The notes beneath the pieces are model-generated. The model was not told the DNA's origin. It did no database searches and was given only the letters and a program-made list of their open reading frames with translations. 64,000 nucleotides of DNA. Source: Aliarcobacter cryaerophilus ATCC 43158. GTDB lineage: Bacteria > Campylobacterota > Campylobacteria > Campylobacterales > Arcobacteraceae. The position numbers were made by a program, and so were the translations under genes. How positions within the stretch are numbered: the stretch's first letter is position 1; each line of letters begins with the position of its first letter. The DNA lies in assembly GCF_003660105.1 (NCBI RefSeq), contig NZ_CP032823.1:1116001-1180000 (forward strand), in the 5' to 3' direction. Below, piece after piece: positions 1 to 64,000 of this stretch.

Positions 1-700
1 TACAAAAAAGTACAAATGCTCTTAAAAGCGATGGAACAATATCTGTTAAAATTAAATAATATAATAAAATCAACATAGTTATTAGCAAAATATCAAATCT
101 TCGATTTTTATATGGAAAATATCTATTTTGTAAAAAACTATAAGGAATATATAAAATCCAATAAATCACAAAAGATAAAACTACTAGATGAAAACCAGAA
201 AGGGCAACAACGTGTGCAATTCCATAAGCTGTAATAATATCTCTTAGTTCACTTGAAACTGGAATTGCAAGAAATAGAGCATTAAAAAGCTCTTTTATCA
301 TAAAATCATCATGGTTTTCTTCTACATTTTTGATAATTTTATCTTTTACCCTATTCTCTTTTTCAAGTATTTCAAAGTACAAAACTTTTGTGAAAAAACC
401 TTTTAAATAAGTATAAAATGTGATATTCCTAGTATCAAAAACTACATTTAAAAAATCTAGTTTTTTTATATTATCATCTTTTGAAAAGGAAGCAAAGAAT
501 TCAAAACCTTCACCTTTTAGCTTTATAACATCAAATTTTTCTTTTGGATATATATTTAAAACTTCTGCTTTTGTTTCAAAAATATACTCATTTTTTAACT
601 CTTTATATGAAAAATAGTTAAATGAAATATTTATCATAAAAACAAAAATTAGAAAAAGAGTAAAAAATAGACTATTTTTTGATATTTGTAAATCTTGCAT
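1..700 (-). CDS. comEC: ComEC/Rec2-like DNA uptake channel (5' part, cut by window edge)
   Basis: The reverse strand reads continuously from an ATG at 698-700 to the window edge, giving about 233 residues. The protein has an N-terminal hydrophobic segment (about residues 10-27), a soluble OB-like region, and then the sequence GIAHVVALSGFHL followed by strongly hydrophobic stretches. A His-Leu near an 'xLSGxHL' motif at the start of the membrane competence domain is typical of ComEC/Rec2, the inner-membrane channel that takes up single-stranded DNA in natural transformation. Only the first third or so of the family length is present, so domain completeness cannot be judged. No other competence gene lies next to it in the window. 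Confidence 0.8.
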   Translation of the reverse strand, partial: MQDLQISKNSLFFTLFLIFVFMINISFNYFSYKELKNEYIFETKAEVLNIYPKEKFDVIKLKGEGFEFFASFSKDDNIKKLDFLNVVFDTRNITFYTYLKGFFTKVLYFEILEKENRVKDKIIKNVEENHDDFMIKELFNALFLAIPVSSELRDIITAYGIAHVVALSGFHLVVLSFVIYWILYIPYSFLQNRYFPYKNRRFDILLITMLILLYYLILTDIVPSLLRAFVLFC

Positions 701-768
701 AAGTTAAATTATACAAGATTTTAAAAGATTGTTGCTACTTTTTTTATAGATATTTTAAAAGTAAAATT

Positions 769-2979
769 TCATAAAAAATCTAACTCTTCTATCTTTTTAT
801 CTTTTATAAATTCATTATAAATATGCTTCATCTGTTTTAATTCATTATCTTTAAAAAGAGATATATTTTTTTCTAGTTTAGCTATAACATCTTTTGTATC
901 AAGATTTAATAAACTTTTTGAAATATAATTCTCAATTAAAACCATTCCTAATCTTTTTATAGATTTTGTATATTCTAAAATTTCAAGCGCTTCATTTGTC
1001 TGTTTTAAAACAATATTACAAAGTTCTTCATCAAAACTATTTGAGATTTTATATAAAATATTTAAAGCATAATTGTGTAAAACAACTGGCATCTCATCTC
1101 TATCTCCAACAGACTCTTTTAAATTCAAACCAATTTTTCCTAGGTTTATAGATTTGTTTATAGTTTCATCATTTTTATTTATCTCTAAAATATACTTAAA
1201 TCTATAAGATATTGCCATATTTACAAAAGTTGCTCCATATTCAAAAGAGCCCAAAGCTGGTATTGCTAAACATTTTTTATAAAAATTTATAGCTTCATCA
1301 TAGTTCTCTTCCCACTCACAAAGATTTGCTTTGATATTGTAAAAATGCCATAACCACAAAGGTTCATTATCTTCATTGTGAGAGAAAAGTAGTTTTTCTA
1401 ATTTTTCTAAAGATTCTATAGCCTCTTGTTTTAAACTATCATTTCTTTGAGAAATTATTATCCAAGCAGCTTTTCTTTGATAATATCTTACTTCAATATC
1501 AGATGGTCTTTCATTTTTGCCAAGTTTTAGCTCTTTTGGTAAACTATTATATGCTTGTTCAAATTGTCCCATTCTTTCATATAATGAACAGATATTTAAG
1601 ATATATTTATTTGGATTAATCTCATATAAATATCTATTTAAAAGTATTGCTTGTTCAAAATAGCCACTTCTTTCAAATAAAAATGCCAGATCATTTAATG
1701 TAATTATTGATAATTTTCTATAATAAGATTTTGAAGAGTTTTCAAAACTATTAATATCACTTGAATCAAACATAAATCCAGCTATTTCAAACCAGTAATC
1801 ATTTATTAGTTCATATTGCTGTTTATCTTTTATTGAGACTATAAACTTTTCTATTATTTTAATAACTCTTTTTTCATCTAAAACTAAATCTTTAACATAG
1901 TAAAATAAAATCAAAAGAGATATTGGATTTTCAAACTTTAAAACACAATCTTCAAGATGATTTCTCAAATATTGAGACAACTCTTTTTTTTGTGATTTTA
2001 ACTCTTTAAATTTAACACTATTTGTAAAAAATATTTGTAAAGATTTTTCTTGAGATAAAAAATTAAAATCATCAAAACTTCTATTTATAAAACTTTGAAA
2101 ACCAAAACTTAAATTATTTTCATCTTCAGATTTTATAAAATTTTTTCCACAATATTCAAAAAGTTCTAAAGATGTAAATATTTTTTTATCTTTACTTTTA
2201 ACAATTTTTGTAGAGCAAAGTTGCATCAAAGAGTAAAAAATTTGCTCTTTTTTTGATAATAAAATCTCAATATTTGAAGCTTTTCCTATCTTCTCATTTT
2301 TAACTATTTTTATATTTTTTATACTTAAATTTTCAAGATTTTTTTGGATAACTTGAATTTTATCAGCCCTTACACAAAAATATATATTTTCAAATCTATT
2401 TAAAATCATATTTATAAAAATAGACCAAAGCCAATGATTTTGTTCTTCTAAGTCAAAGTTATATAGATGAATTTCTGTTTTTATATCAAAATTTGAATAA
2501 GCTAATTTTAATCGCTTTGTTTTTCGAACCTCTTTATTAAACCATGAGTTAATAAGGTTTTTTAGTTCGTTTCCTTCGGCATCTAAAATTTTTGGCATAA
2601 ACAAAAGAGATAAAAATAAAAAAATTACAAATCCTAAAGATATATAATCTTTTAATTCAAAACTATTTGGTGTTTCAAGAATTACTCTTTTTAAAAAATC
2701 TTCATAAACAGAGATTGTTAAAAATGCAATTAAAATTATAAATACTGAGATAAATGAGATTGTTAATGGAATAAATCTTTTATTTAAAAAATATGAAAAA
2801 GTTCTATTTTTTCCAATTAAAGAGTTTACATCTTCTTCAAATTTTTCCAAAGAGTCATTTTCACAATATGTTATTCTTAAAATATCTTTTTCTTTAGAAA
2901 TTGAACTATCTTCTTTTTTCTCTCTTTTATTTTCTGATAATTTTGATGTGATAATAAAACAATTTATATTTTTATTCAT
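769..2979 (-). CDS. two-TM protein with TPR-like C-terminal half, unknown function
   Basis: 736 residues. A short polar N-terminus is followed by two membrane helices (about residues 69-91 and 112-130), a long mixed alpha/beta soluble part, and a helical C-terminal half (about 430-660) whose repeats, such as SGYFEQAILLNRYLYEINP and YDEAINFYKKCLAIP, look like tetratricopeptide repeats. I do not recognise the family. The start ATG overlaps the stop of the upstream GGCT-fold gene by one base (TAATG), so the two are translationally coupled and probably act together. TPR regions usually bind proteins, so a membrane scaffold is possible, but this is inference. Confidence 0.7.
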   Translation of the reverse strand: MNKNINCFIITSKLSENKREKKEDSSISKEKDILRITYCENDSLEKFEEDVNSLIGKNRTFSYFLNKRFIPLTISFISVFIILIAFLTISVYEDFLKRVILETPNSFELKDYISLGFVIFLFLSLLFMPKILDAEGNELKNLINSWFNKEVRKTKRLKLAYSNFDIKTEIHLYNFDLEEQNHWLWSIFINMILNRFENIYFCVRADKIQVIQKNLENLSIKNIKIVKNEKIGKASNIEILLSKKEQIFYSLMQLCSTKIVKSKDKKIFTSLELFEYCGKNFIKSEDENNLSFGFQSFINRSFDDFNFLSQEKSLQIFFTNSVKFKELKSQKKELSQYLRNHLEDCVLKFENPISLLILFYYVKDLVLDEKRVIKIIEKFIVSIKDKQQYELINDYWFEIAGFMFDSSDINSFENSSKSYYRKLSIITLNDLAFLFERSGYFEQAILLNRYLYEINPNKYILNICSLYERMGQFEQAYNSLPKELKLGKNERPSDIEVRYYQRKAAWIIISQRNDSLKQEAIESLEKLEKLLFSHNEDNEPLWLWHFYNIKANLCEWEENYDEAINFYKKCLAIPALGSFEYGATFVNMAISYRFKYILEINKNDETINKSINLGKIGLNLKESVGDRDEMPVVLHNYALNILYKISNSFDEELCNIVLKQTNEALEILEYTKSIKRLGMVLIENYISKSLLNLDTKDVIAKLEKNISLFKDNELKQMKHIYNEFIKDKKIEELDFL

Positions 2980-3542
2980 TATAATTTCTCACTATTTTTT
3001 GCAGCTTGATTTTGAATTGGATCACTAAAAGTATAAATACCATCTTTTATTTCAAATGGAAAATTTGTAAAAGTATTTTCAAAATTATCTTGAAACTCTT
3101 TTGAGAAATTTTTAACTCCATCTTTTACAATTTGAATATATCTTGAAGGTATAAAACAATTCTCATCTCCATTTTTTGCTATTTTATCATCTCTTGTTGT
3201 CATAAAAGCTATTAAATCATCATCTAATTTTTGATTTAAAACATACTCTTTTTTTATAGTTATGCAACTATAATTTTTCTCTCTTAATTTTAAAACTTCA
3301 AACTCTTCTTCACTTATTTTTATCATAACTCCAAAAATAGAGGAATTTTCATCCTTTTGTATATTTAAAAAAATACCGTTTACAAGTTTATCTTCAAAAC
3401 AAATAGACTCTATAGAGTTCCAAACTCTTTTATAACCTTTTATTTTTACAGGAATTAAATCTTCTTTTTTAAGCTCTCTATTTTTAAATGAATTTTGAGC
3501 ACTTTTTATATTTACTAACGAACCAAATCCAAATAAGTACAT
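2979..3542 (-). CDS. gamma-glutamylcyclotransferase-like (AIG2/GGCT fold) protein
   Basis: 187 residues. The protein begins MYLFGFGSLVN, which matches the substrate-binding YGSL-type loop of the GGCT/AIG2 fold, and the mid-part has the expected beta strands around residues 60-90 (GIFLNI...IFGVMIKISEEEF). Family members cyclise gamma-glutamyl amines or peptides, for example in glutathione turnover. The acidic catalytic residue cannot be fixed without an alignment; E77-E79 and E88 are candidates. The gene is first in a two-gene unit with the downstream two-TM/TPR gene (one-base overlap). The substrate is unknown. Confidence 0.7.
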   Translation of the reverse strand: MYLFGFGSLVNIKSAQNSFKNRELKKEDLIPVKIKGYKRVWNSIESICFEDKLVNGIFLNIQKDENSSIFGVMIKISEEEFEVLKLREKNYSCITIKKEYVLNQKLDDDLIAFMTTRDDKIAKNGDENCFIPSRYIQIVKDGVKNFSKEFQDNFENTFTNFPFEIKDGIYTFSDPIQNQAAKNSEKL

Positions 3543-3641
3543 ATAAAACCTTTCATATAAATTTATAAATAGTATCGTTTTTTAATTTAAGAGCTTATAT
3601 ATTCCCTATTTAACAACTTTTAACCAATTTTTAAGTATATT

Positions 3642-3675
3642 AAGCCTTTATTATAAAATTTTTAAGGCTTTTTTT
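3642..3675 (+). promoter_or_regulatory. hairpin with T-run overlapping the ribosome binding site of the GlcF-like gene
   Basis: Arms AAGCCTT (3642-3648) and AAGGCTT (3664-3670) can pair, and seven Ts follow (3669-3675), directly before the ATG at 3678. The AAGG of the right arm is also the only plausible Shine-Dalgarno sequence. The fold could be a terminator-like attenuator or could hide the SD. Alternatively TATAAA at 3652-3657 is the -10 box and the hairpin is not transcribed as a whole. Confidence 0.35.
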
Positions 3676-3677
3676 AA

Positions 3678-4967
3678 ATGAATAAATTTGATTATACAAA
3701 GATTTCTGACGATTGTGTGAAGTGTGGTAAGTGCAAACCTGTTTGTACAATATTTAATATAAATCAAGACGAAGCTACAAGTCCTAGAGGATTTATAGAC
3801 CTTTTGGGAGCTTACAAAAGAGATGAACTAGAACTAGATGAAAATGCAAAAAATATATTTGAATCATGTTTTTTATGTACAAATTGTGTTGAAGTTTGTC
3901 CAAATGATTTACCAACAGATATGATTATTGAGCAAGTAAGAAGTGATATTGCGAAAAAATTTGGAATTGCTTGGTATAAAAGACTATTTTTCTTCCTTTT
4001 AAGACATAGAAAAATTATGGACTTTATGTCAAAACTAGGATATATGTTTCAAACATGTGGAATTAAAATAAATGAAGAAAAACAAAGTGCAATTCCTAGA
4101 TTTTCTCTTCCAATAGTTAAAAAAAATCGTGCTTTACCATATGCAGATAGTATTAGTTTTTTAAACAAATACCCTGAAAATATTAAGTTTTCAAATAAAA
4201 TTGATGATATTAAGAAAAACAGAGTTGCTATATTTATTGGATGCATGAGTAACTATACATACACAAATACAGGGGATAGTTTAGTAAAAATATTAAAAAA
4301 ATTAGAACTTGATATTTTTATTCCAAAAAAACAGTTATGCTGTGGAGCACCTGCTTATTTTACAGGAGCTTTTGATACAGTTGATTATTTAACTAAAAAA
4401 AATATTGAATACTTTGAGTCTTGGATAGATAGTGTTGATGCAGTAATAATTCCAGAAGCTACTTGTAGTGCAATGATAAACAAAGATTGGGAGCATTTTT
4501 TACATGACCAACCCCAATGGAAAGAAAGAGCTATTAAACTATCAAACAAAATATTTTTAGCAACAAAATGGCTTGAAAATAATACAGAATTAAAAAATAT
4601 GCTTGCAAAAAGTGGTAAAAAATTTGATCAAATGGTAACTTACCACGATCCTTGTCATGCAAAAAAAATGCAAAATGTTTGGAAGGAACCAAGAGAACTT
4701 TTAAAACAAAACTATGTTTTAAAAGAGATGAGTGATTCAAATAGATGTTGTGGTTTTGGTGGTGTTACTATGCAAACAGAAAAATATGAGTTTTCAAAGG
4801 CTGCTGGAGCTCCAAAAGCTGCAATGATAAAAGATACAAAAGCACAAATTGTAAGTGCTGAATGCAGTGCTTGTAGAATGCAAATAACAAATTCACTTTA
4901 TCTAGCTGATGTTGATGTGGTATTTAAAAATCCAATAGAATTAATAGCTGAAGCTTTAGAGGACTAA
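3678..4967 (+). CDS. GlcF-like (Fe-S)-binding oxidoreductase subunit
   Basis: 429 residues. Two 4Fe-4S ferredoxin motifs lie in the first 80 residues (CVKCGKCKPVC and CFLCTNCVEVC), followed by two CCG domains (CCGAP near residue 220 and CCGFGG near residue 357, the latter closed by CSAC). This order is that of GlcF/LutA/HdrD-type electron-transfer subunits, which serve 2-hydroxyacid oxidases or related dehydrogenases in the cytoplasm or at the membrane. No flavoprotein partner such as GlcD is adjacent, so the actual dehydrogenase is unknown. Only 3 bp separate it from lgt, suggesting co-transcription. Confidence 0.8.
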   Translation: MNKFDYTKISDDCVKCGKCKPVCTIFNINQDEATSPRGFIDLLGAYKRDELELDENAKNIFESCFLCTNCVEVCPNDLPTDMIIEQVRSDIAKKFGIAWYKRLFFFLLRHRKIMDFMSKLGYMFQTCGIKINEEKQSAIPRFSLPIVKKNRALPYADSISFLNKYPENIKFSNKIDDIKKNRVAIFIGCMSNYTYTNTGDSLVKILKKLELDIFIPKKQLCCGAPAYFTGAFDTVDYLTKKNIEYFESWIDSVDAVIIPEATCSAMINKDWEHFLHDQPQWKERAIKLSNKIFLATKWLENNTELKNMLAKSGKKFDQMVTYHDPCHAKKMQNVWKEPRELLKQNYVLKEMSDSNRCCGFGGVTMQTEKYEFSKAAGAPKAAMIKDTKAQIVSAECSACRMQITNSLYLADVDVVFKNPIELIAEALED

Positions 4968-4970
4968 AAA

Positions 4971-5786
4971 ATGGAATTTTGGCAAAATATATACTCTCAT
5001 TTTAACCCAGTAGCTTTTAGCATTGGAGATATTGCAGTTCATTGGTATGGAATTATGTATGCATTAGCACTACTTAGTGCTATTTTTATTGCAAAATGGT
5101 TTATAAAATATGACAATATAAATATAAATCAAGATATTTTTGATTCATACATTTGGTGGGCTGAAATAGGTGTAATTTTGGGTGCAAGATTGGGATATAT
5201 TCTTTTTTATGACTCAAATACAACTTACTATTTAACAAATCCTTGGCAAATATTTAATCCATATGTAAATGGAACTTATGTTGGAATTGCTGGTATGAGC
5301 TATCATGGAGCTTTTATTGGATTTATAATTGCTTCTATACTTTTTTGTAAAAGAAAGAATATTAATTTTTGGTTTATAACTGATATTGCAGTTTTGGGTG
5401 TTAGTGCAGCCTATGTTTTTGGTAGAATTGGAAACTTCTTCAATCAAGAACTTGTAGGAAGAGTTACAGATGTTAGTTGGGGAATTTATGTTGATGGAAT
5501 TTTAAGACACCCTTCTCAACTATATGAAGCATTTTTAGAAGGTATTGTAGTATTTTTAATCCTTGTTTACTTTAGAAATAGAAAAAAATTTGATGGTCAA
5601 CTAGCTTTGATGTACGGAATTTTTTATACAATTGCAAGAATAACTGCAGAGTTTTATAGACAACCAGACCCTCAAATTGGATTTATAGCTGGAAATTGGT
5701 TAACAATGGGAATATTACAATCAGGTGCAATATTATTAATTTGTTTAACTATTTTTGTAATAAAAAGTAAAAAGATAACTGCCTAA
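4971..5786 (+). CDS. lgt: prolipoprotein diacylglyceryl transferase
   Basis: 271 residues with about seven membrane helices. The Lgt signature is clear: GRIGNFFNQELVGRVTD in the middle, preceded by the region YHGAFIGF and followed by HPSQLYEAFLEG and an R-x-x-x-E-F-Y-R-Q-P region near the C-terminus. Lgt transfers diacylglycerol from phosphatidylglycerol to the lipobox Cys of prolipoproteins at the inner membrane, the first step of lipoprotein maturation. It follows the GlcF-like gene after 3 bp, and a terminator-like hairpin overlaps its stop codon. Confidence 0.95.
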   Translation: MEFWQNIYSHFNPVAFSIGDIAVHWYGIMYALALLSAIFIAKWFIKYDNININQDIFDSYIWWAEIGVILGARLGYILFYDSNTTYYLTNPWQIFNPYVNGTYVGIAGMSYHGAFIGFIIASILFCKRKNINFWFITDIAVLGVSAAYVFGRIGNFFNQELVGRVTDVSWGIYVDGILRHPSQLYEAFLEGIVVFLILVYFRNRKKFDGQLALMYGIFYTIARITAEFYRQPDPQIGFIAGNWLTMGILQSGAILLICLTIFVIKSKKITA

Positions 5787-5810
5787 TTTTAAGGCTGTTA
5801 TCCTTTTTTT
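5774..5810 (+). terminator. intrinsic terminator after lgt
   Basis: An 11-bp stem with one mismatch (GATAACTGCCT at 5774-5784 and AGGCTGTTATC at 5792-5802, loop of 7) is followed by seven Ts (5804-5810). It overlaps the end of lgt and abuts the stop of the convergent pagL-like gene. Confidence 0.75.
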
Positions 5811-6312
5811 AGAATCTATAAGAGAAACCAACCATTGTGCTATTTAATCCATCATTTGGCTCTTTAATTCCAGCATTTGAATAGTGCATAAATCTTAAAT
5901 AAAAATTTAAATTTCTATTTTTTAAACCTATTCCTATTCTATCTTCAAATTGAAATCTAGTAGATAAATCTTTATTATCTATTTTCGTATCAGATAAATA
6001 AGCAACTCCAATTGCTCCTTCTAAATATGGCTTAAATGAAGCAATATCAAAACTTACAAAATCCAAAGTAAAAACAGGAGAATAAGATATCGCTTTTATA
6101 TTATTATGCTCAGTACTAAAATATGAAAATCCAACCTCATGAAAACCATTTAAGGCTAAAATATCTCCACTATATATTGGTTCATCAAAAGCTTTTGATA
6201 CACCAAATCTAAATGTATCAATCGAACCATATTGACCACCATTTACAGAAACACCTATTCCATTTGCAAATAAAAATTGAGCAAATATTACAAATAAAAG
6301 TACCTTTTTCAT
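5809..6312 (-). CDS. pagL: PagL-like lipid A 3-O-deacylase, outer membrane
   Basis: About 167 residues from the ATG at 6310-6312, which has AAAGGG 8 bp upstream; a GTG three codons earlier overlaps that site and is less likely. A signal peptide (MKKVLLFVIFAQFLFA) is followed by amphipathic beta strands and a C-terminal SYRF, as in small outer-membrane barrels. The segment RFMHYSNAGIKEPNDG matches the PagL signature with the His and Ser of the catalytic triad. PagL removes the 3-O acyl chain of lipid A. The position where I would expect the catalytic Glu, after PNDG, appears to be Asn, so activity is uncertain. Confidence 0.75.
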   Translation of the reverse strand: MKKVLLFVIFAQFLFANGIGVSVNGGQYGSIDTFRFGVSKAFDEPIYSGDILALNGFHEVGFSYFSTEHNNIKAISYSPVFTLDFVSFDIASFKPYLEGAIGVAYLSDTKIDNKDLSTRFQFEDRIGIGLKNRNLNFYLRFMHYSNAGIKEPNDGLNSTMVGFSYRF

Positions 6313-6408
6313 TTTATACACCCTTTATGTTTAATAAATTTAAATTATATTCAAAAACAAGTTATTTTTTCTTTATGATGAGAGTTTGAAGATAAAAAAG
6401 AAGGTATT

Positions 6409-6603
6409 TTATTTACTCTTCTTTTTTATTATTTTATATAGTTTTGCATTTGTAAGGTCTTGCAGAAATTTTGGTTCAATTTCATGTAAAGCTATAATAT
6501 CAATAAAACTATCATCCATATACCAACCTTTACCAGTGTCTATGATTTTTTCTTTTTCAAATAGTTCTATTAACTCTTCTTTTGAAACAATAATTTCTTG
6601 CAA
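6409..6603 (-). CDS. small protein of unknown function downstream of response regulator
   Basis: 64 residues from a TTG start with AAAAGGG about 7 bp upstream, beginning 11 bp after the stop of the response regulator. The sequence is acidic at the N-terminus (VSKEELIELFEKEKI) and ends with a lysine cluster (KIIKKKSK), and no known domain is recognised. Operon position, ribosome binding site and balanced composition favour a real gene over the overlapping plus-strand frame, which is hydrophobic and has no partner. It might modulate the adjacent regulator, but nothing in the sequence proves this. Confidence 0.5.
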   Translation of the reverse strand: MQEIIVSKEELIELFEKEKIIDTGKGWYMDDSFIDIIALHEIEPKFLQDLTNAKLYKIIKKKSK

Positions 6604-6614
6604 TATAAACCCTT

Positions 6615-7313
6615 TTATTTTTTTAAAATATCTATAGTATAGCCTCTACTAGAGTGATTTCTTACTATTTCATAATATGTTTTTTGTCTAATCTTATTTA
6701 CAATATTTCTCATAGTATAAATAGACATATCCTTACCTTTCCATACTAAATCTTTTATAGTATCATAATCAGTAATTTCATCTCTTCTTTCAATTAGAAG
6801 TTTTAAAAATCCTTTTTCAAGTCTAGTAAAATCAATTAAAACTCCACCTTTTTTAAAGAATTGATCTCTATACTCGTCAAAATAAACACCATTACCCAAC
6901 TCAACTTTATCTGACCTTTTTGTCTGATTTATACACATAATTATTGCTAATTTTAAGTTCATCGGATTAAAAGGTTTCAATAAAAATGAATAAGCTTGTA
7001 TATTTACCGCTTTAGAAATATTTTCATCATCGCTTTTTGATGAAATAACAATTTTTGGAGTTAGTGCAAGCAAACTATTTGCCTTTGAAGCTATTTTATC
7101 AAAAGTCTCACTTGGCATATCCATATCCAAAACAAGTAAATCATTAAATGATATATTTTTGTAATTAATACTGTCACTACTTGATATAATCTTTAAATCT
7201 TCAAAATCCGAATATAAATCTTTAAATTCTTTTTTTAAAATTTCTTTATCGTCACTTACTATAATTATTTTAGTATTACTACTCTTTCTTATATTTTTCA
7301 TATTGTTTTCCAT
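6615..7313 (-). CDS. OmpR-type response regulator without adjacent kinase
   Basis: 232 residues. The receiver domain (about 12-125) has the acidic pair in VSDDKE, the phosphoacceptor Asp in LLVLDMDMP, a Ser/Thr switch in ISSKSD and the conserved Lys in LLKPF. The C-terminal part (about 150-230) fits a winged-helix Trans_reg_C domain: FTRLEKGFLKLLIERR..., a recognition helix region SIYTMRNIVNKIRQK and the wing NHSSRGYTI. It should bind DNA as a phosphorylation-controlled regulator. No histidine kinase is next to it, and the only co-oriented partner is the 64-residue gene downstream. A DUF234-type gene is divergent. Confidence 0.85.
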   Translation of the reverse strand: MENNMKNIRKSSNTKIIIVSDDKEILKKEFKDLYSDFEDLKIISSSDSINYKNISFNDLLVLDMDMPSETFDKIASKANSLLALTPKIVISSKSDDENISKAVNIQAYSFLLKPFNPMNLKLAIIMCINQTKRSDKVELGNGVYFDEYRDQFFKKGGVLIDFTRLEKGFLKLLIERRDEITDYDTIKDLVWKGKDMSIYTMRNIVNKIRQKTYYEIVRNHSSRGYTIDILKK

Positions 7314-7496
7314 TTTTTACTCTTTATAAATAATTTATTAGGCGAAATAATAACAAAAAATAGTTTTAATGTCAAAGAAATTTATTTATTTTAAAAATAA
7401 ATGATAAAACTTTTCATTTTATTAAATTTATAGTTTATCAATATATGATATTTGTTATTGTAGAATCAATTTTTAAAAAAAGGAATATAAATTATT

Positions 7497-8372
7497 ATGA
7501 TTATATTAGATAAATCATTCAAAGAGCAATTTAAAGATTTTTGTAAAACAAATAATATAGAAAATATGCAAGTAGCAATACAATATTTCACAATATTTGG
7601 TGGACTTGATATAAAAATTGATACAACTAAGCCTATTTTAGAACTCATTGAAAAACATATATTAAACAACTACAACTACTTAAGAAATGAAGTAAATCAC
7701 CTAACTGGTGGTTATCACATAGAACACGCTATTCTTTCGGGAATTGCACTAGGAGATAGAAAAACAACAAATGCTTTCAAAAGAGCTCATGTTAGTTTTG
7801 AAGAGGGAATGAAATGTGTTGATTCACTTTATGAAAAAGCGATTATAGATATCGACTCTTCTGAACATTTTTTATTGGGGAAAAGAGGTGATTCAAAAGC
7901 TGTAAAAAAATTAATTTTTATAAATCCATTTCTTAGATTTTGGTTTGCATTTGTATCTCCAATTTATAAAGGTATTAAAGATGGAAACTATGAAGAATTT
8001 AAAACAAAATTTCAAGGAAGAGAGTCTGATTTTAGTGATTTTATATTTGAAGAGTTAGCTTTAACTTTTATAAAAAATAGCTTTATTGAAGACCCAATAA
8101 AACAACACGGACAATATTGGAGTGAAAAAATTCAAATTCCAATAGTAGCAAAAACAACTTCAGAAAAAATAGTTGCAGGATTTTGTAAATATAGTGACAA
8201 CAAAGTAAAAAAAAGTGAATTTAATAAATTTTTAGAAGATTTAAAAAGTGAAGATATATCTGCTGATATTATTGTTATCTTTTCAAAAAATGGTTGTTCT
8301 AATGAGTTAAAGAATCTAAAAAGTGATTCAATAAGACTATTTAGTGCAAAGAGCTTAAAAGCAATTGTATAA
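7497..8372 (+). CDS. standalone DUF234-type protein (nuclease-like C-terminal region)
   Basis: 291 residues from ATG at 7497, with AAAGGAA upstream. The middle segment INPFLRFWFAFVSP, followed by a KTKFQGRESDFSDFIFEEL region and the strand-rich stretch SEKIQIPIVAKTTSEKIVAGFCKYSDNKV, corresponds to DUF234, the restriction-endonuclease-like C-terminal part of archaeal/bacterial STAND-like ATPases. The ATPase part itself is missing; the N-terminal 140 residues are helical and may form a wHTH. The typical E-x-K core appears changed (FCKYSD at the expected place), so nuclease activity is doubtful. Its role is unknown. Confidence 0.6.
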   Translation: MIILDKSFKEQFKDFCKTNNIENMQVAIQYFTIFGGLDIKIDTTKPILELIEKHILNNYNYLRNEVNHLTGGYHIEHAILSGIALGDRKTTNAFKRAHVSFEEGMKCVDSLYEKAIIDIDSSEHFLLGKRGDSKAVKKLIFINPFLRFWFAFVSPIYKGIKDGNYEEFKTKFQGRESDFSDFIFEELALTFIKNSFIEDPIKQHGQYWSEKIQIPIVAKTTSEKIVAGFCKYSDNKVKKSEFNKFLEDLKSEDISADIIVIFSKNGCSNELKNLKSDSIRLFSAKSLKAIV

Positions 8373-8429
8373 ACTTTTAAAGATATAAAACTATATAATA
8401 AAATAAAAAATAATGAAAGAGAAAGTTTT

Positions 8430-9152
8430 ATGATAATAATTCCAGCAAGATTAAATTCAAGTAGATTTGCAAACAAAATTTTAGTAGATATTTTTGGACT
8501 TCCTATGGTTATAAGAACTGCAAAACAAGTTAGTTCTTTGGATAAAGTAGTAATCGCAACAGATACAAAAGAAGTTTATGATTTAGTAAAAGAGCATGGT
8601 TTTGAAGCAGTTATGACAAGTATTGACCATAACAGTGGAACAGATAGAATAAATGAAGCTGTAAATAGTTTAAACTTAAGTGATGATGAGATTATTGTAA
8701 ATGTTCAAGCAGATGAACCATTTATTGAAATTGATGTTGTAAAAGCTGTAATAAATAGAGTAAAAGAGGTAAAAGATTCTCAAAATACTTTAATAACTTC
8801 TTGCTATAAAGAGATAAATAGTCAAAGTGCAGATGATCCTAATTTGGTAAAAGTTGTAATAAATAATCTTGAAGAAGCAATATATTTTTCAAGAGCAAAA
8901 ATTCCATATCATAGAGATGGTGATAAAGATTCTACATATTTTGGACATTTAGGAATTTATGGATTTACAAAAAAATCTCTAAATAAATTTTGTAGTTTAA
9001 ACTCTTCAAAACTAGAAAATATTGAAAAACTAGAACAACTAAGAGCTATTGACAATGGGTTTAAAATTGCTATGGTAAAAGTTAGTTCAAAATCTTTTGG
9101 AATAGATACAAAAGAGGATTTAGAAAGAGCTTTAAAGATATTTAATAAGTAG
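8430..9152 (+). CDS. kdsB: 3-deoxy-manno-octulosonate cytidylyltransferase (CMP-Kdo synthetase)
   Basis: 240 residues. The protein starts with MIIIPARLNSSRFANKIL, the nucleotide-binding PAR-x-x-S-x-R-x-P/A-x-K motif of KdsB, followed by DIFGLPMVIRTA, IATD, SGTDRINEA, VNVQADEPFI and FGHLGIYGF, all in the family order. The enzyme activates Kdo with CTP for lipid A-core synthesis in the cytoplasm. It is expressed alone with its own start (GAAAG upstream), and its 3' end faces lptB, another LPS gene, in convergent orientation. Confidence 0.93.
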   Translation: MIIIPARLNSSRFANKILVDIFGLPMVIRTAKQVSSLDKVVIATDTKEVYDLVKEHGFEAVMTSIDHNSGTDRINEAVNSLNLSDDEIIVNVQADEPFIEIDVVKAVINRVKEVKDSQNTLITSCYKEINSQSADDPNLVKVVINNLEEAIYFSRAKIPYHRDGDKDSTYFGHLGIYGFTKKSLNKFCSLNSSKLENIEKLEQLRAIDNGFKIAMVKVSSKSFGIDTKEDLERALKIFNK

Positions 9153-9160
9153 CTTACAAA

Positions 9161-9190
9161 AGAAGATTTTATTAAAAATTAAAATCTTCT
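9161..9190 (-). terminator. terminator at the 3' end of lptB
   Basis: An 11-bp perfect stem (AGAAGATTTTA at 9161-9171 and its complement at 9180-9190, loop of 8) is followed on the minus strand by a short T-run. It overlaps the last codons of lptB and lies between two convergent genes, so it may also stop kdsB transcripts. Confidence 0.6.
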
Positions 9191-9894
9191 CCTAAATAAT
9201 GCTCTTTTACATTTATATCATTCTTAATCTCTTCAGATGTTCCACTAGCAAGCAAACTTCCACTTTTCATAACATAAGCTCTATGACAAATTTGCAAAGT
9301 CTCTCTTACATTATGATCAGTTATTAAAACCCCTATTCCTATCTTTGTAAGCTCATTTATTAAATCTTGAATATCTTTTACTGCAATTGGATCAACACCA
9401 GCAAAAGGCTCATCTAGCAATAAGAATTTTGGTTTTGAAACCAAAGCTCTTGCAATTTCAGTTCTTCGTCTTTCACCACCAGAAAGAGAAATTCCTTTTC
9501 TTTGACGAATAGGTTCAATATCTAGAAGTTCTAATAGTTCTTCAACTCGTCTATTTTGTTCTTCTTTGTCTTTTATTACAATTTCAGCTGCTAAAAGAAG
9601 ATTTTCTTCTACACTTAAATCTTTAAAAATAGATGATTCTTGAGGTAAATAACCTATTCCTTTTAAAGCTCTTTTATGAAGTGGAATTGCTGTAATATCT
9701 TCATTATCAAAAAAAACTTTACCACTACTTGGTTTTACAAGACCACAAACTGTATAAAAAGTTGTAGTTTTTCCAGCTCCATTTGGTCCTAAAAGACCAA
9801 CTATTTCTCCTGAATTTATTTCAAGCGAAATCCCATGTAATATTTCAGTTTTTTTAATACTTTTTTTGATATCAACAATTCTTAAGTTATTCAT
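9172..9894 (-). CDS. lptB: LPS export ABC transporter ATPase
   Basis: 240 residues. Walker A GPNGAGKTT, Q-loop YLPQESSIFKDLSVEENLL, signature LSGGERRRTEIARAL and Walker B LLLDEPFAGVDPIAV are all present. The combination FAGVDP and the C-terminal pattern YVMKSGSLLASGTSEEI is characteristic of LptB, which powers extraction of LPS from the inner membrane with LptFG. The start overlaps tsaE by 8 bp, making a minus-strand operon S4 protein-trpD-tsaE-lptB. Confidence 0.93.
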   Translation of the reverse strand: MNNLRIVDIKKSIKKTEILHGISLEINSGEIVGLLGPNGAGKTTTFYTVCGLVKPSSGKVFFDNEDITAIPLHKRALKGIGYLPQESSIFKDLSVEENLLLAAEIVIKDKEEQNRRVEELLELLDIEPIRQRKGISLSGGERRRTEIARALVSKPKFLLLDEPFAGVDPIAVKDIQDLINELTKIGIGVLITDHNVRETLQICHRAYVMKSGSLLASGTSEEIKNDINVKEHYLGEDFNF

Positions 9895-10309
9895 CTATTT
9901 TATACAACCTTTTATCATCATTTTTTAAAATATTTATAACAACTACATCAAAACCATAGTCGTTTAAGATATTTTCTAGCTTAGTATCGCCCCATTCAAC
10001 AAAGTGTAAACCACTTTTTTCAAACTCTTCTAACATACCTAAAGAAATAAACTCTTCCAAAGTTTTATTATATAAATCATAGTGAAAAATATCTTCACCA
10101 TATACAACTTGAAGAGAAAAAGTTGGAGAATTTACAATATCTTCAATCCCTAAAGATTCTACAAAATACTTAACAAGTGTTGTTTTACCGCTTGCTAAAT
10201 CTCCTCTTAAAATTACAATGCAATCTCTATTTTCTAATATTTTTTTAAGCTCATCAATAAAAATTGAAATAGTGCTTAAATCAAGCAGAAACTCTCTTTT
10301 CATTAGCAA
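9887..10309 (-). CDS. tsaE: tRNA threonylcarbamoyladenosine synthesis ATPase TsaE
   Basis: 140 residues. The Walker A variant LRGDLASGKTTLVKYF, then SPTFSLQVVYG, FHYDLYN and FVEWGD give the canonical TsaE pattern. TsaE works with TsaB and TsaD to make t6A37 in ANN-decoding tRNAs. The family usually has GDLGAGKT; here Ala-Ser replaces Gly-Ala, which leaves the phosphate loop intact. It overlaps trpD upstream by 7 bp and lptB downstream by 8 bp, so translation of the three is probably coupled. Confidence 0.92.
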   Translation of the reverse strand: MLMKREFLLDLSTISIFIDELKKILENRDCIVILRGDLASGKTTLVKYFVESLGIEDIVNSPTFSLQVVYGEDIFHYDLYNKTLEEFISLGMLEEFEKSGLHFVEWGDTKLENILNDYGFDVVVINILKNDDKRLYKIDE

Positions 10310-11289
10310 GAATACCTTTGTGAAAATTTTATTATCTCTTCTAATTTTCTTTTTGCTTTTCCACCATTTATAGCATCTCTTGCTATTTCAACGCCCTCTT
10401 TTAAATCTCTTGCTTTTCCATCTACAAGTAATGCAGCAGCTGAATTTATTAAAACAATATCTAATTTTGCACCCTTTTCTTTTCCAGCTAAAATATCTCT
10501 TGTAATTTGAGCATTAATTTCTGGACCAGCTCCTACAATATCATTTTTTGAAGCTAATTTTAAACCATAATGTTCTGGATTTATCTCCAAATCACTTTGT
10601 TTTCCATTTTCTAAAAATGTTGCACAAGTAATACTAGAAATTGAAACTTCATCCATACCATCAAGACTTGACAAAACCATTGCTCTTTTACAATCAAGCA
10701 TATCAAGAGCAGTTGCAATTTTACTTATAAAATCTTTGCTAAATACTCCAATAACTTGTTTAAAAACGCCAGCTGGATTACAAAGTGGTCCAAGAATATT
10801 CATAATAGTTCTATGATCTATAGTTTTTCGTACTGGTGTGATATATTTCATTGCGGGATGATGATTCGCAGCAAACATAAATCCAAAACCTGTCTCTTCA
10901 AGCATCTTTGCTGTATCTTCTAGACTTAAATTTAAATTTATTCCAAGAGATTCTAGCATATCAGCACTTCCACTTTTGCTTGTAACACTTCTATTTCCAT
11001 GCTTTGCAACAAAACAACCCGTACTTGCAAGTAAAATTGAAACCGTACTTGAAATATTAAAACTATAGCTTTTATCTCCACCTGTTCCAACTATATCAAT
11101 AGCTTTTTCTCTCAAACTTTCACTTATTGGAAGAGGTATTACGAAATCTCTCATAGAACTAGCAGCTCCAGCAAGCTCACTTGCAGTCTCTCCTCTTTCA
11201 TAAAGAGCTAAAAAATATTCTCTCATATCATCATGCGATAACTTATCTTGAAAAATTTCATCAAACTTTGCTTTTGTCTCTAAAAACAT
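10303..11289 (-). CDS. trpD: anthranilate phosphoribosyltransferase
   Basis: 328 residues. The PRPP-binding motif VGTGGDKSYSFNISST and the anthranilate-binding KHGNRSVTSKSGSADMLE and HHPAMKYITPVRKTI segments identify TrpD, which transfers phosphoribose to anthranilate in tryptophan synthesis. It lies outside any trp operon: the upstream neighbour is an S4 RNA-binding gene ending one base before the ATG, and tsaE-lptB follow. trpA lies 25 kb away in another operon, so the tryptophan genes are dispersed here. Confidence 0.94.
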   Translation of the reverse strand: MFLETKAKFDEIFQDKLSHDDMREYFLALYERGETASELAGAASSMRDFVIPLPISESLREKAIDIVGTGGDKSYSFNISSTVSILLASTGCFVAKHGNRSVTSKSGSADMLESLGINLNLSLEDTAKMLEETGFGFMFAANHHPAMKYITPVRKTIDHRTIMNILGPLCNPAGVFKQVIGVFSKDFISKIATALDMLDCKRAMVLSSLDGMDEVSISSITCATFLENGKQSDLEINPEHYGLKLASKNDIVGAGPEINAQITRDILAGKEKGAKLDIVLINSAAALLVDGKARDLKEGVEIARDAINGGKAKRKLEEIIKFSQRYSC

Positions 11290-11538
11290 CTAATTTACCC
11301 TTTGTACATAATCATCTATTTTTGATTTTGGAGTTGATTTTGTTGTTGGAATTTGAAGAATTTTAAATTTTTCACTATTATCAAGATATTTTATCTCAAT
11401 AATATCTCCAACTTTTACCTCTTTCGCTTTTTTTACTGAAACATCATTTAAAAACACAACTTTGTGTTCCAACATATCTTCAGCAACTGCTCTTCTTTTT
11501 GTTATATTTACAGCGTTTAAAAATTTATCTATTCTCAT
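11290..11538 (-). CDS. small S4-domain RNA-binding protein (Hsp15/YbcJ-like)
   Basis: 82 residues. The sequence MRIDKFLNAVNITKRRAVAEDMLEHKVVFLNDVSVKKAKEVKVGDIIEI is almost entirely an S4 domain, with the usual R-x-D-x-x-L start and the VK-x-GD turn. Stand-alone S4 proteins of this size bind structured RNA; Hsp15 rescues blocked 50S subunits. It is the first gene of the minus-strand trpD-tsaE-lptB unit and abuts trpD without a gap. Confidence 0.85.
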   Translation of the reverse strand: MRIDKFLNAVNITKRRAVAEDMLEHKVVFLNDVSVKKAKEVKVGDIIEIKYLDNSEKFKILQIPTTKSTPKSKIDDYVQRVN

Positions 11539-11577
11539 AAAAAAGATTATAACAAATTTAAACTAAAATGATTTTTC

Positions 11578-12399
11578 TTATATTCTTTGAAGTAATTTAT
11601 CAAGCAATTTTTGACTTAAAACTCTTTTTGCAAAACCTAAAATATATGTAGCTTTTGTAATATAGTATCTAGGTTGTGGTTTTTTACTTTTCATTATTTC
11701 TAAAACAACCTTTGCTACACTACTTGGTGGAAGTGTAAATATTCCTTTATCATCACTACTTTCAAGTCTAGCTTTTAACTCTTTTTCATAAGAATTTTTC
11801 CAAAAACTATTTTCGATATCAATTTTTTCTTTGAAATTTTTCAAAGAATTTTCTCTAAATTTTGAACTAACAGGTCCAGTATTTATAGTACTTATAAAAA
11901 TATCACTATTTGAAGTTTCTAGTCTTAAAGTATCACAAAGCCCTTCTATAGCATATTTACTTGAATTATATGCTCCTCTAAATTTTAAAGATATAATTCC
12001 TAAAACAGAACTATGCTGGATTATTTTTCCATATCCTTGGTTTCTAAATATATTCATAGCTTGAATTGTCAATTCATGAAGTCCAAAAAAGTTAGTATCA
12101 AATATCTCTTTTAAAATATCTGTACTTATATCTTCAACTGCACCTGGAACTGCAAAACCAGCATTATTAAAGATACAATCAATCTTTTGATCTTCTTTTA
12201 AAATCTGACTTAATGCAAAAGTTATCTCATCTTTGTTTCTAATATCAATTTTAAAAGCTTTTAATCCCAATTCTTTTAGTATTTTTACATCTTTTTCATC
12301 TCTTGCACTTGCATATACTTTTATACTGTTTTTTTGTAAAAATAGTGCAGTTTCAAGTCCTATTCCACTAGAACATCCAGTTATTAATATATTTTGCAA
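11578..12399 (-). CDS. short-chain dehydrogenase/reductase
   Basis: 273 residues. The N-terminal NAD(P)-binding motif is ITGCSSGIGLETALFL, followed by NNAGFAVPG, the catalytic Ser region QHSSVLGI and Y-x-x-x-K in YNSSKYAIEGL. This is a classical SDR. The sequence resembles the group of 'oxidoreductases with PGPVSSKF-type loops' related to DltE/YusZ, but the substrate cannot be told. It is monocistronic, and its 5' end is divergent from the TIGR02757 gene with only 55 bp between the starts. Confidence 0.88.
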   Translation of the reverse strand: MQNILITGCSSGIGLETALFLQKNSIKVYASARDEKDVKILKELGLKAFKIDIRNKDEITFALSQILKEDQKIDCIFNNAGFAVPGAVEDISTDILKEIFDTNFFGLHELTIQAMNIFRNQGYGKIIQHSSVLGIISLKFRGAYNSSKYAIEGLCDTLRLETSNSDIFISTINTGPVSSKFRENSLKNFKEKIDIENSFWKNSYEKELKARLESSDDKGIFTLPPSSVAKVVLEIMKSKKPQPRYYITKATYILGFAKRVLSQKLLDKLLQRI

Positions 12400-12454
12400 T
12401 TTAATTCCTAATAATTTTTTGGCTATTATACCTAAAATTTATTTGAGTAAAAAA

Positions 12455-13231
12455 ATGACAAAAAAAGATAAAGAATTAAAAGAACTTCTAGATATTGAAG
12501 CAAATAGTAGAAACAATAGTTTTGAGTTAAGTTACGAAAAACCAGACCCTTTGATGGTTGCAAAAAAACAAAAAGACGAGTATTCAATACTTATTTGTGC
12601 TTTATTTGCTTATGGAAATGCAAAACAAATAGTTAAGTTTTTAGATAGTTTAGATTTTTCACTTCTAGAAAAAAGTGAAAAGCAAATTGAAGAAAAATTA
12701 AAAAATCACTATTATAGATTTCAAAACAGTTCTGATGTTTTAGCTGTTTTCAAAACTTTTAGAATACTAAAAGAAGAAAATAGCCTTGAAGAACTTTTTT
12801 TTGAAGGTTATAAAGATAACAATAGTGTTTTAGAAGGTATTGATTTTGTTATACAAAAAATAAAAGAAAAAGCAAACTACTCTTCTTTTGGTTTTGATTT
12901 TTTAGTTGGAAATCCACTAAAAAGAGATAAAAATGGAAAAATAAAAGATTCAAATGCACCATATAAAAGATGGAATATGTTTTTAAGATGGATGGTGAGA
13001 TTTGATAGTCTTGATCTAGGACTTTGGAAGAAAATAGATAAAAAAGATTTAATCTTACCGCTAGATACTCATACATTTAAAGTTTCTCAAAAGCTAGGAC
13101 TTTTACAGAATAAAACTTACAATCTAAAATCTGCTTTAGAAATATCGCAAAAACTAAGAGAGTTTGATGAAAACGATCCTATAAAATATGATTTTGCGAT
13201 ATATAGATTAGGACAAGAAAAACTTATTTAA
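12455..13231 (+). CDS. TIGR02757 (DUF2400) family protein
   Basis: 258 residues from the ATG at 12455. The open frame extends 74 codons further upstream, but that part lies antisense in the SDR gene and is not family-like. The sequence MTKKDKELKELLDIEANSR..., YEKPDPLMVAKKQKDEYSILICALFAYGNAKQIVKFL and the C-terminal LPLDTHTFKVSQKLGLL with YDFAIYRLGQEKL match DUF2400/TIGR02757. The C-terminal region resembles helix-hairpin-helix glycosylase folds, but no biochemical role is established for the family. The last codons overlap the end of the convergent nagZ-like gene by 8 bp. Confidence 0.85.
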   Translation: MTKKDKELKELLDIEANSRNNSFELSYEKPDPLMVAKKQKDEYSILICALFAYGNAKQIVKFLDSLDFSLLEKSEKQIEEKLKNHYYRFQNSSDVLAVFKTFRILKEENSLEELFFEGYKDNNSVLEGIDFVIQKIKEKANYSSFGFDFLVGNPLKRDKNGKIKDSNAPYKRWNMFLRWMVRFDSLDLGLWKKIDKKDLILPLDTHTFKVSQKLGLLQNKTYNLKSALEISQKLREFDENDPIKYDFAIYRLGQEKLI

Positions 13232-14312
13232 TTTTTTCTTGCAATAAATCTATTTTTTTATTTGATTCTATTATTTTTTTAAGTTCTATCTTTTCACTTA
13301 ATATTTGACTATAAACTGTATCAACTATCTCTTTTAGAGTAATTGGTTTTGCCAACTGATTTGCAAAAAGTAGTAAGTTTACACCACTATTTATAGCCAA
13401 AGTAAGAGTTTGTTTTAAATCATAATGTTTACTAATAGCACTCATTTGTAAATCATCAGTAATCAAAACACCTTTAAATCCCAACTCTTCTCTTAAAAGT
13501 TTTGTATTTACATTATAAGATAGCGTCGCTGGATAATTTTTATCTAAGTTTTCATTAAAAACATGAGCTGTCATAATCATATCTGCTTTATTGTTTTTAA
13601 TAAAATATCTATATGGTTCAAGCTCTTTTTTGCTCCAAGTTTTTGTAATATCTACAAAACCTAAATGTGAATCAGCCAAAGATGAACCATGTCCTGGAAA
13701 ATGTTTCAAAGTTGAAATTACACCCTCTTTTTTTAACTCATCCACAAAAATAGAAGCATATTTTGTAACAATTCCTGAACTCTCACCAAAACTTCTTCCC
13801 CTTGTAACAATGACTTTATTCTCTTTATTTATAGCTAAATCAACAACTGGTGCAAAATCAAGATTTATTCCAACACTACTTAAATCTTTTGCCATTGCTT
13901 CATAACTATTTTTTGCAACAACTTCACCATTTTGTGATATTTGGCTAGCTTTTAAAGTATTTACAAATCCAGCTTCACTTTTTAATCTTTGAACTATACC
14001 ACCTTCTTGATCTATAGAAATAAGAAGTTTACTTTTATTAATACTTTGTAGTTGTTGATTTAGCTTCTTTAGTTGAGCTTTATTCTCTATATTTTTTGCT
14101 TTTGTCTTATCATTTGGGTCTTTATCAAACAATATAACTCCACCTAAACCAAACTCAATATCTTTATAAATTTGACTATTTTTATCTATACTAGTACCAG
14201 AAAATCCTAATACAACCATTTTTGCTATCATTTTTTCAATATCTTTCTTTGAATAGTTATCTTGTGCAAAACCTGAAACTATCATAAATAAAACTATTAT
14301 TAAACTCTTCAT
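13224..14312 (-). CDS. nagZ: glycoside hydrolase family 3 protein, NagZ-like, exported
   Basis: 362 residues with a signal peptide (MKSLIIVLFMIVSGFAQ). The GH3 motifs are clear: SIDQEGGIVQRL, LDFAPVVDL, GRSFGE, the NagZ-type KHFPGHGSSLADSH loop that carries the His/Asp acid-base pair, and LITDDLQMSAI with the nucleophile Asp. NagZ releases N-acetylglucosamine from peptidoglycan fragments. E. coli NagZ is cytoplasmic, whereas the signal peptide here points to the periplasm, as in several Campylobacterota homologues. It lies 8 bp downstream of a small J-domain gene. Confidence 0.85.
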   Translation of the reverse strand: MKSLIIVLFMIVSGFAQDNYSKKDIEKMIAKMVVLGFSGTSIDKNSQIYKDIEFGLGGVILFDKDPNDKTKAKNIENKAQLKKLNQQLQSINKSKLLISIDQEGGIVQRLKSEAGFVNTLKASQISQNGEVVAKNSYEAMAKDLSSVGINLDFAPVVDLAINKENKVIVTRGRSFGESSGIVTKYASIFVDELKKEGVISTLKHFPGHGSSLADSHLGFVDITKTWSKKELEPYRYFIKNNKADMIMTAHVFNENLDKNYPATLSYNVNTKLLREELGFKGVLITDDLQMSAISKHYDLKQTLTLAINSGVNLLLFANQLAKPITLKEIVDTVYSQILSEKIELKKIIESNKKIDLLQEKIK

Positions 14313-14320
14313 AAATTTTC

Positions 14321-14587
14321 CTATTTAACCCAATTCTTGTAGTTTGTAAACGCTGGAAATTGTTTTTTAAATTCACTTTCTTCAAATGAGAAGTTATAAC
14401 TATCCATATATTCTTGCAAAATTTCATAAGACTTTTTAAGCTCCATAAACTTTTCACTATTTCCACCGCTCATATCGGGATGGTACTTTTTTGATAGTTT
14501 TAAGTATCTTTTTTTTATATCTTTTTTGCTCATATTTGAAATAATTCCAAACAGTTCAACAGCTTTGATAAAATCATCATAGTTCAT
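14321..14587 (-). CDS. small soluble J-domain protein
   Basis: 88 residues. Helices II and III of a J-domain flank the HPD motif (KRYLKLSKKYHPDMSGGNSEKFMELKKSYEIL, about residues 26-57), with a short helical tail. J-domain proteins stimulate the ATPase of DnaK. It is followed by the nagZ-like gene on the minus strand. A second J-domain gene starts 93 bp away in divergent orientation, and its HPD loop (HPDLNGGDEEKM) resembles this one (HPDMSGGNSEKF), suggesting an old duplication. Confidence 0.8.
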   Translation of the reverse strand: MNYDDFIKAVELFGIISNMSKKDIKKRYLKLSKKYHPDMSGGNSEKFMELKKSYEILQEYMDSYNFSFEESEFKKQFPAFTNYKNWVK

Positions 14588-14680
14588 ATAAATCCTTTAA
14601 AGAAGATATTGTACAAAAATATTATGATTAATCTACTTATTGTATAATGCAAAAATTTTTTAAAAAAGGTATTTTTATAT

Positions 14681-15139
14681 ATGAATTTTTTAGCTTCGTT
14701 TATTAGAATTGCTATATTTATTGGTATTTTATATTTAATTTTCACAAATTTTGGAGTTTTTTTGGCAATTATTGGTGGAATTGTTCTATTTTTTGTAACT
14801 ATTATATATTTTGTAAAAAGAGCTTTAAAAAAAAGAGCTCAACAATTTGACTTTAGATTTAATAGTTTTACAAGAGAAGATTACAACAATTTTGATTTTA
14901 AAAACTTCAATAACTTTAACAATCAGAATTTTCAAGGAAATTTCTATAATAAAACTTCAAAACTACAAGAAGCAAAAGAGTTTTTTGGTTTTTCATCAAC
15001 TCCTTCAAAAGATGAGATTAAAAAGAGATTTAAAGAGTTAGCAAAAATTTATCATCCTGATTTAAATGGTGGAGATGAAGAAAAAATGAAGAAATTAAAC
15101 GAATATAGAGATATTTTAATGCAAGCTTACGCGGAATAA
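14681..15139 (+). CDS. membrane-anchored J-domain protein
   Basis: 152 residues; AAAAAAGG lies upstream of ATG at 14681. Residues 3-47 form a hydrophobic N-terminal hairpin or two helices (IRIAIFIGILYLIF and GVFLAIIGGIVLFFVTIIYFV). A linker rich in Asn and Phe (about 55-90) leads to a C-terminal J-domain with HPD at 125-127. This architecture places a DnaK co-chaperone at the cytoplasmic face of the inner membrane, as DjlA-like proteins do, though there is no TerB domain here. The stop is 8 bp before the next gene, which encodes a Panacea-domain protein. Confidence 0.82.
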   Translation: MNFLASFIRIAIFIGILYLIFTNFGVFLAIIGGIVLFFVTIIYFVKRALKKRAQQFDFRFNSFTREDYNNFDFKNFNNFNNQNFQGNFYNKTSKLQEAKEFFGFSSTPSKDEIKKRFKELAKIYHPDLNGGDEEKMKKLNEYRDILMQAYAE

Positions 15140-15147
15140 GGATTTTT

Positions 15148-15645
15148 ATGAATATAGATATGACAAAAATAGCAAATATTATATTGTATATGCTACACAA
15201 ACAAGTTAAAGCTTTAAATCACAAAAAGATAGAGCTTTTGGTATTTTTTATAGAGTTAAATCACATAAATTTTTGTGGAAAAAAGATTTTGGGTGAAACA
15301 TTTATAAAAACTCCAAGAGGTGTAAAAGCTGAAGTTTTAGATGAACTTTTTACTCTAATTTTAGATAATGTTGAGTTTGAAGACGAAGAGGATGATAGAG
15401 TATTTTTTATTCAAGAATTAATGGACTTTTTAGAGATTGAAATAGTTGAAAGAGAAAGATTTAAAGAGCTTAAATTTGCAAAAATAGATGAAGATTTTGA
15501 TGAAACTATTTTTACAGCTGATGAGTTGAAATCTATTCATAAAGTTGTAAACTTATATAAAGATACTAGTGTAAGAAATCTTTCTAATGAATGTTTTAAT
15601 CTAGAAAATGTAAGAAAAAGTGAAAATGGAACAATAATTTTCTAA
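15148..15645 (+). CDS. SocA/Panacea-domain (DUF4065-like) protein
   Basis: 165 residues. The segments KIANIILYMLHKQVKALNHKKIELLVFFIELNHI, GETFIKTPRGVKAEVLDELF and the C-terminal FTADELKSIHKVVNLYKDTSVRNLSNECFN follow the Panacea/SocA pattern: a helix ending in a KL-x-x-L-x-YF-like stretch, a GP-like turn, and a final helical block. Panacea domains occur in antitoxins and in the Caulobacter proteolytic adaptor SocA. The usual GP is RG here, and the late conserved His is Phe. It follows the membrane J-protein by 8 bp; no toxin-like ORF is adjacent, so an adaptor role linked to the chaperone is conceivable. Confidence 0.65.
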   Translation: MNIDMTKIANIILYMLHKQVKALNHKKIELLVFFIELNHINFCGKKILGETFIKTPRGVKAEVLDELFTLILDNVEFEDEEDDRVFFIQELMDFLEIEIVERERFKELKFAKIDEDFDETIFTADELKSIHKVVNLYKDTSVRNLSNECFNLENVRKSENGTIIF

Positions 15646-15762
15646 AATAATATAAATTATAATATTTTGTTATTTAAAAAAATTAATTTTTAATAATAGT
15701 TTTAATATCAGATATTATATGCTACTATTTTTATAAACTTAATATTTCAAGGAGATAATTAA

Positions 15763-17757
15763 ATGGGCTTAAAGAATTTAAAAGTAAACTATAAGATAAA
15801 TATTATATCTATTATTACAATAGTTTTATTAGGTATTGTAACAGCTGTCCTGTATAATGGTATGTCTAAAATCAACAATAGTTTTGAAAGTAGTAGCTCT
15901 ATATCTGATTTAGCTATTACTATTACAAAAACTAGTGAACAAGGTCTTCAAGTTTCAAATGCTTTAAGAGGAATAATAATAAATCCAAATGATACGAAAG
16001 CAAAAGAAAACTTTATTCAAGCTGTAAAAGAGCTTGATGATTTAATCTTAGTTTTAAAAGATAGCTCTAAAAAATTTCAAGGTTTTGAAAAATTTGAAAT
16101 TGCTCCTTTATATAATTCACAAATTATTCTATTAAACAAAATAATTGAAAAACTAAAAAATAATGAAGCCTTAACAAAAGAAGATAACACTCTATCAACA
16201 AAAGAGTGGAGACCACTGAAAGCTGCTTTACTAAAATGGCAAGAGAGAAATCGTGAAAGAAATATAGAGATTAGAGAAGAATTAAAAAAAACAGTATCGA
16301 GTGTTACAACTTTTATTATCACTATCTTACTGATAACAATTTTAAGTATATTTGTAACAATTCAGCTAATTACTAGAAACATTGTATCTAGTCTTAATAT
16401 TTTCCAAAATGGTCTTTTGAGTTTTTTTGCTTTTTCAAACAAAGAGAATTCAAATGTAGAATTAATAACTCTTGATGGAAAAGATGAATTTGGAACAATG
16501 GCAAAAGTAATAAACCAAAATATATCTAAAACACAAGATTTAATAAATCAAGACAATGTTCTAATTGAAGATGTGAAAAGAGTTGTTAATCAAGTAAAAG
16601 CTGGAAATTTAAATATAAAAATAGAAAAATCAACTATAAATGATGATTTAGAAGAGCTAAAAAGAAACTTCAATGAAATGCTTGAAGTTACTAAATCAAA
16701 TGTTTGCTCTGATATAAATAAAGTTGTAAATGTATTAGATAGCTTCTCTAAACTTGACTTTAGAGTTAAAATAGATAATGATAATGGAAAAGTTGCAACT
16801 GGAATAAATAATCTTTCAAATATTATAAATCATATGTTAGTTGAAAACAAATCAAATGGTCTTACACTAGAAGAGAGTTCAAAAATGCTTCTTTTTAATG
16901 TAAACAAATTAAATATTAGCTCAAATGAAGCAGCAGCATCATTAGAAGAGACAGCAGCAGCACTAGAAGAGATAACTAGTAATATTAGAAATAATACAGA
17001 GAGTATTGCAAAAATGTCTATGCTTTCAAATGGTGTTACAAAAGCAGTAAATGAAGGTCAAGCTATGGCAAATCAAACAACAACTGCAATGGATGAGATA
17101 AATGTTCAAGTAAATCTTGTAAATGAAGCAATAAGTGTAATTGATCAAATAGCATTCCAAACAAATATTCTTTCTCTTAATGCAGCAGTTGAAGCTGCAA
17201 CTGCAGGAGAAGCAGGAAAAGGGTTTGCAGTTGTTGCACAAGAAGTAAGAAATCTAGCAACAAGAAGCGCAGAAGCAGCACGTGAGATAAAAACAATAGT
17301 TGAAAGAGCAACAGTAAAAGCAAATGAAGGAAAAACTATAGCTACAAATATGATTGATGGATATAAAAATCTAAATAATAATATATCTTCAACAATGAAC
17401 CTAATATCTGATATTGAAAATGCTTCTAAAGAACAACTTCTTGGAATTGAACAAATAAATGATGCAGTAAATCAACTTGATCAACAAACACAACAAAATG
17501 CAATGGTAGCTAGTCAATCACATGATATTGCTTTAAGTACAGATGAAATAGCAAAACTAATAGTAGAAGATGCAAACCAAAAAGAGTTTGAAGGTAAAAA
17601 TGAAGTAAAAGCAAAAGATATAGGAATAAAAAAAGAGGTAAAAGAACATATAATAGCCTCAATACCTAAAAAAATAATTAAAACTTCAAAACCAAATATT
17701 AACTCTACAAAAGAGATAACAAGTAGTTCTAGTAACGACGAATGGGAAAGTTTCTAA
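15763..17757 (+). CDS. methyl-accepting chemotaxis protein with C-terminal xWxxF tail
   Basis: 664 residues, with AAGGAG before ATG. TM1 is about residues 14-32 and TM2 about 185-205; the helical periplasmic part between them fits a four-helix bundle ligand domain. A HAMP-like region and a second helical linker follow, then the signalling hairpin with tip [39 protein letters not shown] (about 460-500). The protein ends in a Lys-rich flexible linker and [14 protein letters not shown] fits the xWxxF pentapeptide that tethers CheR/CheB in enteric receptors. The ligand is unknown. Confidence 0.93.
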
Positions 17758-17763
17758 ATTTAT

Positions 17764-17794
17764 TCACTCATAGAAAAAAGCGGTGAGTGATTTT
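17764..17794 (+). terminator. weak terminator after the chemoreceptor gene
   Basis: A 7-bp stem (TCACTCA at 17764-17770 and TGAGTGA at 17784-17790, loop of 13) is followed by four Ts, with a further T-rich stretch about 10 bp later. The stem is short and the loop long, so efficiency may be low. Confidence 0.45.
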
Positions 17795-17850
17795 GTGTTA
17801 CTTTTTTTCCTTTACTTAAAAAAAATTATGAAATAGAATAAAATAAAATT

Positions 17851-17871
17851 ATTGAATAAGATTAATTCAAT
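17851..17871 (+). promoter_or_regulatory. inverted repeat upstream of the thioesterase gene, possible operator
   Basis: ATTGAAT (17851-17857) and ATTCAAT (17865-17871) form a perfect 7-bp inverted repeat with a 7-bp spacer, 37 bp upstream of the ATG. The geometry suits a dimeric regulator, but A/T-rich palindromes are frequent here and no regulator is adjacent. Confidence 0.25.
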
Positions 17872-17907
17872 AAAATACCATATCAAAAATATTTTAAGGT
17901 ATAAAAG

Positions 17908-18384
17908 ATGAATGAAGAGATAAAAAGAGAAAAGACTGTCACAATGACTATGTTAATGACTCCAGATAAAGCAAATTTTTCTGGAAAAAATGTGCATGGT
18001 GGCGAAATTTTAAAAATGCTTGATCAAGTAGCTTATGCTTGTGCTGCTAGATATTCTGGTCACTATGCTGTTACACTTTCTGTTGATATGGTACTATTTA
18101 AAAATCCAGTTAAAATTGGCTCTTTGGTAACTTTTCATGCTTCAGTAAACTATACAGGAAGAACATCTATGGAAATAGGTATAAAAGTCATATCAGAAGA
18201 TATAAAAGATCATACTATGAAAAATACAAATGTTTGCTATTTTACTATGATTGCTGTTGATGAAGATGGTAAACCAGTACCTGTTCCTAAATTAGAACTT
18301 GTAACTGAAGATGATAAGAGAAGATATAATGATGCTTTAAAAAGAAGAGATTTTAGAATGTCATCAAGACATGCAAAAGGTTAA
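17908..18384 (+). CDS. YciA-like acyl-CoA thioesterase (hotdog fold)
   Basis: 158 residues. The hotdog-fold signature is visible: MLMTPDKANFSGKNVHGGEILKMLDQVAYACAARYSGHYAVTLSVDMVLFKNPVKIGSLVTFHASVNYTGRTSMEIGIKV. The N-F-x-G-x-x-x-GG and A-A-x-x-x-x-G segments resemble YciA/BFIT-type enzymes that hydrolyse acyl-CoA. It is monocistronic, with TAAGG before the start and a strong terminator directly at its stop codon. Chain-length preference cannot be told from sequence. Confidence 0.88.
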   Translation: MNEEIKREKTVTMTMLMTPDKANFSGKNVHGGEILKMLDQVAYACAARYSGHYAVTLSVDMVLFKNPVKIGSLVTFHASVNYTGRTSMEIGIKVISEDIKDHTMKNTNVCYFTMIAVDEDGKPVPVPKLELVTEDDKRRYNDALKRRDFRMSSRHAKG

Positions 18385-18413
18385 GAAGGCTTAAAGATAA
18401 GCCTTCTCTTTTT
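18384..18413 (+). terminator. strong intrinsic terminator after the thioesterase gene
   Basis: A perfect 10-bp stem (AGAAGGCTTA at 18384-18393 and its complement at 18398-18407, tetraloop AAGA) is followed by CTTTTT. It separates the plus-strand thioesterase gene from the convergent ABC-F gene. Confidence 0.85.
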
Positions 18414-18414
18414 A

Positions 18415-20007
18415 TTAAGCTGATTTAGATTCCATAAACTCTTCATAACTTCCTTTAAAGTCAATAATAGTTCCATCAGCTTGAATTTCAATAATTCTAT
18501 TTGCATAAGCATCAAGTAACTCTCTATCGTGAGATACACAAATAACTGAACCAGCATATTGATGTAAACCCTCACCTAAAGCAATAATAGCTTCAAGGTC
18601 AAGATGATTTGTTGGTTCATCAAGAACAAGGAAATTTCCTTGTTCTAACATAATTTTAGATAGCATCATTCTGTGTTTTTCACCACCAGAACAAGAATCA
18701 ACTTTTTTCTCTTGCTCTTGACCATTAAATAGCATTCTTCCAAGACAATTTCTAATCTCTCCAATATCAGCATCTCTATCAAAGCCTCTTAACCAGTCAT
18801 ATAAAGTCATATCTCCATTTATAAAATCTGTTGTATTTTGAGGAAAATAAGAGTTTTGAATAGTTGCTCCCCATAAAACTTCTCCACTATCAGCTTGTAA
18901 ATTACCTACTAAGATTTCACAAAGTGTTGTTTTTCCAACCCCATTTGGACCGATTAATGCAATTTTATCACCTTTTTCAAGAGTAAATGAAATATCATTT
19001 AAAACAACTTTATCTCCATAAGATTTTGAGATATTTTTAATATTTAAAAGCTCTTTTCCAACCTCTCTTTTTTGTCTAAAAATAATAGATGGATCTCTTC
19101 TACTTGATACTTCAATAGCTTGTATATCTAATTTATCGAGTTGTTTTTGTCTTGAAGTTGCTTGTTTTGCTTTTGAAGCATTTGCACTAAATCTAGCAAT
19201 AAATTTTTCAAGTTCTTCTTTCTCTTTTTGCTTTTTACTTACATCTGTTTGTTGTTGTTTTGCTATAAGTGTTGATGCGATATACCAATCATCATAAGTT
19301 CCGCTAAACTCTCTTATTTTTTTGAAATCAACATCTAAGATATTTGTACAAACTGCATTTAAAAAGTGTCTATCATGAGAAATTACAACCATTGTTCCAT
19401 CATGGTGCTGAAGTTGATTTTCAAGCCAACCAATAGTATCAATATCTAAGTTATTTGTAGGCTCATCTAAAAATAAAATATCTGGTTTTGGATATAAAAC
19501 CTGTGCTAAAAGTATTTTAACTTTATCTCCACCTGTTAATGTACTCATTAAATTTTGTTGAGTAGAAGCTGGAAAACCTAAATCTTCAAGAATTTTTGTA
19601 ACTTTAATATCATATTCATAAGTTGGGTCTTCTTCACAACAAATAATCTCTAGCTCTGCTAATCTATTATTTACTTCATCTGTAAATTCAGGACTTAAAT
19701 ACAACTCTTCTTTCTCTTTTACAGCATCATAAAGTCTTTTATTTCCCATTAAAACTGTATCAAAAAGAGTAAAGTTTTCAAAAGCAAATTGATTTTGAGA
19801 TAAAACCCCTACTTTTTTCCCATTTTGAATTTGTACTTCTCCTTCAGTTGCATCTTCTTGTCCTGAAAGAATTTTTAGAAATGTTGTTTTACCAGCACCA
19901 TTAGCACCAATCAAACCATATCTTTTCCCAGTATCAAGTTTTAGATTTATCTCAGCAAAAAGAACTCTTGCTCCGAAAGATTTTTTTAAATTAACTATTT
20001 GAACCAT
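18415..20007 (-). CDS. ABC-F ATPase, YbiT-like
   Basis: 530 residues, the same length class as E. coli YbiT. Two ABC domains are joined by a charged linker (about 235-310): Walker A GANGAGKTT and GPNGVGKTT, signature-like LTGGDKVK and CSGGEKHR, and Walker B ILFLDEPTNNLD and FLVLDEPTNHLD. There are no membrane segments. ABC-F proteins act on ribosomes as translation factors; the opening MVQIVNLKKSFGARVLFAEINL and QFAFENFTLFDTVLMG resemble YbiT more than EttA or Uup. It stands alone between two terminators. Confidence 0.88.
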   Translation of the reverse strand: MVQIVNLKKSFGARVLFAEINLKLDTGKRYGLIGANGAGKTTFLKILSGQEDATEGEVQIQNGKKVGVLSQNQFAFENFTLFDTVLMGNKRLYDAVKEKEELYLSPEFTDEVNNRLAELEIICCEEDPTYEYDIKVTKILEDLGFPASTQQNLMSTLTGGDKVKILLAQVLYPKPDILFLDEPTNNLDIDTIGWLENQLQHHDGTMVVISHDRHFLNAVCTNILDVDFKKIREFSGTYDDWYIASTLIAKQQQTDVSKKQKEKEELEKFIARFSANASKAKQATSRQKQLDKLDIQAIEVSSRRDPSIIFRQKREVGKELLNIKNISKSYGDKVVLNDISFTLEKGDKIALIGPNGVGKTTLCEILVGNLQADSGEVLWGATIQNSYFPQNTTDFINGDMTLYDWLRGFDRDADIGEIRNCLGRMLFNGQEQEKKVDSCSGGEKHRMMLSKIMLEQGNFLVLDEPTNHLDLEAIIALGEGLHQYAGSVICVSHDRELLDAYANRIIEIQADGTIIDFKGSYEEFMESKSA

Positions 20008-20105
20008 ATTATATCTTCTCCATTTTTATTTAACTATTTCTATTTTTTTGTGATTTTTTAATTTTAATTTGGCGATTATATCCAAAAAATAAGTTTTATG
20101 GCTTA

Positions 20106-20124
20106 AAAGAGCTTAGAGCTCTTT
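20106..20124 (-). terminator. short terminator hairpin at the end of the LRR-like gene
   Basis: An 8-bp perfect stem (AAAGAGCT at 20106-20113 and AGCTCTTT at 20117-20124, loop TAG) overlaps the last codons of the gene. Only a few Ts follow on the minus strand, so the call is moderate. Confidence 0.4.
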
Positions 20125-21606
20125 CTCAAATGCCAATTTCATAATATCATCTTCGCTTATAATATCGCTATTATCTTCATTTGGTGGATTTTTTATCCAC
20201 AAAACTTTTGTTTTTAATTGATCAAGCTGATATTTTGTAAGATTTTTAATTAAATTATCCGTTATCATCTCTTTTGTAAGAGTATTTGCATTTAACATTT
20301 TTTTTATAACTTTTTCTAAATTCTTTTTAGTACTTTCAAATGCTTTTTCTTCATCTGTTAATGAAATATACTCTTCATCTAAATATTTCATAACAGCATC
20401 ACCTGGATACTTATAAGTTGTAATTCCTTTATAGTTATACTTTTGACACTTAAGTCTTGGAATATAAACTCCTGTAAAAACATACCCTTGTACTGAATTT
20501 ACACCTTCTAAAGTTCTTAAAGGATTATGTGAACATATATAATCATCTTTTACAATAGTTGGGGAGTTTTGAAGTGATGTTATATTGTTGTGTAATATTA
20601 CAAAACTTCCTTTAACCTCTTTTGGACCTCCACGAAGTGAGTTTAATTCATTTTTATGAGCAAAAAAACTTCCACCAACCCTTGTAGGGCTTCCTTCTAG
20701 AGAAACTAACTCATTTTCACTTATATCAAAATCTCCATCTACATAATTGAAATTTATAGGTAATTTAGAAAGGTTTGGAAGCCTATTTGACAACTTTACA
20801 TCACCGTGAACATCAACAGAGTTATCAGGCAATATTGTAGTACCTTTTATATCAAACTTATCAAGCCATGCTTGTATATCTTCATTATTTGTTAATGCAA
20901 CTACTGGTCTATAAATATGAGAAACAGCTTCGCTACCTTTATATCTATAAAACTGTCCATCTTCTTCAAATTTAGAAGTAATATTTAGTTTAATATCTGT
21001 TACTAAATCTCCTCCAATTTCATCGGCAACTCCATCTAAATCACTTAGTCTATTTGTATTACAAAGATAATCCTCTTTTACCGAAATTGGTCCACCCATT
21101 AATCTTTCAATAATATTGTTTGAACAATCAAAATATGTATCAATACTTTTTGGTCCACCTTCTAAAGTAGTAAGACGATTATTGTTGCACTTAAAATGAC
21201 CTTTTACAGTACGTGGACTTGCCTTTATTGAAGTTAATTCATTGAAAGAGCAATCATAAAAACCTTTTACCTCTTTTGGTCCATATGATAAGTTTTTTAA
21301 ATTATTATGAGAAGAATCAAAATCACCAACTTCAACAGGACAATCAAATAGTGAAGTTAATTTATTGTATGAACAGTTAAAATCTTTCATTACAATTTTT
21401 GGACACCCTTCAAGACTAGGTAATTCATTGTTACTTATATCAAAATATCCATCTATTCTATCAAACTTAATAGGAAGTTTTTGACCTTTTAATTTCTCAC
21501 TTAGATTTACATTTCCTTGAACAGAAACATAAAAATCTTCTGATATATGATAGTTGCTTATACCATAATCTCTAAGCCAGTTTTCAATATCACTAATACT
21601 TAGCAT
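20113..21606 (-). CDS. internally duplicated LRR-like repeat protein
   Basis: 497 residues, no signal peptide or membrane helix. Residues 1-235 and 242-410 are two copies of one module: a helix-like head (ISDIENWLRDYGI / EDIQAWLDKFDI), a VQGNVNLSxxL / VHGDVKLSxRL strand pair, LPI-x-F, then 20-21-residue repeats of the type xLxSLEGxPxxVxGxFxCSxN, and a tail (YRYKGSEAV / YKYPGDAVMKYL). Similar 'LTSLEGAP' repeats are known from large phages and scattered bacteria. The C-terminal 80 residues are helical and acidic. The function is unknown; a binding scaffold is likely. Codon use does not differ obviously from neighbours. Confidence 0.75.
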   Translation of the reverse strand: MLSISDIENWLRDYGISNYHISEDFYVSVQGNVNLSEKLKGQKLPIKFDRIDGYFDISNNELPSLEGCPKIVMKDFNCSYNKLTSLFDCPVEVGDFDSSHNNLKNLSYGPKEVKGFYDCSFNELTSIKASPRTVKGHFKCNNNRLTTLEGGPKSIDTYFDCSNNIIERLMGGPISVKEDYLCNTNRLSDLDGVADEIGGDLVTDIKLNITSKFEEDGQFYRYKGSEAVSHIYRPVVALTNNEDIQAWLDKFDIKGTTILPDNSVDVHGDVKLSNRLPNLSKLPINFNYVDGDFDISENELVSLEGSPTRVGGSFFAHKNELNSLRGGPKEVKGSFVILHNNITSLQNSPTIVKDDYICSHNPLRTLEGVNSVQGYVFTGVYIPRLKCQKYNYKGITTYKYPGDAVMKYLDEEYISLTDEEKAFESTKKNLEKVIKKMLNANTLTKEMITDNLIKNLTKYQLDQLKTKVLWIKNPPNEDNSDIISEDDIMKLAFEKEL

Positions 21607-21662
21607 CTTTTTAAGCCCTTAAATAATTTTTTAAATTTTGATATATATTAACATTTTATTAC

Positions 21663-22292
21663 TTAGTTTATAAATTCAACAATATCTTCAAATTTATCTC
21701 TTATTTGTGTACTTTGCTCTTTTATTCTATAACCAAAAGGAACAATTACAGAAAGTTGATACTCTTTTGTATTTAGATTTAAAACTTTTTCAACATTCTC
21801 TTTTTCAAAACCTTCAATAGGACAAGAATCAATCCCTCTAATAGCTGCTGCTGTCATCATATTTGCCATTGCAATATATGTCTGTCTTGAAGTCCAAGCA
21901 AAAGTTTTTTCATCGCTACTAAATGTATCTTCCAAATGACTTGTATATTTTTTAATATAAGCATCTACCATCTCTTGAGCCATTCCTCTTCTATTAAACT
22001 TTCTTAATACTTCACTTGAAGTTGGTTTTGTACTATCTATTGCTGCTAAGATTACAACTAAATGTGAGCAAGTTGTAATTTGAGGTTGATCCCAACAAAA
22101 AGGTCTAATTTTTGCTTTTAACTCTTCATTTGTAATAACCAAAAATTTCCAAGGCTCTTGACCAAAAGAACTAGGAGATTTTCTTCCAGCTTCCAAAATA
22201 AAATTTAAATCATCACTACTTATTTTTTTTGTTTCATCAAATATTTTACAAGCATGTCTAAAATCCATAGCTTCTTGAAATGTTTTTTCCAT
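21663..22292 (-). CDS. NAD(P)H-dependent nitroreductase family flavoprotein
   Basis: 209 residues. The start MEKTFQEAMDFRHACKIFDETKKISSDDLNFILEAGRKSPSSFGQEPWKFLVI is the FMN-binding N-terminus of NfsB-type nitroreductases (R-H/R-x-x-x-x-F/Y and SPSSFGxxPW). Later segments IAMANMMTAAAIRGIDSCPIEGF and VPFGYR complete the fold. These homodimeric enzymes reduce quinones and nitro compounds. It lies 30 bp downstream of mdaB on the same strand, forming a likely two-gene quinone/nitro-compound reduction unit. Confidence 0.9.
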   Translation of the reverse strand: MEKTFQEAMDFRHACKIFDETKKISSDDLNFILEAGRKSPSSFGQEPWKFLVITNEELKAKIRPFCWDQPQITTCSHLVVILAAIDSTKPTSSEVLRKFNRRGMAQEMVDAYIKKYTSHLEDTFSSDEKTFAWTSRQTYIAMANMMTAAAIRGIDSCPIEGFEKENVEKVLNLNTKEYQLSVIVPFGYRIKEQSTQIRDKFEDIVEFIN

Positions 22293-22322
22293 TTTTTATC
22301 CTTTTAATTTAATTTTGTAATT

Positions 22323-22904
22323 TTATAAAAAATTCTCTTTTAAAGTCTCTTCAAATTTAACCAACTCTTTATTTAAATCTAAATCACCTTTAAAAATATC
22401 ATGAACAGAGTAAGTTTTTAAAGCTTCAAGTCCAACAAATTGAAATGTTTTATGAGTAGCAACATTTGCTTCATCTAAAGATAAACCATCAAAAAAGCCA
22501 TCTGGATTATTGAACTCACTTTTTGGACAGTTGTAAGTAATACTTAACATATATTTTTTACCTTTTAAAAGTCCTCCACTTCCATAAGTTTTACTCTCAT
22601 CACTTCTACTTCTTCCATCACTTTCATAATGTCTTCCTTGAGTAAAAGTTTCATCAAAATATTTTTTTGTAATCCAAGGAACTCCCATCCAATAAACTGG
22701 GTACTGTAAAATTATAGCATCAGCCCACTCAAATTTTTCGCACTCATCTTGAGTTTTATAACCCTCTTCTATATTTGTATGTTTTACTTCAAAACCATTA
22801 TCTAAAAAAAACTTTGTTGCTTTATCTATATATTTTTTTGTTAATTCACCACGTGCTACTACATCATAATATTGATGTCCATTTATAATTAAAACTTTTT
22901 TCAT
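22323..22904 (-). CDS. mdaB: NADPH:quinone reductase MdaB-like flavodoxin-fold protein
   Basis: 193 residues. The flavodoxin-like start MKKVLIINGHQYY, the segment WADAIILQYPVYWMGVPWITKKYFDETFTQGRHYESDGRSR and the C-terminal HKTFQFVGLEAL fit MdaB, an FAD-containing NADPH quinone reductase that protects against oxidative stress in Helicobacter and relatives. It precedes the nitroreductase gene by 30 bp. The AEC transporter gene is divergent, with about 120 bp between the starts. Confidence 0.87.
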   Translation of the reverse strand: MKKVLIINGHQYYDVVARGELTKKYIDKATKFFLDNGFEVKHTNIEEGYKTQDECEKFEWADAIILQYPVYWMGVPWITKKYFDETFTQGRHYESDGRSRSDESKTYGSGGLLKGKKYMLSITYNCPKSEFNNPDGFFDGLSLDEANVATHKTFQFVGLEALKTYSVHDIFKGDLDLNKELVKFEETLKENFL

Positions 22905-23023
22905 ATATATCCTTTTAAAATTATTTCAAATATGAATGTATCAAAAATAATCTTAATCTCTGTATTAAACAATTAAATCATATTATGATAAAGTTCCAAT
23001 CTACTTATATTAGAAGGTCTATT

Positions 23024-23926
23024 TTGGAAAATATATTATTGATTTTATTTGCCCTATTCTTAGGATATATGCTAAACCGTTTAAATATCATGCAAAGAGA
23101 TGGCTCAATTGCTTTAAATAAATTTGTACTTTATGTATCTTATCCTGCAATTATTCTTTTACAAACTCCTAAGATGGATTTTTCCATTGAGCTTATGATT
23201 CCTGCGATTGTTGCTTGGACTGTTATGACATTAAGTGCTTTTTTGATACTTTTTTTATCAAAAATTCTTAATTTTAGTAAAGAGGTAACTGGAAGTTTAA
23301 TGCTTGTTGCTATTTTAACAAATAGCTCATTTTTAGGTATTCCTCTGCTTGATACTTATTTACCAAATGATAACTTTATGCCATATTTACTAGTTTATGA
23401 CCAACTTGGAACTTTCTTCGCATTTGCAATATATGGAACATTTATTGTATCACTATATACAAGTAAAACAAAAGTGACTTTTAAACTAATAACTGTAAAA
23501 GTTCTAACATTTCCACCGTTTTTGACTCTAATTTTTGCTCTATTTCTTGTAGGTGTTGAGTTTAATCCTACAATTACAAAAGTATTAGAGGCTTTTGCTT
23601 TAACAACTGTTCCTGTTGCTTTAGTTGCAGCTGGACTTCAACTTCAACTTAAGCTTCCAAAAGAGGATATAAAACCTTTTAGTGTAGCACTTTTTGTAAA
23701 ACTTATTTTTGCTCCAATTATTGCAATTATTGTTTGTAAAATTTTTGGATGGAATAATTTAGCAGGAACTGTATCAATTCTTGAAGCTGCTATGGCTCCA
23801 ATGATAACAGCAGGTGCAATAGCAGCAATGGCAGGTCTTGCACCAAGACTAAGTTCTGCAATAGTTGGTTATGGAATTTTAATATCGTTTATTACAACAT
23901 ATCTAGTTAAAATATTAATCTTATAA
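23024..23926 (+). CDS. AEC (auxin efflux carrier) family transporter
   Basis: About 300 residues from a TTG at 23024, which has AGAAGG six bases upstream and gives the family-typical start LENILLILFALFLGYMLNRLNIM. An in-frame ATG at 22985 would add 13 residues but has no ribosome binding site. About ten membrane helices are visible, with the family features LNKFVLYVSYPAIIL, TNSSFLGIPLL and a repeat-like second half. AEC carriers move small organic anions or other solutes across the inner membrane; the substrate is unknown. Confidence 0.85.
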   Translation: MENILLILFALFLGYMLNRLNIMQRDGSIALNKFVLYVSYPAIILLQTPKMDFSIELMIPAIVAWTVMTLSAFLILFLSKILNFSKEVTGSLMLVAILTNSSFLGIPLLDTYLPNDNFMPYLLVYDQLGTFFAFAIYGTFIVSLYTSKTKVTFKLITVKVLTFPPFLTLIFALFLVGVEFNPTITKVLEAFALTTVPVALVAAGLQLQLKLPKEDIKPFSVALFVKLIFAPIIAIIVCKIFGWNNLAGTVSILEAAMAPMITAGAIAAMAGLAPRLSSAIVGYGILISFITTYLVKILIL

Positions 23927-23982
23927 TTTATCAACTATTAACCAAATTTTAGCAAGAATTGCAAAAAAATTTAAGGAAAAAA

Positions 23983-24723
23983 ATGTTTAGAATATTAAAA
24001 AATGTTATATTTCTCTTTTTATTTATAGCTTTAACTCTAGAAGCAAAAGAAAAAGAGCTAACAAACAAACAGATGTTAGAGTTTGAAAATTTAGAAATAT
24101 TTAAAAAAGCTGGTATAAAAGTTGAAAAAGCTTACGATATAGGAAGTTTATATCTTCTTTCAGTAGTTGTGCAAGGAAATAAAGATGAAATTTTTCTAAC
24201 AAAAGATAAAAACTATCTTATTTCAGGTGCTGTTATAAATACAACAACGGGGATGCAAATAAAAGCTCCTGTAAACTTAGCTATATTAAAAGATAAAGAA
24301 GCATTTACTTATGGAAATGGGAAAGATGAGTATATCCTTTTTACAGACCCTGAGTGCTCATATTGCAAAAAATTTGAAACTTTTTTACCTCAAATAAAAG
24401 ATAAAGTAAAAATAAAAGTATTCTTCTTTCCTTTAGACTTTCATGAAAATGCAAAAGATTTAAGTATATACATTATGAGTAAAAAAACAAAAGATGAAAA
24501 AATTAATGCAATGTTTGAGTTTAATATTGGAGATAATTTAAGTAAAGTAAAAAATGCAAAATACTCTAAAAATGAATTAGAAAAACTAGAGAAAAAGCTT
24601 GAAGAACATATAAATTTAGGAATAAGTTTAAATGTTCAAGGAACTCCAGCATTATTTGATAAAGATGGAAATAGTATTGTCTGGGTTAATCTTTTAGAAA
24701 AATATGGAATAGATTTTAAATAA
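23983..24723 (+). CDS. DsbC/DsbG-like periplasmic thiol-disulfide protein
   Basis: 246 residues from the ATG at 23983, with AAGGA five bases upstream; an upstream TTG adds eight unlikely residues. A signal sequence (ILKNVIFLFLFIALTLEA) is followed by an N-terminal dimerisation-like domain with GAVINTTTGMQI and a thioredoxin-fold domain with TDPECSYCKKFE (active site CSYC) and cis-Pro in VQGTPALF. That order is as in DsbC/G disulfide isomerases. It could isomerise or reduce disulfides in the periplasm; no DsbD is nearby. Confidence 0.82.
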   Translation: MFRILKNVIFLFLFIALTLEAKEKELTNKQMLEFENLEIFKKAGIKVEKAYDIGSLYLLSVVVQGNKDEIFLTKDKNYLISGAVINTTTGMQIKAPVNLAILKDKEAFTYGNGKDEYILFTDPECSYCKKFETFLPQIKDKVKIKVFFFPLDFHENAKDLSIYIMSKKTKDEKINAMFEFNIGDNLSKVKNAKYSKNELEKLEKKLEEHINLGISLNVQGTPALFDKDGNSIVWVNLLEKYGIDFK

Positions 24724-24725
24724 TT

Positions 24726-24758
24726 AAAAAAAGAAGATAGACCTAAAAATCTATCTTC
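24726..24758 (-). terminator. intrinsic terminator of the TonB-tail-like gene
   Basis: A 9-bp stem (GAAGATAGA at 24733-24741 and TCTATCTTC at 24750-24758, loop of 8) is followed on the minus strand by seven Ts. It overlaps the last codons of the minus-strand gene and also ends the converging plus-strand DsbC-like gene. Confidence 0.8.
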
Positions 24759-25669
24759 ATTCTATAATATCTAGGAAAATGAGTTTTTAGATTTTCTTCA
24801 ATCTTTAGAGGAAACATCTCTTCTATTTGTGGCTTTACTTTATTAAAATAATCACTATTTCCATTTAAAAAAGTTAATTGTTCATAACTTCCATCTTTCA
24901 AAATAGTCACTCTAATATTTACAAAATCACCTCTTTTAAAAGTTGTTTTATCAAAATTTCTATCTATATTACTATAAATTTTTTTATCAAATTTATCAAA
25001 AAAATCATCAATATTTGACACTTCATGATGAACTTCCTCACTATTCTCATCTGTTTTTACATCTTCTAAAGCTTTTGTTTCTAAACTAGTTTTTGAATCA
25101 ATCAAAATAGTTTCATCTTTATGCTCATTATCTTTAATTTGCTGTACTGGTTCTTCTTGTTTTTGTTCAGTAACTAATTTATTTTCAACTCTTTGCTCAT
25201 CTATGTTTTCAACAACTTTATCTTTTATCTCTTCTTGTTTCAAAACTTCAGTATTTGTATTATCTGTAGAGATATTTTCTTCACTTTTAATAGTTTGCTC
25301 TTCAGTATTTAAATCTTTCACTCTCTCTTCTTGCTTTGATAATATTTCAGCTCTTTGAGAAAGATAGATATTTTTCGTACTCTCTTCTTTATTTTCATCT
25401 TCTACTTTTTTTACAATTAAAACTTCCTCATTATTATCTTGAAATAATTTAGTTTTTATATCTTCATAGATTTTAGTCAGAAAACCACTTTCTGCAACAA
25501 ATACTTTTGAATCTTTTGTTTCAATTTCTACTTTTGTCTCTTTTGTTATTGTTTCCAATGATAAATCATTATCTTTTGAAAAAACAAAAAAATAGATTAG
25601 ATACAAAATAAACAATACACCAATGATAATCAATATATCTTCAACAAAATTTTTAGTTCTTCTTTTCAT
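24743..25669 (-). CDS. single-TM protein with Glu/Lys-rich spacer and TonB-tail-like end
   Basis: 308 residues. One membrane helix (about 11-31, ILIIIGVLFILYLIYFFVF) follows a basic N-terminus (MKRRTKNF). Residues about 40-210 are a low-complexity spacer rich in Glu, Lys, Thr and Val. The last 90 residues (SNIDDFFDKFDKKIYSNIDRNF... to RYYRMKIDF) form a small mixed domain resembling TonB/TolA C-terminal domains. This is the layout of TonB/TolA-type envelope-spanning proteins, but no ExbB/ExbD or Tol genes are nearby. It lies 14 bp downstream of ftsY. Confidence 0.6.
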   Translation of the reverse strand: MKRRTKNFVEDILIIIGVLFILYLIYFFVFSKDNDLSLETITKETKVEIETKDSKVFVAESGFLTKIYEDIKTKLFQDNNEEVLIVKKVEDENKEESTKNIYLSQRAEILSKQEERVKDLNTEEQTIKSEENISTDNTNTEVLKQEEIKDKVVENIDEQRVENKLVTEQKQEEPVQQIKDNEHKDETILIDSKTSLETKALEDVKTDENSEEVHHEVSNIDDFFDKFDKKIYSNIDRNFDKTTFKRGDFVNIRVTILKDGSYEQLTFLNGNSDYFNKVKPQIEEMFPLKIEENLKTHFPRYYRMKIDF

Positions 25670-25683
25670 ACTTTCCTCTTCTA

Positions 25684-26616
25684 TTAATCTTTAATATAAA
25701 TCTCATCAAGTAAACTATCTACAAAATAATCAGGACTAAATTCTATTAAATCATCTTGTTTTTCACCAACACCTATATAAAAAATAGGAAGCTCAAGTTG
25801 ATTTGATATTGAAAATAGTGCACCACCTTTAGCGGTTCCATCAAGTTTTGTTACAATAATACCATCTATTCCTACAATTTCATTAAAAGCTTTTGCTTGA
25901 GCAATTGCACTATTTCCTTGAGTTCCATCCAAAATCATTAGTTTTTGATATGGTCTATTTTCTAAAGCTTTTTCACAAACTTTTACTATCTTTTTTAACT
26001 CATTATTTAAGTTTGATTGAGTTTGAAGTCTTCCTGCTGTATCAATAATAACATTATCAATATTTCTAGAAATGGCAGAGCTAATTGTATCGTATGCTAC
26101 AGCACTTGAATCATGCCCTTGTTTTGTTTTTATAATTGGGATATCAAGTTTAGTAGCCCAAGCGCTAAGTTGCTCTATTGCAGCAGCTCTAAAAGTATCT
26201 CCAGCTCCTAAAATTACACTTTGTCCCTCTTTTTTCAATTTAGAAGCTAACTTTGCTATAGTTGTAGTTTTTCCAGCACCATTTACACCAATTATCAATC
26301 TTACATAAGGTTTTGGAAGATTTGAGAAATCAACATCTGGAGCATGTTCAAAAAGCATTACAAGTCTGTGTCTTAACTCTTTTCTTGTAATCATAGATGG
26401 TAAACCATTCATAGCTTTTTCTATAATTTCATACTCAACATCTGACTCTATTAAAATCTCTTCAATCTCATCAAAAGATATTTTCTCTTTTTTTTGGGGT
26501 ACTACACTTTTTATTGAAGCAAAAGTTTTGCTAAAAGCTTTTGAAAAAAAATTTTCACTCTCTTCTTTATTTTCAACAACTTGATTCTCTTTATTTTTTT
26601 TAAGAAAGTTAAACAT
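25684..26616 (-). CDS. ftsY: signal recognition particle receptor FtsY
   Basis: 310 residues. A short charged N-terminal region is followed by the NG domain: helical N part (FDEIEEILIESDVEYEIIEKAM), P-loop GVNGAGKTTTIAKLA, GDTFRAAAIEQL, DTAGR, and TKLDGTAKGG. FtsY docks ribosome-SRP complexes at the inner membrane. The long acidic A domain of E. coli FtsY is reduced to about 45 residues, as usual in Campylobacterota. The gene sits between the TlpA lipoprotein gene (upstream, 8 bp) and the TonB-tail-like gene. Confidence 0.95.
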   Translation of the reverse strand: MFNFLKKNKENQVVENKEESENFFSKAFSKTFASIKSVVPQKKEKISFDEIEEILIESDVEYEIIEKAMNGLPSMITRKELRHRLVMLFEHAPDVDFSNLPKPYVRLIIGVNGAGKTTTIAKLASKLKKEGQSVILGAGDTFRAAAIEQLSAWATKLDIPIIKTKQGHDSSAVAYDTISSAISRNIDNVIIDTAGRLQTQSNLNNELKKIVKVCEKALENRPYQKLMILDGTQGNSAIAQAKAFNEIVGIDGIIVTKLDGTAKGGALFSISNQLELPIFYIGVGEKQDDLIEFSPDYFVDSLLDEIYIKD

Positions 26617-26624
26617 TTTTTATC

Positions 26625-27170
26625 CTATTTCTCCAAAAGCTTTTTAATATCAATTTCTAACATCTCATTTGGAACTAAACCTGTATATTTTTGAAAAAAT
26701 GTTCCATGTTTATCTATTAAAAAAGTAGTAGGAATCGCTTTAATTCCACCCAATGATTTTGCCAATTCAAAAGCTTCACCCGAGTTTGTTACAGTATAGT
26801 TTACATTATAAGATTTAAGCAACTCATTTATCTCTTCATTTGTTTTAAACTCTTCAAGCAAAATTCCAACTACAACAATATCATTTTTATAAGCTTCTTG
26901 AATTTGAACTAAATTTGAAATTTCAACCTTACAAGCTGGACACCAAGTTGTAAAAAAGTTTAATAAAACTATTTTATTATTTATATCTTTTAAATTTATT
27001 TTATCTTGATTTAAAGATATATTTATTTGTGAGTTATTAATTGTATTTAAACTAAATTGCTTTTCAGCACTATTTATTGTAGTTTTTTGATTTTTATCAC
27101 TTTTTGAATCACAAGCAGCAAAAAATAAAATTGGTAAAATAGTTAAAATTGCTAAAGTTTTAAACTTCAT
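26625..27170 (-). CDS. TlpA/ResA-like thioredoxin-fold lipoprotein
   Basis: 181 residues. The N-terminus LAILTILPILFFAACDSK is a type II signal with lipobox FAAC, so the mature protein begins at Cys and is membrane-anchored. The thioredoxin fold carries active site TTWCPACKVE and cis-Pro in KAIPTTFLIDKHG. TlpA/ResA-type proteins reduce periplasmic disulfides, often for cytochrome c maturation or metal-site assembly. It is followed by ftsY after 8 bp; this linkage is frequent in Campylobacterota by my recollection. Confidence 0.88.
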   Translation of the reverse strand: MKFKTLAILTILPILFFAACDSKSDKNQKTTINSAEKQFSLNTINNSQINISLNQDKINLKDINNKIVLLNFFTTWCPACKVEISNLVQIQEAYKNDIVVVGILLEEFKTNEEINELLKSYNVNYTVTNSGEAFELAKSLGGIKAIPTTFLIDKHGTFFQKYTGLVPNEMLEIDIKKLLEK

Positions 27171-27197
27171 TTTAATTCCTTTAGATAAAATTGTTTT

Positions 27198-27218
27198 TTA
27201 GGTAGAGATTTTACCTAA
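27198..27218 (+). promoter_or_regulatory. inverted repeat in the fau leader
   Basis: TTAGGTA (27198-27204) and TACCTAA (27212-27218) are perfect complements separated by seven bases, directly before the GAGG ribosome binding site of fau. It may be an operator between the divergent tlpA-like and fau genes or an RNA hairpin. Confidence 0.25.
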
Positions 27219-27229
27219 GTGAGGCTTAA

Positions 27230-27766
27230 ATGAACACAAATCACAAAAGTGATTTTCGACAATCATGTATGAAAAGATTAAAATTTGTAGCACTTTTTTC
27301 AAAATATTCAAGAAATAAGAGAATTATTCAAAAATTAAAGAGTATTATACGAACTAATGATGCAAAAAATATTTTATTGTATCTCCCACTTGATATTGAA
27401 GTAGATACAACACTTTTAATTAATGAGTTAAGAAGAGAGAAAAAAATAGTTTATGTACCATTTATGGAAGATGATAGTTTTAAAATAGTAAAGTATAGAC
27501 TACCACTTCATAAAAAAAAGTTTAATATAAAAGAGCCTACAAACTCTTTTTTAAAACCAAATAAGATTGACTTAGCAGTAGTTCCTATTGTTGGAATTGA
27601 TGTTTTAAACAAAAGAATCGGGTTTGGTAAAGGTATGTATGATAGATTTTTTTATAGATTAAAATACAGACCAAAAATAGTTTTTATACAACTTGAACTT
27701 TGTAAAAGTAAAGAAATTTTAAGTGATAATTACGATATTGAAGCAGATTATATAATTACGGGATAG
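27230..27766 (+). CDS. fau: 5-formyltetrahydrofolate cyclo-ligase
   Basis: 178 residues. The C-terminal nucleotide/folate motif IGFGKGMYDRFFYRL and DLAVVPIVGIDVLNKR are diagnostic of the MTHFS/YgfA family; the N-terminal basic patch RQSCMKRLKF and LLYLPLDIEVDT also fit. The enzyme converts 5-formyl-THF to 5,10-methenyl-THF with ATP. GAGG precedes the ATG by 5 bp. It is the first gene of a plus-strand operon with rny, rsmD and an ABC permease; the gap to rny is 6 bp. Confidence 0.9.
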   Translation: MNTNHKSDFRQSCMKRLKFVALFSKYSRNKRIIQKLKSIIRTNDAKNILLYLPLDIEVDTTLLINELRREKKIVYVPFMEDDSFKIVKYRLPLHKKKFNIKEPTNSFLKPNKIDLAVVPIVGIDVLNKRIGFGKGMYDRFFYRLKYRPKIVFIQLELCKSKEILSDNYDIEADYIITG

Positions 27767-27772
27767 GTTAAA

Positions 27773-29317
27773 ATGGAGATTTTATTAATATCTGTTGCAT
27801 TTGGGGCTTTTAGTTCAATTGTTACAGTTTTTATTTTAAAGAAGATAAATAAAGCCAAGCTTGAAGTTTTTATTGAACAAGCGAAGGCAAAAGCGAGAGT
27901 TATAGAACACGAAGCAGAAGTTGCTTTAAAAGATGCCCAACTAAAAGCAAAATTTGAGTGTGATAGAGAGTTTAAAAGTGCTAGAAAAGAGTATGAAAAC
28001 ATGCTTTTTAAGATTGAAAAGAAGGAAAAAGAGTTAAATGAGCATCTTGAAAATGAATTAAGACTTATTAAAGCTCAAAAAGAAGAAATTAGCGAAAATA
28101 ATAGAAAAATTGCAGTATTAAAAGATGGTATTGAAGAGCAGAAAAGAACTTACGAACAAAAAACTCTTGAAGCTATAAAAATATTGGAAAATGCTAGTGG
28201 ACTTACAAAAAGTGAAGCAAAAGAGTTAATGCTTGAAAAAGTAAAAGAAGATTCAAGAGCTGAAATTGCTTCAATATTTAGAAAAAAATATAAATTAGCA
28301 GAACAAAATTCAAAACAAGAGGTAAATAATATTTTATCTCAAGCAGTTACAAGATATGCAGGAGAGTTTGCAGCTGAAAGACTTATAAATAATATTCCTT
28401 TAAATGATGAAGAGACAAAAGGTAAAATTATTGGAAAAGAAGGAAGAAATATAAAAGCTCTTGAGATGCTTTTAGGAGTTGATATTATAATAGATGATAC
28501 TCCAAATACTATTACAATTTCCTCTTTTAATTTATATAGAAGAGCAATTGCTACAAGAACAATTCAAGAACTACTTGAAGATGGAAGAATTCAACCAGCA
28601 AGAATTGAAGAGATTTATAACAAAGTAAAAGCTGAATTTGACAAAAAGATACAAAAAGAAGGCGAAGATGTTGTTATGGAGCTTGGAATTAAATCTATGC
28701 ATATTGAGCTTATCAAACTTGTTGGACGGTTAAGATATAGAGCAAGTTATGGACAAAATGCACTTGCACATACTTTAGAAGTTGCTCATCTCGCTGGTCT
28801 TATTGCATCTCAAATGGGTGGAGATGCAATATTAGCTAGACGTGCTGGAATTATGCATGATATTGGAAAAGCTTTAACACATGAAGCTCCTGGAAGCCAT
28901 GTTGATTTAGGTGCAGAAATTTGCAAAAGATATGGAGAGTGTGAAACTGTAATAAATGCAATTTATGCCCATCATGGTCATGAAGAACCAATAAACGTTG
29001 AAAGTGCAGCCGTTTGTGCAGCAGATGCTTTAAGTGCTGCAAGACCAGGTGCTAGAAGAGAAGTTTTAGAGAGTTTCTTAAAAAGAGTAGAAGAGATTGA
29101 AAATATAACTACAAGTAAAATTGGAGTAACAAATGCTTATGCCATAAATGCAGGAAGAGAAGTAAGAGTTATAGTAAATGCAAAACTTGTAAATGATGAT
29201 GAAGCTGTGTTGCTTGCAACTGAAATAGCAAAAGAGATAGAAGAAAAAGTTCAATATCCTGGTGAAATTAAAATAAACGTAATAAGAGAAATTAGAGCTG
29301 AAAGCTATGCTAGGTAA
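27773..29317 (+). CDS. rny: ribonuclease Y
   Basis: 514 residues. An N-terminal membrane helix (ISVAFGAFSSIVTVFIL) is followed by a long charged coiled coil (about 28-190), a KH domain (KGKIIGKEGRNIKALEMLLGVDIIIDDTPNTITISSF) and an HD domain with HTLEVAHLAGLIA and MHDIGKAL. RNase Y is the membrane-bound endoribonuclease that initiates mRNA decay in organisms lacking RNase E. Length and domain order are canonical. It follows fau closely and precedes rsmD by 18 bp. Confidence 0.96.
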   Translation: MEILLISVAFGAFSSIVTVFILKKINKAKLEVFIEQAKAKARVIEHEAEVALKDAQLKAKFECDREFKSARKEYENMLFKIEKKEKELNEHLENELRLIKAQKEEISENNRKIAVLKDGIEEQKRTYEQKTLEAIKILENASGLTKSEAKELMLEKVKEDSRAEIASIFRKKYKLAEQNSKQEVNNILSQAVTRYAGEFAAERLINNIPLNDEETKGKIIGKEGRNIKALEMLLGVDIIIDDTPNTITISSFNLYRRAIATRTIQELLEDGRIQPARIEEIYNKVKAEFDKKIQKEGEDVVMELGIKSMHIELIKLVGRLRYRASYGQNALAHTLEVAHLAGLIASQMGGDAILARRAGIMHDIGKALTHEAPGSHVDLGAEICKRYGECETVINAIYAHHGHEEPINVESAAVCAADALSAARPGARREVLESFLKRVEEIENITTSKIGVTNAYAINAGREVRVIVNAKLVNDDEAVLLATEIAKEIEEKVQYPGEIKINVIREIRAESYAR

Positions 29318-29335
29318 TCGAGAAAAAGGTAAAAA

Positions 29336-29941
29336 ATGAATGAAATAAAACAGATAACAAAACCAACAACAAAAATAATAGCAGGTGCATACAAAGGTAA
29401 AGTTTTAAACTTACCATCTTTGGATGTAACAAGAAGTTCAAAAGCAGTTTTAAAAGAGTCTGTATTTAATGTTTTACAATTTGATATCATTGATAAAATA
29501 TTTATAGAATCATTTGCTGGAAGTGGTTCTATTGGGCTTGAAGCAATTAGTCGTGGTGCAAAAAGAGCTTATTTTATAGAGCTTGATAAAAAATCTTACT
29601 CTATTTTACTTAAAAATTGTAAAAGTATAAATATTGAAAAGTGTCAAACTATTCAAGGAAATGCATTTGTTCAAACTCCTCTTATTTTAGATTTTTTAAA
29701 AAATTCTAAAGAAGAAATTGTTTTATATGTTGACCCTCCTTTTGATTTTAGAGAAGGAATGGAAGATATTTATGATAAATCTTTTAGAATGATTGAAAAT
29801 ATTGAAAATAGCAATATTTTCAAAATAATAATAGAACATGAATCAAAACTTGAAGTTCCAAAAATTTTAGGAAAATATAGTTTAGAAAAAACTAGAAAGT
29901 TTGGTAAAAGTTCACTATCTTACTTTAGTTATAAAGCTTAA
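29336..29941 (+). CDS. rsmD: 16S rRNA (guanine(966)-N(2))-methyltransferase
   Basis: 201 residues. The AdoMet motif FAGSGSIGLEAISRGAKRAYFIE and catalytic YVDPPFD are the RsmD hallmarks; the N-terminal GAYKGKVLNLPSLDVTRSSKAVLKESVFNVL is the substrate-binding part, as in the family. It methylates G966 of 16S rRNA. The stop overlaps the next start (TAATG), coupling it to the ABC permease gene. Confidence 0.92.
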   Translation: MNEIKQITKPTTKIIAGAYKGKVLNLPSLDVTRSSKAVLKESVFNVLQFDIIDKIFIESFAGSGSIGLEAISRGAKRAYFIELDKKSYSILLKNCKSINIEKCQTIQGNAFVQTPLILDFLKNSKEEIVLYVDPPFDFREGMEDIYDKSFRMIENIENSNIFKIIIEHESKLEVPKILGKYSLEKTRKFGKSSLSYFSYKA

Positions 29942-30741
29942 TGTTTAGATTTTCTTTAATTTTGCTAATAGTTGTAGCTTTATCTATGTTTATAGCTCCA
30001 ATTTTTTATACAGTTTCACCATATGAATTAAATCCAAGTAAAATTCTTCTATCACCATCTTTTGAGCATATAATGGGAACAGATAGATTAGGACGAGATG
30101 TATTTGCTAGAGTTTTAGAAGGTGGTCAAACTTCACTTATAATAGGTTTTTTAGCGGCATCTTTTTCATCTTTTTTGGGTTTAATTATTGGAATAACTGC
30201 TGGTTATTTTAAAGGAAATATTGATAAAACTATTACTATTATAATTGACCTATTTTTAACTTTTCCAACATTTTTTCTTCTTTTAGCTTTAGTTTCATAT
30301 ATTGAAGCAAATAGTCTTGTTTTGATACTTGTAATCTCAATAACTGGTTGGATGGGAATGTCAAGAATGATAAGAAGTGAAAGTTTTGCACTTAGTAATA
30401 AGCCATTTATAAAAATCTTAAAAATAGCAAATGTAAATAAAGTAAAAATTATTTTAAAATATTTTGCCCCACTTTTAGCTCCTATTTTTCTTATCTCTTT
30501 TTCATTTGGAGTTGCAGGTGCTATATTAGCAGAATCTGGTCTTTCATTTTTAGGTCTTGGAGTAAATCCACCACAAATGAGCTGGGGAAGTCTTTTAAGT
30601 GATGGAAAAGCTGTTATAGATATTGCTTGGCATTTAAGCTTTTTTCCAGGACTTATGATATTTATAATAACTTTTTGCCTAATTCAAATAAGTGATTATC
30701 TACAAAATATAGCAAATAAAAAAGATTTACTTAAAAATTAA
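29941..30741 (+). CDS. DppC/OppC-type ABC transporter permease
   Basis: 266 residues with about six membrane helices. HIMGTDRLGRDVFARVLEGGQTSLIIGFLAASFSSFLGLIIGITAGYFKG is the typical N-terminal part of OppC/DppC/NikC permeases, and AILAESGLSFLGLGVNPPQMSWGSLLSDG is the EAA-loop and following segment. The family imports peptides, nickel or other small molecules. The partner permease, ATPases and binding protein are not adjacent, so the transporter must be assembled from genes elsewhere. It is coupled to rsmD by a one-base overlap. Confidence 0.88.
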   Translation: MFRFSLILLIVVALSMFIAPIFYTVSPYELNPSKILLSPSFEHIMGTDRLGRDVFARVLEGGQTSLIIGFLAASFSSFLGLIIGITAGYFKGNIDKTITIIIDLFLTFPTFFLLLALVSYIEANSLVLILVISITGWMGMSRMIRSESFALSNKPFIKILKIANVNKVKIILKYFAPLLAPIFLISFSFGVAGAILAESGLSFLGLGVNPPQMSWGSLLSDGKAVIDIAWHLSFFPGLMIFIITFCLIQISDYLQNIANKKDLLKN

Positions 30742-30780
30742 TAAATATTAAATATTGTTTAAATGGATTTACAACAAAAC

Positions 30781-30811
30781 TTTGGTATTATCCACACCAT
30801 AAATTACCAAA
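30781..30811 (+). promoter_or_regulatory. inverted repeat in the argG leader
   Basis: TTTGGTA (30781-30787) and TACCAAA (30805-30811) can pair across a 17-base loop, ending just before the AGGAA ribosome binding site. It could be an operator half-site pair or a weak leader hairpin for argG. Confidence 0.25.
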
Positions 30812-30825
30812 AATAGGAAAAAATT

Positions 30826-32061
30826 ATGAGTAAAAAAGATATTAAAAAAGTTGTACTTGCTTATAGCGGTGGGCTTGATACATCTATTATTTTAAAATGG
30901 CTTCAAGATGAATATGATGCAGAAGTTATAACTTTTACAGCTGATTTAGGTCAAGGGGAAGAAGTTGAACCTGCACGTGCAAAAGCTATTGCTTGTGGTA
31001 TTAAACCTGAAAATGTTTATATTTTAGATGTTAAAGAAGAGTTTGTAAAAGATTATGTTTTCCCTATGTTTAGAGCAAATGCTATTTACGAAGGTGAATA
31101 TCTTTTAGGAACAAGTATAGCTAGACCACTTATCGCAAAAAAACTTGTTGAAATTGCAAATGAAAAAGGTGCACAAGCGGTTAGTCATGGAGCGACAGGA
31201 AAAGGAAATGATCAAGTTAGATTTGAGCTAGGAGCATTAGCACTTAATCCAGATTTAAAAGTAATTGCACCTTGGAGAGAGTGGGAGTTAAACTCAAGAG
31301 AGAGTTTACTTGAGTATGCTAAAAAACATAATATTGAGATTTCTCAAAAACACGTTGATGAAAATGGAAACCCAAAAATAAGCCCATATTCAATGGATGC
31401 TAATTTATTACATATCTCTTATGAAGGTCTTCACTTAGAAAATCCAGCAAATGAACCAGAAGAGACAATGTGGTTATGGACAACAAGTCCAGAAAAAGCT
31501 CCTGATCAAGCTGAAATTATTGAAATTGAGTATAAAAATGGAGATCCAATTGCATTAAATGGTGAAAAGCTATCGCCTGCAAACTTACTTGAATCTTTAA
31601 ATAAACTTGGGAATAAACATGGTATTGGAAGAGTTGATATAGTTGAAAATAGATATGTTGGAATGAAGGCACGTGGTTGTTATGAGACTCCAGGTGGAAC
31701 TATTATGCTAAAAGCTCATAGAGCTATTGAGTCTTTAACTCTTGATAGAGAAGCTGCTCATTTAAAAGATGAGTTAATGCCAAGATATGCAAAACTAATC
31801 TATCAAGGATATTGGTTTAGTCCAGAAAGAGAGATGCTTCAAGCTGCTATTGATGCAACTCAAAAAAATGTAGAAGGGAAAGTTAGATTAAAACTTTACA
31901 AAGGTAATGTTATGGTTATTGGAAGAGATTCTTCAAAATCTCTATATGATGATGCATACTCGACTTTTGAAAAAGATGAAGTTTATAATCAAAAAGATGC
32001 AGAAGGATTTATTAGATTAAATGCTTTAAGACTTGTAATTGCAGGTAAAAAACAAAGATAA
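30826..32061 (+). CDS. argG: argininosuccinate synthase
   Basis: 411 residues. The ATP pyrophosphatase motif [16 protein letters not shown] and the conserved [32 protein letters not shown] and [11 protein letters not shown] segments identify ArgG, which joins citrulline and aspartate in arginine synthesis. The gene has its own 85-bp leader and a strong terminator 20 bp after the stop, so it is probably monocistronic. Confidence 0.97.
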
Positions 32062-32080
32062 TTAAATTTAAAAAAGAATA

Positions 32081-32119
32081 AAAAGAACTCATAAGCTATT
32101 TTATGAGTTCTTTTTTTTT
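32081..32119 (+). terminator. strong terminator between argG and fur
   Basis: A 14-bp perfect stem (AAAAGAACTCATAA at 32081-32094, loop of 6, complement at 32101-32114) is followed by a run of Ts to 32119. Because the stem is flanked by A-rich sequence on the other side, it may also stop fur transcripts from the opposite strand. Confidence 0.9.
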
Positions 32120-32128
32120 AAAAAGATT

Positions 32129-32569
32129 TTACTGGCAACTTTCACAAATACCATATAATTGCATTGAATGATCAGTTATTTTAAACTTATTTGCTTTTGC
32201 TATTTTTTCTTGTCGTTTTTCAATCTCTTCATCAACAAATTCAACTATTTTTCCACAATCTGTGCAAATTAGGTGGTCATGATGAGATTTAATATTACTT
32301 TCATATTTCTTTCCATCAACACCAAAATTAAGTGAAGCAATAAGCTCCACTTCCTCTAAAAAACTTAACGCTCTATAAACTGTTGCAATTCCAACATTTG
32401 AGTTAGGATAATCTTTTTTTATTTGGTTATAAACCTCTTCAGCAGTTAAATGACCATTTGCGTGAAGTAATATACTTAGAACAATCTCTCTTTGTTCTGT
32501 ATACTTAAGACCTTTTTGCTTAACAATCTTTTTTAACTCTTCTATAATCTCTTCATAATTATTCAACAT
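32129..32569 (-). CDS. fur: ferric uptake regulator family repressor
   Basis: 146 residues. An N-terminal winged helix (YTEQREIVLSILL...NSNVGIATVYRALSFLEEVELI) is followed by the metal-binding region KSHHDHLICTDCGKIVEF and a C-terminal CESC, giving the two Cys-x-x-Cys pairs of the structural zinc site. Fur represses iron-uptake genes when iron is plentiful. It is divergent from feoAB, whose promoter carries a Fur-box-like palindrome. A PerR assignment is less likely because of this context, but cannot be excluded. Confidence 0.88.
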   Translation of the reverse strand: MLNNYEEIIEELKKIVKQKGLKYTEQREIVLSILLHANGHLTAEEVYNQIKKDYPNSNVGIATVYRALSFLEEVELIASLNFGVDGKKYESNIKSHHDHLICTDCGKIVEFVDEEIEKRQEKIAKANKFKITDHSMQLYGICESCQ

Positions 32570-32678
32570 AAAAACACCTTTAAAAAATAAAAATCTAGTA
32601 TATCTAAAGTTTAAGAAAAATTCAAATATTTCTTATATTTTATTGATATAAATTAATACAATTTAATCAATTTTACAT

Positions 32679-32694
32679 TATAATAATCATTATT
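32679..32694 (+). promoter_or_regulatory. feoA promoter with Fur-box-like palindrome
   Basis: TATAAT at 32679-32684 is a consensus -10 box. The palindrome AATAATCATTATT (32682-32694) overlaps it and matches the core of the Fur consensus (GATAATGATAATCATTATC). It lies 20 bp upstream of the feoA ATG and next to fur. Binding of Fur-Fe here would block RNA polymerase. Confidence 0.75.
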
Positions 32695-32713
32695 AATATT
32701 TAAAGGTGTAAAA

Positions 32714-32932
32714 ATGTCACTAAATGATTTAGATTTACAAAAAACTGCTAATATAAAAGCTATAAACTGTGATGATGTTTTAAAAAAGAGACTCTATTCT
32801 TTTGGAATAATTGTAGGAAACCAAATTTGTGTAACAGCGAAATCTTTAGCTAAAAAAACTATTGAGATAAAAATAAATCAATCCAAAGTTGCATTAAGAA
32901 ATAGCGAAGCTATTAAAATTAAAGTTGGATAA
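32714..32932 (+). CDS. feoA: ferrous iron transport protein A
   Basis: 72 residues. The SH3-like FeoA fold is visible: a N-terminal stretch with AINCDDVLKKRLYSFGIIVGNQICVTAKSLAKKTIEIKINQSKVALRNSEAIKI. FeoA is a small cytoplasmic partner needed for FeoB-mediated Fe(II) uptake. AAAGG precedes the ATG, and feoB begins 2 bp after the stop. The Fur-box-like promoter directly upstream indicates iron regulation. Confidence 0.88.
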   Translation: MSLNDLDLQKTANIKAINCDDVLKKRLYSFGIIVGNQICVTAKSLAKKTIEIKINQSKVALRNSEAIKIKVG

Positions 32933-32934
32933 TA

Positions 32935-34845
32935 ATGAATAAAACTATAAAAATAGCTCTTGTAGGTCAGCCTAATGTTGGTAAATCTATGCTTATTAAC
33001 TCAATTTCAAACTCGAGATTAAAAGTTGGAAATTTTTCAGGTGTTACTGTTGAAAAAAAAGAGGTAATTTTTAAATATAAAGATTATGATATTAAAATTA
33101 TTGATTTACCTGGTTCTTATTCACTTGAAAACTACTCACTAGAAGAAAAAGTTGTAAAAAACTTTTTAAATCAAAATAACTATGATATTGTCTTAAATGT
33201 TGTTGATTCAACAAATCTTCAAAGAAATCTTTTGCTTACTAGTGAATTATTAGCTTTAAATAAAAAAATGATTATTGCACTAAATATGAGTGATGAAGCA
33301 AAAAAAGAGAATATTTTAATCAATAATGAAAAGCTATCATCTCTTTTAAATACACCTTGCATAAAAACAAGTGCGACAAATAAAGATGGACTTAAAGAGT
33401 TGTTAGATCAAATTTTAAAAACATTTGAAGAAGATAAAATAGTCTTTAAACAATCTTTTAATACAGATATTTTAAATGGTGATGAGATTTTAACTAAAAG
33501 ATTTGATTTTGTAAAAAATATTGTACAACAATGTTTAAAAATTGAAGAAAATAGAGAAAAAACTACTACGGAAAAAATAGACTCAATTTTGATGAATAAA
33601 TTTATAGGGCTTCCTATATTTTTATTTTTAATGTGGGGATTATTTCAGCTAACTTTTACTTTAGGACAAATTCCTATGGATTATATAGATAGTTTCTTCT
33701 TACTATTTTCAAATATTATTAAAAATATAATTGGAGATAATCAGCTATCTTCACTTTTAGCAGATGGAGTAATAGCTGGAGTTAGTGCTGTTGTTATGTT
33801 TTTACCAAATATTTTGATTTTGTTTTTGGGAATTTCACTACTTGAAGGAACTGGCTATATGAGTAGAGTTGCTTTTTTACTCGATGGAACTTTTCATAAA
33901 TTTGGACTTCATGGTAAATCCTTTATTCCACTTGTTACTGGTTTTGGTTGTAGTGTTCCAGCTTATATGGCAGCTAGGACTTTAAAAAATGAAAAAGATA
34001 AATTATTAACTCTATTTATTATTGGATTTATGTCTTGTGGTGCTAGATTACCTATTTATGTACTTTTTGTAGGTGCATTTTTTGGTACTAATAATGCGGG
34101 GAATATACTATTTATAATCTATATTAGTGGTGCAATTTTTGGCTTATTTGCTGCAAAATTTTTAAGAGCAGTAGTTTTTAAAGGAAAAGATGAGCCATTT
34201 GTTATGGAGATGCCAAAATATAGACTACCTTCACTAAAACTAGTTTACAAAGAGATTACAAACAAAGCTTTTATGTATTTAAAAAAAGCTGGAACATTTA
34301 TTTTAGTAGCATCAGTTTTAATTTGGTTTATGAGTAACTATCCTAAATATCCAAATATTGAAGAGATGATAAATCAAAAAATTGAATTATCAATAAATGA
34401 TGAATTAAAACAAGAGTTACAAAATGAATTAGCTTTATACAATCTTGAAAACTCATATTTAGGAAAAATTGGAAAATTTAGTGAGCCATTTTTTGCTCCT
34501 TTGGGATTTGACTGGAAAATGGCTGTTGCACTTGAAGCTGGGTTAGCTGCTAAAGAGGTTGTTGTTTCGACTCTATCTATTTTATACGGATTAGGAGAGA
34601 GTGAAAATCCAGATGAACCAACTATTACTTTAGTTGAGAAAATAAAAACGAATATTCCTTTTGAAGCTGCAATTTCATTTATAGTATTTGTGATGATTTA
34701 TCTGCCTTGCTTGGCTGCTTCTATGGTATTTGCAAAAGAAGCTGGTGGATGGAAATATCTTGGGTATTTGTTTGTATTTACTACAACAACTGCTTGGATA
34801 ATGTCATTTATAGCATATAACATTACAAAAATAGTATTAGCGTAA
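32935..34845 (+). CDS. feoB: ferrous iron transporter B
   Basis: 636 residues. The N-terminal G domain has G1 GQPNVGKS, the G2 region VGNFSGVTVEKKE, G3 DLPGSYSL and G4 NMSD, followed by a helical GDI-like spacer and about eight membrane helices with the paired Gate motifs (FIPLVTGFGCSVPAYMAAR and PLGFDWKMAVALEAGLAAKEVVVSTLSILYG). It imports Fe(II) across the inner membrane. The protein is somewhat shorter than E. coli FeoB (773 aa) but similar to Campylobacterota homologues. Start is 2 bp after feoA. Confidence 0.96.
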   Translation: MNKTIKIALVGQPNVGKSMLINSISNSRLKVGNFSGVTVEKKEVIFKYKDYDIKIIDLPGSYSLENYSLEEKVVKNFLNQNNYDIVLNVVDSTNLQRNLLLTSELLALNKKMIIALNMSDEAKKENILINNEKLSSLLNTPCIKTSATNKDGLKELLDQILKTFEEDKIVFKQSFNTDILNGDEILTKRFDFVKNIVQQCLKIEENREKTTTEKIDSILMNKFIGLPIFLFLMWGLFQLTFTLGQIPMDYIDSFFLLFSNIIKNIIGDNQLSSLLADGVIAGVSAVVMFLPNILILFLGISLLEGTGYMSRVAFLLDGTFHKFGLHGKSFIPLVTGFGCSVPAYMAARTLKNEKDKLLTLFIIGFMSCGARLPIYVLFVGAFFGTNNAGNILFIIYISGAIFGLFAAKFLRAVVFKGKDEPFVMEMPKYRLPSLKLVYKEITNKAFMYLKKAGTFILVASVLIWFMSNYPKYPNIEEMINQKIELSINDELKQELQNELALYNLENSYLGKIGKFSEPFFAPLGFDWKMAVALEAGLAAKEVVVSTLSILYGLGESENPDEPTITLVEKIKTNIPFEAAISFIVFVMIYLPCLAASMVFAKEAGGWKYLGYLFVFTTTTAWIMSFIAYNITKIVLA

Positions 34846-34854
34846 AAGCTACTA

Positions 34855-35199
34855 CTATTTTAACTCAAATTTTGTTGTGTATTCTTGGTTGTTGTAGATA
34901 ATTTTAAAATCCCACTTACCTTTTTCTCTTCCATCTAAATATCTAAAATCATAAGCTGAAGTATCCCCTGCTGGAATTATCATCTCTCTTGTTCGTGAAA
35001 TACTACCATTTGGGTCAATCCAGTTTATAATCAATGTTTGATTGTTCTCACTATTTAACTCTACTTCAAATTTACAAATTATTGAATTTTCATCTTCTAA
35101 AATAAGACAATCAACATTTGGGTTATATGTTTTTTGCTCAACTGTGCCCTGAGAAAAAAGCAAAGTAGCAAAAGATAGAAAAATAACTAATTTTTTCAT
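34855..35199 (-). CDS. small exported beta-sandwich-like protein, unknown function
   Basis: 114 residues. The signal peptide MKKLVIFLSFATLLFSQ is followed by a short domain with two Cys (CLILEDENSIIC, residues about 31-43) and alternating strands (TLIINWIDPNGSISRTREMIIPAGDTSAYDFRYLDGREKGKWDFKIIYNNQEYTTKFEL), which looks like an immunoglobulin-like sandwich. The two Cys may form a disulfide. It lies between feoB (convergent) and the bpt-trpA unit; no functional link is evident. Confidence 0.7.
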   Translation of the reverse strand: MKKLVIFLSFATLLFSQGTVEQKTYNPNVDCLILEDENSIICKFEVELNSENNQTLIINWIDPNGSISRTREMIIPAGDTSAYDFRYLDGREKGKWDFKIIYNNQEYTTKFELK

Positions 35200-35284
35200 A
35201 CAAATCCTTCGTTTTAAATTTTTATTATAGTTAAAATTTATTTTAATTATAATGATTTTTTAGATATTTAGAAAAAAACTACTT

Positions 35285-36022
35285 CTATTGTATGAATTTT
35301 TCCCATATTGGCTCTTCATTTAAGTTTGCTCTATTTTTTAAAATCTCAAAAGGCATATACTCTTTTTTATATCCCATTGAGTAGTGATTATCTATCCAAT
35401 ATCCCAAATAAATATATGGAACATTTAACTCTTTTGCAATATTTATTTGAGTTAAAATAGAGAACTTTCCAATAGAAAACTCTTCAAAATTATGGTCATA
35501 AAAACAGTAAATAGAAGATATTGCATTTGGTAAAATATCTACTAAAGCAACTCCTATTAACTCATCATCTCTAAGATATAGAAACTCTGTTGCATATTTT
35601 GTATTTCCTTCAACATAAGATTTTATATAGTCTTCGTGGTCTATATGTACATACTTCCAACCTTTTTTATCTTGCATAAAAGTATGATATTTATGGTACA
35701 AATCCATATGCTCTTTTGTTACAGTTGGAGGTCTTATAAAAACTTTTGTATCTTTGTTTTTATTTAAAACTCTTTTTTGTGATTTTGAAAACTGAAAATT
35801 CTTTACATCAATTCGCATAGATACACACTTTGTACAGCTCTTACACTCTGGTACAAAATGTATTTTTCCGAATCTTCTCCAACCTCTTTCTAGCTTTTTT
35901 TGATATTCTTCAATACTACAAGAATTTAAAAATCTATATCTCATATCTGATTTTTTATCTTCAAAATAAGAACAATCTCTATTCTCTTCAAAAAACTCTA
36001 AATCAGGATTAATAAAATTCAT
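35285..36022 (-). CDS. bpt: aspartate/glutamate leucyl- or arginyl-transferase (Ate1/Bpt family)
   Basis: 245 residues. Family landmarks are CSYFEDKKSDMRYRF near residue 17, GWRRFGKIHFVPECKSCTKCVSMRI, KKGWKYVHIDHEDYIKS and the C-terminal YLGYWIDNHYSMGYKKEYMPFEIL. This family transfers leucine or arginine from aminoacyl-tRNA to N-terminal acidic residues, marking proteins for ClpAP degradation in the bacterial N-degron pathway. It lies 3 bp downstream of trpA on the same strand. Confidence 0.88.
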   Translation of the reverse strand: MNFINPDLEFFEENRDCSYFEDKKSDMRYRFLNSCSIEEYQKKLERGWRRFGKIHFVPECKSCTKCVSMRIDVKNFQFSKSQKRVLNKNKDTKVFIRPPTVTKEHMDLYHKYHTFMQDKKGWKYVHIDHEDYIKSYVEGNTKYATEFLYLRDDELIGVALVDILPNAISSIYCFYDHNFEEFSIGKFSILTQINIAKELNVPYIYLGYWIDNHYSMGYKKEYMPFEILKNRANLNEEPIWEKFIQ

Positions 36023-36025
36023 TTT

Positions 36026-36766
36026 CTACTCGTTTATCTTCTGCTTTATCTCTTTTGCTATACTAGATATTTTTTTTATTTTTTCATTATTATTTAAACT
36101 ATCATCTAACAAATGCTTAACAAAAGCACTTCCAACAATAACACCATCAAGATTTTTTGATTTTGCTTTACAAGTTTTTTCATCTATTCCAAAACCAATG
36201 TATAGTGGAGTTTTTGAATATTCTCTAACATTTTCTATAATCTGTGATAAATCTTCATCTCTTCCACTTCCAGTTATTCCAGCATATGCAACCATATAAA
36301 TAAATTTAGAAGAGTTTTCTACAAGAGTTTTTATTCTCTCTTTTGGTGTTGTTGGTGCTATAAAAGTAATATTTGATTTATTATATTGCTTAAAAATTGG
36401 TTCATATTTTTGTGACATTTCATATGGTAAATCTGGAATTACTGTACCAGAAACTCCAAATTCTTCTGCTTTTTTTAAAAAATTTTCCAAACCATAGTGA
36501 TAAAATGGATTCATATATCCCATCCACAAAGTATCAATATCTTTTGCTATTTTTGATGAAACTTCAAAAAGATCGTGTAGTTTAAAACCATTTTTAAGAG
36601 CCATTAAATTTGCTTTTTCTATTATTGGTCCTTCAGCAATAGGATCTGAAAAAGGAACACCCAACTCCAAAATATCAACACCATTATCTTTTAAACTATA
36701 TGCCAAATCAACTGTAAAATTGTTATCTGGTAAAGATGTAGTAATATATCCAACTAATTTTTTCAA
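36026..36766 (-). CDS. trpA: tryptophan synthase alpha chain
   Basis: 246 residues. The TrpA motif LELGVPFSDPIAEGPIIEKAN contains the conserved catalytic Glu and the loop 2 region, with PDLPYE and FIYMVAYAGITGSG following; GFGIDEK and GVIVGSAFVKHL complete the TIM barrel. TrpA cleaves indole-glycerol phosphate to indole for TrpB. trpB is not adjacent; the gene is instead paired with bpt, so the tryptophan genes are scattered. Confidence 0.94.
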   Translation of the reverse strand: MKKLVGYITTSLPDNNFTVDLAYSLKDNGVDILELGVPFSDPIAEGPIIEKANLMALKNGFKLHDLFEVSSKIAKDIDTLWMGYMNPFYHYGLENFLKKAEEFGVSGTVIPDLPYEMSQKYEPIFKQYNKSNITFIAPTTPKERIKTLVENSSKFIYMVAYAGITGSGRDEDLSQIIENVREYSKTPLYIGFGIDEKTCKAKSKNLDGVIVGSAFVKHLLDDSLNNNEKIKKISSIAKEIKQKINE

Positions 36767-36829
36767 CTCTTTTCCTAAAAATAAATTTTTTTGATTTTAT
36801 CTAAAACCGAATTAAAATCTATTTTTAGT

Positions 36830-36856
36830 TATAATCTTAACCATTTTAATATAGGA
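36830..36856 (+). promoter_or_regulatory. panB promoter -10 box and ribosome binding site
   Basis: A consensus TATAAT lies at 36830-36835 in T-rich surroundings, followed by AGGA at 36853-36856, eight bases before the panB ATG. This suggests a short leader of about 25 bases for the panB-ruvB-AI-2E unit. Confidence 0.55.
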
Positions 36857-36864
36857 TTTTAAAT

Positions 36865-37674
36865 ATGAGTATAATTAAACACGATTTTGAAAAAATGAAT
36901 ATAACAAAGATAAAACAAACAAAAAATAGACAAAAATTAACAGTTATAACAGCCTATGATGCCCTATTTTCAAACCTATTTTCAAAAAGTGCTGATATGA
37001 TACTTGTTGGAGATAGCTTAAATATGAGTTTTATGGGTAAAAGTGACACATTAAGTGCAACTTTAGATCAAATGATTTATCACACAAAAGCTGTTTGTAA
37101 TGGTGCAAAAGATGCTTTTGTGATAACTGATATGCCCTTTGCTACTTATATAAATAAAGATGAAGCATTAAAAAATTGTGCAAAAGTATATCAAGAAACA
37201 CTTGCAAGTGCCGTAAAAATAGAAGGTGGAGAAGATAAAGCTGATATTATAAATCATCTTACATCAAATGCTATTGCTGTTATGGGACATATTGGACTTA
37301 TGCCACAATATGTAAGAAGTGAAGGTGGATATAAAGTTAGAGGAAAAAATAAGCAAGATGAAGAACAACTAATACGTGATGCAATAGCAGTTGAAAAAGC
37401 AGGAGCTTTTGCAATTGTTATTGAAGGTGTTATGAGTCATGTTGCAAAAAAAATTACACAAGCTGTAAATATTCCAACTATTGGAATAGGAGCTGGAAAT
37501 GATTGTGATGGACAAGTTTTGGTTTGGTCTGATATGTTAGGATTTTTTGAAGATTTTAAACCAAAATTTGTAAGACACTATTTAAATGGAGCCAACCTAG
37601 TAAAAGAAGCTGCAAACAAATATAGAGAAGATGTACAAACAAAAAAATTTCCTAGTATGGAAGAAGAGTATTAA
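36865..37674 (+). CDS. panB: 3-methyl-2-oxobutanoate hydroxymethyltransferase
   Basis: 269 residues. Conserved segments are [58 protein letters not shown] and [24 protein letters not shown], all diagnostic of PanB. It makes ketopantoate for pantothenate and CoA synthesis. The stop overlaps the ruvB start by one base (TAATG), so the two are translated in series, although their functions are unrelated. Confidence 0.95.
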
Positions 37675-38705
37675 TGCAAAGATTAGTTGAAGTAGAAACT
37701 GTATCTTTTGAAGAAGAGAGTAATGAGCAAAGCTTAAGACCTTCAAATTGGGATGATTATATAGGTCAAGAAAAAATAAAAAAGAATTTAAGAGTTTTTA
37801 TTGATGCTTCAAGAAAAAGAGGTGAAGCACTTGACCATATTTTATTTTATGGACCTCCAGGTTTAGGAAAAACTACCCTTTCATATCTTATTTCAAATGA
37901 AATGAGTTCAAATATAAAAATAACAGCTGGTCCTATGATAGAAAAAAGTGGTGATTTAGCAGCAATTTTGACAAATCTTGAAGAGGGAGATATTCTTTTT
38001 ATAGATGAAATTCATCGTCTTAGTCCTGCCGTTGAAGAAATTTTATACCCAGCAATGGAAGATTATAGACTAGATATAATAATTGGTTCAGGACCTGCTG
38101 CTCAAACTGTAAAAATTGATTTACCAAGATTTACACTAATTGGTGCAACAACAAGAGCTGGAATGCTTTCAAACCCACTAAGAGAAAGATTTGGAATGCA
38201 TTTTAGAATGCAGTTTTATACAGAAGAAGAACTAGCAAAAATTATTCAAAAAGCTTCAGTAAAATTGGGAATAGGATGCGAAGATAACTCTAGCTTAGAG
38301 ATGTCAAAAAGAAGTCGTGGAACACCTAGGGTTGCTTTAAGACTTTTAAGAAGAGTTAGAGATTTTTCACAAGTAAAAGGTGAAAAAACTATACTTTTAA
38401 ATACTTGTCAATATGCCTTAGATGAACTAGGAATAAATGAAAATGGTTTTGATGAAATGGATATAAACCTACTTGAACTTCTTATATCTAATCGTGGAAG
38501 ACCTATGGGATTAGGAACTATGGCAGCAGCTTTGAGTGAAGATGAAGGAACTATTGAAGATGCTATTGAGCCATATTTACTAGCAAATGGATATATAGAA
38601 AGAACTGCACGAGGAAGGGTTGCTAGTGTTAAAACATATGAGATGTTTAGATTAACTCCACCTCAAAGTAAATTAAATGAAAATAATCAAGGAAACCTAT
38701 TTTGA
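37674..38705 (+). CDS. ruvB: Holliday junction branch-migration helicase RuvB
   Basis: 343 residues. The N-terminus [19 protein letters not shown], Walker [10 protein letters not shown], Walker [11 protein letters not shown], sensor GATTRAG, the arginine-finger region LRERFGM and the C-terminal winged helix (LEDEGTIED-like [16 protein letters not shown] and [10 protein letters not shown]) are complete. RuvB hexamers drive branch migration with RuvA. Overlap with panB (1 bp) and with the next gene (4 bp) suggests a tightly coupled operon. Confidence 0.97.
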
Positions 38706-39751
38706 AACCAGCATATTTTTTAATGCTTTTAGCATTTGTTTTATTCTATTTTTTAATAGAACTTTTTGATCCATTTTTAAAGTCAATTTCAGTAGCAGCT
38801 CTTCTTACTATTGCTACAAACTCAATGTTTTTAAGAATAAATAGTAAAGTAAGAAATAGAGCCGTTTCTACAACTATTTTTACTCTTGCTATGACTGCAT
38901 TATTTTTCTTACCTATTTTGTATTGTATAATCTCATTTGCAACATTTTTTAACCAAGTTGACCAACAACATCTAATAAAAAATTTAACAGAAATAAAAAC
39001 TATGGTTATTGGTTTTTTTGCAGAATTTAGTTTCTTAAATGATTTTATAAATAAAATATCATCATCTGTTGATATTGGAAAAACAGTACAACAGCTTGTA
39101 TCTTTTAGTGCATCTTTAGGTAAAAATAGTGCAAAATTTATGATTGATATGATTTTGATTTTAATCTTTTTCTTCTTTTTTACTCTATTTTCAAACCAAA
39201 TTGCAACTTATCTAAAAAATATAACTCCTATAAATAATGAAGATGCAAATATATTGTTCAATGAATCATCAAGTGTAATGAGTGTCGTTTTCTACTCTAT
39301 TTTAGTAACTGCAATATTTCAAGGTTTTCTTTTTGGAGCTTTTTTGAGTAGTTTTGGTTATGATGGGCTTTTACTTGGAGTTTTATATGGTTTTGCATCT
39401 TTAGTTCCTGTTGTTGGTGGAGTTATTATGTGGCTTCCTGTAGCTTTATATGAAGCAAGTACAGGAACTATATCAAATGCAATTTTTATAGCAGTTTACT
39501 CTATCATTATTATTTCAATAATCGCGGATACTTTTATAAAACCTCTAATAATAAGCTATATAAATAAAAAAATGGTAAAAACTCCTACAAAGATAAACTC
39601 ATTGATAATCTTTTTTGCAATAGTTGCAGGACTTGGTACTTTTGGATTTTGGGGAATGATAATTGGACCTGCAATGGTAAGCCTTTTTGTATCTACTATG
39701 CAACTTTTAAGAAAGTATATAAAAGAGGTTGAAACTAAAAGTATCCTATAA
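38702..39751 (+). CDS. AI-2E family transporter
   Basis: 349 residues from a TTG start that overlaps the ruvB stop (TTGA). About eight membrane helices are visible, with the family-typical [57 protein letters not shown] and FIKPLIIS segments; the last carries the conserved P-L/I motif. The family (YdiK, PerM, TqsA) exports small molecules or ions and should not be assumed to move autoinducer-2. It ends the panB-ruvB operon. Confidence 0.88.
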
Positions 39752-39754
39752 TAA

Positions 39755-39784
39755 TTTTAAAAGAGCCAAATTTTATTTTGGCTC
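39755..39784 (-). terminator. terminator of the FTR-rhodanese gene
   Basis: An 8-bp stem (GAGCCAAA at 39763-39770 and TTTGGCTC at 39777-39784) is followed on the minus strand by TTTTAAAATTA. It overlaps the final codons and lies between convergent genes. Confidence 0.6.
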
Positions 39785-40504
39785 ACCTCTTAAAGTTTTA
39801 CCACCAAAACTCATAATCCCATAATCAAGATTTACAACTTTTGAAAATCCCATATTTAGCATTATTTTTTGACAATAAGCACTTCTACTTCCGCTGTGAC
39901 AATATAAAATTATAGGTATATCTTTTTTATCATTTATCTGCTCTAAAGCATTATAAAAACTAGTTGTTGGAACTAAAAAGTCAGCTCCTTTTATTCTTAT
40001 ATTAACCCACTCCATCCACTCTCTTGTATCTACTAAACAAAAATTTACAGCACCCTCTTCTCTTGCTTCTAAAAGTGCTTCAAGTTCTATAGAATTTATC
40101 TCATTATTGTTAAGTAACTCTTCACACTCTTTTTTTGTCAAACCTCTAAAATGTGTAGTAATAGCTTCTTTTGTATCAATATTCAAAAGTAATTCATGGG
40201 CTTTTTCTTTTGTACAATAAATTCCACAATGACAACTTCCATTTTTTGGTATCTCACTATTCAAAGCTGGTACACATGGACAAAGTCTATTTTCATCATC
40301 ATTTTCTACTACCATAAAACATGGGCAATATCTTTTTCCATAAATAAGCATATTTCTAGCTAATCCCATTTGTACAGATAAATTAACTTCATCATCTGGA
40401 TTAAAAACAAAATCATACTTATTTAATACATCTTTTGTAAACTCTTTTGTATTTTCAAGTTCATTTTTGAACACTAAAGAGTTAATATCAATTTTTTTTA
40501 TCAT
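39773..40504 (-). CDS. ferredoxin:thioredoxin reductase-like / rhodanese fusion
   Basis: 243 residues. Residues about 15-105 match the catalytic chain of ferredoxin:thioredoxin reductase: CPC (60-62), CPC (75-77), CHC (91-93) and a further Cys at 97, giving the 4Fe-4S cluster and redox disulfide pattern, though the spacers (12 and 13) differ from the plant form. Residues about 150-243 are a rhodanese domain with active Cys202 in YCHSGSRS. The fusion suggests sulfur or persulfide transfer coupled to Fe-S/disulfide redox chemistry in the cytoplasm. No partner gene is adjacent. Confidence 0.82.
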   Translation of the reverse strand: MIKKIDINSLVFKNELENTKEFTKDVLNKYDFVFNPDDEVNLSVQMGLARNMLIYGKRYCPCFMVVENDDENRLCPCVPALNSEIPKNGSCHCGIYCTKEKAHELLLNIDTKEAITTHFRGLTKKECEELLNNNEINSIELEALLEAREEGAVNFCLVDTREWMEWVNIRIKGADFLVPTTSFYNALEQINDKKDIPIILYCHSGSRSAYCQKIMLNMGFSKVVNLDYGIMSFGGKTLRGEPK

Positions 40505-40554
40505 TTATAAACCTTTTAAAATAAGGCAAAATTATAATAAGTTTTAAAATAGAT

Positions 40555-40582
40555 TTGGCTTAAAAAAGAATTTTTAAGCCAA
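40555..40582 (-). terminator. terminator hairpin after the possible flaG gene
   Basis: A 12-bp perfect stem (TTGGCTTAAAAA at 40555-40566 and its complement at 40571-40582, loop AGAA) lies just beyond the stop codon. T-rich sequence occurs on both sides of the stem, so it may work in both directions. Confidence 0.65.
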
Positions 40583-40587
40583 TATTT

Positions 40588-40953
40588 TTAAGATTCTGTA
40601 TCTGCTTTTTGTAGTGATATCATTTGAGCTTTTACTCGCATCATATCTTCTGTTGGGTATTGATTTTCAACAGTTCCTCTCTCAACTTTTACAAAAAAAT
40701 CTTGTGAGCTACTATTAAATCCAAAATTTGTATTTGAAAGCATAACTTCAAATTTACTACTTGAAATTGATTCATTTTGTGATTTTTGTACATCAGAGTT
40801 TTCTCTTGCTTGATCTATACTTTTCTTTTGAATCTCTTTTAACTCTTTTTGTTCATCAGTTTTTGCTAAATTTGAAGTAGATCTTACCTGCTGCATCTCT
40901 ACTGCTTTGTTATCCTTGAACTGATCAATTTTAGGGATATTTCCAAGTTCCAT
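40588..40953 (-). CDS. small protein, possibly FlaG-like
   Basis: 121 residues, soluble. The N-terminal two thirds are polar and probably disordered (rich in Gln, Lys, Ser). The C-terminal 45 residues (FGFNSSSQDFFVKVERGTVENQYPTEDMMRVKAQMISL) resemble the FlaG domain pattern, in which a strand pair leads to a Pro-x-Glu-x-x-hydrophobic helix. No flagellar genes are nearby, so the assignment is tentative. It stands alone, divergent from the HerA-like ATPase gene. Confidence 0.4.
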   Translation of the reverse strand: MELGNIPKIDQFKDNKAVEMQQVRSTSNLAKTDEQKELKEIQKKSIDQARENSDVQKSQNESISSSKFEVMLSNTNFGFNSSSQDFFVKVERGTVENQYPTEDMMRVKAQMISLQKADTES

Positions 40954-41051
40954 AAATACTCCTTTTCTTAAATTTAGCTAATTATACTATATTTTTTTAG
41001 AAAAAGCATTTTATTTTGTTATAATATTTCAAACTTTATTTAGGGATATTT

Positions 41052-43412
41052 ATGAATAGCACTTTTGATTATGAAAAGCTAAAACTTTTTTTTATTGGAA
41101 AAGAAAAAATCAATGGTCAAATCTCACCTTTGATTTATCAAAACAAAGATTTATTGACTCATGCTGCAATTATAGGAATGACAGGAAGTGGTAAAACAGG
41201 ACTTGGAATTACTCTTTTAGAAGAAGCTGCTATTGATGAAATACCATCAATTATAATTGACCCAAAAGGAGATATGACAAATCTTCTTTTAAATTTTCCA
41301 GAATTAAATCCAAGTGATTTTGAGCCTTGGCTAGATGATAGTGAAGTGACGAACAGTGGATTAACAAAAGAAGAATTAGCTATAAAAGTTGCAAATAACT
41401 ACAAAGAAGGAATACAAAGAGATTTTCAAGATTTAAGTAGAGTAAAAAAACTAAAAGATAGTGCTGACTTTACAATTTACACACCAGGAAGCAGTGCAGG
41501 AGTTCAAGTATCAATCCTTTCATCTTTTAAAGCACCTACTATAGAGATTTTGGAAGATATGGAGTTGTTTTCAAATATTATAAACTCAACAGTACACTCA
41601 ATTTTATCTTTAATAGATACCAAAAGTGATGAAACATCAAAAGAATCAATTCTTTTAGCATCAATTTTTACAAGCTACTTTAAAGAACAAAAAGATTTAA
41701 CTATAGAAGAGTTAATAACTTTAATAGTAACTCCACCTTTTTCGAAAATTGGAGTTTTTGATTTGGAGACTTTTTTTGCTCAAAATGATAGATTAAAATT
41801 TGCACTAAAAATAAATACAATTATTGCAAGTCCATCTTTTAGCAGTTGGTTAGAAGGTGAGAGTTTAGATATCTCAAAAATGTTATATAGTCAAAGTGGA
41901 AAGGCTAAAGTAAATATTTTTTCAATCGCACATCTAAATGACTCTCAAAGAATGTTTTTTGTAACAATTCTACTAAATCAAATATTAGCTTGGATGAGAA
42001 GACAAGAGGGAACTACATCTTTAAAAGCGCTCCTTTATATGGATGAGATATTTGGATATTTTCCACCACAAGCGAATCCACCATCAAAACAACCAATGCT
42101 AACACTTTTAAAACAAGCAAGAAGTTTTGGAATAGGAGTTATTCTTTCAACTCAAAATCCTGTAGATATTGATTATAAGGGTCTATCAAATATAGGAACT
42201 TGGTTTATAGGAAGACTTCAAACAAAACAAGATATAGAAAAAGTAATCGATGGTTTAAGTAGTGCTAGTGAAAATGGATTAAATAAACAAGAGTTATCTT
42301 TGGCTTTAGGAACACTTGCTAAAAGAAATTTTATTATGAAAAATATAAATGAAGAGAGTATTAAAACTTTTGAAACAAGATGGGCATTGTCATATTTAAA
42401 AGGTCCTTTAAGTAAAGATGCTATAAAAAAACTAATGGAAAACAAAAAAACTGAATATTCTACAAAATCAGAAGAAGAGATTAAACTAAATGAACCATTT
42501 ATTGATGTTTCAAAAGGAAAATCAAAACCTATAATAGTAAGTAATTTAAAAGAAAAATATAGTTATGTTTCACAAAACAATGCTTACTATATGCAAGGGT
42601 ATTTACTTTTTTCTTCTAGTGTTCACTATCTTTATACTCTAAAAAATGTAGATTTAAAAGAACAAATATATTTTAAAATATATTTAGACGAAAAGGCCAA
42701 AGAGATAAACTTTGATGAAAGAGAAGATATTTTAACTAATAATTTTGATGAAAAAGAGAAAATAAACTCATTTTACTATGAACTTCCTAGTTTTATTCAA
42801 AATGAGAAAGAGTTGAAAATTTTGGAGAGAAATTTTGCTGATTATGTATATAGAAATTTCAAACTAACTCTATATAAAAATGATATTTTAAAAATATCAT
42901 CAAAACAATATGAGAGTTTAGATGATTTTAAAATAAGAATACAAGATAGATTAAACGAACAAATTGATGAAAAAATAGAAAATCTAAAACAAAAATTTGA
43001 AAAAGAAAATAGCCTTTTAGAACAAAAAATATCAAAACTTTTTGACAAATTAGAAAAAGAGGAACAAGATGCTATAAGTGCTACGACAAATAGCATAATA
43101 TCTATTGGAACATCAATTTTGGGAGCTTTTTTTGGAAAATCTAGTAAAACAGCAATTATTTCAAAAGTAGCTACAAGCTCGAGAGGAGTAAATAGAGCTT
43201 TAAAAGAAAGAGGTGATATGAAAAGTGTTGAAGGTGAAATAAATGCTCTTCAATCTTTGCAAAATGGATTAGAAGATAAGCTTAAAATTGAAATAGAAAA
43301 GATAAATGATGAGTTTAATATTTCAAAATATACAATAGATGAATTTTTTATAAAACCTAAAAGAACTGATATTTATGATATTAAAATAGAACTACTTTGG
43401 CAAGAGCAGTAA
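41052..43412 (+). CDS. HerA/VirB4-like P-loop ATPase with coiled-coil C-terminus
   Basis: 786 residues. Walker A GMTGSGKT (42-49) follows a beta-rich start; IIIDPKGDMTNLLLNF is typical of HerA/DUF87 proteins that handle DNA or a translocated substrate. Walker B is in LLYMDEIFGYFPP with a following QARSFGIGVILSTQNPVDIDYKGLSNIGTWFIGRLQT motif including the sensor Gln. Residues about 640-680 and 735-760 are coiled coil, with a Gly/Ser-rich hydrophobic stretch between. No NurA-like nuclease or mating-pair gene is adjacent. The gene is monocistronic, preceded by AGGGATAT before the ATG. Function is unknown. Confidence 0.75.
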   Translation: MNSTFDYEKLKLFFIGKEKINGQISPLIYQNKDLLTHAAIIGMTGSGKTGLGITLLEEAAIDEIPSIIIDPKGDMTNLLLNFPELNPSDFEPWLDDSEVTNSGLTKEELAIKVANNYKEGIQRDFQDLSRVKKLKDSADFTIYTPGSSAGVQVSILSSFKAPTIEILEDMELFSNIINSTVHSILSLIDTKSDETSKESILLASIFTSYFKEQKDLTIEELITLIVTPPFSKIGVFDLETFFAQNDRLKFALKINTIIASPSFSSWLEGESLDISKMLYSQSGKAKVNIFSIAHLNDSQRMFFVTILLNQILAWMRRQEGTTSLKALLYMDEIFGYFPPQANPPSKQPMLTLLKQARSFGIGVILSTQNPVDIDYKGLSNIGTWFIGRLQTKQDIEKVIDGLSSASENGLNKQELSLALGTLAKRNFIMKNINEESIKTFETRWALSYLKGPLSKDAIKKLMENKKTEYSTKSEEEIKLNEPFIDVSKGKSKPIIVSNLKEKYSYVSQNNAYYMQGYLLFSSSVHYLYTLKNVDLKEQIYFKIYLDEKAKEINFDEREDILTNNFDEKEKINSFYYELPSFIQNEKELKILERNFADYVYRNFKLTLYKNDILKISSKQYESLDDFKIRIQDRLNEQIDEKIENLKQKFEKENSLLEQKISKLFDKLEKEEQDAISATTNSIISIGTSILGAFFGKSSKTAIISKVATSSRGVNRALKERGDMKSVEGEINALQSLQNGLEDKLKIEIEKINDEFNISKYTIDEFFIKPKRTDIYDIKIELLWQEQ

Positions 43413-43426
43413 AATATTAAAAAAAT

Positions 43427-44029
43427 CTAAAACTTAAAATCTATTTCAAATTTTTTTTCTAGTTTTGGATTTTTTATAATACTATTTATAGAAATCTCAT
43501 CTTTTTCATAAAAATTACTCAAATATGTATATAAATCTTCATCAAAAAGTTTAAAATATATATAATTTATAAGCTCTGTAGAGTATAATTTATCATTATT
43601 TAGATAAAAATCATAGTCAAATTTAGTATTTGATTTTTGTAAATCATTTATAATATCTGATAACTTTTTAATATTTATTTCACTTTTATATCTATAAACT
43701 CCTATTTTAGTTGAAAAATTTACAAAATCATTAAAATCTGATATTTTTAAATCATCATCTTTTTCATCTATTTCTATATGAACAACTTTAAAACCATATT
43801 TTGTATCAATAATAAGTCCAATTTGAGAATAAGCAGAAGAGTCAAAAGTCGCTAGATAATTGCTTAATTCGTTCTCTTCTTTTTTTACAATAATATCTCC
43901 ACTTTGAAGATTTATCTGTTTTTTTATACTTTCAATAGATACGTCTTCTTTACTTTTACTAATAAATTTTTTTGCTTCAAAAGATGCAAATATTAGTAAA
44001 AAAAGTATTGCTACAACTCTAATTATCAT
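43427..44029 (-). CDS. YiiX/NlpC-P60-like protein lacking catalytic residues
   Basis: 200 residues with an N-terminal signal or anchor (MIIRVVAILFLLIFASFEA). The layout LQSGDIIVKK (41-50), SAYSQIGLIID (65-75), a VYRYK strand and KFDYDFYLNNDKLYSTELINYIYF (about 136-159) parallels the permuted NlpC/P60 hydrolases of the YiiX family. There the active residues are His in SHVGI and Cys in YCSEL; here they are Gln69 and Ser150. If the alignment holds, this is a pseudoenzyme or a Ser-based variant. It is last in a minus-strand cluster with a CNNM/CBS protein. Confidence 0.55.
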   Translation of the reverse strand: MIIRVVAILFLLIFASFEAKKFISKSKEDVSIESIKKQINLQSGDIIVKKEENELSNYLATFDSSAYSQIGLIIDTKYGFKVVHIEIDEKDDDLKISDFNDFVNFSTKIGVYRYKSEINIKKLSDIINDLQKSNTKFDYDFYLNNDKLYSTELINYIYFKLFDEDLYTYLSNFYEKDEISINSIIKNPKLEKKFEIDFKF

Positions 44030-44034
44030 AATTT

Positions 44035-44103
44035 TTAAAAAATTTCCATATTTGGAAAGTAAAATACTCTAGCAAAATTTATCTCTTTGTTTAAGCTACT
44101 CAT
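44035..44103 (-). CDS. possible 22-residue peptide gene in the CNNM/YiiX-like cluster
   Basis: An ATG at 44101-44103 opens a 22-codon frame (MSSLNKEINFARVFYFPNMEIF) that ends at 44035, six bases before the next gene's ATG. AAAAAGGG lies six to seven bases upstream, overlapping the stop of the CNNM gene. Its position and ribosome binding site argue for translation, perhaps only to couple the two flanking genes. The length alone gives no proof of function. Confidence 0.3.
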   Translation of the reverse strand: MSSLNKEINFARVFYFPNMEIF

Positions 44104-44115
44104 ATATAACCCTTT

Positions 44116-45153
44116 TTATACTCTTTGTAATCTTTTACTCTCATCTTTTGCAAACTCTTGCATGTCTGTAACTTGATCCATTTCATCAACAATTTCAATA
44201 CCAAGCATTGTTTCTAGAGTATCTTCAAGTGTTACAACTCCACTTGTTTGACCATATTCATCTTGAACGAGAAATAGATGCATTTTCATTCTAATAAATA
44301 GATCAAATAAAACTGATACAGATAAATTTTCTGGAACCTTATGAATAGGAACCATAATATCTTTTAAAATAGTATTCTTTTTCTTTTTGACTCTTTTTTC
44401 TAAAATAGTTTGTTTAAAAACAACTCCTGCTATATCATCTATTGAATCATTATAAACAGGTATTCTTGAATAAACATATAAATTATCATTTAAAAGTGCC
44501 TCTTTTACAGTTGTTTTAGAATCAAAAGCAAATACAACAGTTCTTGGAGTCATAATATCTTTTGCTTTTATATTTTTTAGTTTAAACAAATTTTTTATTA
44601 AAATACTCTCTTTTGCTTGTAAAACTCCCTCTTTCTCACTCATATTTACTATTGTAATAATCTCATCTTTTGAAAAGTTTGCCTCGTTTTTTCTACCTTT
44701 TTGTAAAGCATTTGTTATAAAAGTAGCAAGAAAAATAAAAGGGTAAGTTACTTTAACCATAAATGAAATTATATAAGTAGCTGGAACTATAAAATTTCTC
44801 CAATAAATTGCACCAAGAGTTTTTGGAAATATCTCAGATATAAAAAGTACCATTAAAGTTAAAACAAAAGCAATTACAGCTTGCCAGTTTGAACCAAATA
44901 TAATAGCAGCTTGCGCACCAACACCAGCTGCTCCCATAGTATTTGCAAAAGTATTTAAAGTCAATATCGATGATATTGATTTATCAATATTTTGTTTTAC
45001 ATCCTTTGCTAACTCAACAGTTTTTTGGCTATAACCTTTTTTATCTAAACTCTCAATATATGAAGAAGTTGAAGATAAAAGTGTAGCTTCAAGTAGTGAG
45101 CACAGAAAGGATAAAACAAGAGTTAAAAGTAAATAGGTAATAAGTAGTGTCAT
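44116..45153 (-). CDS. CNNM (DUF21)/CBS-domain membrane protein
   Basis: 345 residues. The N-terminal half is a DUF21/CNNM membrane domain with about four helices (LLITYLLLTLVLSFLCSLLEATLLS, TLNTFANTMGAAGVGAQAAIIFG, VIAFVLTLMVLFISEIFPKTLGA, and a further pair near residue 130). Residues about 195-320 are a CBS pair (IMTPRTVVFAFDSK..., VYSRIPVYNDS, FLVQDEYGQTSGVVTLEDTLETMLG). The C-terminal CorC_HlyC domain of longer family members is absent. CNNM proteins are linked to Mg2+ transport or homeostasis. It overlaps the upstream gene by 4 bp. Confidence 0.88.
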   Translation of the reverse strand: MTLLITYLLLTLVLSFLCSLLEATLLSSTSSYIESLDKKGYSQKTVELAKDVKQNIDKSISSILTLNTFANTMGAAGVGAQAAIIFGSNWQAVIAFVLTLMVLFISEIFPKTLGAIYWRNFIVPATYIISFMVKVTYPFIFLATFITNALQKGRKNEANFSKDEIITIVNMSEKEGVLQAKESILIKNLFKLKNIKAKDIMTPRTVVFAFDSKTTVKEALLNDNLYVYSRIPVYNDSIDDIAGVVFKQTILEKRVKKKKNTILKDIMVPIHKVPENLSVSVLFDLFIRMKMHLFLVQDEYGQTSGVVTLEDTLETMLGIEIVDEMDQVTDMQEFAKDESKRLQRV

Positions 45154-46292
45154 TTTTTAAATTCAATTATTGAAATATTTTTTAAAATATGGTTTATATC
45201 TTTTGAATTTAAAAGATGCCTATCCTCTAAAACTTTTGAAAAAAATCTTACTTCTGCATTTGTAAAACCATCTGGTTCTTTCTCTTTTATAGATGGTATT
45301 TGACCATCTTCTACTCTTATTCTATATAATTTCTTATTTTTTAATTTTGCATAATACACTATATCAATTTGAGTTTGAGTAACTTTTTCTAAAGTTACAA
45401 AAACTCTATCACTTTCTAGCTCCATTTCAAAATCTTTATAAAATTCTCTAAAACAATCTATATTCAAATATCCAATATATAATTTTGTATAAATATCAAA
45501 ATATAAATTCATTTTAGAATTTGAGAAAAAACTTAAATCAATTTTAAATTTTGGATTTTTTCTAGCACCATTTAAAATCCACTCCAAAGTTGGAAAATAT
45601 GCAAATTTTTTATATTTTAAACTAAAAGCTTCTAAATATTTCTTATTTTCTGGAGCTTTTAATGTTTGTAAATCATTTTTAACTTTTTTAGCAAAAATAA
45701 TTTTTTCTATTAAATCATCATCATCTAAATCTTTTGTTACCCAAATAGTTGCATATGAAGGAAAGTTGTTTAAACCAATAGAGCCAGATGTAAGGACAAT
45801 CAAAGCATTTATCTCTAAATATGGAAATATCATCTTTAAAAGTGCATATTTTTTTGCAAGTCTTTTATTTAAGCTTGAAGTCTTTTTTGAAGTACTCATC
45901 TCTACAAAATATAGCTTATCTTCAGTAAAAAACATTGCATCAAATTCGCTTATATCTTTATATGCTGATTTAAAAACTATTTGTGAAGTTCTATCAATTA
46001 AAAGTCCACTTTTTATAAACTTGTTTTCCATATCTTGATATGGACCTTTTAGCACAAAACCTTTTATATCATCGTTATTTAAAGCATAATCCATCAAAAG
46101 TTCATATATTATATTTTCGTAAATCTCACCTTTAAAACTGCTATGAGCTGTAATATAAGAGATATTATCTTTTGAAATATTATTTTTAAATAGAGATTTT
46201 AAAGTTTTGCTATCGTAAGAATAGTGAAAAAGATTATCTTTTAATTCACCTATTTCTAAATTTTTTATCTTATTTGTAATTTTAAACTGCAA
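45150..46292 (-). CDS. unknown protein with PD-(D/E)XK nuclease-like core
   Basis: 380 residues, soluble. A helix with Glu56 (KGEIYENIIYELLMDYA) precedes a beta hairpin EFDAMFFTEDKLYFVEMSTSKK that carries Asp118 and Glu131 and then Lys136-Lys137. This resembles the E...D...E-x-K core of PD-(D/E)XK folds such as Card1/DUF1887 or Mrr-like proteins, although the position of Lys is occupied by Ser133. The following SLNKRLAKKYALLKMIFPYLEINALIVLTSG fits strand-helix elements of such a fold. Activity is uncertain. Its stop overlaps the start of the CNNM gene by 4 bp. Confidence 0.5.
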   Translation of the reverse strand: MQFKITNKIKNLEIGELKDNLFHYSYDSKTLKSLFKNNISKDNISYITAHSSFKGEIYENIIYELLMDYALNNDDIKGFVLKGPYQDMENKFIKSGLLIDRTSQIVFKSAYKDISEFDAMFFTEDKLYFVEMSTSKKTSSLNKRLAKKYALLKMIFPYLEINALIVLTSGSIGLNNFPSYATIWVTKDLDDDDLIEKIIFAKKVKNDLQTLKAPENKKYLEAFSLKYKKFAYFPTLEWILNGARKNPKFKIDLSFFSNSKMNLYFDIYTKLYIGYLNIDCFREFYKDFEMELESDRVFVTLEKVTQTQIDIVYYAKLKNKKLYRIRVEDGQIPSIKEKEPDGFTNAEVRFFSKVLEDRHLLNSKDINHILKNISIIEFKK

Positions 46293-46340
46293 ATCTTCTC
46301 TTTTTTCATAATATCAATGATTATATCAAATATTTCTTGA

Positions 46341-46487
46341 TATAATCCACTTTTAATAAAGCTTTATTCTTAAAGCTCTTTAGGTTTTTGCTACTTTTTA
46401 GGGGATTTTTAATTCCCCGCTATAAAAAGTAGTCAAAAAAAAATTACAGTTCCTTTTAAAATAGGAACCATTTAAAAAGGATTTAAA
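46341..46487 (+). promoter_or_regulatory. promoter and structured leader of the DUF6172 gene
   Basis: A consensus TATAAT at 46341-46346 implies a leader of about 135 bases. It contains a long nested hairpin: outer arms CTACTTTTTA (46391-46400) and TAAAAAGTAG (46423-46432), inner arms GGGGA (46401-46405) and TCCCC (46414-46418). A second hairpin is formed by GTTCCT (46449-46454) and AGGAAC (46463-46468), ending 20 bases before the GTG start. There is no T-run, so it is not a simple terminator; a regulatory leader or small RNA is possible. No known riboswitch class is recognised. Confidence 0.45.
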
Positions 46488-46802
46488 GTGAAAAAACTAT
46501 TTTTAATAGATATACCAAATAAAACAAGAGAGAGACAAATTGATAGTATCAAGAATGATATACGAAAATATATAAAAAGAGAAAAAAGTAAAAAACTACC
46601 AGATGGTTTCAACTCTTGGTTTTTTGATTGTAAATTTGGGGAAAAAAAAGAAGATGCAAAAGTTATAAATTTTGCTGATGTTATAAAAAATGTAGATTTG
46701 GCTCAAAGTGAGAATTATGCTAGTTTTTATTTAGAGATAGATGCTAAAGCAATATTTAGAGAAAAAAAATTATCAAATGATGATGAAATTTTAGAAGATT
46801 AA
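46488..46802 (+). CDS. DUF6172 family protein
   Basis: 104 residues from GTG at 46488, with AAAAAGGA eight bases upstream. The sequence MKKLFLIDIPNKTRERQIDSIKNDIRKYIKREKSKKLPDGFNSWFFDCKFGEKKEDAKVI is the conserved core of DUF6172, a small protein of unknown function found in Gamma- and Campylobacterota genomes. It is basic in the middle and acidic at the end. It precedes glyA by 73 bp and carries a long structured leader. Confidence 0.75.
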   Translation: MKKLFLIDIPNKTRERQIDSIKNDIRKYIKREKSKKLPDGFNSWFFDCKFGEKKEDAKVINFADVIKNVDLAQSENYASFYLEIDAKAIFREKKLSNDDEILED

Positions 46803-46875
46803 TATTTAGCAATTTTTGGATTGTTTATAAACTACAATTTTGTTAAAATTTGAAAAATAAAAATTGGAGAGATAA

Positions 46876-48138
46876 ATGAACTATATCACAAACGATAATT
46901 TAGAGGTAGCTGATATTGAGGTATTTAAGATAGTTGAAGCTGAGCTTGAAAGACAGACAAATCATCTTGAGATGATTGCAAGTGAAAACTTTACAAGTCC
47001 AGCAGTAATGCAAGCAATGGGAAGTGTATTTACAAATAAATATGCTGAAGGTTATCCATATAAAAGATATTATGGTGGATGTGAACAAGCTGATAAAGTA
47101 GAACAACTAGCAATTGATAGGGCTTGTGAAATATTTGCTTGTAAATATGCAAATGTTCAACCTCATAGTGGATCTCAGGCAAATGGTGCAGTATATGCAG
47201 CATTATTAAAAGCTGGTGATAAAATATTAGGTATGGATTTATCTCATGGTGGACATTTAACTCATGGAAGTAAACCAAGCTTCTCTGGTCAAAACTACTC
47301 TGCATTTTATTATGGTGTTGAACTTGATGGAAGAATTAACTATGATAAAGTTGAGCAGATTGCAAAAATAGTTCAACCAAAAATAATTGTTTGTGGTGCA
47401 AGTGCATATGCTAGAGAGATTGATTTTAAAAGATTTAGAGAAATAGCTGACTCTGTTGGAGCTATTTTATTTGCTGATATTGCTCATATTGCAGGACTTG
47501 TTGCTGCAAATGAACACCAAAGTCCATTCCCTCATGCTCACGTTGTAACAACAACAACTCATAAGACTCTAAGAGGTCCAAGAGGTGGAATGATTATGAC
47601 AAATGATGAAGAGATTGCTAAAAAAATAAATAGTGCAATTTTCCCAGGACTTCAAGGTGGACCACTTGTTCATGTAATTGCTGCAAAAGCTGTTGCATTT
47701 AAAGAAATACTTGATCCAAAATGGAAAGATTATGCAAAACAAGTAAAAGCTAATGCAAAAGTATTAGGTGAAGTGCTAGTAAAAAGAGGATATGATATAG
47801 TAAGTGGTGGAACAGATAATCATCTTGTTCTAGTAAGTTTCTTAAATAAACCATTCTCAGGAAAAGAAGCTGATGCTGCTTTAGGTGATGCTGGAATTAC
47901 TGTAAATAAAAATACAGTTCCAGGAGAAACTAGAAGTCCATTTGTTACAAGTGGAATTAGAATTGGATCTCCTGCACTAACTGCAAGAGGAATGAAAGAG
48001 AAAGAGTTTGAATATATTGCAAATAAAATTTGTGATGTATTAGATAATATTGAAGATAAAGAGTTACATAAAAAAATAAACAAAGAGCTTGAAGAACTAG
48101 CTTCTAAATTTGTTATTTACACTAGTTCGACGTATTAA
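46876..48138 (+). CDS. glyA: serine hydroxymethyltransferase
   Basis: 420 residues. The PLP-binding [18 protein letters not shown] segment with the catalytic Lys, [31 protein letters not shown] and the C-terminal [21 protein letters not shown] are diagnostic of GlyA, which interconverts serine and glycine while charging THF with a one-carbon unit. TGGAGAG precedes the ATG. The downstream ada-like gene starts 13 bp after the stop. Confidence 0.97.
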
Positions 48139-48151
48139 TAAAGAGAAAAAA

Positions 48152-48985
48152 GTGGAAATAGAAAAAAATAGTTCTACTTATAATCAAATAGAAAAAGCTA
48201 TCAAATACATAGATGAAAACTTTAAATCTCATCCAAGTATTGATGAGATTGCTTTAAATGTTGGAATGAGTAAATACCATTTTATAAGAGTTTTTAAAGA
48301 TTATGTTGGTCTTACTCCTCAACAATTTTTGCATAGTGTTACTTTAAACTATGCAAAAGAGCATATAAAAGAGTCCAAATCTATTCTTGATAGTAGTTTA
48401 GATATTGGACTATCAAGTACTAGTAGGCTTCATGAGCTTTTTGTAAATCTAATAGGCGTTACTCCAAAAGAGTGGAAAGAAAAAGGTAAAGATGTACAAA
48501 TTACTTATGGTTTTGGAAAAACTCCTTTTGGTGAAGCTTTAATAGGTTTTACATCTAAAGGAATTTGCTATTTGGGTTTTTGTGATAACAATAAAAAAGA
48601 TATTTTTCAAAGATTTAATGAACTTTGGGAAAATGCAAATTTAGTTTTTGATGAAAAACTAGCAAGCGAATATTTGGAAAATATCTTTATAAAAAATAAA
48701 AAATATCCACTTTTGGTAAAAGGAACAAACCTACAAATAAATATTTGGAAAGCATTAATAAATATTCCAAATGGAGAGATTGCAACTTATAGCGATATTG
48801 CAAATATTGTAGATAAACCAAAATCAATAAGAGCTGTTGCAAATGCTATTGGTAAAAATCATATTGGCTACCTTATTCCTTGTCATAGAGTTATAGCAAA
48901 AAGCGGAGCTATGAGTGGTTATAGATGGGGGATTGAGAGAAAAGAGAATTTATTAGCTTTTGAAGCATCGAAAAAAAATATTTAA
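48152..48985 (+). CDS. ada: AraC-type HTH / O6-alkylguanine-DNA alkyltransferase fusion (Ada-like)
   Basis: About 277 residues from the GTG at 48152; AAGAGA lies upstream. A TTG start at 48110 would overlap glyA by 29 bp and is less likely. Residues about 10-110 are an AraC-type double HTH (IDEIALNVGMSKYHFIRVFKDYVGLTPQQFL). Residues about 125-277 are the alkyltransferase with IPCHRVIAKSGAMSGYRWGIERKENLL, where Cys in PCHR accepts the alkyl group. The N-terminal zinc domain of E. coli Ada, which senses methylphosphotriesters, is absent, so self-activation by that route is unlikely. Confidence 0.9.
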   Translation: MEIEKNSSTYNQIEKAIKYIDENFKSHPSIDEIALNVGMSKYHFIRVFKDYVGLTPQQFLHSVTLNYAKEHIKESKSILDSSLDIGLSSTSRLHELFVNLIGVTPKEWKEKGKDVQITYGFGKTPFGEALIGFTSKGICYLGFCDNNKKDIFQRFNELWENANLVFDEKLASEYLENIFIKNKKYPLLVKGTNLQINIWKALINIPNGEIATYSDIANIVDKPKSIRAVANAIGKNHIGYLIPCHRVIAKSGAMSGYRWGIERKENLLAFEASKKNI

Positions 48986-49065
48986 AATTAATAAAATATT
49001 TAAATAAGCACTAAAACAACAAAATCTTTGGCTATACTTCACAAAATTTTTAAGAAAGAAGTAAA

Positions 49066-50673
49066 ATGAAACTACTGTCAAAAGATGCTCCACTAGAAGT
49101 AAGTTTAACAAAAATGAAAAAAATAATAGATGATTTAGGTTATAAAATAAGGCTTTCTAAAGAGAAAAATCCTGTAAAAAATAGTTTTTCGGTAAACCTA
49201 AGTTTTGAAGGTGCTAACAATTATATTTTTTCAAATGGTAAAGGCTCAATATCTGACTCTTGTTTAGCTAGTGCTTATGGTGAATTTATAGAAAGATTAC
49301 AAACAAATCTATATTTTAATGATTACTATTTAGAAAATAGAACTTTTTTTCCAGACCAAAAAGCATTTGATAAAAATAGTGATTTTTTGGATGAAGAGAT
49401 AAAAAAGTATTATACTTTAGAAGGTATTGAAAAAGATGATTTTTTGGATTTTAACTCAAATGATTTTTCAAAAATAATCTCTTTACCTTTTATAAATCAA
49501 ACTTCACAAAAAAAAGTATATTTTCCTATAAATTTACTAGCAAATCTTTATGCAAGTAACGGTTTATCAACAGGAAACACAAAAGATGAAGCAAAAGTTC
49601 AAGCTCTTTGTGAGATATTTGAAAGAAATGTAAAAATAAAAGTTATAAAAGATGGTCTAGCTCTTCCAGAGTTTCCAAAAGAGGTTTTAAATAAGTTTTC
49701 AAAAATATCTGAAGATATAAAATCTTTAGAAGAAAAAGGATTTAAAATAAAAGTTTATGATTCATCTTTGGGTGGAATATATCCAGTTACAGCAATAGCT
49801 TTTATAAATCCAAAAAATAATACACTTTTTTTATCTTTTGGAAGCCACCCTATTTTGGAAGTTTCAATTGAAAGAACATTAACGGAGCTTTTACAAGGAA
49901 GAGAAATAGATGAACTAGATAGCTTTGAGAAACCAACTTTTGATATGGAAGATATTGCTTCAAACTCAAATTTAGAGTCTCATTTTGTTGATTCAAATGC
50001 AAAAGTAGGCTTACAGTTTTTAAGTTCTAAAAAATCATTTATTTATACTCCTTGGAAATTTGATATAGAACAAAGTAGTGAACAATTTATAATTCTAAAA
50101 GAGATTTTAAATAAAGAAAACAAAACAATATATCTTAGAGAATATGACTATTTAGGATTCTACTCTTGTCATATGATTGTTCCAGATTTTTCGGAGATTT
50201 ATCCACTTGAAGATATGATTTACAACAATAAAAATCAAGGAAAACTAATCCGAGATTTTATTTTAAACAAAGATAAATATGATTTAGAAAATTTACTTGA
50301 TGAATTAAATGGCTTTGATGACTCTATAAATATGGGTGCATTTATTGGAGTTATTTTTAAAGAGGATTTCTCTTTAGGTGAATTCAAAGCTGATGTCTTG
50401 ATTAAATTAAAAGAGTATGAAGAGGCTATTTTTTACCTTGAACAATCAAATAAAAAATTCAACTATATTTTGGCTCAGGTTTTAAGAATAACTCAAGAAA
50501 ACTTAAATTTTGAAGATTTCAAAGATGCCCTTTTTGATATTTTTGAAGAGAAAAATATCAAAAGAGCTTTAGATATTATTGATAAAAAAAGCTCTTTAAT
50601 AAACTTAGAGTTTGCAAATGAATATAAAAACATTTTAAACTTATTTGATTCTAAAAACAAAAAATATATATAA
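49066..50673 (+). CDS. ycaO: YcaO-domain protein, RimO accessory-type
   Basis: 535 residues. The N-terminal two thirds form the YcaO ATP-binding fold (FSVNLSFEGANNYIFSNGKGSISDSCLASAYGEFIERLQTNLYF, LSTGNTKDEAKVQALCEIFERNVKIKVI, SFGSHPILEVSIERTLTELLQGR), with acidic Mg-ATP ligands in E-x-x-ER and E-x-x-EL patterns. The C-terminal 120 residues are TPR-like (LKEYEEAIFYLEQSNKKFNYI). This matches E. coli YcaO, which supports RimO thiomethylation of ribosomal protein S12; no peptide precursor gene suggesting an azole RiPP cluster is adjacent. Promoter-like TATACT and AAGAAAGAAG precede it. Confidence 0.88.
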   Translation: MKLLSKDAPLEVSLTKMKKIIDDLGYKIRLSKEKNPVKNSFSVNLSFEGANNYIFSNGKGSISDSCLASAYGEFIERLQTNLYFNDYYLENRTFFPDQKAFDKNSDFLDEEIKKYYTLEGIEKDDFLDFNSNDFSKIISLPFINQTSQKKVYFPINLLANLYASNGLSTGNTKDEAKVQALCEIFERNVKIKVIKDGLALPEFPKEVLNKFSKISEDIKSLEEKGFKIKVYDSSLGGIYPVTAIAFINPKNNTLFLSFGSHPILEVSIERTLTELLQGREIDELDSFEKPTFDMEDIASNSNLESHFVDSNAKVGLQFLSSKKSFIYTPWKFDIEQSSEQFIILKEILNKENKTIYLREYDYLGFYSCHMIVPDFSEIYPLEDMIYNNKNQGKLIRDFILNKDKYDLENLLDELNGFDDSINMGAFIGVIFKEDFSLGEFKADVLIKLKEYEEAIFYLEQSNKKFNYILAQVLRITQENLNFEDFKDALFDIFEEKNIKRALDIIDKKSSLINLEFANEYKNILNLFDSKNKKYI

Positions 50674-50677
50674 AAAT

Positions 50678-50702
50678 AAATAGCAAGATAATCTTGCTAT
50701 TT
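50678..50702. terminator. bidirectional terminator between ycaO and the DapD-like gene
   Basis: A 10-bp stem (AAATAGCAAG at 50678-50687 and its complement at 50693-50702, 5-base loop) lies between convergent stop codons, with A/T-rich tails on both sides. It can serve both strands. Confidence 0.65.
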
Positions 50703-50704
50703 AA

Positions 50705-51397
50705 CTATTTTAAAAGAGTTGCTTTGCAAGAAGTTTCATCATTTGATGGGATAATATGTCTTAAAAATCTTGAATATTTACCAACATAATCAACCTTTGG
50801 ATATTTTGCTCCAACTTTTAATAAAATCTCATTTTGTCTTAACCAATCAAGCTCCAAAGGAATAGCATCTATCCAAGCACAATTTGTAAGTAAATCTTCT
50901 ATTCCTTCAAGATTTGGCTCATCTGTTTTTTTGCTATATTTTGCATACAATTTTAAATATGTAGCTTCTACACTTTGTGGTTTTTCATCTTTAAAAACAA
51001 ATACAACTTTAAAATCATCACCACTTAATCCACTATCAAGTGGCAATGTAGCTAGTGTAGAGATTACTTGAAGGTTTTTGTGAAGCTCTTTTTCTTCATA
51101 AAATGGTTTAAATGCTTCTACACAATATCCTAAGAAACCATCACAAATATCAAATACAGCTTCACTTTTTGTACAATCAATATTGTGTCCACTTTGTTTT
51201 AAAGCTGCCAAAAATATAGCAGCACTTTTATGATTTTCATTCCAATTTACAACTGGAAATGTAGCTTCTAAAATCAAGTTTGAATTTAAAACTCCTCTGC
51301 TAACTCTAGCAATTCCAAATCCTAAAGGTTGTTTATACCAACTCTCTTTTTCTATACTCTCAACAAGTGCCTTAAAATCTTCTTTTGTATTTATCAT
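50705..51397 (-). CDS. DapD N-terminal and middle domain protein without the acyltransferase helix
   Basis: 230 residues. The sequence MINTKEDFKALVESIEKESWYKQPLGFGIARVSRGVLNSNLILEATFPVVNWNEN and the following TLATLPLDSGLSGDDFKVVFVFKDEKPQSVEATYLKLYAKY resemble the N-terminal and middle domains of the long Campylobacterota DapD (tetrahydrodipicolinate N-succinyltransferase). It ends with GKYSRFLRHIIPSND where DapD would begin its catalytic left-handed beta-helix. The missing part is not found downstream, where only 32 bp remain before ycaO. It is therefore not a succinyltransferase by itself. Role unknown. Confidence 0.75.
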   Translation of the reverse strand: MINTKEDFKALVESIEKESWYKQPLGFGIARVSRGVLNSNLILEATFPVVNWNENHKSAAIFLAALKQSGHNIDCTKSEAVFDICDGFLGYCVEAFKPFYEEKELHKNLQVISTLATLPLDSGLSGDDFKVVFVFKDEKPQSVEATYLKLYAKYSKKTDEPNLEGIEDLLTNCAWIDAIPLELDWLRQNEILLKVGAKYPKVDYVGKYSRFLRHIIPSNDETSCKATLLK

Positions 51398-51435
51398 ATT
51401 GCTCTCCTCATTTTAATATCAATTTTACTCAAATT

Positions 51436-53298
51436 CTAATAAATTGTATCCATATCTATTGAAATATTATTTGATTTCAAATAGTGTAAAGATTTTAAAA
51501 GTGCTTTTACATCTTTTGAGCGAATAACAACTTCATATCTATATTTATTTGAAATTCTAAAAATTGCGCACTCGCCAAATCCTACAACTTCAATATCTTT
51601 ATTGTTTTTTAAATCTTTTACAATCTCTTGTAATTCATCTTTTACTTTTAAACCATTTGTTGAAGATAAAATTACTCTTGCTAATTTTACAAAAGGTGGA
51701 TACAAATCTTTTCTAAATTCTAACTCACTTTTTAAAAACTCTTTATAATTTGATTCTTCTAAATAATATTTAAAAAAGTCTTCATTTTTTGTCTCAATTA
51801 TAACCTCGCCAAAGCCATTTCTTCCACTTCTTCCAGATATTTGCAAAAGCAAACTCAAGGCATTTTCTCTTGCTTTATATGAACTCATATTTAGCAAACT
51901 ATCCATACCTAGTACAACTGCAAGTTTTACATTGTGATAATCATGTCCTTTTGAAAGCATTTGAGTACCAACCAAAACATCTATTTTATTTTCATTAAAC
52001 TCATCTAAAATCTTTTTTAAAGATTTTTCACTATTTACACTATCTTTATCAAATCTTTTTATAATACTATTAGGAAACTCATTTTTTAAGATTTCTTCTA
52101 TTTGGGCAGTTCCAACCCTATGATTTCTTACAATTCCTGTTTTACAAGATGGACAAAACTCTGGAATTTTTTGTGCAAATCCACAATAGTGGCATTTCAG
52201 AGCCAAATCATTTTTATGCAAACTCATAGAAACACTACAAAATGGGCATTCAACACTTTTCCCACAATCAAAACAAATTTGATGCTTAAAATTTGCACGT
52301 GTAGGTAAAAAAACTATTGTTTGATTTTTATTTTCAATACTTTTTTTTATCAAATGAAGAGTTTTTTCTGAAATATTTTGACCACTATTTTCAAAAATAT
52401 AACTCTTTTTTGTCTCATAAAATGTCTTATCAAGCTCAAAATATGGAATTTTATAAAAACTATTTAAAGAAGGTGTTGCACTTCCTAAAATAAGTCTTAA
52501 ATCAAACTTTTTTGCTATAAAAATTGCTAAATCTTTTGCATTATATCTAGGAGTAGTATCGCTTTTATAAGAGTTATCATGCTCTTCATCTACAATAATC
52601 AAACCCAAATTACTATAAGGTAAAAAAAGAGCTGATCTTGCACCTGCTATTAATTTTATCTCACCATTTTGAAGTTTTAATAGTATCTCTTTTTTTCTTT
52701 TTATAGTTACTTTTGAATGCCAAATTGCAACACTTGAATCAAAAACTTCTTCAAGTCTTTTTTCCATTTGTGGAGTAAGAGAGATTTCTGGCATTAAAAA
52801 AACTGCTTGTTTTCCTTGTTTTAAAACCTCTTTTATAGTTTTTATATATATTTCAGTTTTTCCAGCACCAGTTTTTGCAAAAAGAAGAGCTTGTTTTTTA
52901 CTATCTAAAAAACTTTTTGCTTCTTTTTGAAAAGATGACAAATTTATCTCTTTTTTATAATCAGTACTCAAATTTTCATAACAAATATTTTTATTAAAAG
53001 CTTGAAATAAACTCAAAGAAAATCCCATAGAACAAATATAGTATTTACTAACAAAATCGGCAATTTCAATCATACAATCAGTATAGAACTCATCTTTTAT
53101 ACTCAAAATTGTACTACATTTAAAATCTGGTTTATCTACTTTTTTTATAACTACTGCTAAATTTGAATTTTTTCTTTTTGCTAAAATAACTTCTACCAAA
53201 GAGCCATTTTCAATAATCTCTTCACTTTCGTAAGTTAAGTTTTGTAAAGGAGATTTTAAAATCGCTACTTCATAATAGTTCAAAATATATCCTCGCAT
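51436..53298 (-). CDS. priA: primosomal replication restart helicase PriA
   Basis: 620 residues. Walker A FAKTGAGKTEIYIK, DEEH box in IIVDEEHDNSYKSD, LILGSATPS, the zinc cluster CFDCGKSVECPFC...CHYCG...CPSC (about 350-395), LVGTQMLSKGHDYHNV and QISGRSGR give a complete PriA helicase. It is shorter than E. coli PriA (732 aa) mainly in the N-terminal DNA-binding part, as in Campylobacterota. PriA reloads the replisome at stalled forks. It is the last gene of an operon whose preceding genes are a pilin-like and three small proteins. Confidence 0.94.
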   Translation of the reverse strand: MRGYILNYYEVAILKSPLQNLTYESEEIIENGSLVEVILAKRKNSNLAVVIKKVDKPDFKCSTILSIKDEFYTDCMIEIADFVSKYYICSMGFSLSLFQAFNKNICYENLSTDYKKEINLSSFQKEAKSFLDSKKQALLFAKTGAGKTEIYIKTIKEVLKQGKQAVFLMPEISLTPQMEKRLEEVFDSSVAIWHSKVTIKRKKEILLKLQNGEIKLIAGARSALFLPYSNLGLIIVDEEHDNSYKSDTTPRYNAKDLAIFIAKKFDLRLILGSATPSLNSFYKIPYFELDKTFYETKKSYIFENSGQNISEKTLHLIKKSIENKNQTIVFLPTRANFKHQICFDCGKSVECPFCSVSMSLHKNDLALKCHYCGFAQKIPEFCPSCKTGIVRNHRVGTAQIEEILKNEFPNSIIKRFDKDSVNSEKSLKKILDEFNENKIDVLVGTQMLSKGHDYHNVKLAVVLGMDSLLNMSSYKARENALSLLLQISGRSGRNGFGEVIIETKNEDFFKYYLEESNYKEFLKSELEFRKDLYPPFVKLARVILSSTNGLKVKDELQEIVKDLKNNKDIEVVGFGECAIFRISNKYRYEVVIRSKDVKALLKSLHYLKSNNISIDMDTIY

Positions 53299-53744
53299 AA
53301 TTTTTCACTACTTGCACATAAAAATTGACTATCTTTTAATAAAAATTCATATTTATTCTTTCTTGTGAAAAATATATATTTATCATCTGATACTTTTGCC
53401 CAATATCCATTTTTAGATGCATTTGTAGAAGTTGAAATAAAAGGAAAATCCAAAATATATTCAAATAACTTCTCGTTTTCAACATCTATGTTTGCATTAT
53501 CTAATTTGTTTATATAATCAAATTTTTGTATTAATATATTTTTTGCTTTATCTTTTTGTATACCATTTTTTATAAGTGCTATATCTGATTTTAGTTTTAC
53601 TAAATCACTATTTTCCAAAAAAGTATTAAGTTTTGGGAGCAAAAAAGATAAAATAGTAGCAATAACTACTATAAAAATAACTATTTCAAGAGTAGAAAAT
53701 GCTTTTTTTCTAAAACCCCGCAATTTTATTTGCAATATCCTCAA
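53280..53744 (-). CDS. type IV pilin-like (prepilin) protein
   Basis: About 154 residues or fewer. The segment KKAFSTLEIVIFIVVIATILSFLLPKLNTF is a prepilin signal: basic leader, cleavage before Phe, Glu at +5 and a hydrophobic helix. The C-terminal domain is small, with a possible disulfide pair (CASSEKLC). The given TTG start lies within the upstream gene; in-frame TTG codons at 53735 or 53723 would also leave the prepilin signal intact. It could be a minor pseudopilin for a transformation or secretion apparatus. It overlaps priA by 19 bp. Confidence 0.7.
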   Translation of the reverse strand: MRILQIKLRGFRKKAFSTLEIVIFIVVIATILSFLLPKLNTFLENSDLVKLKSDIALIKNGIQKDKAKNILIQKFDYINKLDNANIDVENEKLFEYILDFPFISTSTNASKNGYWAKVSDDKYIFFTRKNKYEFLLKDSQFLCASSEKLCEDIF

Positions 53745-53919
53745 CCTCTTTTCTAAAAGTTCTATATTCTTGATTTAGCTTTAAATATGCTAAAAGAAGG
53801 GATTTTGTATCATTATTTTTTTCAGTATCTAAATATTTACAAAGCTCTTTTTCAAGCTCTTCATCGACAGAAATTGTGTAAGCTTTGTTATTTATGTGAA
53901 ATGTCAAATCCTTAATCAC
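53710..53919 (-). CDS. small helical protein of unknown function
   Basis: 69 residues, starting at ATG 53917-53919. The start MIKDLTFHINNKAYTISVDEELEKEL suggests a beta hairpin followed by helices (KSLLLAYLKLNQEYRTFRKEVEDIANKI). No family is recognised with certainty. Its start overlaps the upstream coiled-coil gene by 8 bp, and its end overlaps the pilin-like gene, so it belongs to the TerB-like-to-priA operon. Confidence 0.6.
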   Translation of the reverse strand: MIKDLTFHINNKAYTISVDEELEKELCKYLDTEKNNDTKSLLLAYLKLNQEYRTFRKEVEDIANKIAGF

Positions 53920-54124
53920 TTGTATTCGCCTTTATTAAAGTTAATGTACTATCAATTTTTAAAATCATATCTTGATTGTTTCTTTCAAGCTTATCATTTT
54001 CATCTATTAGTTCGCTTATTTTTTGCTCAAGAGCTATTTTTTCAAGTTTTATTTTTGCATGCTCTTCTAATAAATTGTCAATTCTTTCATTTAAAAGCCT
54101 AATGATTTCCATACTTTTACTCAT
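53912..54124 (-). CDS. small coiled-coil protein
   Basis: 70 residues, almost entirely heptad-like (ERIDNLLEEHAKIKLEKIALEQKISELIDENDKLERNNQDMILKID), predicted to form a coiled coil. Small coiled coils such as ZapB act in cell division, but no specific family signature is visible. It begins 3 bp after the TerB-like gene and overlaps the next gene by 8 bp. Confidence 0.65.
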   Translation of the reverse strand: MSKSMEIIRLLNERIDNLLEEHAKIKLEKIALEQKISELIDENDKLERNNQDMILKIDSTLTLIKANTSD

Positions 54125-54127
54125 AAT

Positions 54128-54550
54128 TTAAGATATCAACTCCTCGTAATCATCACTCATATAAACTTTTGCTATCTCATAAAGTTTTGCAACAGATTTT
54201 CCCCAAGATGAAAAATCATCTAAATCTTTATTTCCAATACCAAAGTTTTGAGAAATTTTTTCTATCAAAATTTGCTCATTTATATTAAAAACACTATCAA
54301 TATGAACTAATATCATAAGTTCTAAAACAACAATTTTTTTACTTCTTTGACTTTTAAAATTATTTAAAGTTGCTTCTAAATTAAAATTATCCATATCAAA
54401 TGAATCGATATTTTCAATTCCCATTTCATCACAATACTCTAAGATAACTTCTTCTTCTTCTCTTCCAAAACTATTATCAACTCTTGCTAAATAATGAGCC
54501 AATTGTAAAAATGCAAATTTCTCTCGTGCTTCAAGTTTCATCAATAACAT
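54128..54550 (-). CDS. TerB-like helical protein
   Basis: 140 residues, all helical. EAREKFAFLQLAHYLARVDNSFGREEEEVILEYCDEMGI and a later VVLELMILVHIDSVFNINEQILIEKISQNFGI follow the TerB pattern of paired helices with acidic loops (D-x-x-x-x-x-E-E). TerB domains bind metals or proteins at the inner face of the membrane and occur in tellurite resistance and DjlA. It is first in the operon leading to priA. A tellurite phenotype is not implied. Confidence 0.68.
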   Translation of the reverse strand: MLLMKLEAREKFAFLQLAHYLARVDNSFGREEEEVILEYCDEMGIENIDSFDMDNFNLEATLNNFKSQRSKKIVVLELMILVHIDSVFNINEQILIEKISQNFGIGNKDLDDFSSWGKSVAKLYEIAKVYMSDDYEELIS

Positions 54551-54644
54551 ATATTATATTCCTATTTGTATTTAATAATTAATATTACATTATAGTATAT
54601 TTTTTTTAATTTGCAACTAAATCAACCTTTGCATCAAAGCAAAA

Positions 54645-55487
54645 CTACTTTAACCCTCTGCCTAGAAACTCTGATGCTTCTGTGATTATCATAAAAGCAT
54701 CTGGGTCATATTTAGTGATTAAATTTTTTAATAAATCAATCTTTCCAGCATCAACTGTAACGTAAATAATAGTTTTATTTTGTCCTTGATGAAGACCTAT
54801 TCCTGTTAAAATAGTACCGTGTTCTTCTATTCGTTCTCTTATTTGCTCTTTTAAAACTTCAACATTGTTTGATACAATATTTACTATCTTTTTAGATGGT
54901 CTTCCTGTTAGAATAATATCAAGTACTCTAATTCCAACATAAACACTAAGCATACTGTAAAGTGATTTATCTATATCATTGTAAATAAAAACTGAAGCAA
55001 ACATAATTGTTGCATCAATAGCTAATAAAACTTCTGCTGCCTTGTACTTTGTCTTTTTTGCAACTATTTCTCCTACAACCGATGTACTTCCTGTAGATGC
55101 TCTTCCTTTTATAACTAATCCAACACCTAAACCTATAAAAATTCCACCAAAAACTGCAGCTATTAAAATATCATTTGTTATTGCTCCTATTTTTAAAACT
55201 TCCTTTAATACATCTGTAAATGTTGACAAAAGAACAACTACAATAAATGTTTTAAATAGATAATATTTTCCAAAATAGATATAAGATAAAATCAAAAATG
55301 GGATACTTACAACTGCAATAATAATACCTAAAGTGATTTGTGGAAAAATTGAATGTAAAAGTAAAGAGATACCTACTCCTCCACCTGTAATTATCTCATT
55401 TGGAGACAAAAAACTCACCGTACCAAATGCCATTGCAAATGAGCCTAAAATTATAAATATATAGTGTTTTAAATCTGTTTTTTTCAT
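54645..55487 (-). CDS. YitT family membrane protein
   Basis: 280 residues. About five membrane helices occupy residues 10-190 (DUF161-type repeats such as GSFAMAFGTVSFLSPNEIITGGGVGISLLLHSIF and IGLGVGLVIKGRASTGSTSVVGEIVAKKT), and the last 80 residues are a DUF2179 domain (SNNVEVLKEQIRERIEEHGTILTGIGLHQGQNKTIIYVTVDAGKIDLLKNLI). The family (YitT, YpjC, YvjA) has unknown transport function. It is 17 bp downstream of the HI0933-type flavoprotein gene. Confidence 0.88.
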   Translation of the reverse strand: MKKTDLKHYIFIILGSFAMAFGTVSFLSPNEIITGGGVGISLLLHSIFPQITLGIIIAVVSIPFLILSYIYFGKYYLFKTFIVVVLLSTFTDVLKEVLKIGAITNDILIAAVFGGIFIGLGVGLVIKGRASTGSTSVVGEIVAKKTKYKAAEVLLAIDATIMFASVFIYNDIDKSLYSMLSVYVGIRVLDIILTGRPSKKIVNIVSNNVEVLKEQIRERIEEHGTILTGIGLHQGQNKTIIYVTVDAGKIDLLKNLITKYDPDAFMIITEASEFLGRGLK

Positions 55488-55504
55488 ATTTTTCCTAATT
55501 CTTA

Positions 55505-56746
55505 TTAAATATTATTATTCAATTTTCCAGCTAAAAAACCACTAGAAAAAGACCATTGAAGATTGTATCCACCGCAAGGTCCATCAATATCTACAACTTC
55601 ACCACAAAAGTATAAACCTTTTACAATTTTGCTTTGCATAGTTTTTTGCTCTATCTGTTTTAAAGCAACTCCACCTCTTGTAATCATAGCTTGTCTAAAT
55701 CCATCGTGTCCAACAATAGTAAAAGGTGTCCAAGATAGAGTTTTTATTAGTTTCTCTCTTTTAATTCCCTCTATTTGTTTAAATCTTAAATTTTCATCAA
55801 TTTCACAAATATTTAAAATCTCTTTAGAAACACTACTTGCAAGTAAAGTTTCTAAATTTTGTAAAATATTATCTTGTGGATTTTTCGCTATTTCATTTTT
55901 AAAATGTTGAAAAATATCCTCTTCATTTTTACCTTTTAAGAAATTTATCAAAAGCGGTACTTCATCATATTTTTCTAAAATTGGAGTAATTTCTCTAGCA
56001 AAATCTAAAATTACTGGACCTCGCAAACCCTCTTTTGTAAAGATTAAATCTCCTGTTAGTTTTAAGTTTTTATATTTTGGAATATTTACTTTTAGTATAG
56101 CTTTTGCAATTGTATCAGCTTTACAAGAAGCAAAATTTTTCTCTTTGGTAAAAAGTGGCATCATAGCTGGAGTTGTTTGTGTTATTGTATGACCAAAAGA
56201 TGAAGCAAAAATATATCCATCTCCTGTCGCTCCTAAAGTTGGATAACCTAAACCACCAGTTGCTAAAACTATATTTTTACTTTTAAAAATCTCTTCATCT
56301 GTCTTTATTTCAAAAATATCTTCCTCTTTTTTTATATTTTTTATATCTATTGAAGTTTTAACTTCAATATCTAATCTTTCAAGCTCATTTTTCAATGCTT
56401 CCAAAATAATTGTTGAACTATGATTTACGGGAAATACTCTAAATCCATCTTTAGCAATCGTAGGAACTCCAATTGAAGCAAAAAAAGCAAGCAAATCATC
56501 TCTTGTAAAACTATCTAATGCATCTTTTATAAATCTTCCACTTTTACCAAATTTAGTACAAAAATCATCTTGAGATAAAGTATTTGTAAGATTACATTTT
56601 CCTCCACCTGTTGCTTTTAATTTTAGAGCAATTTGTGGCATTTTTTCAACTATTAATACCTTTTTTAAATCCTTTGCTGCACTTATACTTGCCATTATTC
56701 CAGCAGGTCCTGCACCAATAACTATTAAATCATAAATTTTATCCAA
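55505..56746 (-). CDS. HI0933-family NAD(P)/FAD-dependent oxidoreductase
   Basis: 413 residues. The N-terminal dinucleotide-binding motif DLIVIGAGPAGIMASISAAKDLKKVLIVEKMPQIALKLKATGGGKCNLTN is diagnostic of the HI0933/YhiN family, as are VLATGGLGYPTLGATGDGY and the C-terminal TRGGVALKQIEQKTMQSKIVKGLYFCGEVVDIDGPCGGYNLQWSFSSG. It is a flavoprotein of uncertain substrate (aminoacetone oxidase in one member). It is followed by the YitT gene after 17 bp and is divergent from the deacetylase gene. Confidence 0.92.
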   Translation of the reverse strand: MDKIYDLIVIGAGPAGIMASISAAKDLKKVLIVEKMPQIALKLKATGGGKCNLTNTLSQDDFCTKFGKSGRFIKDALDSFTRDDLLAFFASIGVPTIAKDGFRVFPVNHSSTIILEALKNELERLDIEVKTSIDIKNIKKEEDIFEIKTDEEIFKSKNIVLATGGLGYPTLGATGDGYIFASSFGHTITQTTPAMMPLFTKEKNFASCKADTIAKAILKVNIPKYKNLKLTGDLIFTKEGLRGPVILDFAREITPILEKYDEVPLLINFLKGKNEEDIFQHFKNEIAKNPQDNILQNLETLLASSVSKEILNICEIDENLRFKQIEGIKREKLIKTLSWTPFTIVGHDGFRQAMITRGGVALKQIEQKTMQSKIVKGLYFCGEVVDIDGPCGGYNLQWSFSSGFLAGKLNNNI

Positions 56747-56812
56747 TTTTTCTCTTCTTTTATTCAGTTTCTTGTATTATACACAATTTAATTTAAGCAT
56801 TTAGGGGATTTT

Positions 56813-57565
56813 GTGTTTATGATTGGTCGAGTTTTATCTATTTTTACAATTTTATCAATATACTCATTTGCAACTACAAATAATAAAATAGCACTTTTAA
56901 CTTTCGATGATGGTCCAATAAGAGCAACAAAAAATATAATAGAGACTGTAAGAGAAGAGAATATTCCTGTTACTATGTTTTTTATTGGTTGTCAAATTGA
57001 AAATTTTCAAAATATATATAAAGATGCTATAAACTATCCAAATATTTTAATAGCAAACCATACATATTCTCATGCAAACAATAGATATAGAAAGTTTTAT
57101 AGTGATCCCCTTTTAGTTGTAGAAGATATAAAAAAGGCAAATTCAATAATAGGTCTTGATAATATTTCAAATACTTCATCTGCTTTTTTACCAGTAAGAC
57201 TTGCGGGAAGAAATGTTTTTAGACTTCCAACAATTACTAAAAATGACAATATGATAGAAAAAATACAAAGAGAAAAAGAGATTTTTGGTTATGATGATAT
57301 TTATAAAGAGGGTTATTATATTTATGGTTGGGATGTAGAGTGGGCTTATGAAAAAAATGGAAGACCAATACTAACTCCTCAAGAAATATATAATTCTATG
57401 GAAAAAATCTATCAGAAAAATCTATCAAGCAAAGAAAATAAAGTAGTTCTTCTAATGCATGATTTTATGTTTAGCAATAATTTCAATGGAAAAGAGAACT
57501 TAAAAACTCTGATTCAGCTACTAAAGAATGGTGGTTGGAGTTTTGAGAATATAGAAAACTATTAG
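56813..57565 (+). CDS. exported polysaccharide deacetylase (NodB homology)
   Basis: 250 residues, GTG start with AGGGGA upstream; an ATG two codons later is an alternative. A signal sequence (VLSIFTILSIYSFATT) precedes the NodB domain: LLTFDDGP (catalytic Asp pair), the metal-binding His pair in NHTYSHANN, FRLP, and LLMHDFM near the C-terminus. The family removes N- or O-acetyl groups from peptidoglycan, chitooligomers or related glycans. Its location with signal peptide suggests a periplasmic target. No glycan operon is adjacent. Confidence 0.87.
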   Translation: MFMIGRVLSIFTILSIYSFATTNNKIALLTFDDGPIRATKNIIETVREENIPVTMFFIGCQIENFQNIYKDAINYPNILIANHTYSHANNRYRKFYSDPLLVVEDIKKANSIIGLDNISNTSSAFLPVRLAGRNVFRLPTITKNDNMIEKIQREKEIFGYDDIYKEGYYIYGWDVEWAYEKNGRPILTPQEIYNSMEKIYQKNLSSKENKVVLLMHDFMFSNNFNGKENLKTLIQLLKNGGWSFENIENY

Positions 57566-57632
57566 ACTATATATTTATCTTAGTAGATTTTCAATACTAT
57601 TTCAATTTTAAAAACTATAAAAAAGGAATTTA

Positions 57633-58730
57633 ATGGCTGGATTATTGGGCTATTTATCAATATTAGCAGATGATATTGGTTCACTTGCAGGAAAAACTGC
57701 AGCTACAACTGCAAAATCTCTTGCAACTTCACTTGATGATATTGGTCTTCTATTTGATGATATAGCAACTTATACAAAACTAGCAAGTATAAAATCTAGT
57801 GGTCTTTTAGTAGATGATCTTGCTGCTATTGCAAACTTTACAAATGAAACAACTTCAGAAATACTAAAAAAAGAGCTAGAAAAAGCTTCATCAGTTGAAG
57901 AGTTTGAAGAGAATGTAAAAAAATTAGATGAAAAAACTCAAAAAGAGATTTTAAAAGAGCTTGAACACATAAGAGAAGTTGCTATTCTTGAAGCAAAAAG
58001 AAAAGCAGCTTTAAGAGAACTTCCAATTGTTTATAAAATTGCAAAGGGAAGTTTTATAAATAAATTTATTATTATTCCTGTTGTTTTACTTTTAAGCTAT
58101 ATTGCTCCTTGGGCTATTGCTCCTATTTTGATTATTGGAGGGGCTTATTTGGCTTATGAGGGAGTTGAGTCTATTTTAGAAAAATTTGGTCATCATCAAG
58201 AAGATGAGCAAACAAATCAAAAAGAGAGTTCAAATGAAGATTTTGAAGAGCAAAAGGTAAAAAGTGCTATTAAAACAGATTTTATTTTATCTTTTGAAAT
58301 AATTGTTATTAGTTTAAGTCTTTTAGATAATAGTGATTTTATAACAAAACTTATGGTTTTAATAAGTGTAGGAATTTTAACAACAGTTTTTGTATATGGA
58401 ATAGTTGCATTTATTATAAAACTAGATGATATTGGATTTTATTTACAAGAGAAAAAAAATATTTCTTTACAAAAAATTGGAGATGGTTTTGTAAAATCTA
58501 TGCCTTATATTATAAAAACTATTGGAGTTTTAGGAACTATTGCAATGCTTGCCGTTGGTGGTGGAATTATCGCTCATGAAACTCATGTTTTAGGTTCTTT
58601 TAACGAAATTTTAAAAGCTATTCCTCTTGGTGGATTCTTTAGTGAAATTATTTTAGGTGCAATTGTAGGGTATATTGTAGTTTTAATAGTTCCTATTTTT
58701 TCAAAAATTACAAAAGTATTTAAAAAATAG
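57633..58730 (+). CDS. DUF808 (YedI-like) membrane protein
   Basis: 365 residues. MAGLLGYLSILADDIGSLAGKTAATTAKSLATSLDDIGLLFDDIATYTKLAS and LPIVYKIAKGSFINKFIIIPVVLLLSYIAPWAIAPILIIGGAYLAYEGVE are the DUF808/YedI hallmarks; at least five membrane helices follow. Compared with E. coli YedI (305 aa) it carries an extra charged helical stretch at about 75-125 (EILKKELEKASSVEEFEENVKKLDEKTQKEI...). The function of the family is unknown. AAAAGGAA precedes the ATG and a terminator follows the stop. Confidence 0.9.
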   Translation: MAGLLGYLSILADDIGSLAGKTAATTAKSLATSLDDIGLLFDDIATYTKLASIKSSGLLVDDLAAIANFTNETTSEILKKELEKASSVEEFEENVKKLDEKTQKEILKELEHIREVAILEAKRKAALRELPIVYKIAKGSFINKFIIIPVVLLLSYIAPWAIAPILIIGGAYLAYEGVESILEKFGHHQEDEQTNQKESSNEDFEEQKVKSAIKTDFILSFEIIVISLSLLDNSDFITKLMVLISVGILTTVFVYGIVAFIIKLDDIGFYLQEKKNISLQKIGDGFVKSMPYIIKTIGVLGTIAMLAVGGGIIAHETHVLGSFNEILKAIPLGGFFSEIILGAIVGYIVVLIVPIFSKITKVFKK

Positions 58731-58732
58731 AG

Positions 58733-58763
58733 TTAGGTAAGTGAGTAAATCTCACTTACTTAA
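58733..58763 (+). terminator. terminator-like hairpin after the DUF808 gene
   Basis: A 13-bp stem with one G-T pair (58733-58745 and 58751-58763, 5-base loop) starts 3 bp after the stop codon. The following T-run is poor on the plus strand, while a T-rich stretch lies on the minus strand side. Confidence 0.55.
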
Positions 58764-58825
58764 TAAAATATGTGTGTAAAATATCTACAAAAATATAGAG
58801 GACTAAAAGCGAAAAAATAATCATT

Positions 58826-60355
58826 CTATAGTTCATCATCAACTCTTTTTATCTGTCTTTTATTTGCACGGCTTTGCTCAATTTGAATAAAATCTTTCTC
58901 ATATTTTTTATATTTTTTCAAAAATGGTGGGATTTTTCTTCCTTCAATCATCATAACATCATCCAAAATTGTTTTTACTAAAATCTCCTCTTCATAATCA
59001 CGGCTTAAATATTCAAATAAATACTCGGCAACCCTATCAAGTGAGATTTTAAAAGTACTTTCACTTCTTTTATATATCCATTTACTAAAGTCAAAGAAAT
59101 TTTCAAAAACTTTTCCATCTTTAAAAAGTAGTTTTGAACTCTTTACAAAATTTCCACTATTGTAAACAATATCCCAAAATCTAGCAAATCTTTTCATATC
59201 TTGCATAAGCTCAAATGGTATTAAATTATTTTGTAAAATATCATAAGGTGGGTTTGGATTATAAACCATACCATGCAGTTCATCGTGCCTATTTAAGGTA
59301 GTTCCAGAGAGTTTTTTTAATATTCCTATTTGAATTTCACCACTACTTAAAGTATATAGTAAATTAAGATTTTGTGCAAAACTTTCTATTGTTTCAGCTG
59401 GTAATCCAACAATTAAATCAATATGCATATGTGCATTTGTCTCTTTACTCAAAAATGCTAAATTATCTTTGATTTTTTCCATTTTTAAATTTCTATTTAT
59501 CTGTTTTGCTACATCTAAATTTAGAGTTTGAATACCAACTTCTAGTTGCAAACTTCCCGCTTTAAACTTTTTTAAAAGCTCTCTTAACTCAGGTGGGAAA
59601 TTATCAGGAATTACTTCAAAGTGTAAAAAATAGTCCTCATCTTTTGCCAAAAAATATTCCAAAATAGCCTTTGCATAAGAAATCTTTAGATTAAAAGTTC
59701 TATCTATAAACTTATAGTTTCTAGCACCCCTATTCCAAAGTTTGTCAATCTCATTTAAAAAAACATCAACTGGTAAATATCTCATACTACTATCAATACT
59801 AGATAAACAAAATTCACAAGTAAAAGGACAACCACGACTGCTTTCTATATAAATATGTCTATTTTTTATATCAAAATCTGTATAGTAATCATAAGGAAGT
59901 TCAATCTTATCAAACTCAACTGGCTTTGCTTGAATTATCTTATCTTTTGGTCTTATTCCACCTAAGATATTTTTACATAAGTTATAAACACTTATTTCAC
60001 CCTCTCCAAACATAAAGTAGTCTGCTTTTTCAAAATCTACTCTATGTGGTAAATGACTAATTTCTGGACCTCCAAGAGCAACTATTGTATTTGGGCTAAT
60101 TAGTTTTATATATTTTACAATTTCTGCAACATCTGTTGCATTCCAAATATATGTTGAAATTGCTACAATTTTTGGTTTGTACTCTAAAATCTCTTCAACT
60201 ATTGTTTGAGTTTGACTATTTATTACAAACTCTAAAATTTTTGCTTCATCTTTTAACTCTTTTAAATTTGCAAACAAGTATCTTAAAGATAGACTTGAGT
60301 GAGAAAATCTTGAGTTTAGTGTTGTTAATATTATATTTTTATTTTCTATATTCAT
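58826..60355 (-). CDS. B12-binding-domain radical SAM protein (DUF4080)
   Basis: 509 residues. An N-terminal cobalamin-binding-like domain (ILTTLNSRFSHSSLSLRYLFANL..., VALGGPEISHLP) precedes the radical SAM motif SRGCPFTCEFCLSS with the cluster Cys triad, then a TIM-barrel (LQLEVGIQTLNLDVAKQINRN, HIDLIVGLPAETIESF) and a C-terminal DUF4080 region. The N-terminal B12 fold lacks the classical D-x-H-x-x-G, so it may not bind cobalamin tightly. The substrate is unknown; it is not part of an obvious operon. Confidence 0.9.
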   Translation of the reverse strand: MNIENKNIILTTLNSRFSHSSLSLRYLFANLKELKDEAKILEFVINSQTQTIVEEILEYKPKIVAISTYIWNATDVAEIVKYIKLISPNTIVALGGPEISHLPHRVDFEKADYFMFGEGEISVYNLCKNILGGIRPKDKIIQAKPVEFDKIELPYDYYTDFDIKNRHIYIESSRGCPFTCEFCLSSIDSSMRYLPVDVFLNEIDKLWNRGARNYKFIDRTFNLKISYAKAILEYFLAKDEDYFLHFEVIPDNFPPELRELLKKFKAGSLQLEVGIQTLNLDVAKQINRNLKMEKIKDNLAFLSKETNAHMHIDLIVGLPAETIESFAQNLNLLYTLSSGEIQIGILKKLSGTTLNRHDELHGMVYNPNPPYDILQNNLIPFELMQDMKRFARFWDIVYNSGNFVKSSKLLFKDGKVFENFFDFSKWIYKRSESTFKISLDRVAEYLFEYLSRDYEEEILVKTILDDVMMIEGRKIPPFLKKYKKYEKDFIQIEQSRANKRQIKRVDDEL

Positions 60356-60442
60356 GCTGCGGATTCTACTTAAAATGGTGTTATATTAACCTTTGATAAA
60401 GAATAGTTTACTATACTTAAAAGAAAAAATAAAAGGTGTGAA

Positions 60443-60742
60443 ATGTTACGAACGAAATTTTCTCAATTTAGAGCTATCTCTGTAATTGAAGGAATCTCTT
60501 ATTTAATACTAGTTTTTCTAGCAATGCCTCTAAAATATCTCTTTGAAGAACCTATGGCTGTTAAGATATTTGGAATGATGCATGGAATATTTTTTATATT
60601 TTTTTGTATAGCTTTATATAATGCTATGAAACACTACAAGTGGGAGTTTTTATTTAGTTTAAAACTATTTATATACTCTTTAATCCCTTTTTTATTTATA
60701 CTAATAGAAAAAGAGATTATGAAAACAAAAAAAGCTATTTAG
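60443..60742 (+). CDS. DUF3817 membrane protein
   Basis: 99 residues with three membrane helices. FSQFRAISVIEGISYLILVFLAMPLKYLFEEPMAVKIFGMMHGIFFIFFCIAL is the DUF3817 signature (FR-x-x-x-x-EG-x-S-x-x-x-L and MPLKY... G-x-x-HG). The family is linked in actinobacteria to the end of transporter genes and in proteobacteria stands alone; function unknown. AAAAGGTGTGAA precedes the ATG, and a strong hairpin follows the stop. Confidence 0.85.
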   Translation: MLRTKFSQFRAISVIEGISYLILVFLAMPLKYLFEEPMAVKIFGMMHGIFFIFFCIALYNAMKHYKWEFLFSLKLFIYSLIPFLFILIEKEIMKTKKAI

Positions 60743-60762
60743 AAAGCAAGGCTTTCTAAATA
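60727..60762 (-). terminator. strong terminator between DUF3817 and DUF945 genes
   Basis: A 12-bp perfect stem (TATTTAGAAAGC at 60736-60747 and its complement at 60751-60762, loop AAG) is followed on the minus strand by GC and seven Ts. It overlaps the 3' end of the DUF3817 gene and mainly serves the minus-strand DUF945 gene. Confidence 0.8.
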
Positions 60763-60765
60763 AAT

Positions 60766-62640
60766 TTACTCTACTTTTTGCTCAATTACTTCAGATAATT
60801 CAATATCAGAAATTTTCACAGGATACTGCTGTTCATCTTTTGTAAAACTAGTTCCTATTTTTGGAGAGATCTCATAGTTTATAGTTCCATTTGGATCAGT
60901 TGAACCAATTGAATAAGCTCTAAAATTTATCTCTAAAATCTCATCTTTAAAATCTTTTATATTTAAAATTATACTAAACTCTTTTAGTGAATTTTCACTC
61001 AAAGTATCATCATAAGCTTCAATAGCTAAAAAGCTATTTTTAATACTTTCATAAGGATTTATAGTAAAAAGCTCACTATTTGGTTCATAAAGATTTATCT
61101 CTTTTAAATCTCCTAAAATAGTAGAAACAACTCTCGATTTATCTTTTAATTGAGGGAAAGATACAACTAAACCTTTTTGACTATTTTCATTTAAAGAAGA
61201 TTTATATCCAAAAGTTATTTTTAGAAGATTTTCACCAATCATATTATAAGAAGTTGTGAGATTTTCATCATCATAATATTCAAAATCACTCTCTTGTTGA
61301 GTAAATTTTAAATCTTTTTCTTCTAAAAATTTTATATTATTTATATAAATACCATCTTTTAAAGATATCTCAAATCTTTTTAAATCATCATTTGGAATAT
61401 CTTTATAATTTAATCCTAAACTCTCTTTTAAAGGTAAGATTAACTTATCTGCTGAAACTTTATCTAAATCAATTTTTATATCAATTTTTTCAAAAATATC
61501 CTTTAATCCATTAACCAATGCTGGTTTCATATTTTTATTTAAAGAAAAGGTTGCTTCATATCTTAGTTTTTCAAAGATTTTCTCTGAATTTTGAGAAAAT
61601 GAAGATGAAATTCCAGAAGATGAAACTTTTACATCATTCTTTACAAGTTCTTCAAAAAAACTATCAAAAGCTTTTGAAAAAATATCTTCATCTTCACTAT
61701 CTATAACTTTCATTAGTTCTTTGTACTGTTTATATGGTAAATTATCCAAAGCAAAAGATATCTCACTATTTTTTACATTTATTATATTTGAACCATTCAT
61801 CAAGCTTTGAACATCATTACTAATAAAAGAGAACTCATCAAAAGAGATTTTATCTTTTGTGCTAACTTTATCATTGATATTTTTAGAAGACCCATCAAAT
61901 AAGATATTTTTTATACTCATTTTTACAAATTCACTCTCTATTGATAGATTTGAAACTGAGAATTTTGTCTCTATATTTTTTTCAATCTCTTTATAATAAC
62001 TTTTCATATCTTCTAAGACAAAGCTTTCATTATTTGCACCAATAATTTTAAATAAAGCAATATTTAGACTATTTTTATCTCCAGTTATTCCTCTTAATGA
62101 TATTAAAGAACCATTATTACTAAATGCAATATCATCTAAAGTAAAGTTCATTTTATCATCTACTTTTAAGTGAATAGCCTTTTGTTTTAAGATACTTAAA
62201 AGCTCTTTACTAGCTTCATCTTCACTGTTTTCTAACTCATTTTGTAATACAACTGATAACTCTTTTAAGTATAAATCTGCATTCATCTCTTTTGTAAAAA
62301 TATTTAAAGAGAACTCATAATCAAACTTTGTACCCTCAAGCGCTAACTGTTTTGATTGACTATCAAAAATATTTAAAAACTCAACAAAAACCTCTTTTGC
62401 TTGGCTCTCTTCTATATTTTTGCTTATAAAATATAATGCTTTTATAGCATCTATAACTTGGATTTCACCATCTTTTCTTATTTTCATTGGAAGATTAGAA
62501 TTATTTTGAGTTATAGAAAAACCATTTTGATTTAACTCTTCAATTTTTAGAGTAACAGCCTTATCAACTGACCTATTTACAGTAAAAAATATAGCTCCTG
62601 CTACTAGAAGAACTACAAATCCTATCAACAATTTTTTCAT
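60766..62640 (-). CDS. DUF945 (YdgA-like) inner-membrane-anchored periplasmic protein
   Basis: 624 residues. An N-terminal anchor (LLIGFVVLLVAGAIFFTV) is followed by a long beta-rich region and repeated amphipathic strands. The pattern of residues 380-620, with many 'xxLxxFxISLKDGIYINNIKFLE'-like strands, and the overall size fit DUF945/YdgA and AsmA-like envelope proteins. Its function is unknown. AAAAGGAAC precedes the ATG; a TATTATAAT-type -10 lies in the 120-bp region upstream. Confidence 0.7.
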   Translation of the reverse strand: MKKLLIGFVVLLVAGAIFFTVNRSVDKAVTLKIEELNQNGFSITQNNSNLPMKIRKDGEIQVIDAIKALYFISKNIEESQAKEVFVEFLNIFDSQSKQLALEGTKFDYEFSLNIFTKEMNADLYLKELSVVLQNELENSEDEASKELLSILKQKAIHLKVDDKMNFTLDDIAFSNNGSLISLRGITGDKNSLNIALFKIIGANNESFVLEDMKSYYKEIEKNIETKFSVSNLSIESEFVKMSIKNILFDGSSKNINDKVSTKDKISFDEFSFISNDVQSLMNGSNIINVKNSEISFALDNLPYKQYKELMKVIDSEDEDIFSKAFDSFFEELVKNDVKVSSSGISSSFSQNSEKIFEKLRYEATFSLNKNMKPALVNGLKDIFEKIDIKIDLDKVSADKLILPLKESLGLNYKDIPNDDLKRFEISLKDGIYINNIKFLEEKDLKFTQQESDFEYYDDENLTTSYNMIGENLLKITFGYKSSLNENSQKGLVVSFPQLKDKSRVVSTILGDLKEINLYEPNSELFTINPYESIKNSFLAIEAYDDTLSENSLKEFSIILNIKDFKDEILEINFRAYSIGSTDPNGTINYEISPKIGTSFTKDEQQYPVKISDIELSEVIEQKVE

Positions 62641-62759
62641 TTATGTTCCTTTTTATTTTAAAACAAAAGCTTATCAAATAATTTCTAAATACTTTTTATA
62701 TGAATAAGACTTTAATTATAATATTTTTTATTATTTGTATATTATTTAGACATTAAATC

Positions 62760-62960
62760 TTAATTTCTTGTATTAAAAGGTTTTAATAATTCAAAAAGCC
62801 ATTTGTTAGCCTCTTCAACTGTTTCAAATCTTTTTGACTTTGCAACTTGATATTGACCTTCATAAAATCTAACTCTAATTCCATCTTCAACATGATCTAT
62901 TTTCGTTCTAGTTATTTTAGATAGATTTAAAAGAACTCTCTCATTTAATTGTACAAACAT
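62760..62960 (-). CDS. small protein of unknown function
   Basis: 66 residues, beginning MFVQLNERVLLNLSKITRTKIDHVEDGIRVRFYEGQYQVAKSKRFETVEEANKWLFEL. It looks like two or three strands followed by a helix, resembling small LytTR-like or single-stranded nucleic acid-binding folds, but no family is assigned. AGGAGC lies upstream of the start. It follows the TupC-like gene by 46 bp and may be transcribed with it. Confidence 0.6.
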   Translation of the reverse strand: MFVQLNERVLLNLSKITRTKIDHVEDGIRVRFYEGQYQVAKSKRFETVEEANKWLFELLKPFNTRN

Positions 62961-63006
62961 ATTTGCTCCTAATTTTTACATAATCGTAAGTTTACTATTT
63001 AATCTC

Positions 63007-63999
63007 TTACATCCAACAAACACTCTCTAAATTGAAAAATACTTCTACTTTATCTCCTGGAAACAAAATATCTTTTTGAATCTCATATTTAGAGATTAAA
63101 CAAGAGAAATTAATACCACAAATAGAAAACTCTATTTGTAGATTATCTTGATTTTCATCTTTTTGGATTGATGTTATTGTTCCTATTAATTTATCTGTTT
63201 TATTATCTTTGTAGAATTTAGATATTTTTATACTATTTTGATTGATTATTACAACAGAATCTCTTTTTTTACTCTTTGAGTTAGGAATTACTATTTTCTG
63301 ACCATCAATAAAAAATTTAACTAAATCACCTTTTTCATTTTTACTCCATGGTGGAAATAGTAAATTTATATTTCCATGTTCAACTAAACTTCCTTGAAAA
63401 AGTGCTATCTTTTTATCACTTATATGTTTTAACCATGTGTAATCGTGACTTGAAATAAATATTGTAGTATTATATTTTTGCTTTGCCAATAAAATAGCAT
63501 CTTTGATTAATTGTGCTGAGTTTGTATCAACTCCAACTGTTGGCTCATCTAATATTAAAACTTTTGGTTTTAATATTAACCTTGAAGCCAAAGCAACTCT
63601 TTGAGCTTCACCACCTGATAGTTGATTCCATTTTCTATTTGAAAAATTACTATCAAGACCAACCAAAGATAAAGCCTCTTCAACTTTATTTTTTAAATCT
63701 ACTTTTTCTCCTCTTATTTTTAAACCATAAGCAATATTTTCAAATACTGTTCGTTTTAATAAATATGGATTTTGAGGAAGCATAACAACGCTTTTTTTAA
63801 TATTTTCATCTATTAAAATTTCACCTTTTTCTGGCTTACAAATAAAAGATAAAATAGAAAAAAGTGTAGATTTTCCACTACCATTTGGTCCAAAAAAACC
63901 AATAATTTTATTCTCTTCTAATATAAGATTATCAATACTTAAAACTCTTTTCCCATCGAAAAAATACTCAATATTTTTTAACTCGTATAAAATATTCAT
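63007..63999 (-). CDS. tupC: ABC transporter ATPase, tungstate/molybdate type (TupC/ModC-like)
   Basis: 330 residues from ATG at 63997-63999. Walker A GPNGSGKST, Q-loop LPQNPYLLKRTVFENIAYGL, signature LSGGEAQRVALASRL and Walker B VLILDEPTVGVD are complete. The C-terminal 110 residues form a TOBE-like domain (GTITSIQKDENQDNLQIEFSICGINFSCLIS...GDKVEVFFNLESVCWM), as in ModC and TupC. This suggests tungstate or molybdate uptake, consistent with Campylobacterota having TupABC; the partner genes would lie beyond the window. Confidence 0.75.
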   Translation of the reverse strand: MNILYELKNIEYFFDGKRVLSIDNLILEENKIIGFFGPNGSGKSTLFSILSFICKPEKGEILIDENIKKSVVMLPQNPYLLKRTVFENIAYGLKIRGEKVDLKNKVEEALSLVGLDSNFSNRKWNQLSGGEAQRVALASRLILKPKVLILDEPTVGVDTNSAQLIKDAILLAKQKYNTTIFISSHDYTWLKHISDKKIALFQGSLVEHGNINLLFPPWSKNEKGDLVKFFIDGQKIVIPNSKSKKRDSVVIINQNSIKISKFYKDNKTDKLIGTITSIQKDENQDNLQIEFSICGINFSCLISKYEIQKDILFPGDKVEVFFNLESVCWM

Positions 64000-64000
64000 T

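Follow-up and report, generated by a model that had tools for sequence, protein, structure and literature searches.

Background

The closest described counterpart of the protein reported here is DapD, the tetrahydrodipicolinate N-succinyltransferase of the succinylase branch of lysine and meso-DAP synthesis, for which a structural account is available from P. aeruginosa (PMC3281039). In that account, DapD begins with a distal N-terminal subdomain; next come a medial subdomain, involved in contacts between subunits, and a left-handed β-helix, which in the 344-residue P. aeruginosa enzyme occupies residues 172–286. According to the same source, the N-terminal domain does not form the active site directly, and Asp168 orients two substrate-binding arginines. 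The domains of DapD and the meso-diaminopimelate dehydrogenase (Ddh) route to meso-DAP are already known; what is new is an N-terminal half of DapD that has been retained as a stand-alone protein, probably on two occasions. Among the matches listed in our search of the PMC literature on DapD and the DAP route, including that on Arcobacter and Aliarcobacter, none describes a retained N-terminal half.

A DapD N-terminal half without the catalytic domain

The window, as we call the whole 64,000-nucleotide stretch of Aliarcobacter cryaerophilus DNA that was analysed, carries on its minus strand, at 50705–51397, an intact open reading frame with an ATG start that encodes a protein of 230 residues. 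The protein consists of the N-terminal and middle domains of DapD and ends where the catalytic β-helix should start. Two Pfam domains are recognized, THDPS_N (PF14790; 50921–51382, minus strand; residues 6–159; 165.3 bits with a cut-off of 25) and THDPS_M (PF14789; 50777–50890, minus strand; residues 170–207; 34.1 bits, the cut-off again being 25), which would correspond to the distal N-terminal and the medial subdomain of DapD, respectively; no other Pfam family, the hexapeptide domain included, matches at E-values up to 1. DapD of C. jejuni (PDB, 2rij; a chain of 387 residues) aligns with residues 1–220 only, and the DapD equivalog model TIGR03536 matches residues 130–218 only, at 29.6 bits, below its curated score of 518.45. 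Both the β-helix that forms the active site and the C-terminal domain are absent, and by our mapping the cut falls at the boundary between the medial subdomain and the left-handed β-helix. The start of the catalytic domain is replaced by a short tail (50708–50740, minus strand; residues 220–230), of which L228 and K230 are identical in all 13 short forms of the genus that are described below.

The start codon is preceded by the sequence GAGGAG, which resembles a ribosome-binding site (51404–51409, minus strand). Directly 3' of the stop codon, between this gene and a convergent one, lies a terminator-like hairpin of 12 pairs (50677–50703) that can be read on both strands and is therefore bidirectional; two such sites were found, as against 0.2 expected from shuffled sequences. 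An earlier interpretation made from the nucleotide letters (hereafter, the sequence-only reading) had described a 230-residue half of DapD that stops before the β-helix, in an intact frame ending at a normal terminator, with the remainder of the enzyme missing before the convergent ycaO gene. The Pfam matches and the 2rij alignment over residues 1–220 bear out the first of these points, the open frame and the hairpin the second, and the third agrees with the order of features behind the stop codon, where the hairpin is followed by the end of the YcaO-family gene at 50673. That gene (49066–50673, plus strand) serves here as context only, and its adjacency is not kept in all genomes with the short form; the gene directly upstream, priA (51436–53298, minus strand), provides an anchor for the analysis of synteny.

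Two further genes near the locus are worth recording. At 48110–48985, the window encodes an AraC-type regulator fused to an O6-methylguanine-DNA methyltransferase domain, in the manner of Ada. The frame at 53280–53744 encodes a small protein that overlaps the start of priA and has a weak match to the ComGE pilin (20.3 bits, with a cut-off of 49); most of the stretches compared carry a homologue of it upstream of priA. A mobile or phage origin of the short dapD was rejected, as searches of phage and plasmid collections were negative at E 1e-5, and so was a function in defence, PADLOC giving no match at E 0.01.

Distribution and origin of the short form

The genome from which the window was taken (2.1 Mb, 99.99% complete) yielded no DapD homologue other than this protein: a search with its own sequence and one with TIGR03536 each returned it alone. 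When the catalytic half of DapD from a relative was used as the query, nothing matched at E 0.001 in this genome or in the other 12 of its genus with a short form, and the search for a full-length dapD was equally negative in all 13. These results weigh on two alternative explanations. In the sequence-only reading, one suggested role for the half-protein was to regulate the real DapD or to serve it as a decoy subunit, which presupposes a full-length enzyme in the same cell. The retained medial subdomain, which is involved in DapD subunit contacts according to the structural account (PMC3281039), would suit such a role, but none of the 13 genomes yielded a full-length partner, and we regard the proposal as scarcely credible. 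Also very improbable is a split or frameshifted DapD that receives its catalytic half from elsewhere or by recoding and remains active as an enzyme: the search disclosed no catalytic half to which a frameshift could lead, the 1 kb downstream yielded only four weak matches on the opposite strand (E 0.011 to 0.36), the one in the window lying inside the convergent gene, and neither DapE nor DapF was found in these genomes.

Across 104 genomes of Arcobacteraceae, both halves of DapD are present in 84, and the N-terminal half only, in a closed frame, in 14, namely 13 of the window's genus and one, G284, of another genus. The rest comprise G279, in which the gene is cut at the contig end and which was rejected as a further short form for that reason, G232, with a fragment of the C-terminal half only, and four genomes with neither half (G210, G238, G262, G264). 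In the window's genus (31 genomes), the short form occurs in 13, the full-length form in 17, and one genome, G210, which is 54% complete, has neither; among the 13 with the short form, G217 is only 87% complete. All short forms of the genus measure 229–230 residues, and the form is also present in Arcobacter cryaerophilus gv. crypticus LMG 9065 (L052), which is assigned by NCBI to Aliarcobacter, Arcobacteraceae. A conserved half-protein, as envisaged in the sequence-only reading, is thus found in relatives when it is looked for there. In the wider search of the order, the matches listed (E to 3.3e-49) include two open frames shorter than 300 residues in other families, one of 208 residues in G024, where the match begins at base 1 of the contig, and one of 271 residues in G130; weaker matches in G010, G132, G154 and G176 have open frames of 399–413 residues.

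The short forms of the genus make up a single clade (support 100/100) on a long stem (0.64, and 0.96 in a second tree). In all 13 genomes, priA lies directly upstream of the short-form gene; full-length dapD is found directly behind priA in five of eight stretches, with two open reading frames in between in another two (G201, G208) and no priA nearby in G096. Since the position behind priA is shared by the short genes and most of the full-length ones compared, the simplest view is that one and the same gene was truncated where it stood. It is unlikely that the short form is functionally tied to priA or ycaO: the stretch compared in G096 has dapD without an upstream priA, the gene upstream of the G284 form is of the same kind as that in G096, and the ycaO neighbour varies. 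As a separate observation, an otherwise full-length dapD in G224 (G224:C5:18237-18908) contains one in-frame TAG within its N-terminal half.

Selection on the short form

Pairwise dN/dS is below 1 in all 78 pairs of short forms, with a median of 0.26 and a maximum of 0.46; for the nine closest pairs it ranges from 0.08 to 0.20, and seven of these fall between 0.08 and 0.13. The median for the neighbouring priA is 0.22, and that for the N-terminal half in a less divergent set, ten full-length enzymes from this genus, is 0.12. Taken across the clade, constraint on the short form is somewhat weaker than that on the full-length N-terminal half. In a neutral simulation without insertions or deletions, none of 2000 frames was still open at 0.25 substitutions per site. 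Given the purifying selection and the surviving frame, the short protein is very probably still in use.

The same data speak to the possibility that the gene is a slowly decaying relic without function, which the sequence-only reading had entertained in the form of a decayed copy. Such a relic would be in keeping with the failure to find the catalytic half and the pathway partners and with a constraint that is, on average, somewhat relaxed. Against it stand a frame that is open in 13 of 13 genomes, lengths that are equal within one residue, the uniformly low dN/dS with its particularly small values in seven of the nine closest pairs, and the loss of every neutral frame in the simulation, so that we consider decay improbable. 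In one pair (L036/L037, from G217 and G220), the dS of the short dapD is 0.07 and that of the neighbouring priA 0.78, a contrast that suggests recombination around the short dapD.

Apparent replacement of the succinylase branch

The enzymes around DapD were counted in the 31 genomes of the window's genus. DapE (TIGR01246) is found in none of the 13 short-form genomes as opposed to 16 of the 17 full-length ones (in 15 over the cut-off, and in G209 as fragments), and DapF (TIGR00652) is likewise found in none of the former and 16 of the latter; the one full-length genome without DapE and DapF, G212, is 76% complete. The distribution of Ddh (PF16654) is the reverse, with matches over the cut-off in all 13 short-form genomes and in one of the 17 full-length genomes (G209); the Ddh of the window's own genome scores 466.7 bits on the equivalog model TIGR01921, for which the cut-off is 180.6. 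A match in G199 was excluded from the count, as it scores 20 bits, below the cut-off, and contains 2 internal stops. DapB is present in all 31 genomes, and DapL (TIGR03542) reaches its cut-off of 364.7 bits in none of them, the best score being 137.5. With Ddh over the cut-off, DapB present and DapE and DapF absent, the short-form genomes display the dehydrogenase variant of the pathway, and the succinylase branch has apparently been replaced by the dehydrogenase branch in this clade, as far as gene content can tell. Since all short forms of the genus fall into a single clade, the association with Ddh, DapE and DapF represents one evolutionary event and not 13 cases, and for this reason the Fisher P of 1e-7, obtained for both DapE and Ddh, was set aside as evidence.

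A single genome, G209 (L111 107-1093; L051), combines a full-length DapD with a Ddh that is 76–80% identical to that of the short-form clade; it is either a transitional genome with both pathways or a draft with contamination. In a sample of 199 genomes from the whole order, Ddh was found in 13, of which seven belong to the window's genus and six to another family of the order, coded f10. In three of the latter (G072, G085, G122), nothing matched the DapD N-terminal domain, and the other three (G132, G154, G176) have kept a long DapD, with open frames of 399–407 residues. Given this mixture, the gain of Ddh need not lead to the retention of the N-terminal half, which is no rule.

A second truncation in another genus

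The short form of G284 (L109 3600-4331), from a draft genome that is 95% complete, has 236 residues, and its stop codon does not coincide with the contig end. No catalytic half of DapD was found in this genome or behind the stop. The tail of the protein differs from that of the genus clade, ends in KKLLGE and seems to stem from the linker that leads to the β-helix. The nearest proteins are full-length ones of its own genus (66–68% identity), and in a ranking by bit score the short forms from the window's genus come no higher than 39th of 75; in the tree, too, G284 is grouped with the full-length proteins of its own genus (100/98). The upstream gene of the G284 form and the one preceding dapD in the genus mate G096 are homologues with 51% identity. 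When all short forms are constrained to one clade, the log-likelihood is 23.7 lower and the AU test gives p 0.085, a value at which a common origin is not rejected. Taken together, the sequence comparisons indicate that the truncation in G284 is probably independent of that in the genus clade.

The residues that changed in G284 and in the clade were compared. In 37 full-length proteins, 81 alignment columns show at least 95% conservation. Of these, G284 has changed 14 and the majority of the clade 18, with 11 columns in common where 3.1 would be expected (hypergeometric P 7e-7); for six full-length controls treated in the same way, the share of changes that coincide with those of the clade is 0/1, 0/3, 0/3, 1/6, 2/4 and 0/0. 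The signal is weaker when all 224 columns, including variable ones, are considered, with 21 overlapping changes against 13.2 expected and the same residue in 4. In three of the 11 shared columns, G284 has the residue of the clade majority: G26A (9 of 13 clade members), G168D (8 of 13) and D206G (13 of 13). Several further shared changes fall within the conserved LRS-NLNGAFG stretch, and 60 of the 81 conserved columns are unchanged in both G284 and the clade. The residues dropped by both truncations are plausibly those that serve the catalytic domain.

Residue 206 is Gly in all 13 short forms of the genus and in G284, and Asp in all 37 aligned full-length proteins. By sequence alignment, and assuming a 3-residue tag in the 347-residue chain of the P. 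aeruginosa structure, it is equated with the Asp168 mentioned above. Comparisons of fold were made with a model of the N-terminal half of C. jejuni DapD (pLDDT 65); the AlphaFold2 prediction for the window protein, made with 7 sequences, reached a pLDDT of 49 and was not used. Foldseek returned 11 matches to the C. jejuni model at E 0.001, all of them DapD, and VIA-align 2 placed DapD structures at Z 5.5 to 17.7, with the next, DMP12, at 3.3, which was taken as noise. Searched with a profile, the PDB yielded four DapDs, the next entry being DcuS at E 0.7. The clear matches being to DapD alone, the fold comparison provides no functional hint.

The apparent recurrence also bears on whether the N-terminal domain was co-opted for a new role after the arrival of Ddh, for example in modulating that enzyme. 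The long stem of the genus clade followed by constraint, and the co-occurrence of Ddh with the short form in every one of the 13 genomes, would fit such a course. A second, probably independent truncation that kept the same part of the protein is easier to understand if the N-terminal domain was already functional, however, and the three f10 genomes that have Ddh without the N-terminal domain manage without it; on balance, co-option appears unlikely, if still worth bearing in mind.

A proposed second function of the N-terminal domain

Our preferred explanation, which we hold to be probable, is that the short form is the retained non-catalytic N-terminal part of DapD, acting in binding or regulation by virtue of a second function that the domain inherited from the full-length enzyme. 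The sequence of events would begin with Ddh taking over the conversion of tetrahydrodipicolinate to meso-DAP in the ancestor of the clade, both the use of Ddh and the order of steps being reconstructed; DapE, DapF and the catalytic β-helix and C-terminal domain of DapD would then have been lost. The N-terminal part has stayed behind priA, has shed residues that are conserved in full-length DapD, carries a short new end and is under purifying selection. It could have survived alone if its second function is independent of catalysis, likely that of an adaptor or regulator that binds a protein partner or a metabolite. An N-terminal domain that does not directly form the active site, as the P. aeruginosa account has it (PMC3281039), is compatible with a separate role. 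Since the genome has apparently left the succinylase branch, any function of the short form should lie outside DapD catalysis; the role distinct from lysine synthesis that the sequence-only reading had suggested gains indirect support in this way, without the decoy function that was coupled to it. As a tentative idea, to which we attach little weight, the partner may be an enzyme of the remaining DAP route, that is DapA, DapB or Ddh.

We give about an even chance to a function of the N-terminal domain that is older than the pathway switch, and clearly less to a role gained after it. We would give a similarly even chance to the more general proposition that the DapD N-terminal domain in Arcobacteraceae has an unrecognized second function with no part in making lysine or DAP, for which it has been kept alone at least twice once the enzyme became dispensable. 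A textbook biosynthetic enzyme seems to hide a separable and selected function in its non-catalytic half, which nature has isolated by domain deletion, probably twice. Deletion of the short form in Aliarcobacter would expose what the N-terminal half does without the confounding loss of DAP synthesis. The gene content further suggests a clade that makes meso-DAP without DapD, DapE and DapF, in which case calling the short-form gene 'dapD' would be misleading, and compounds that inhibit the succinylase branch should fail on these organisms.

Comparison with known systems

The short form resembles DapD of C. jejuni (2rij, Cj1605c) in its N-terminal and middle domains, which are alike over residues 1–220, and its gene occupies the same position as full-length dapD in several relatives; it differs in the lack of the left-handed β-helix and the C-terminal domain, in the replacement of the arginine-orienting Asp by Gly and in the altered LRS-NLNGAFG stretch. 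With P. aeruginosa DapD (3r5a-d), the medial subdomain and part of the N-terminal region can be aligned by sequence, and the N-terminal fold of C. jejuni DapD, in a model of moderate confidence, matches the P. aeruginosa enzyme with Z 10–12. In line with a dehydrogenase branch in place of the succinylase branch, the genomes of the short-form clade have Ddh and keep DapB, and DapE, DapF and a catalytic DapD were not found in them; what sets them apart is that a part of DapD survives here as a separate conserved protein, in contrast to the three f10 genomes with Ddh in which no DapD N-terminal domain was found.
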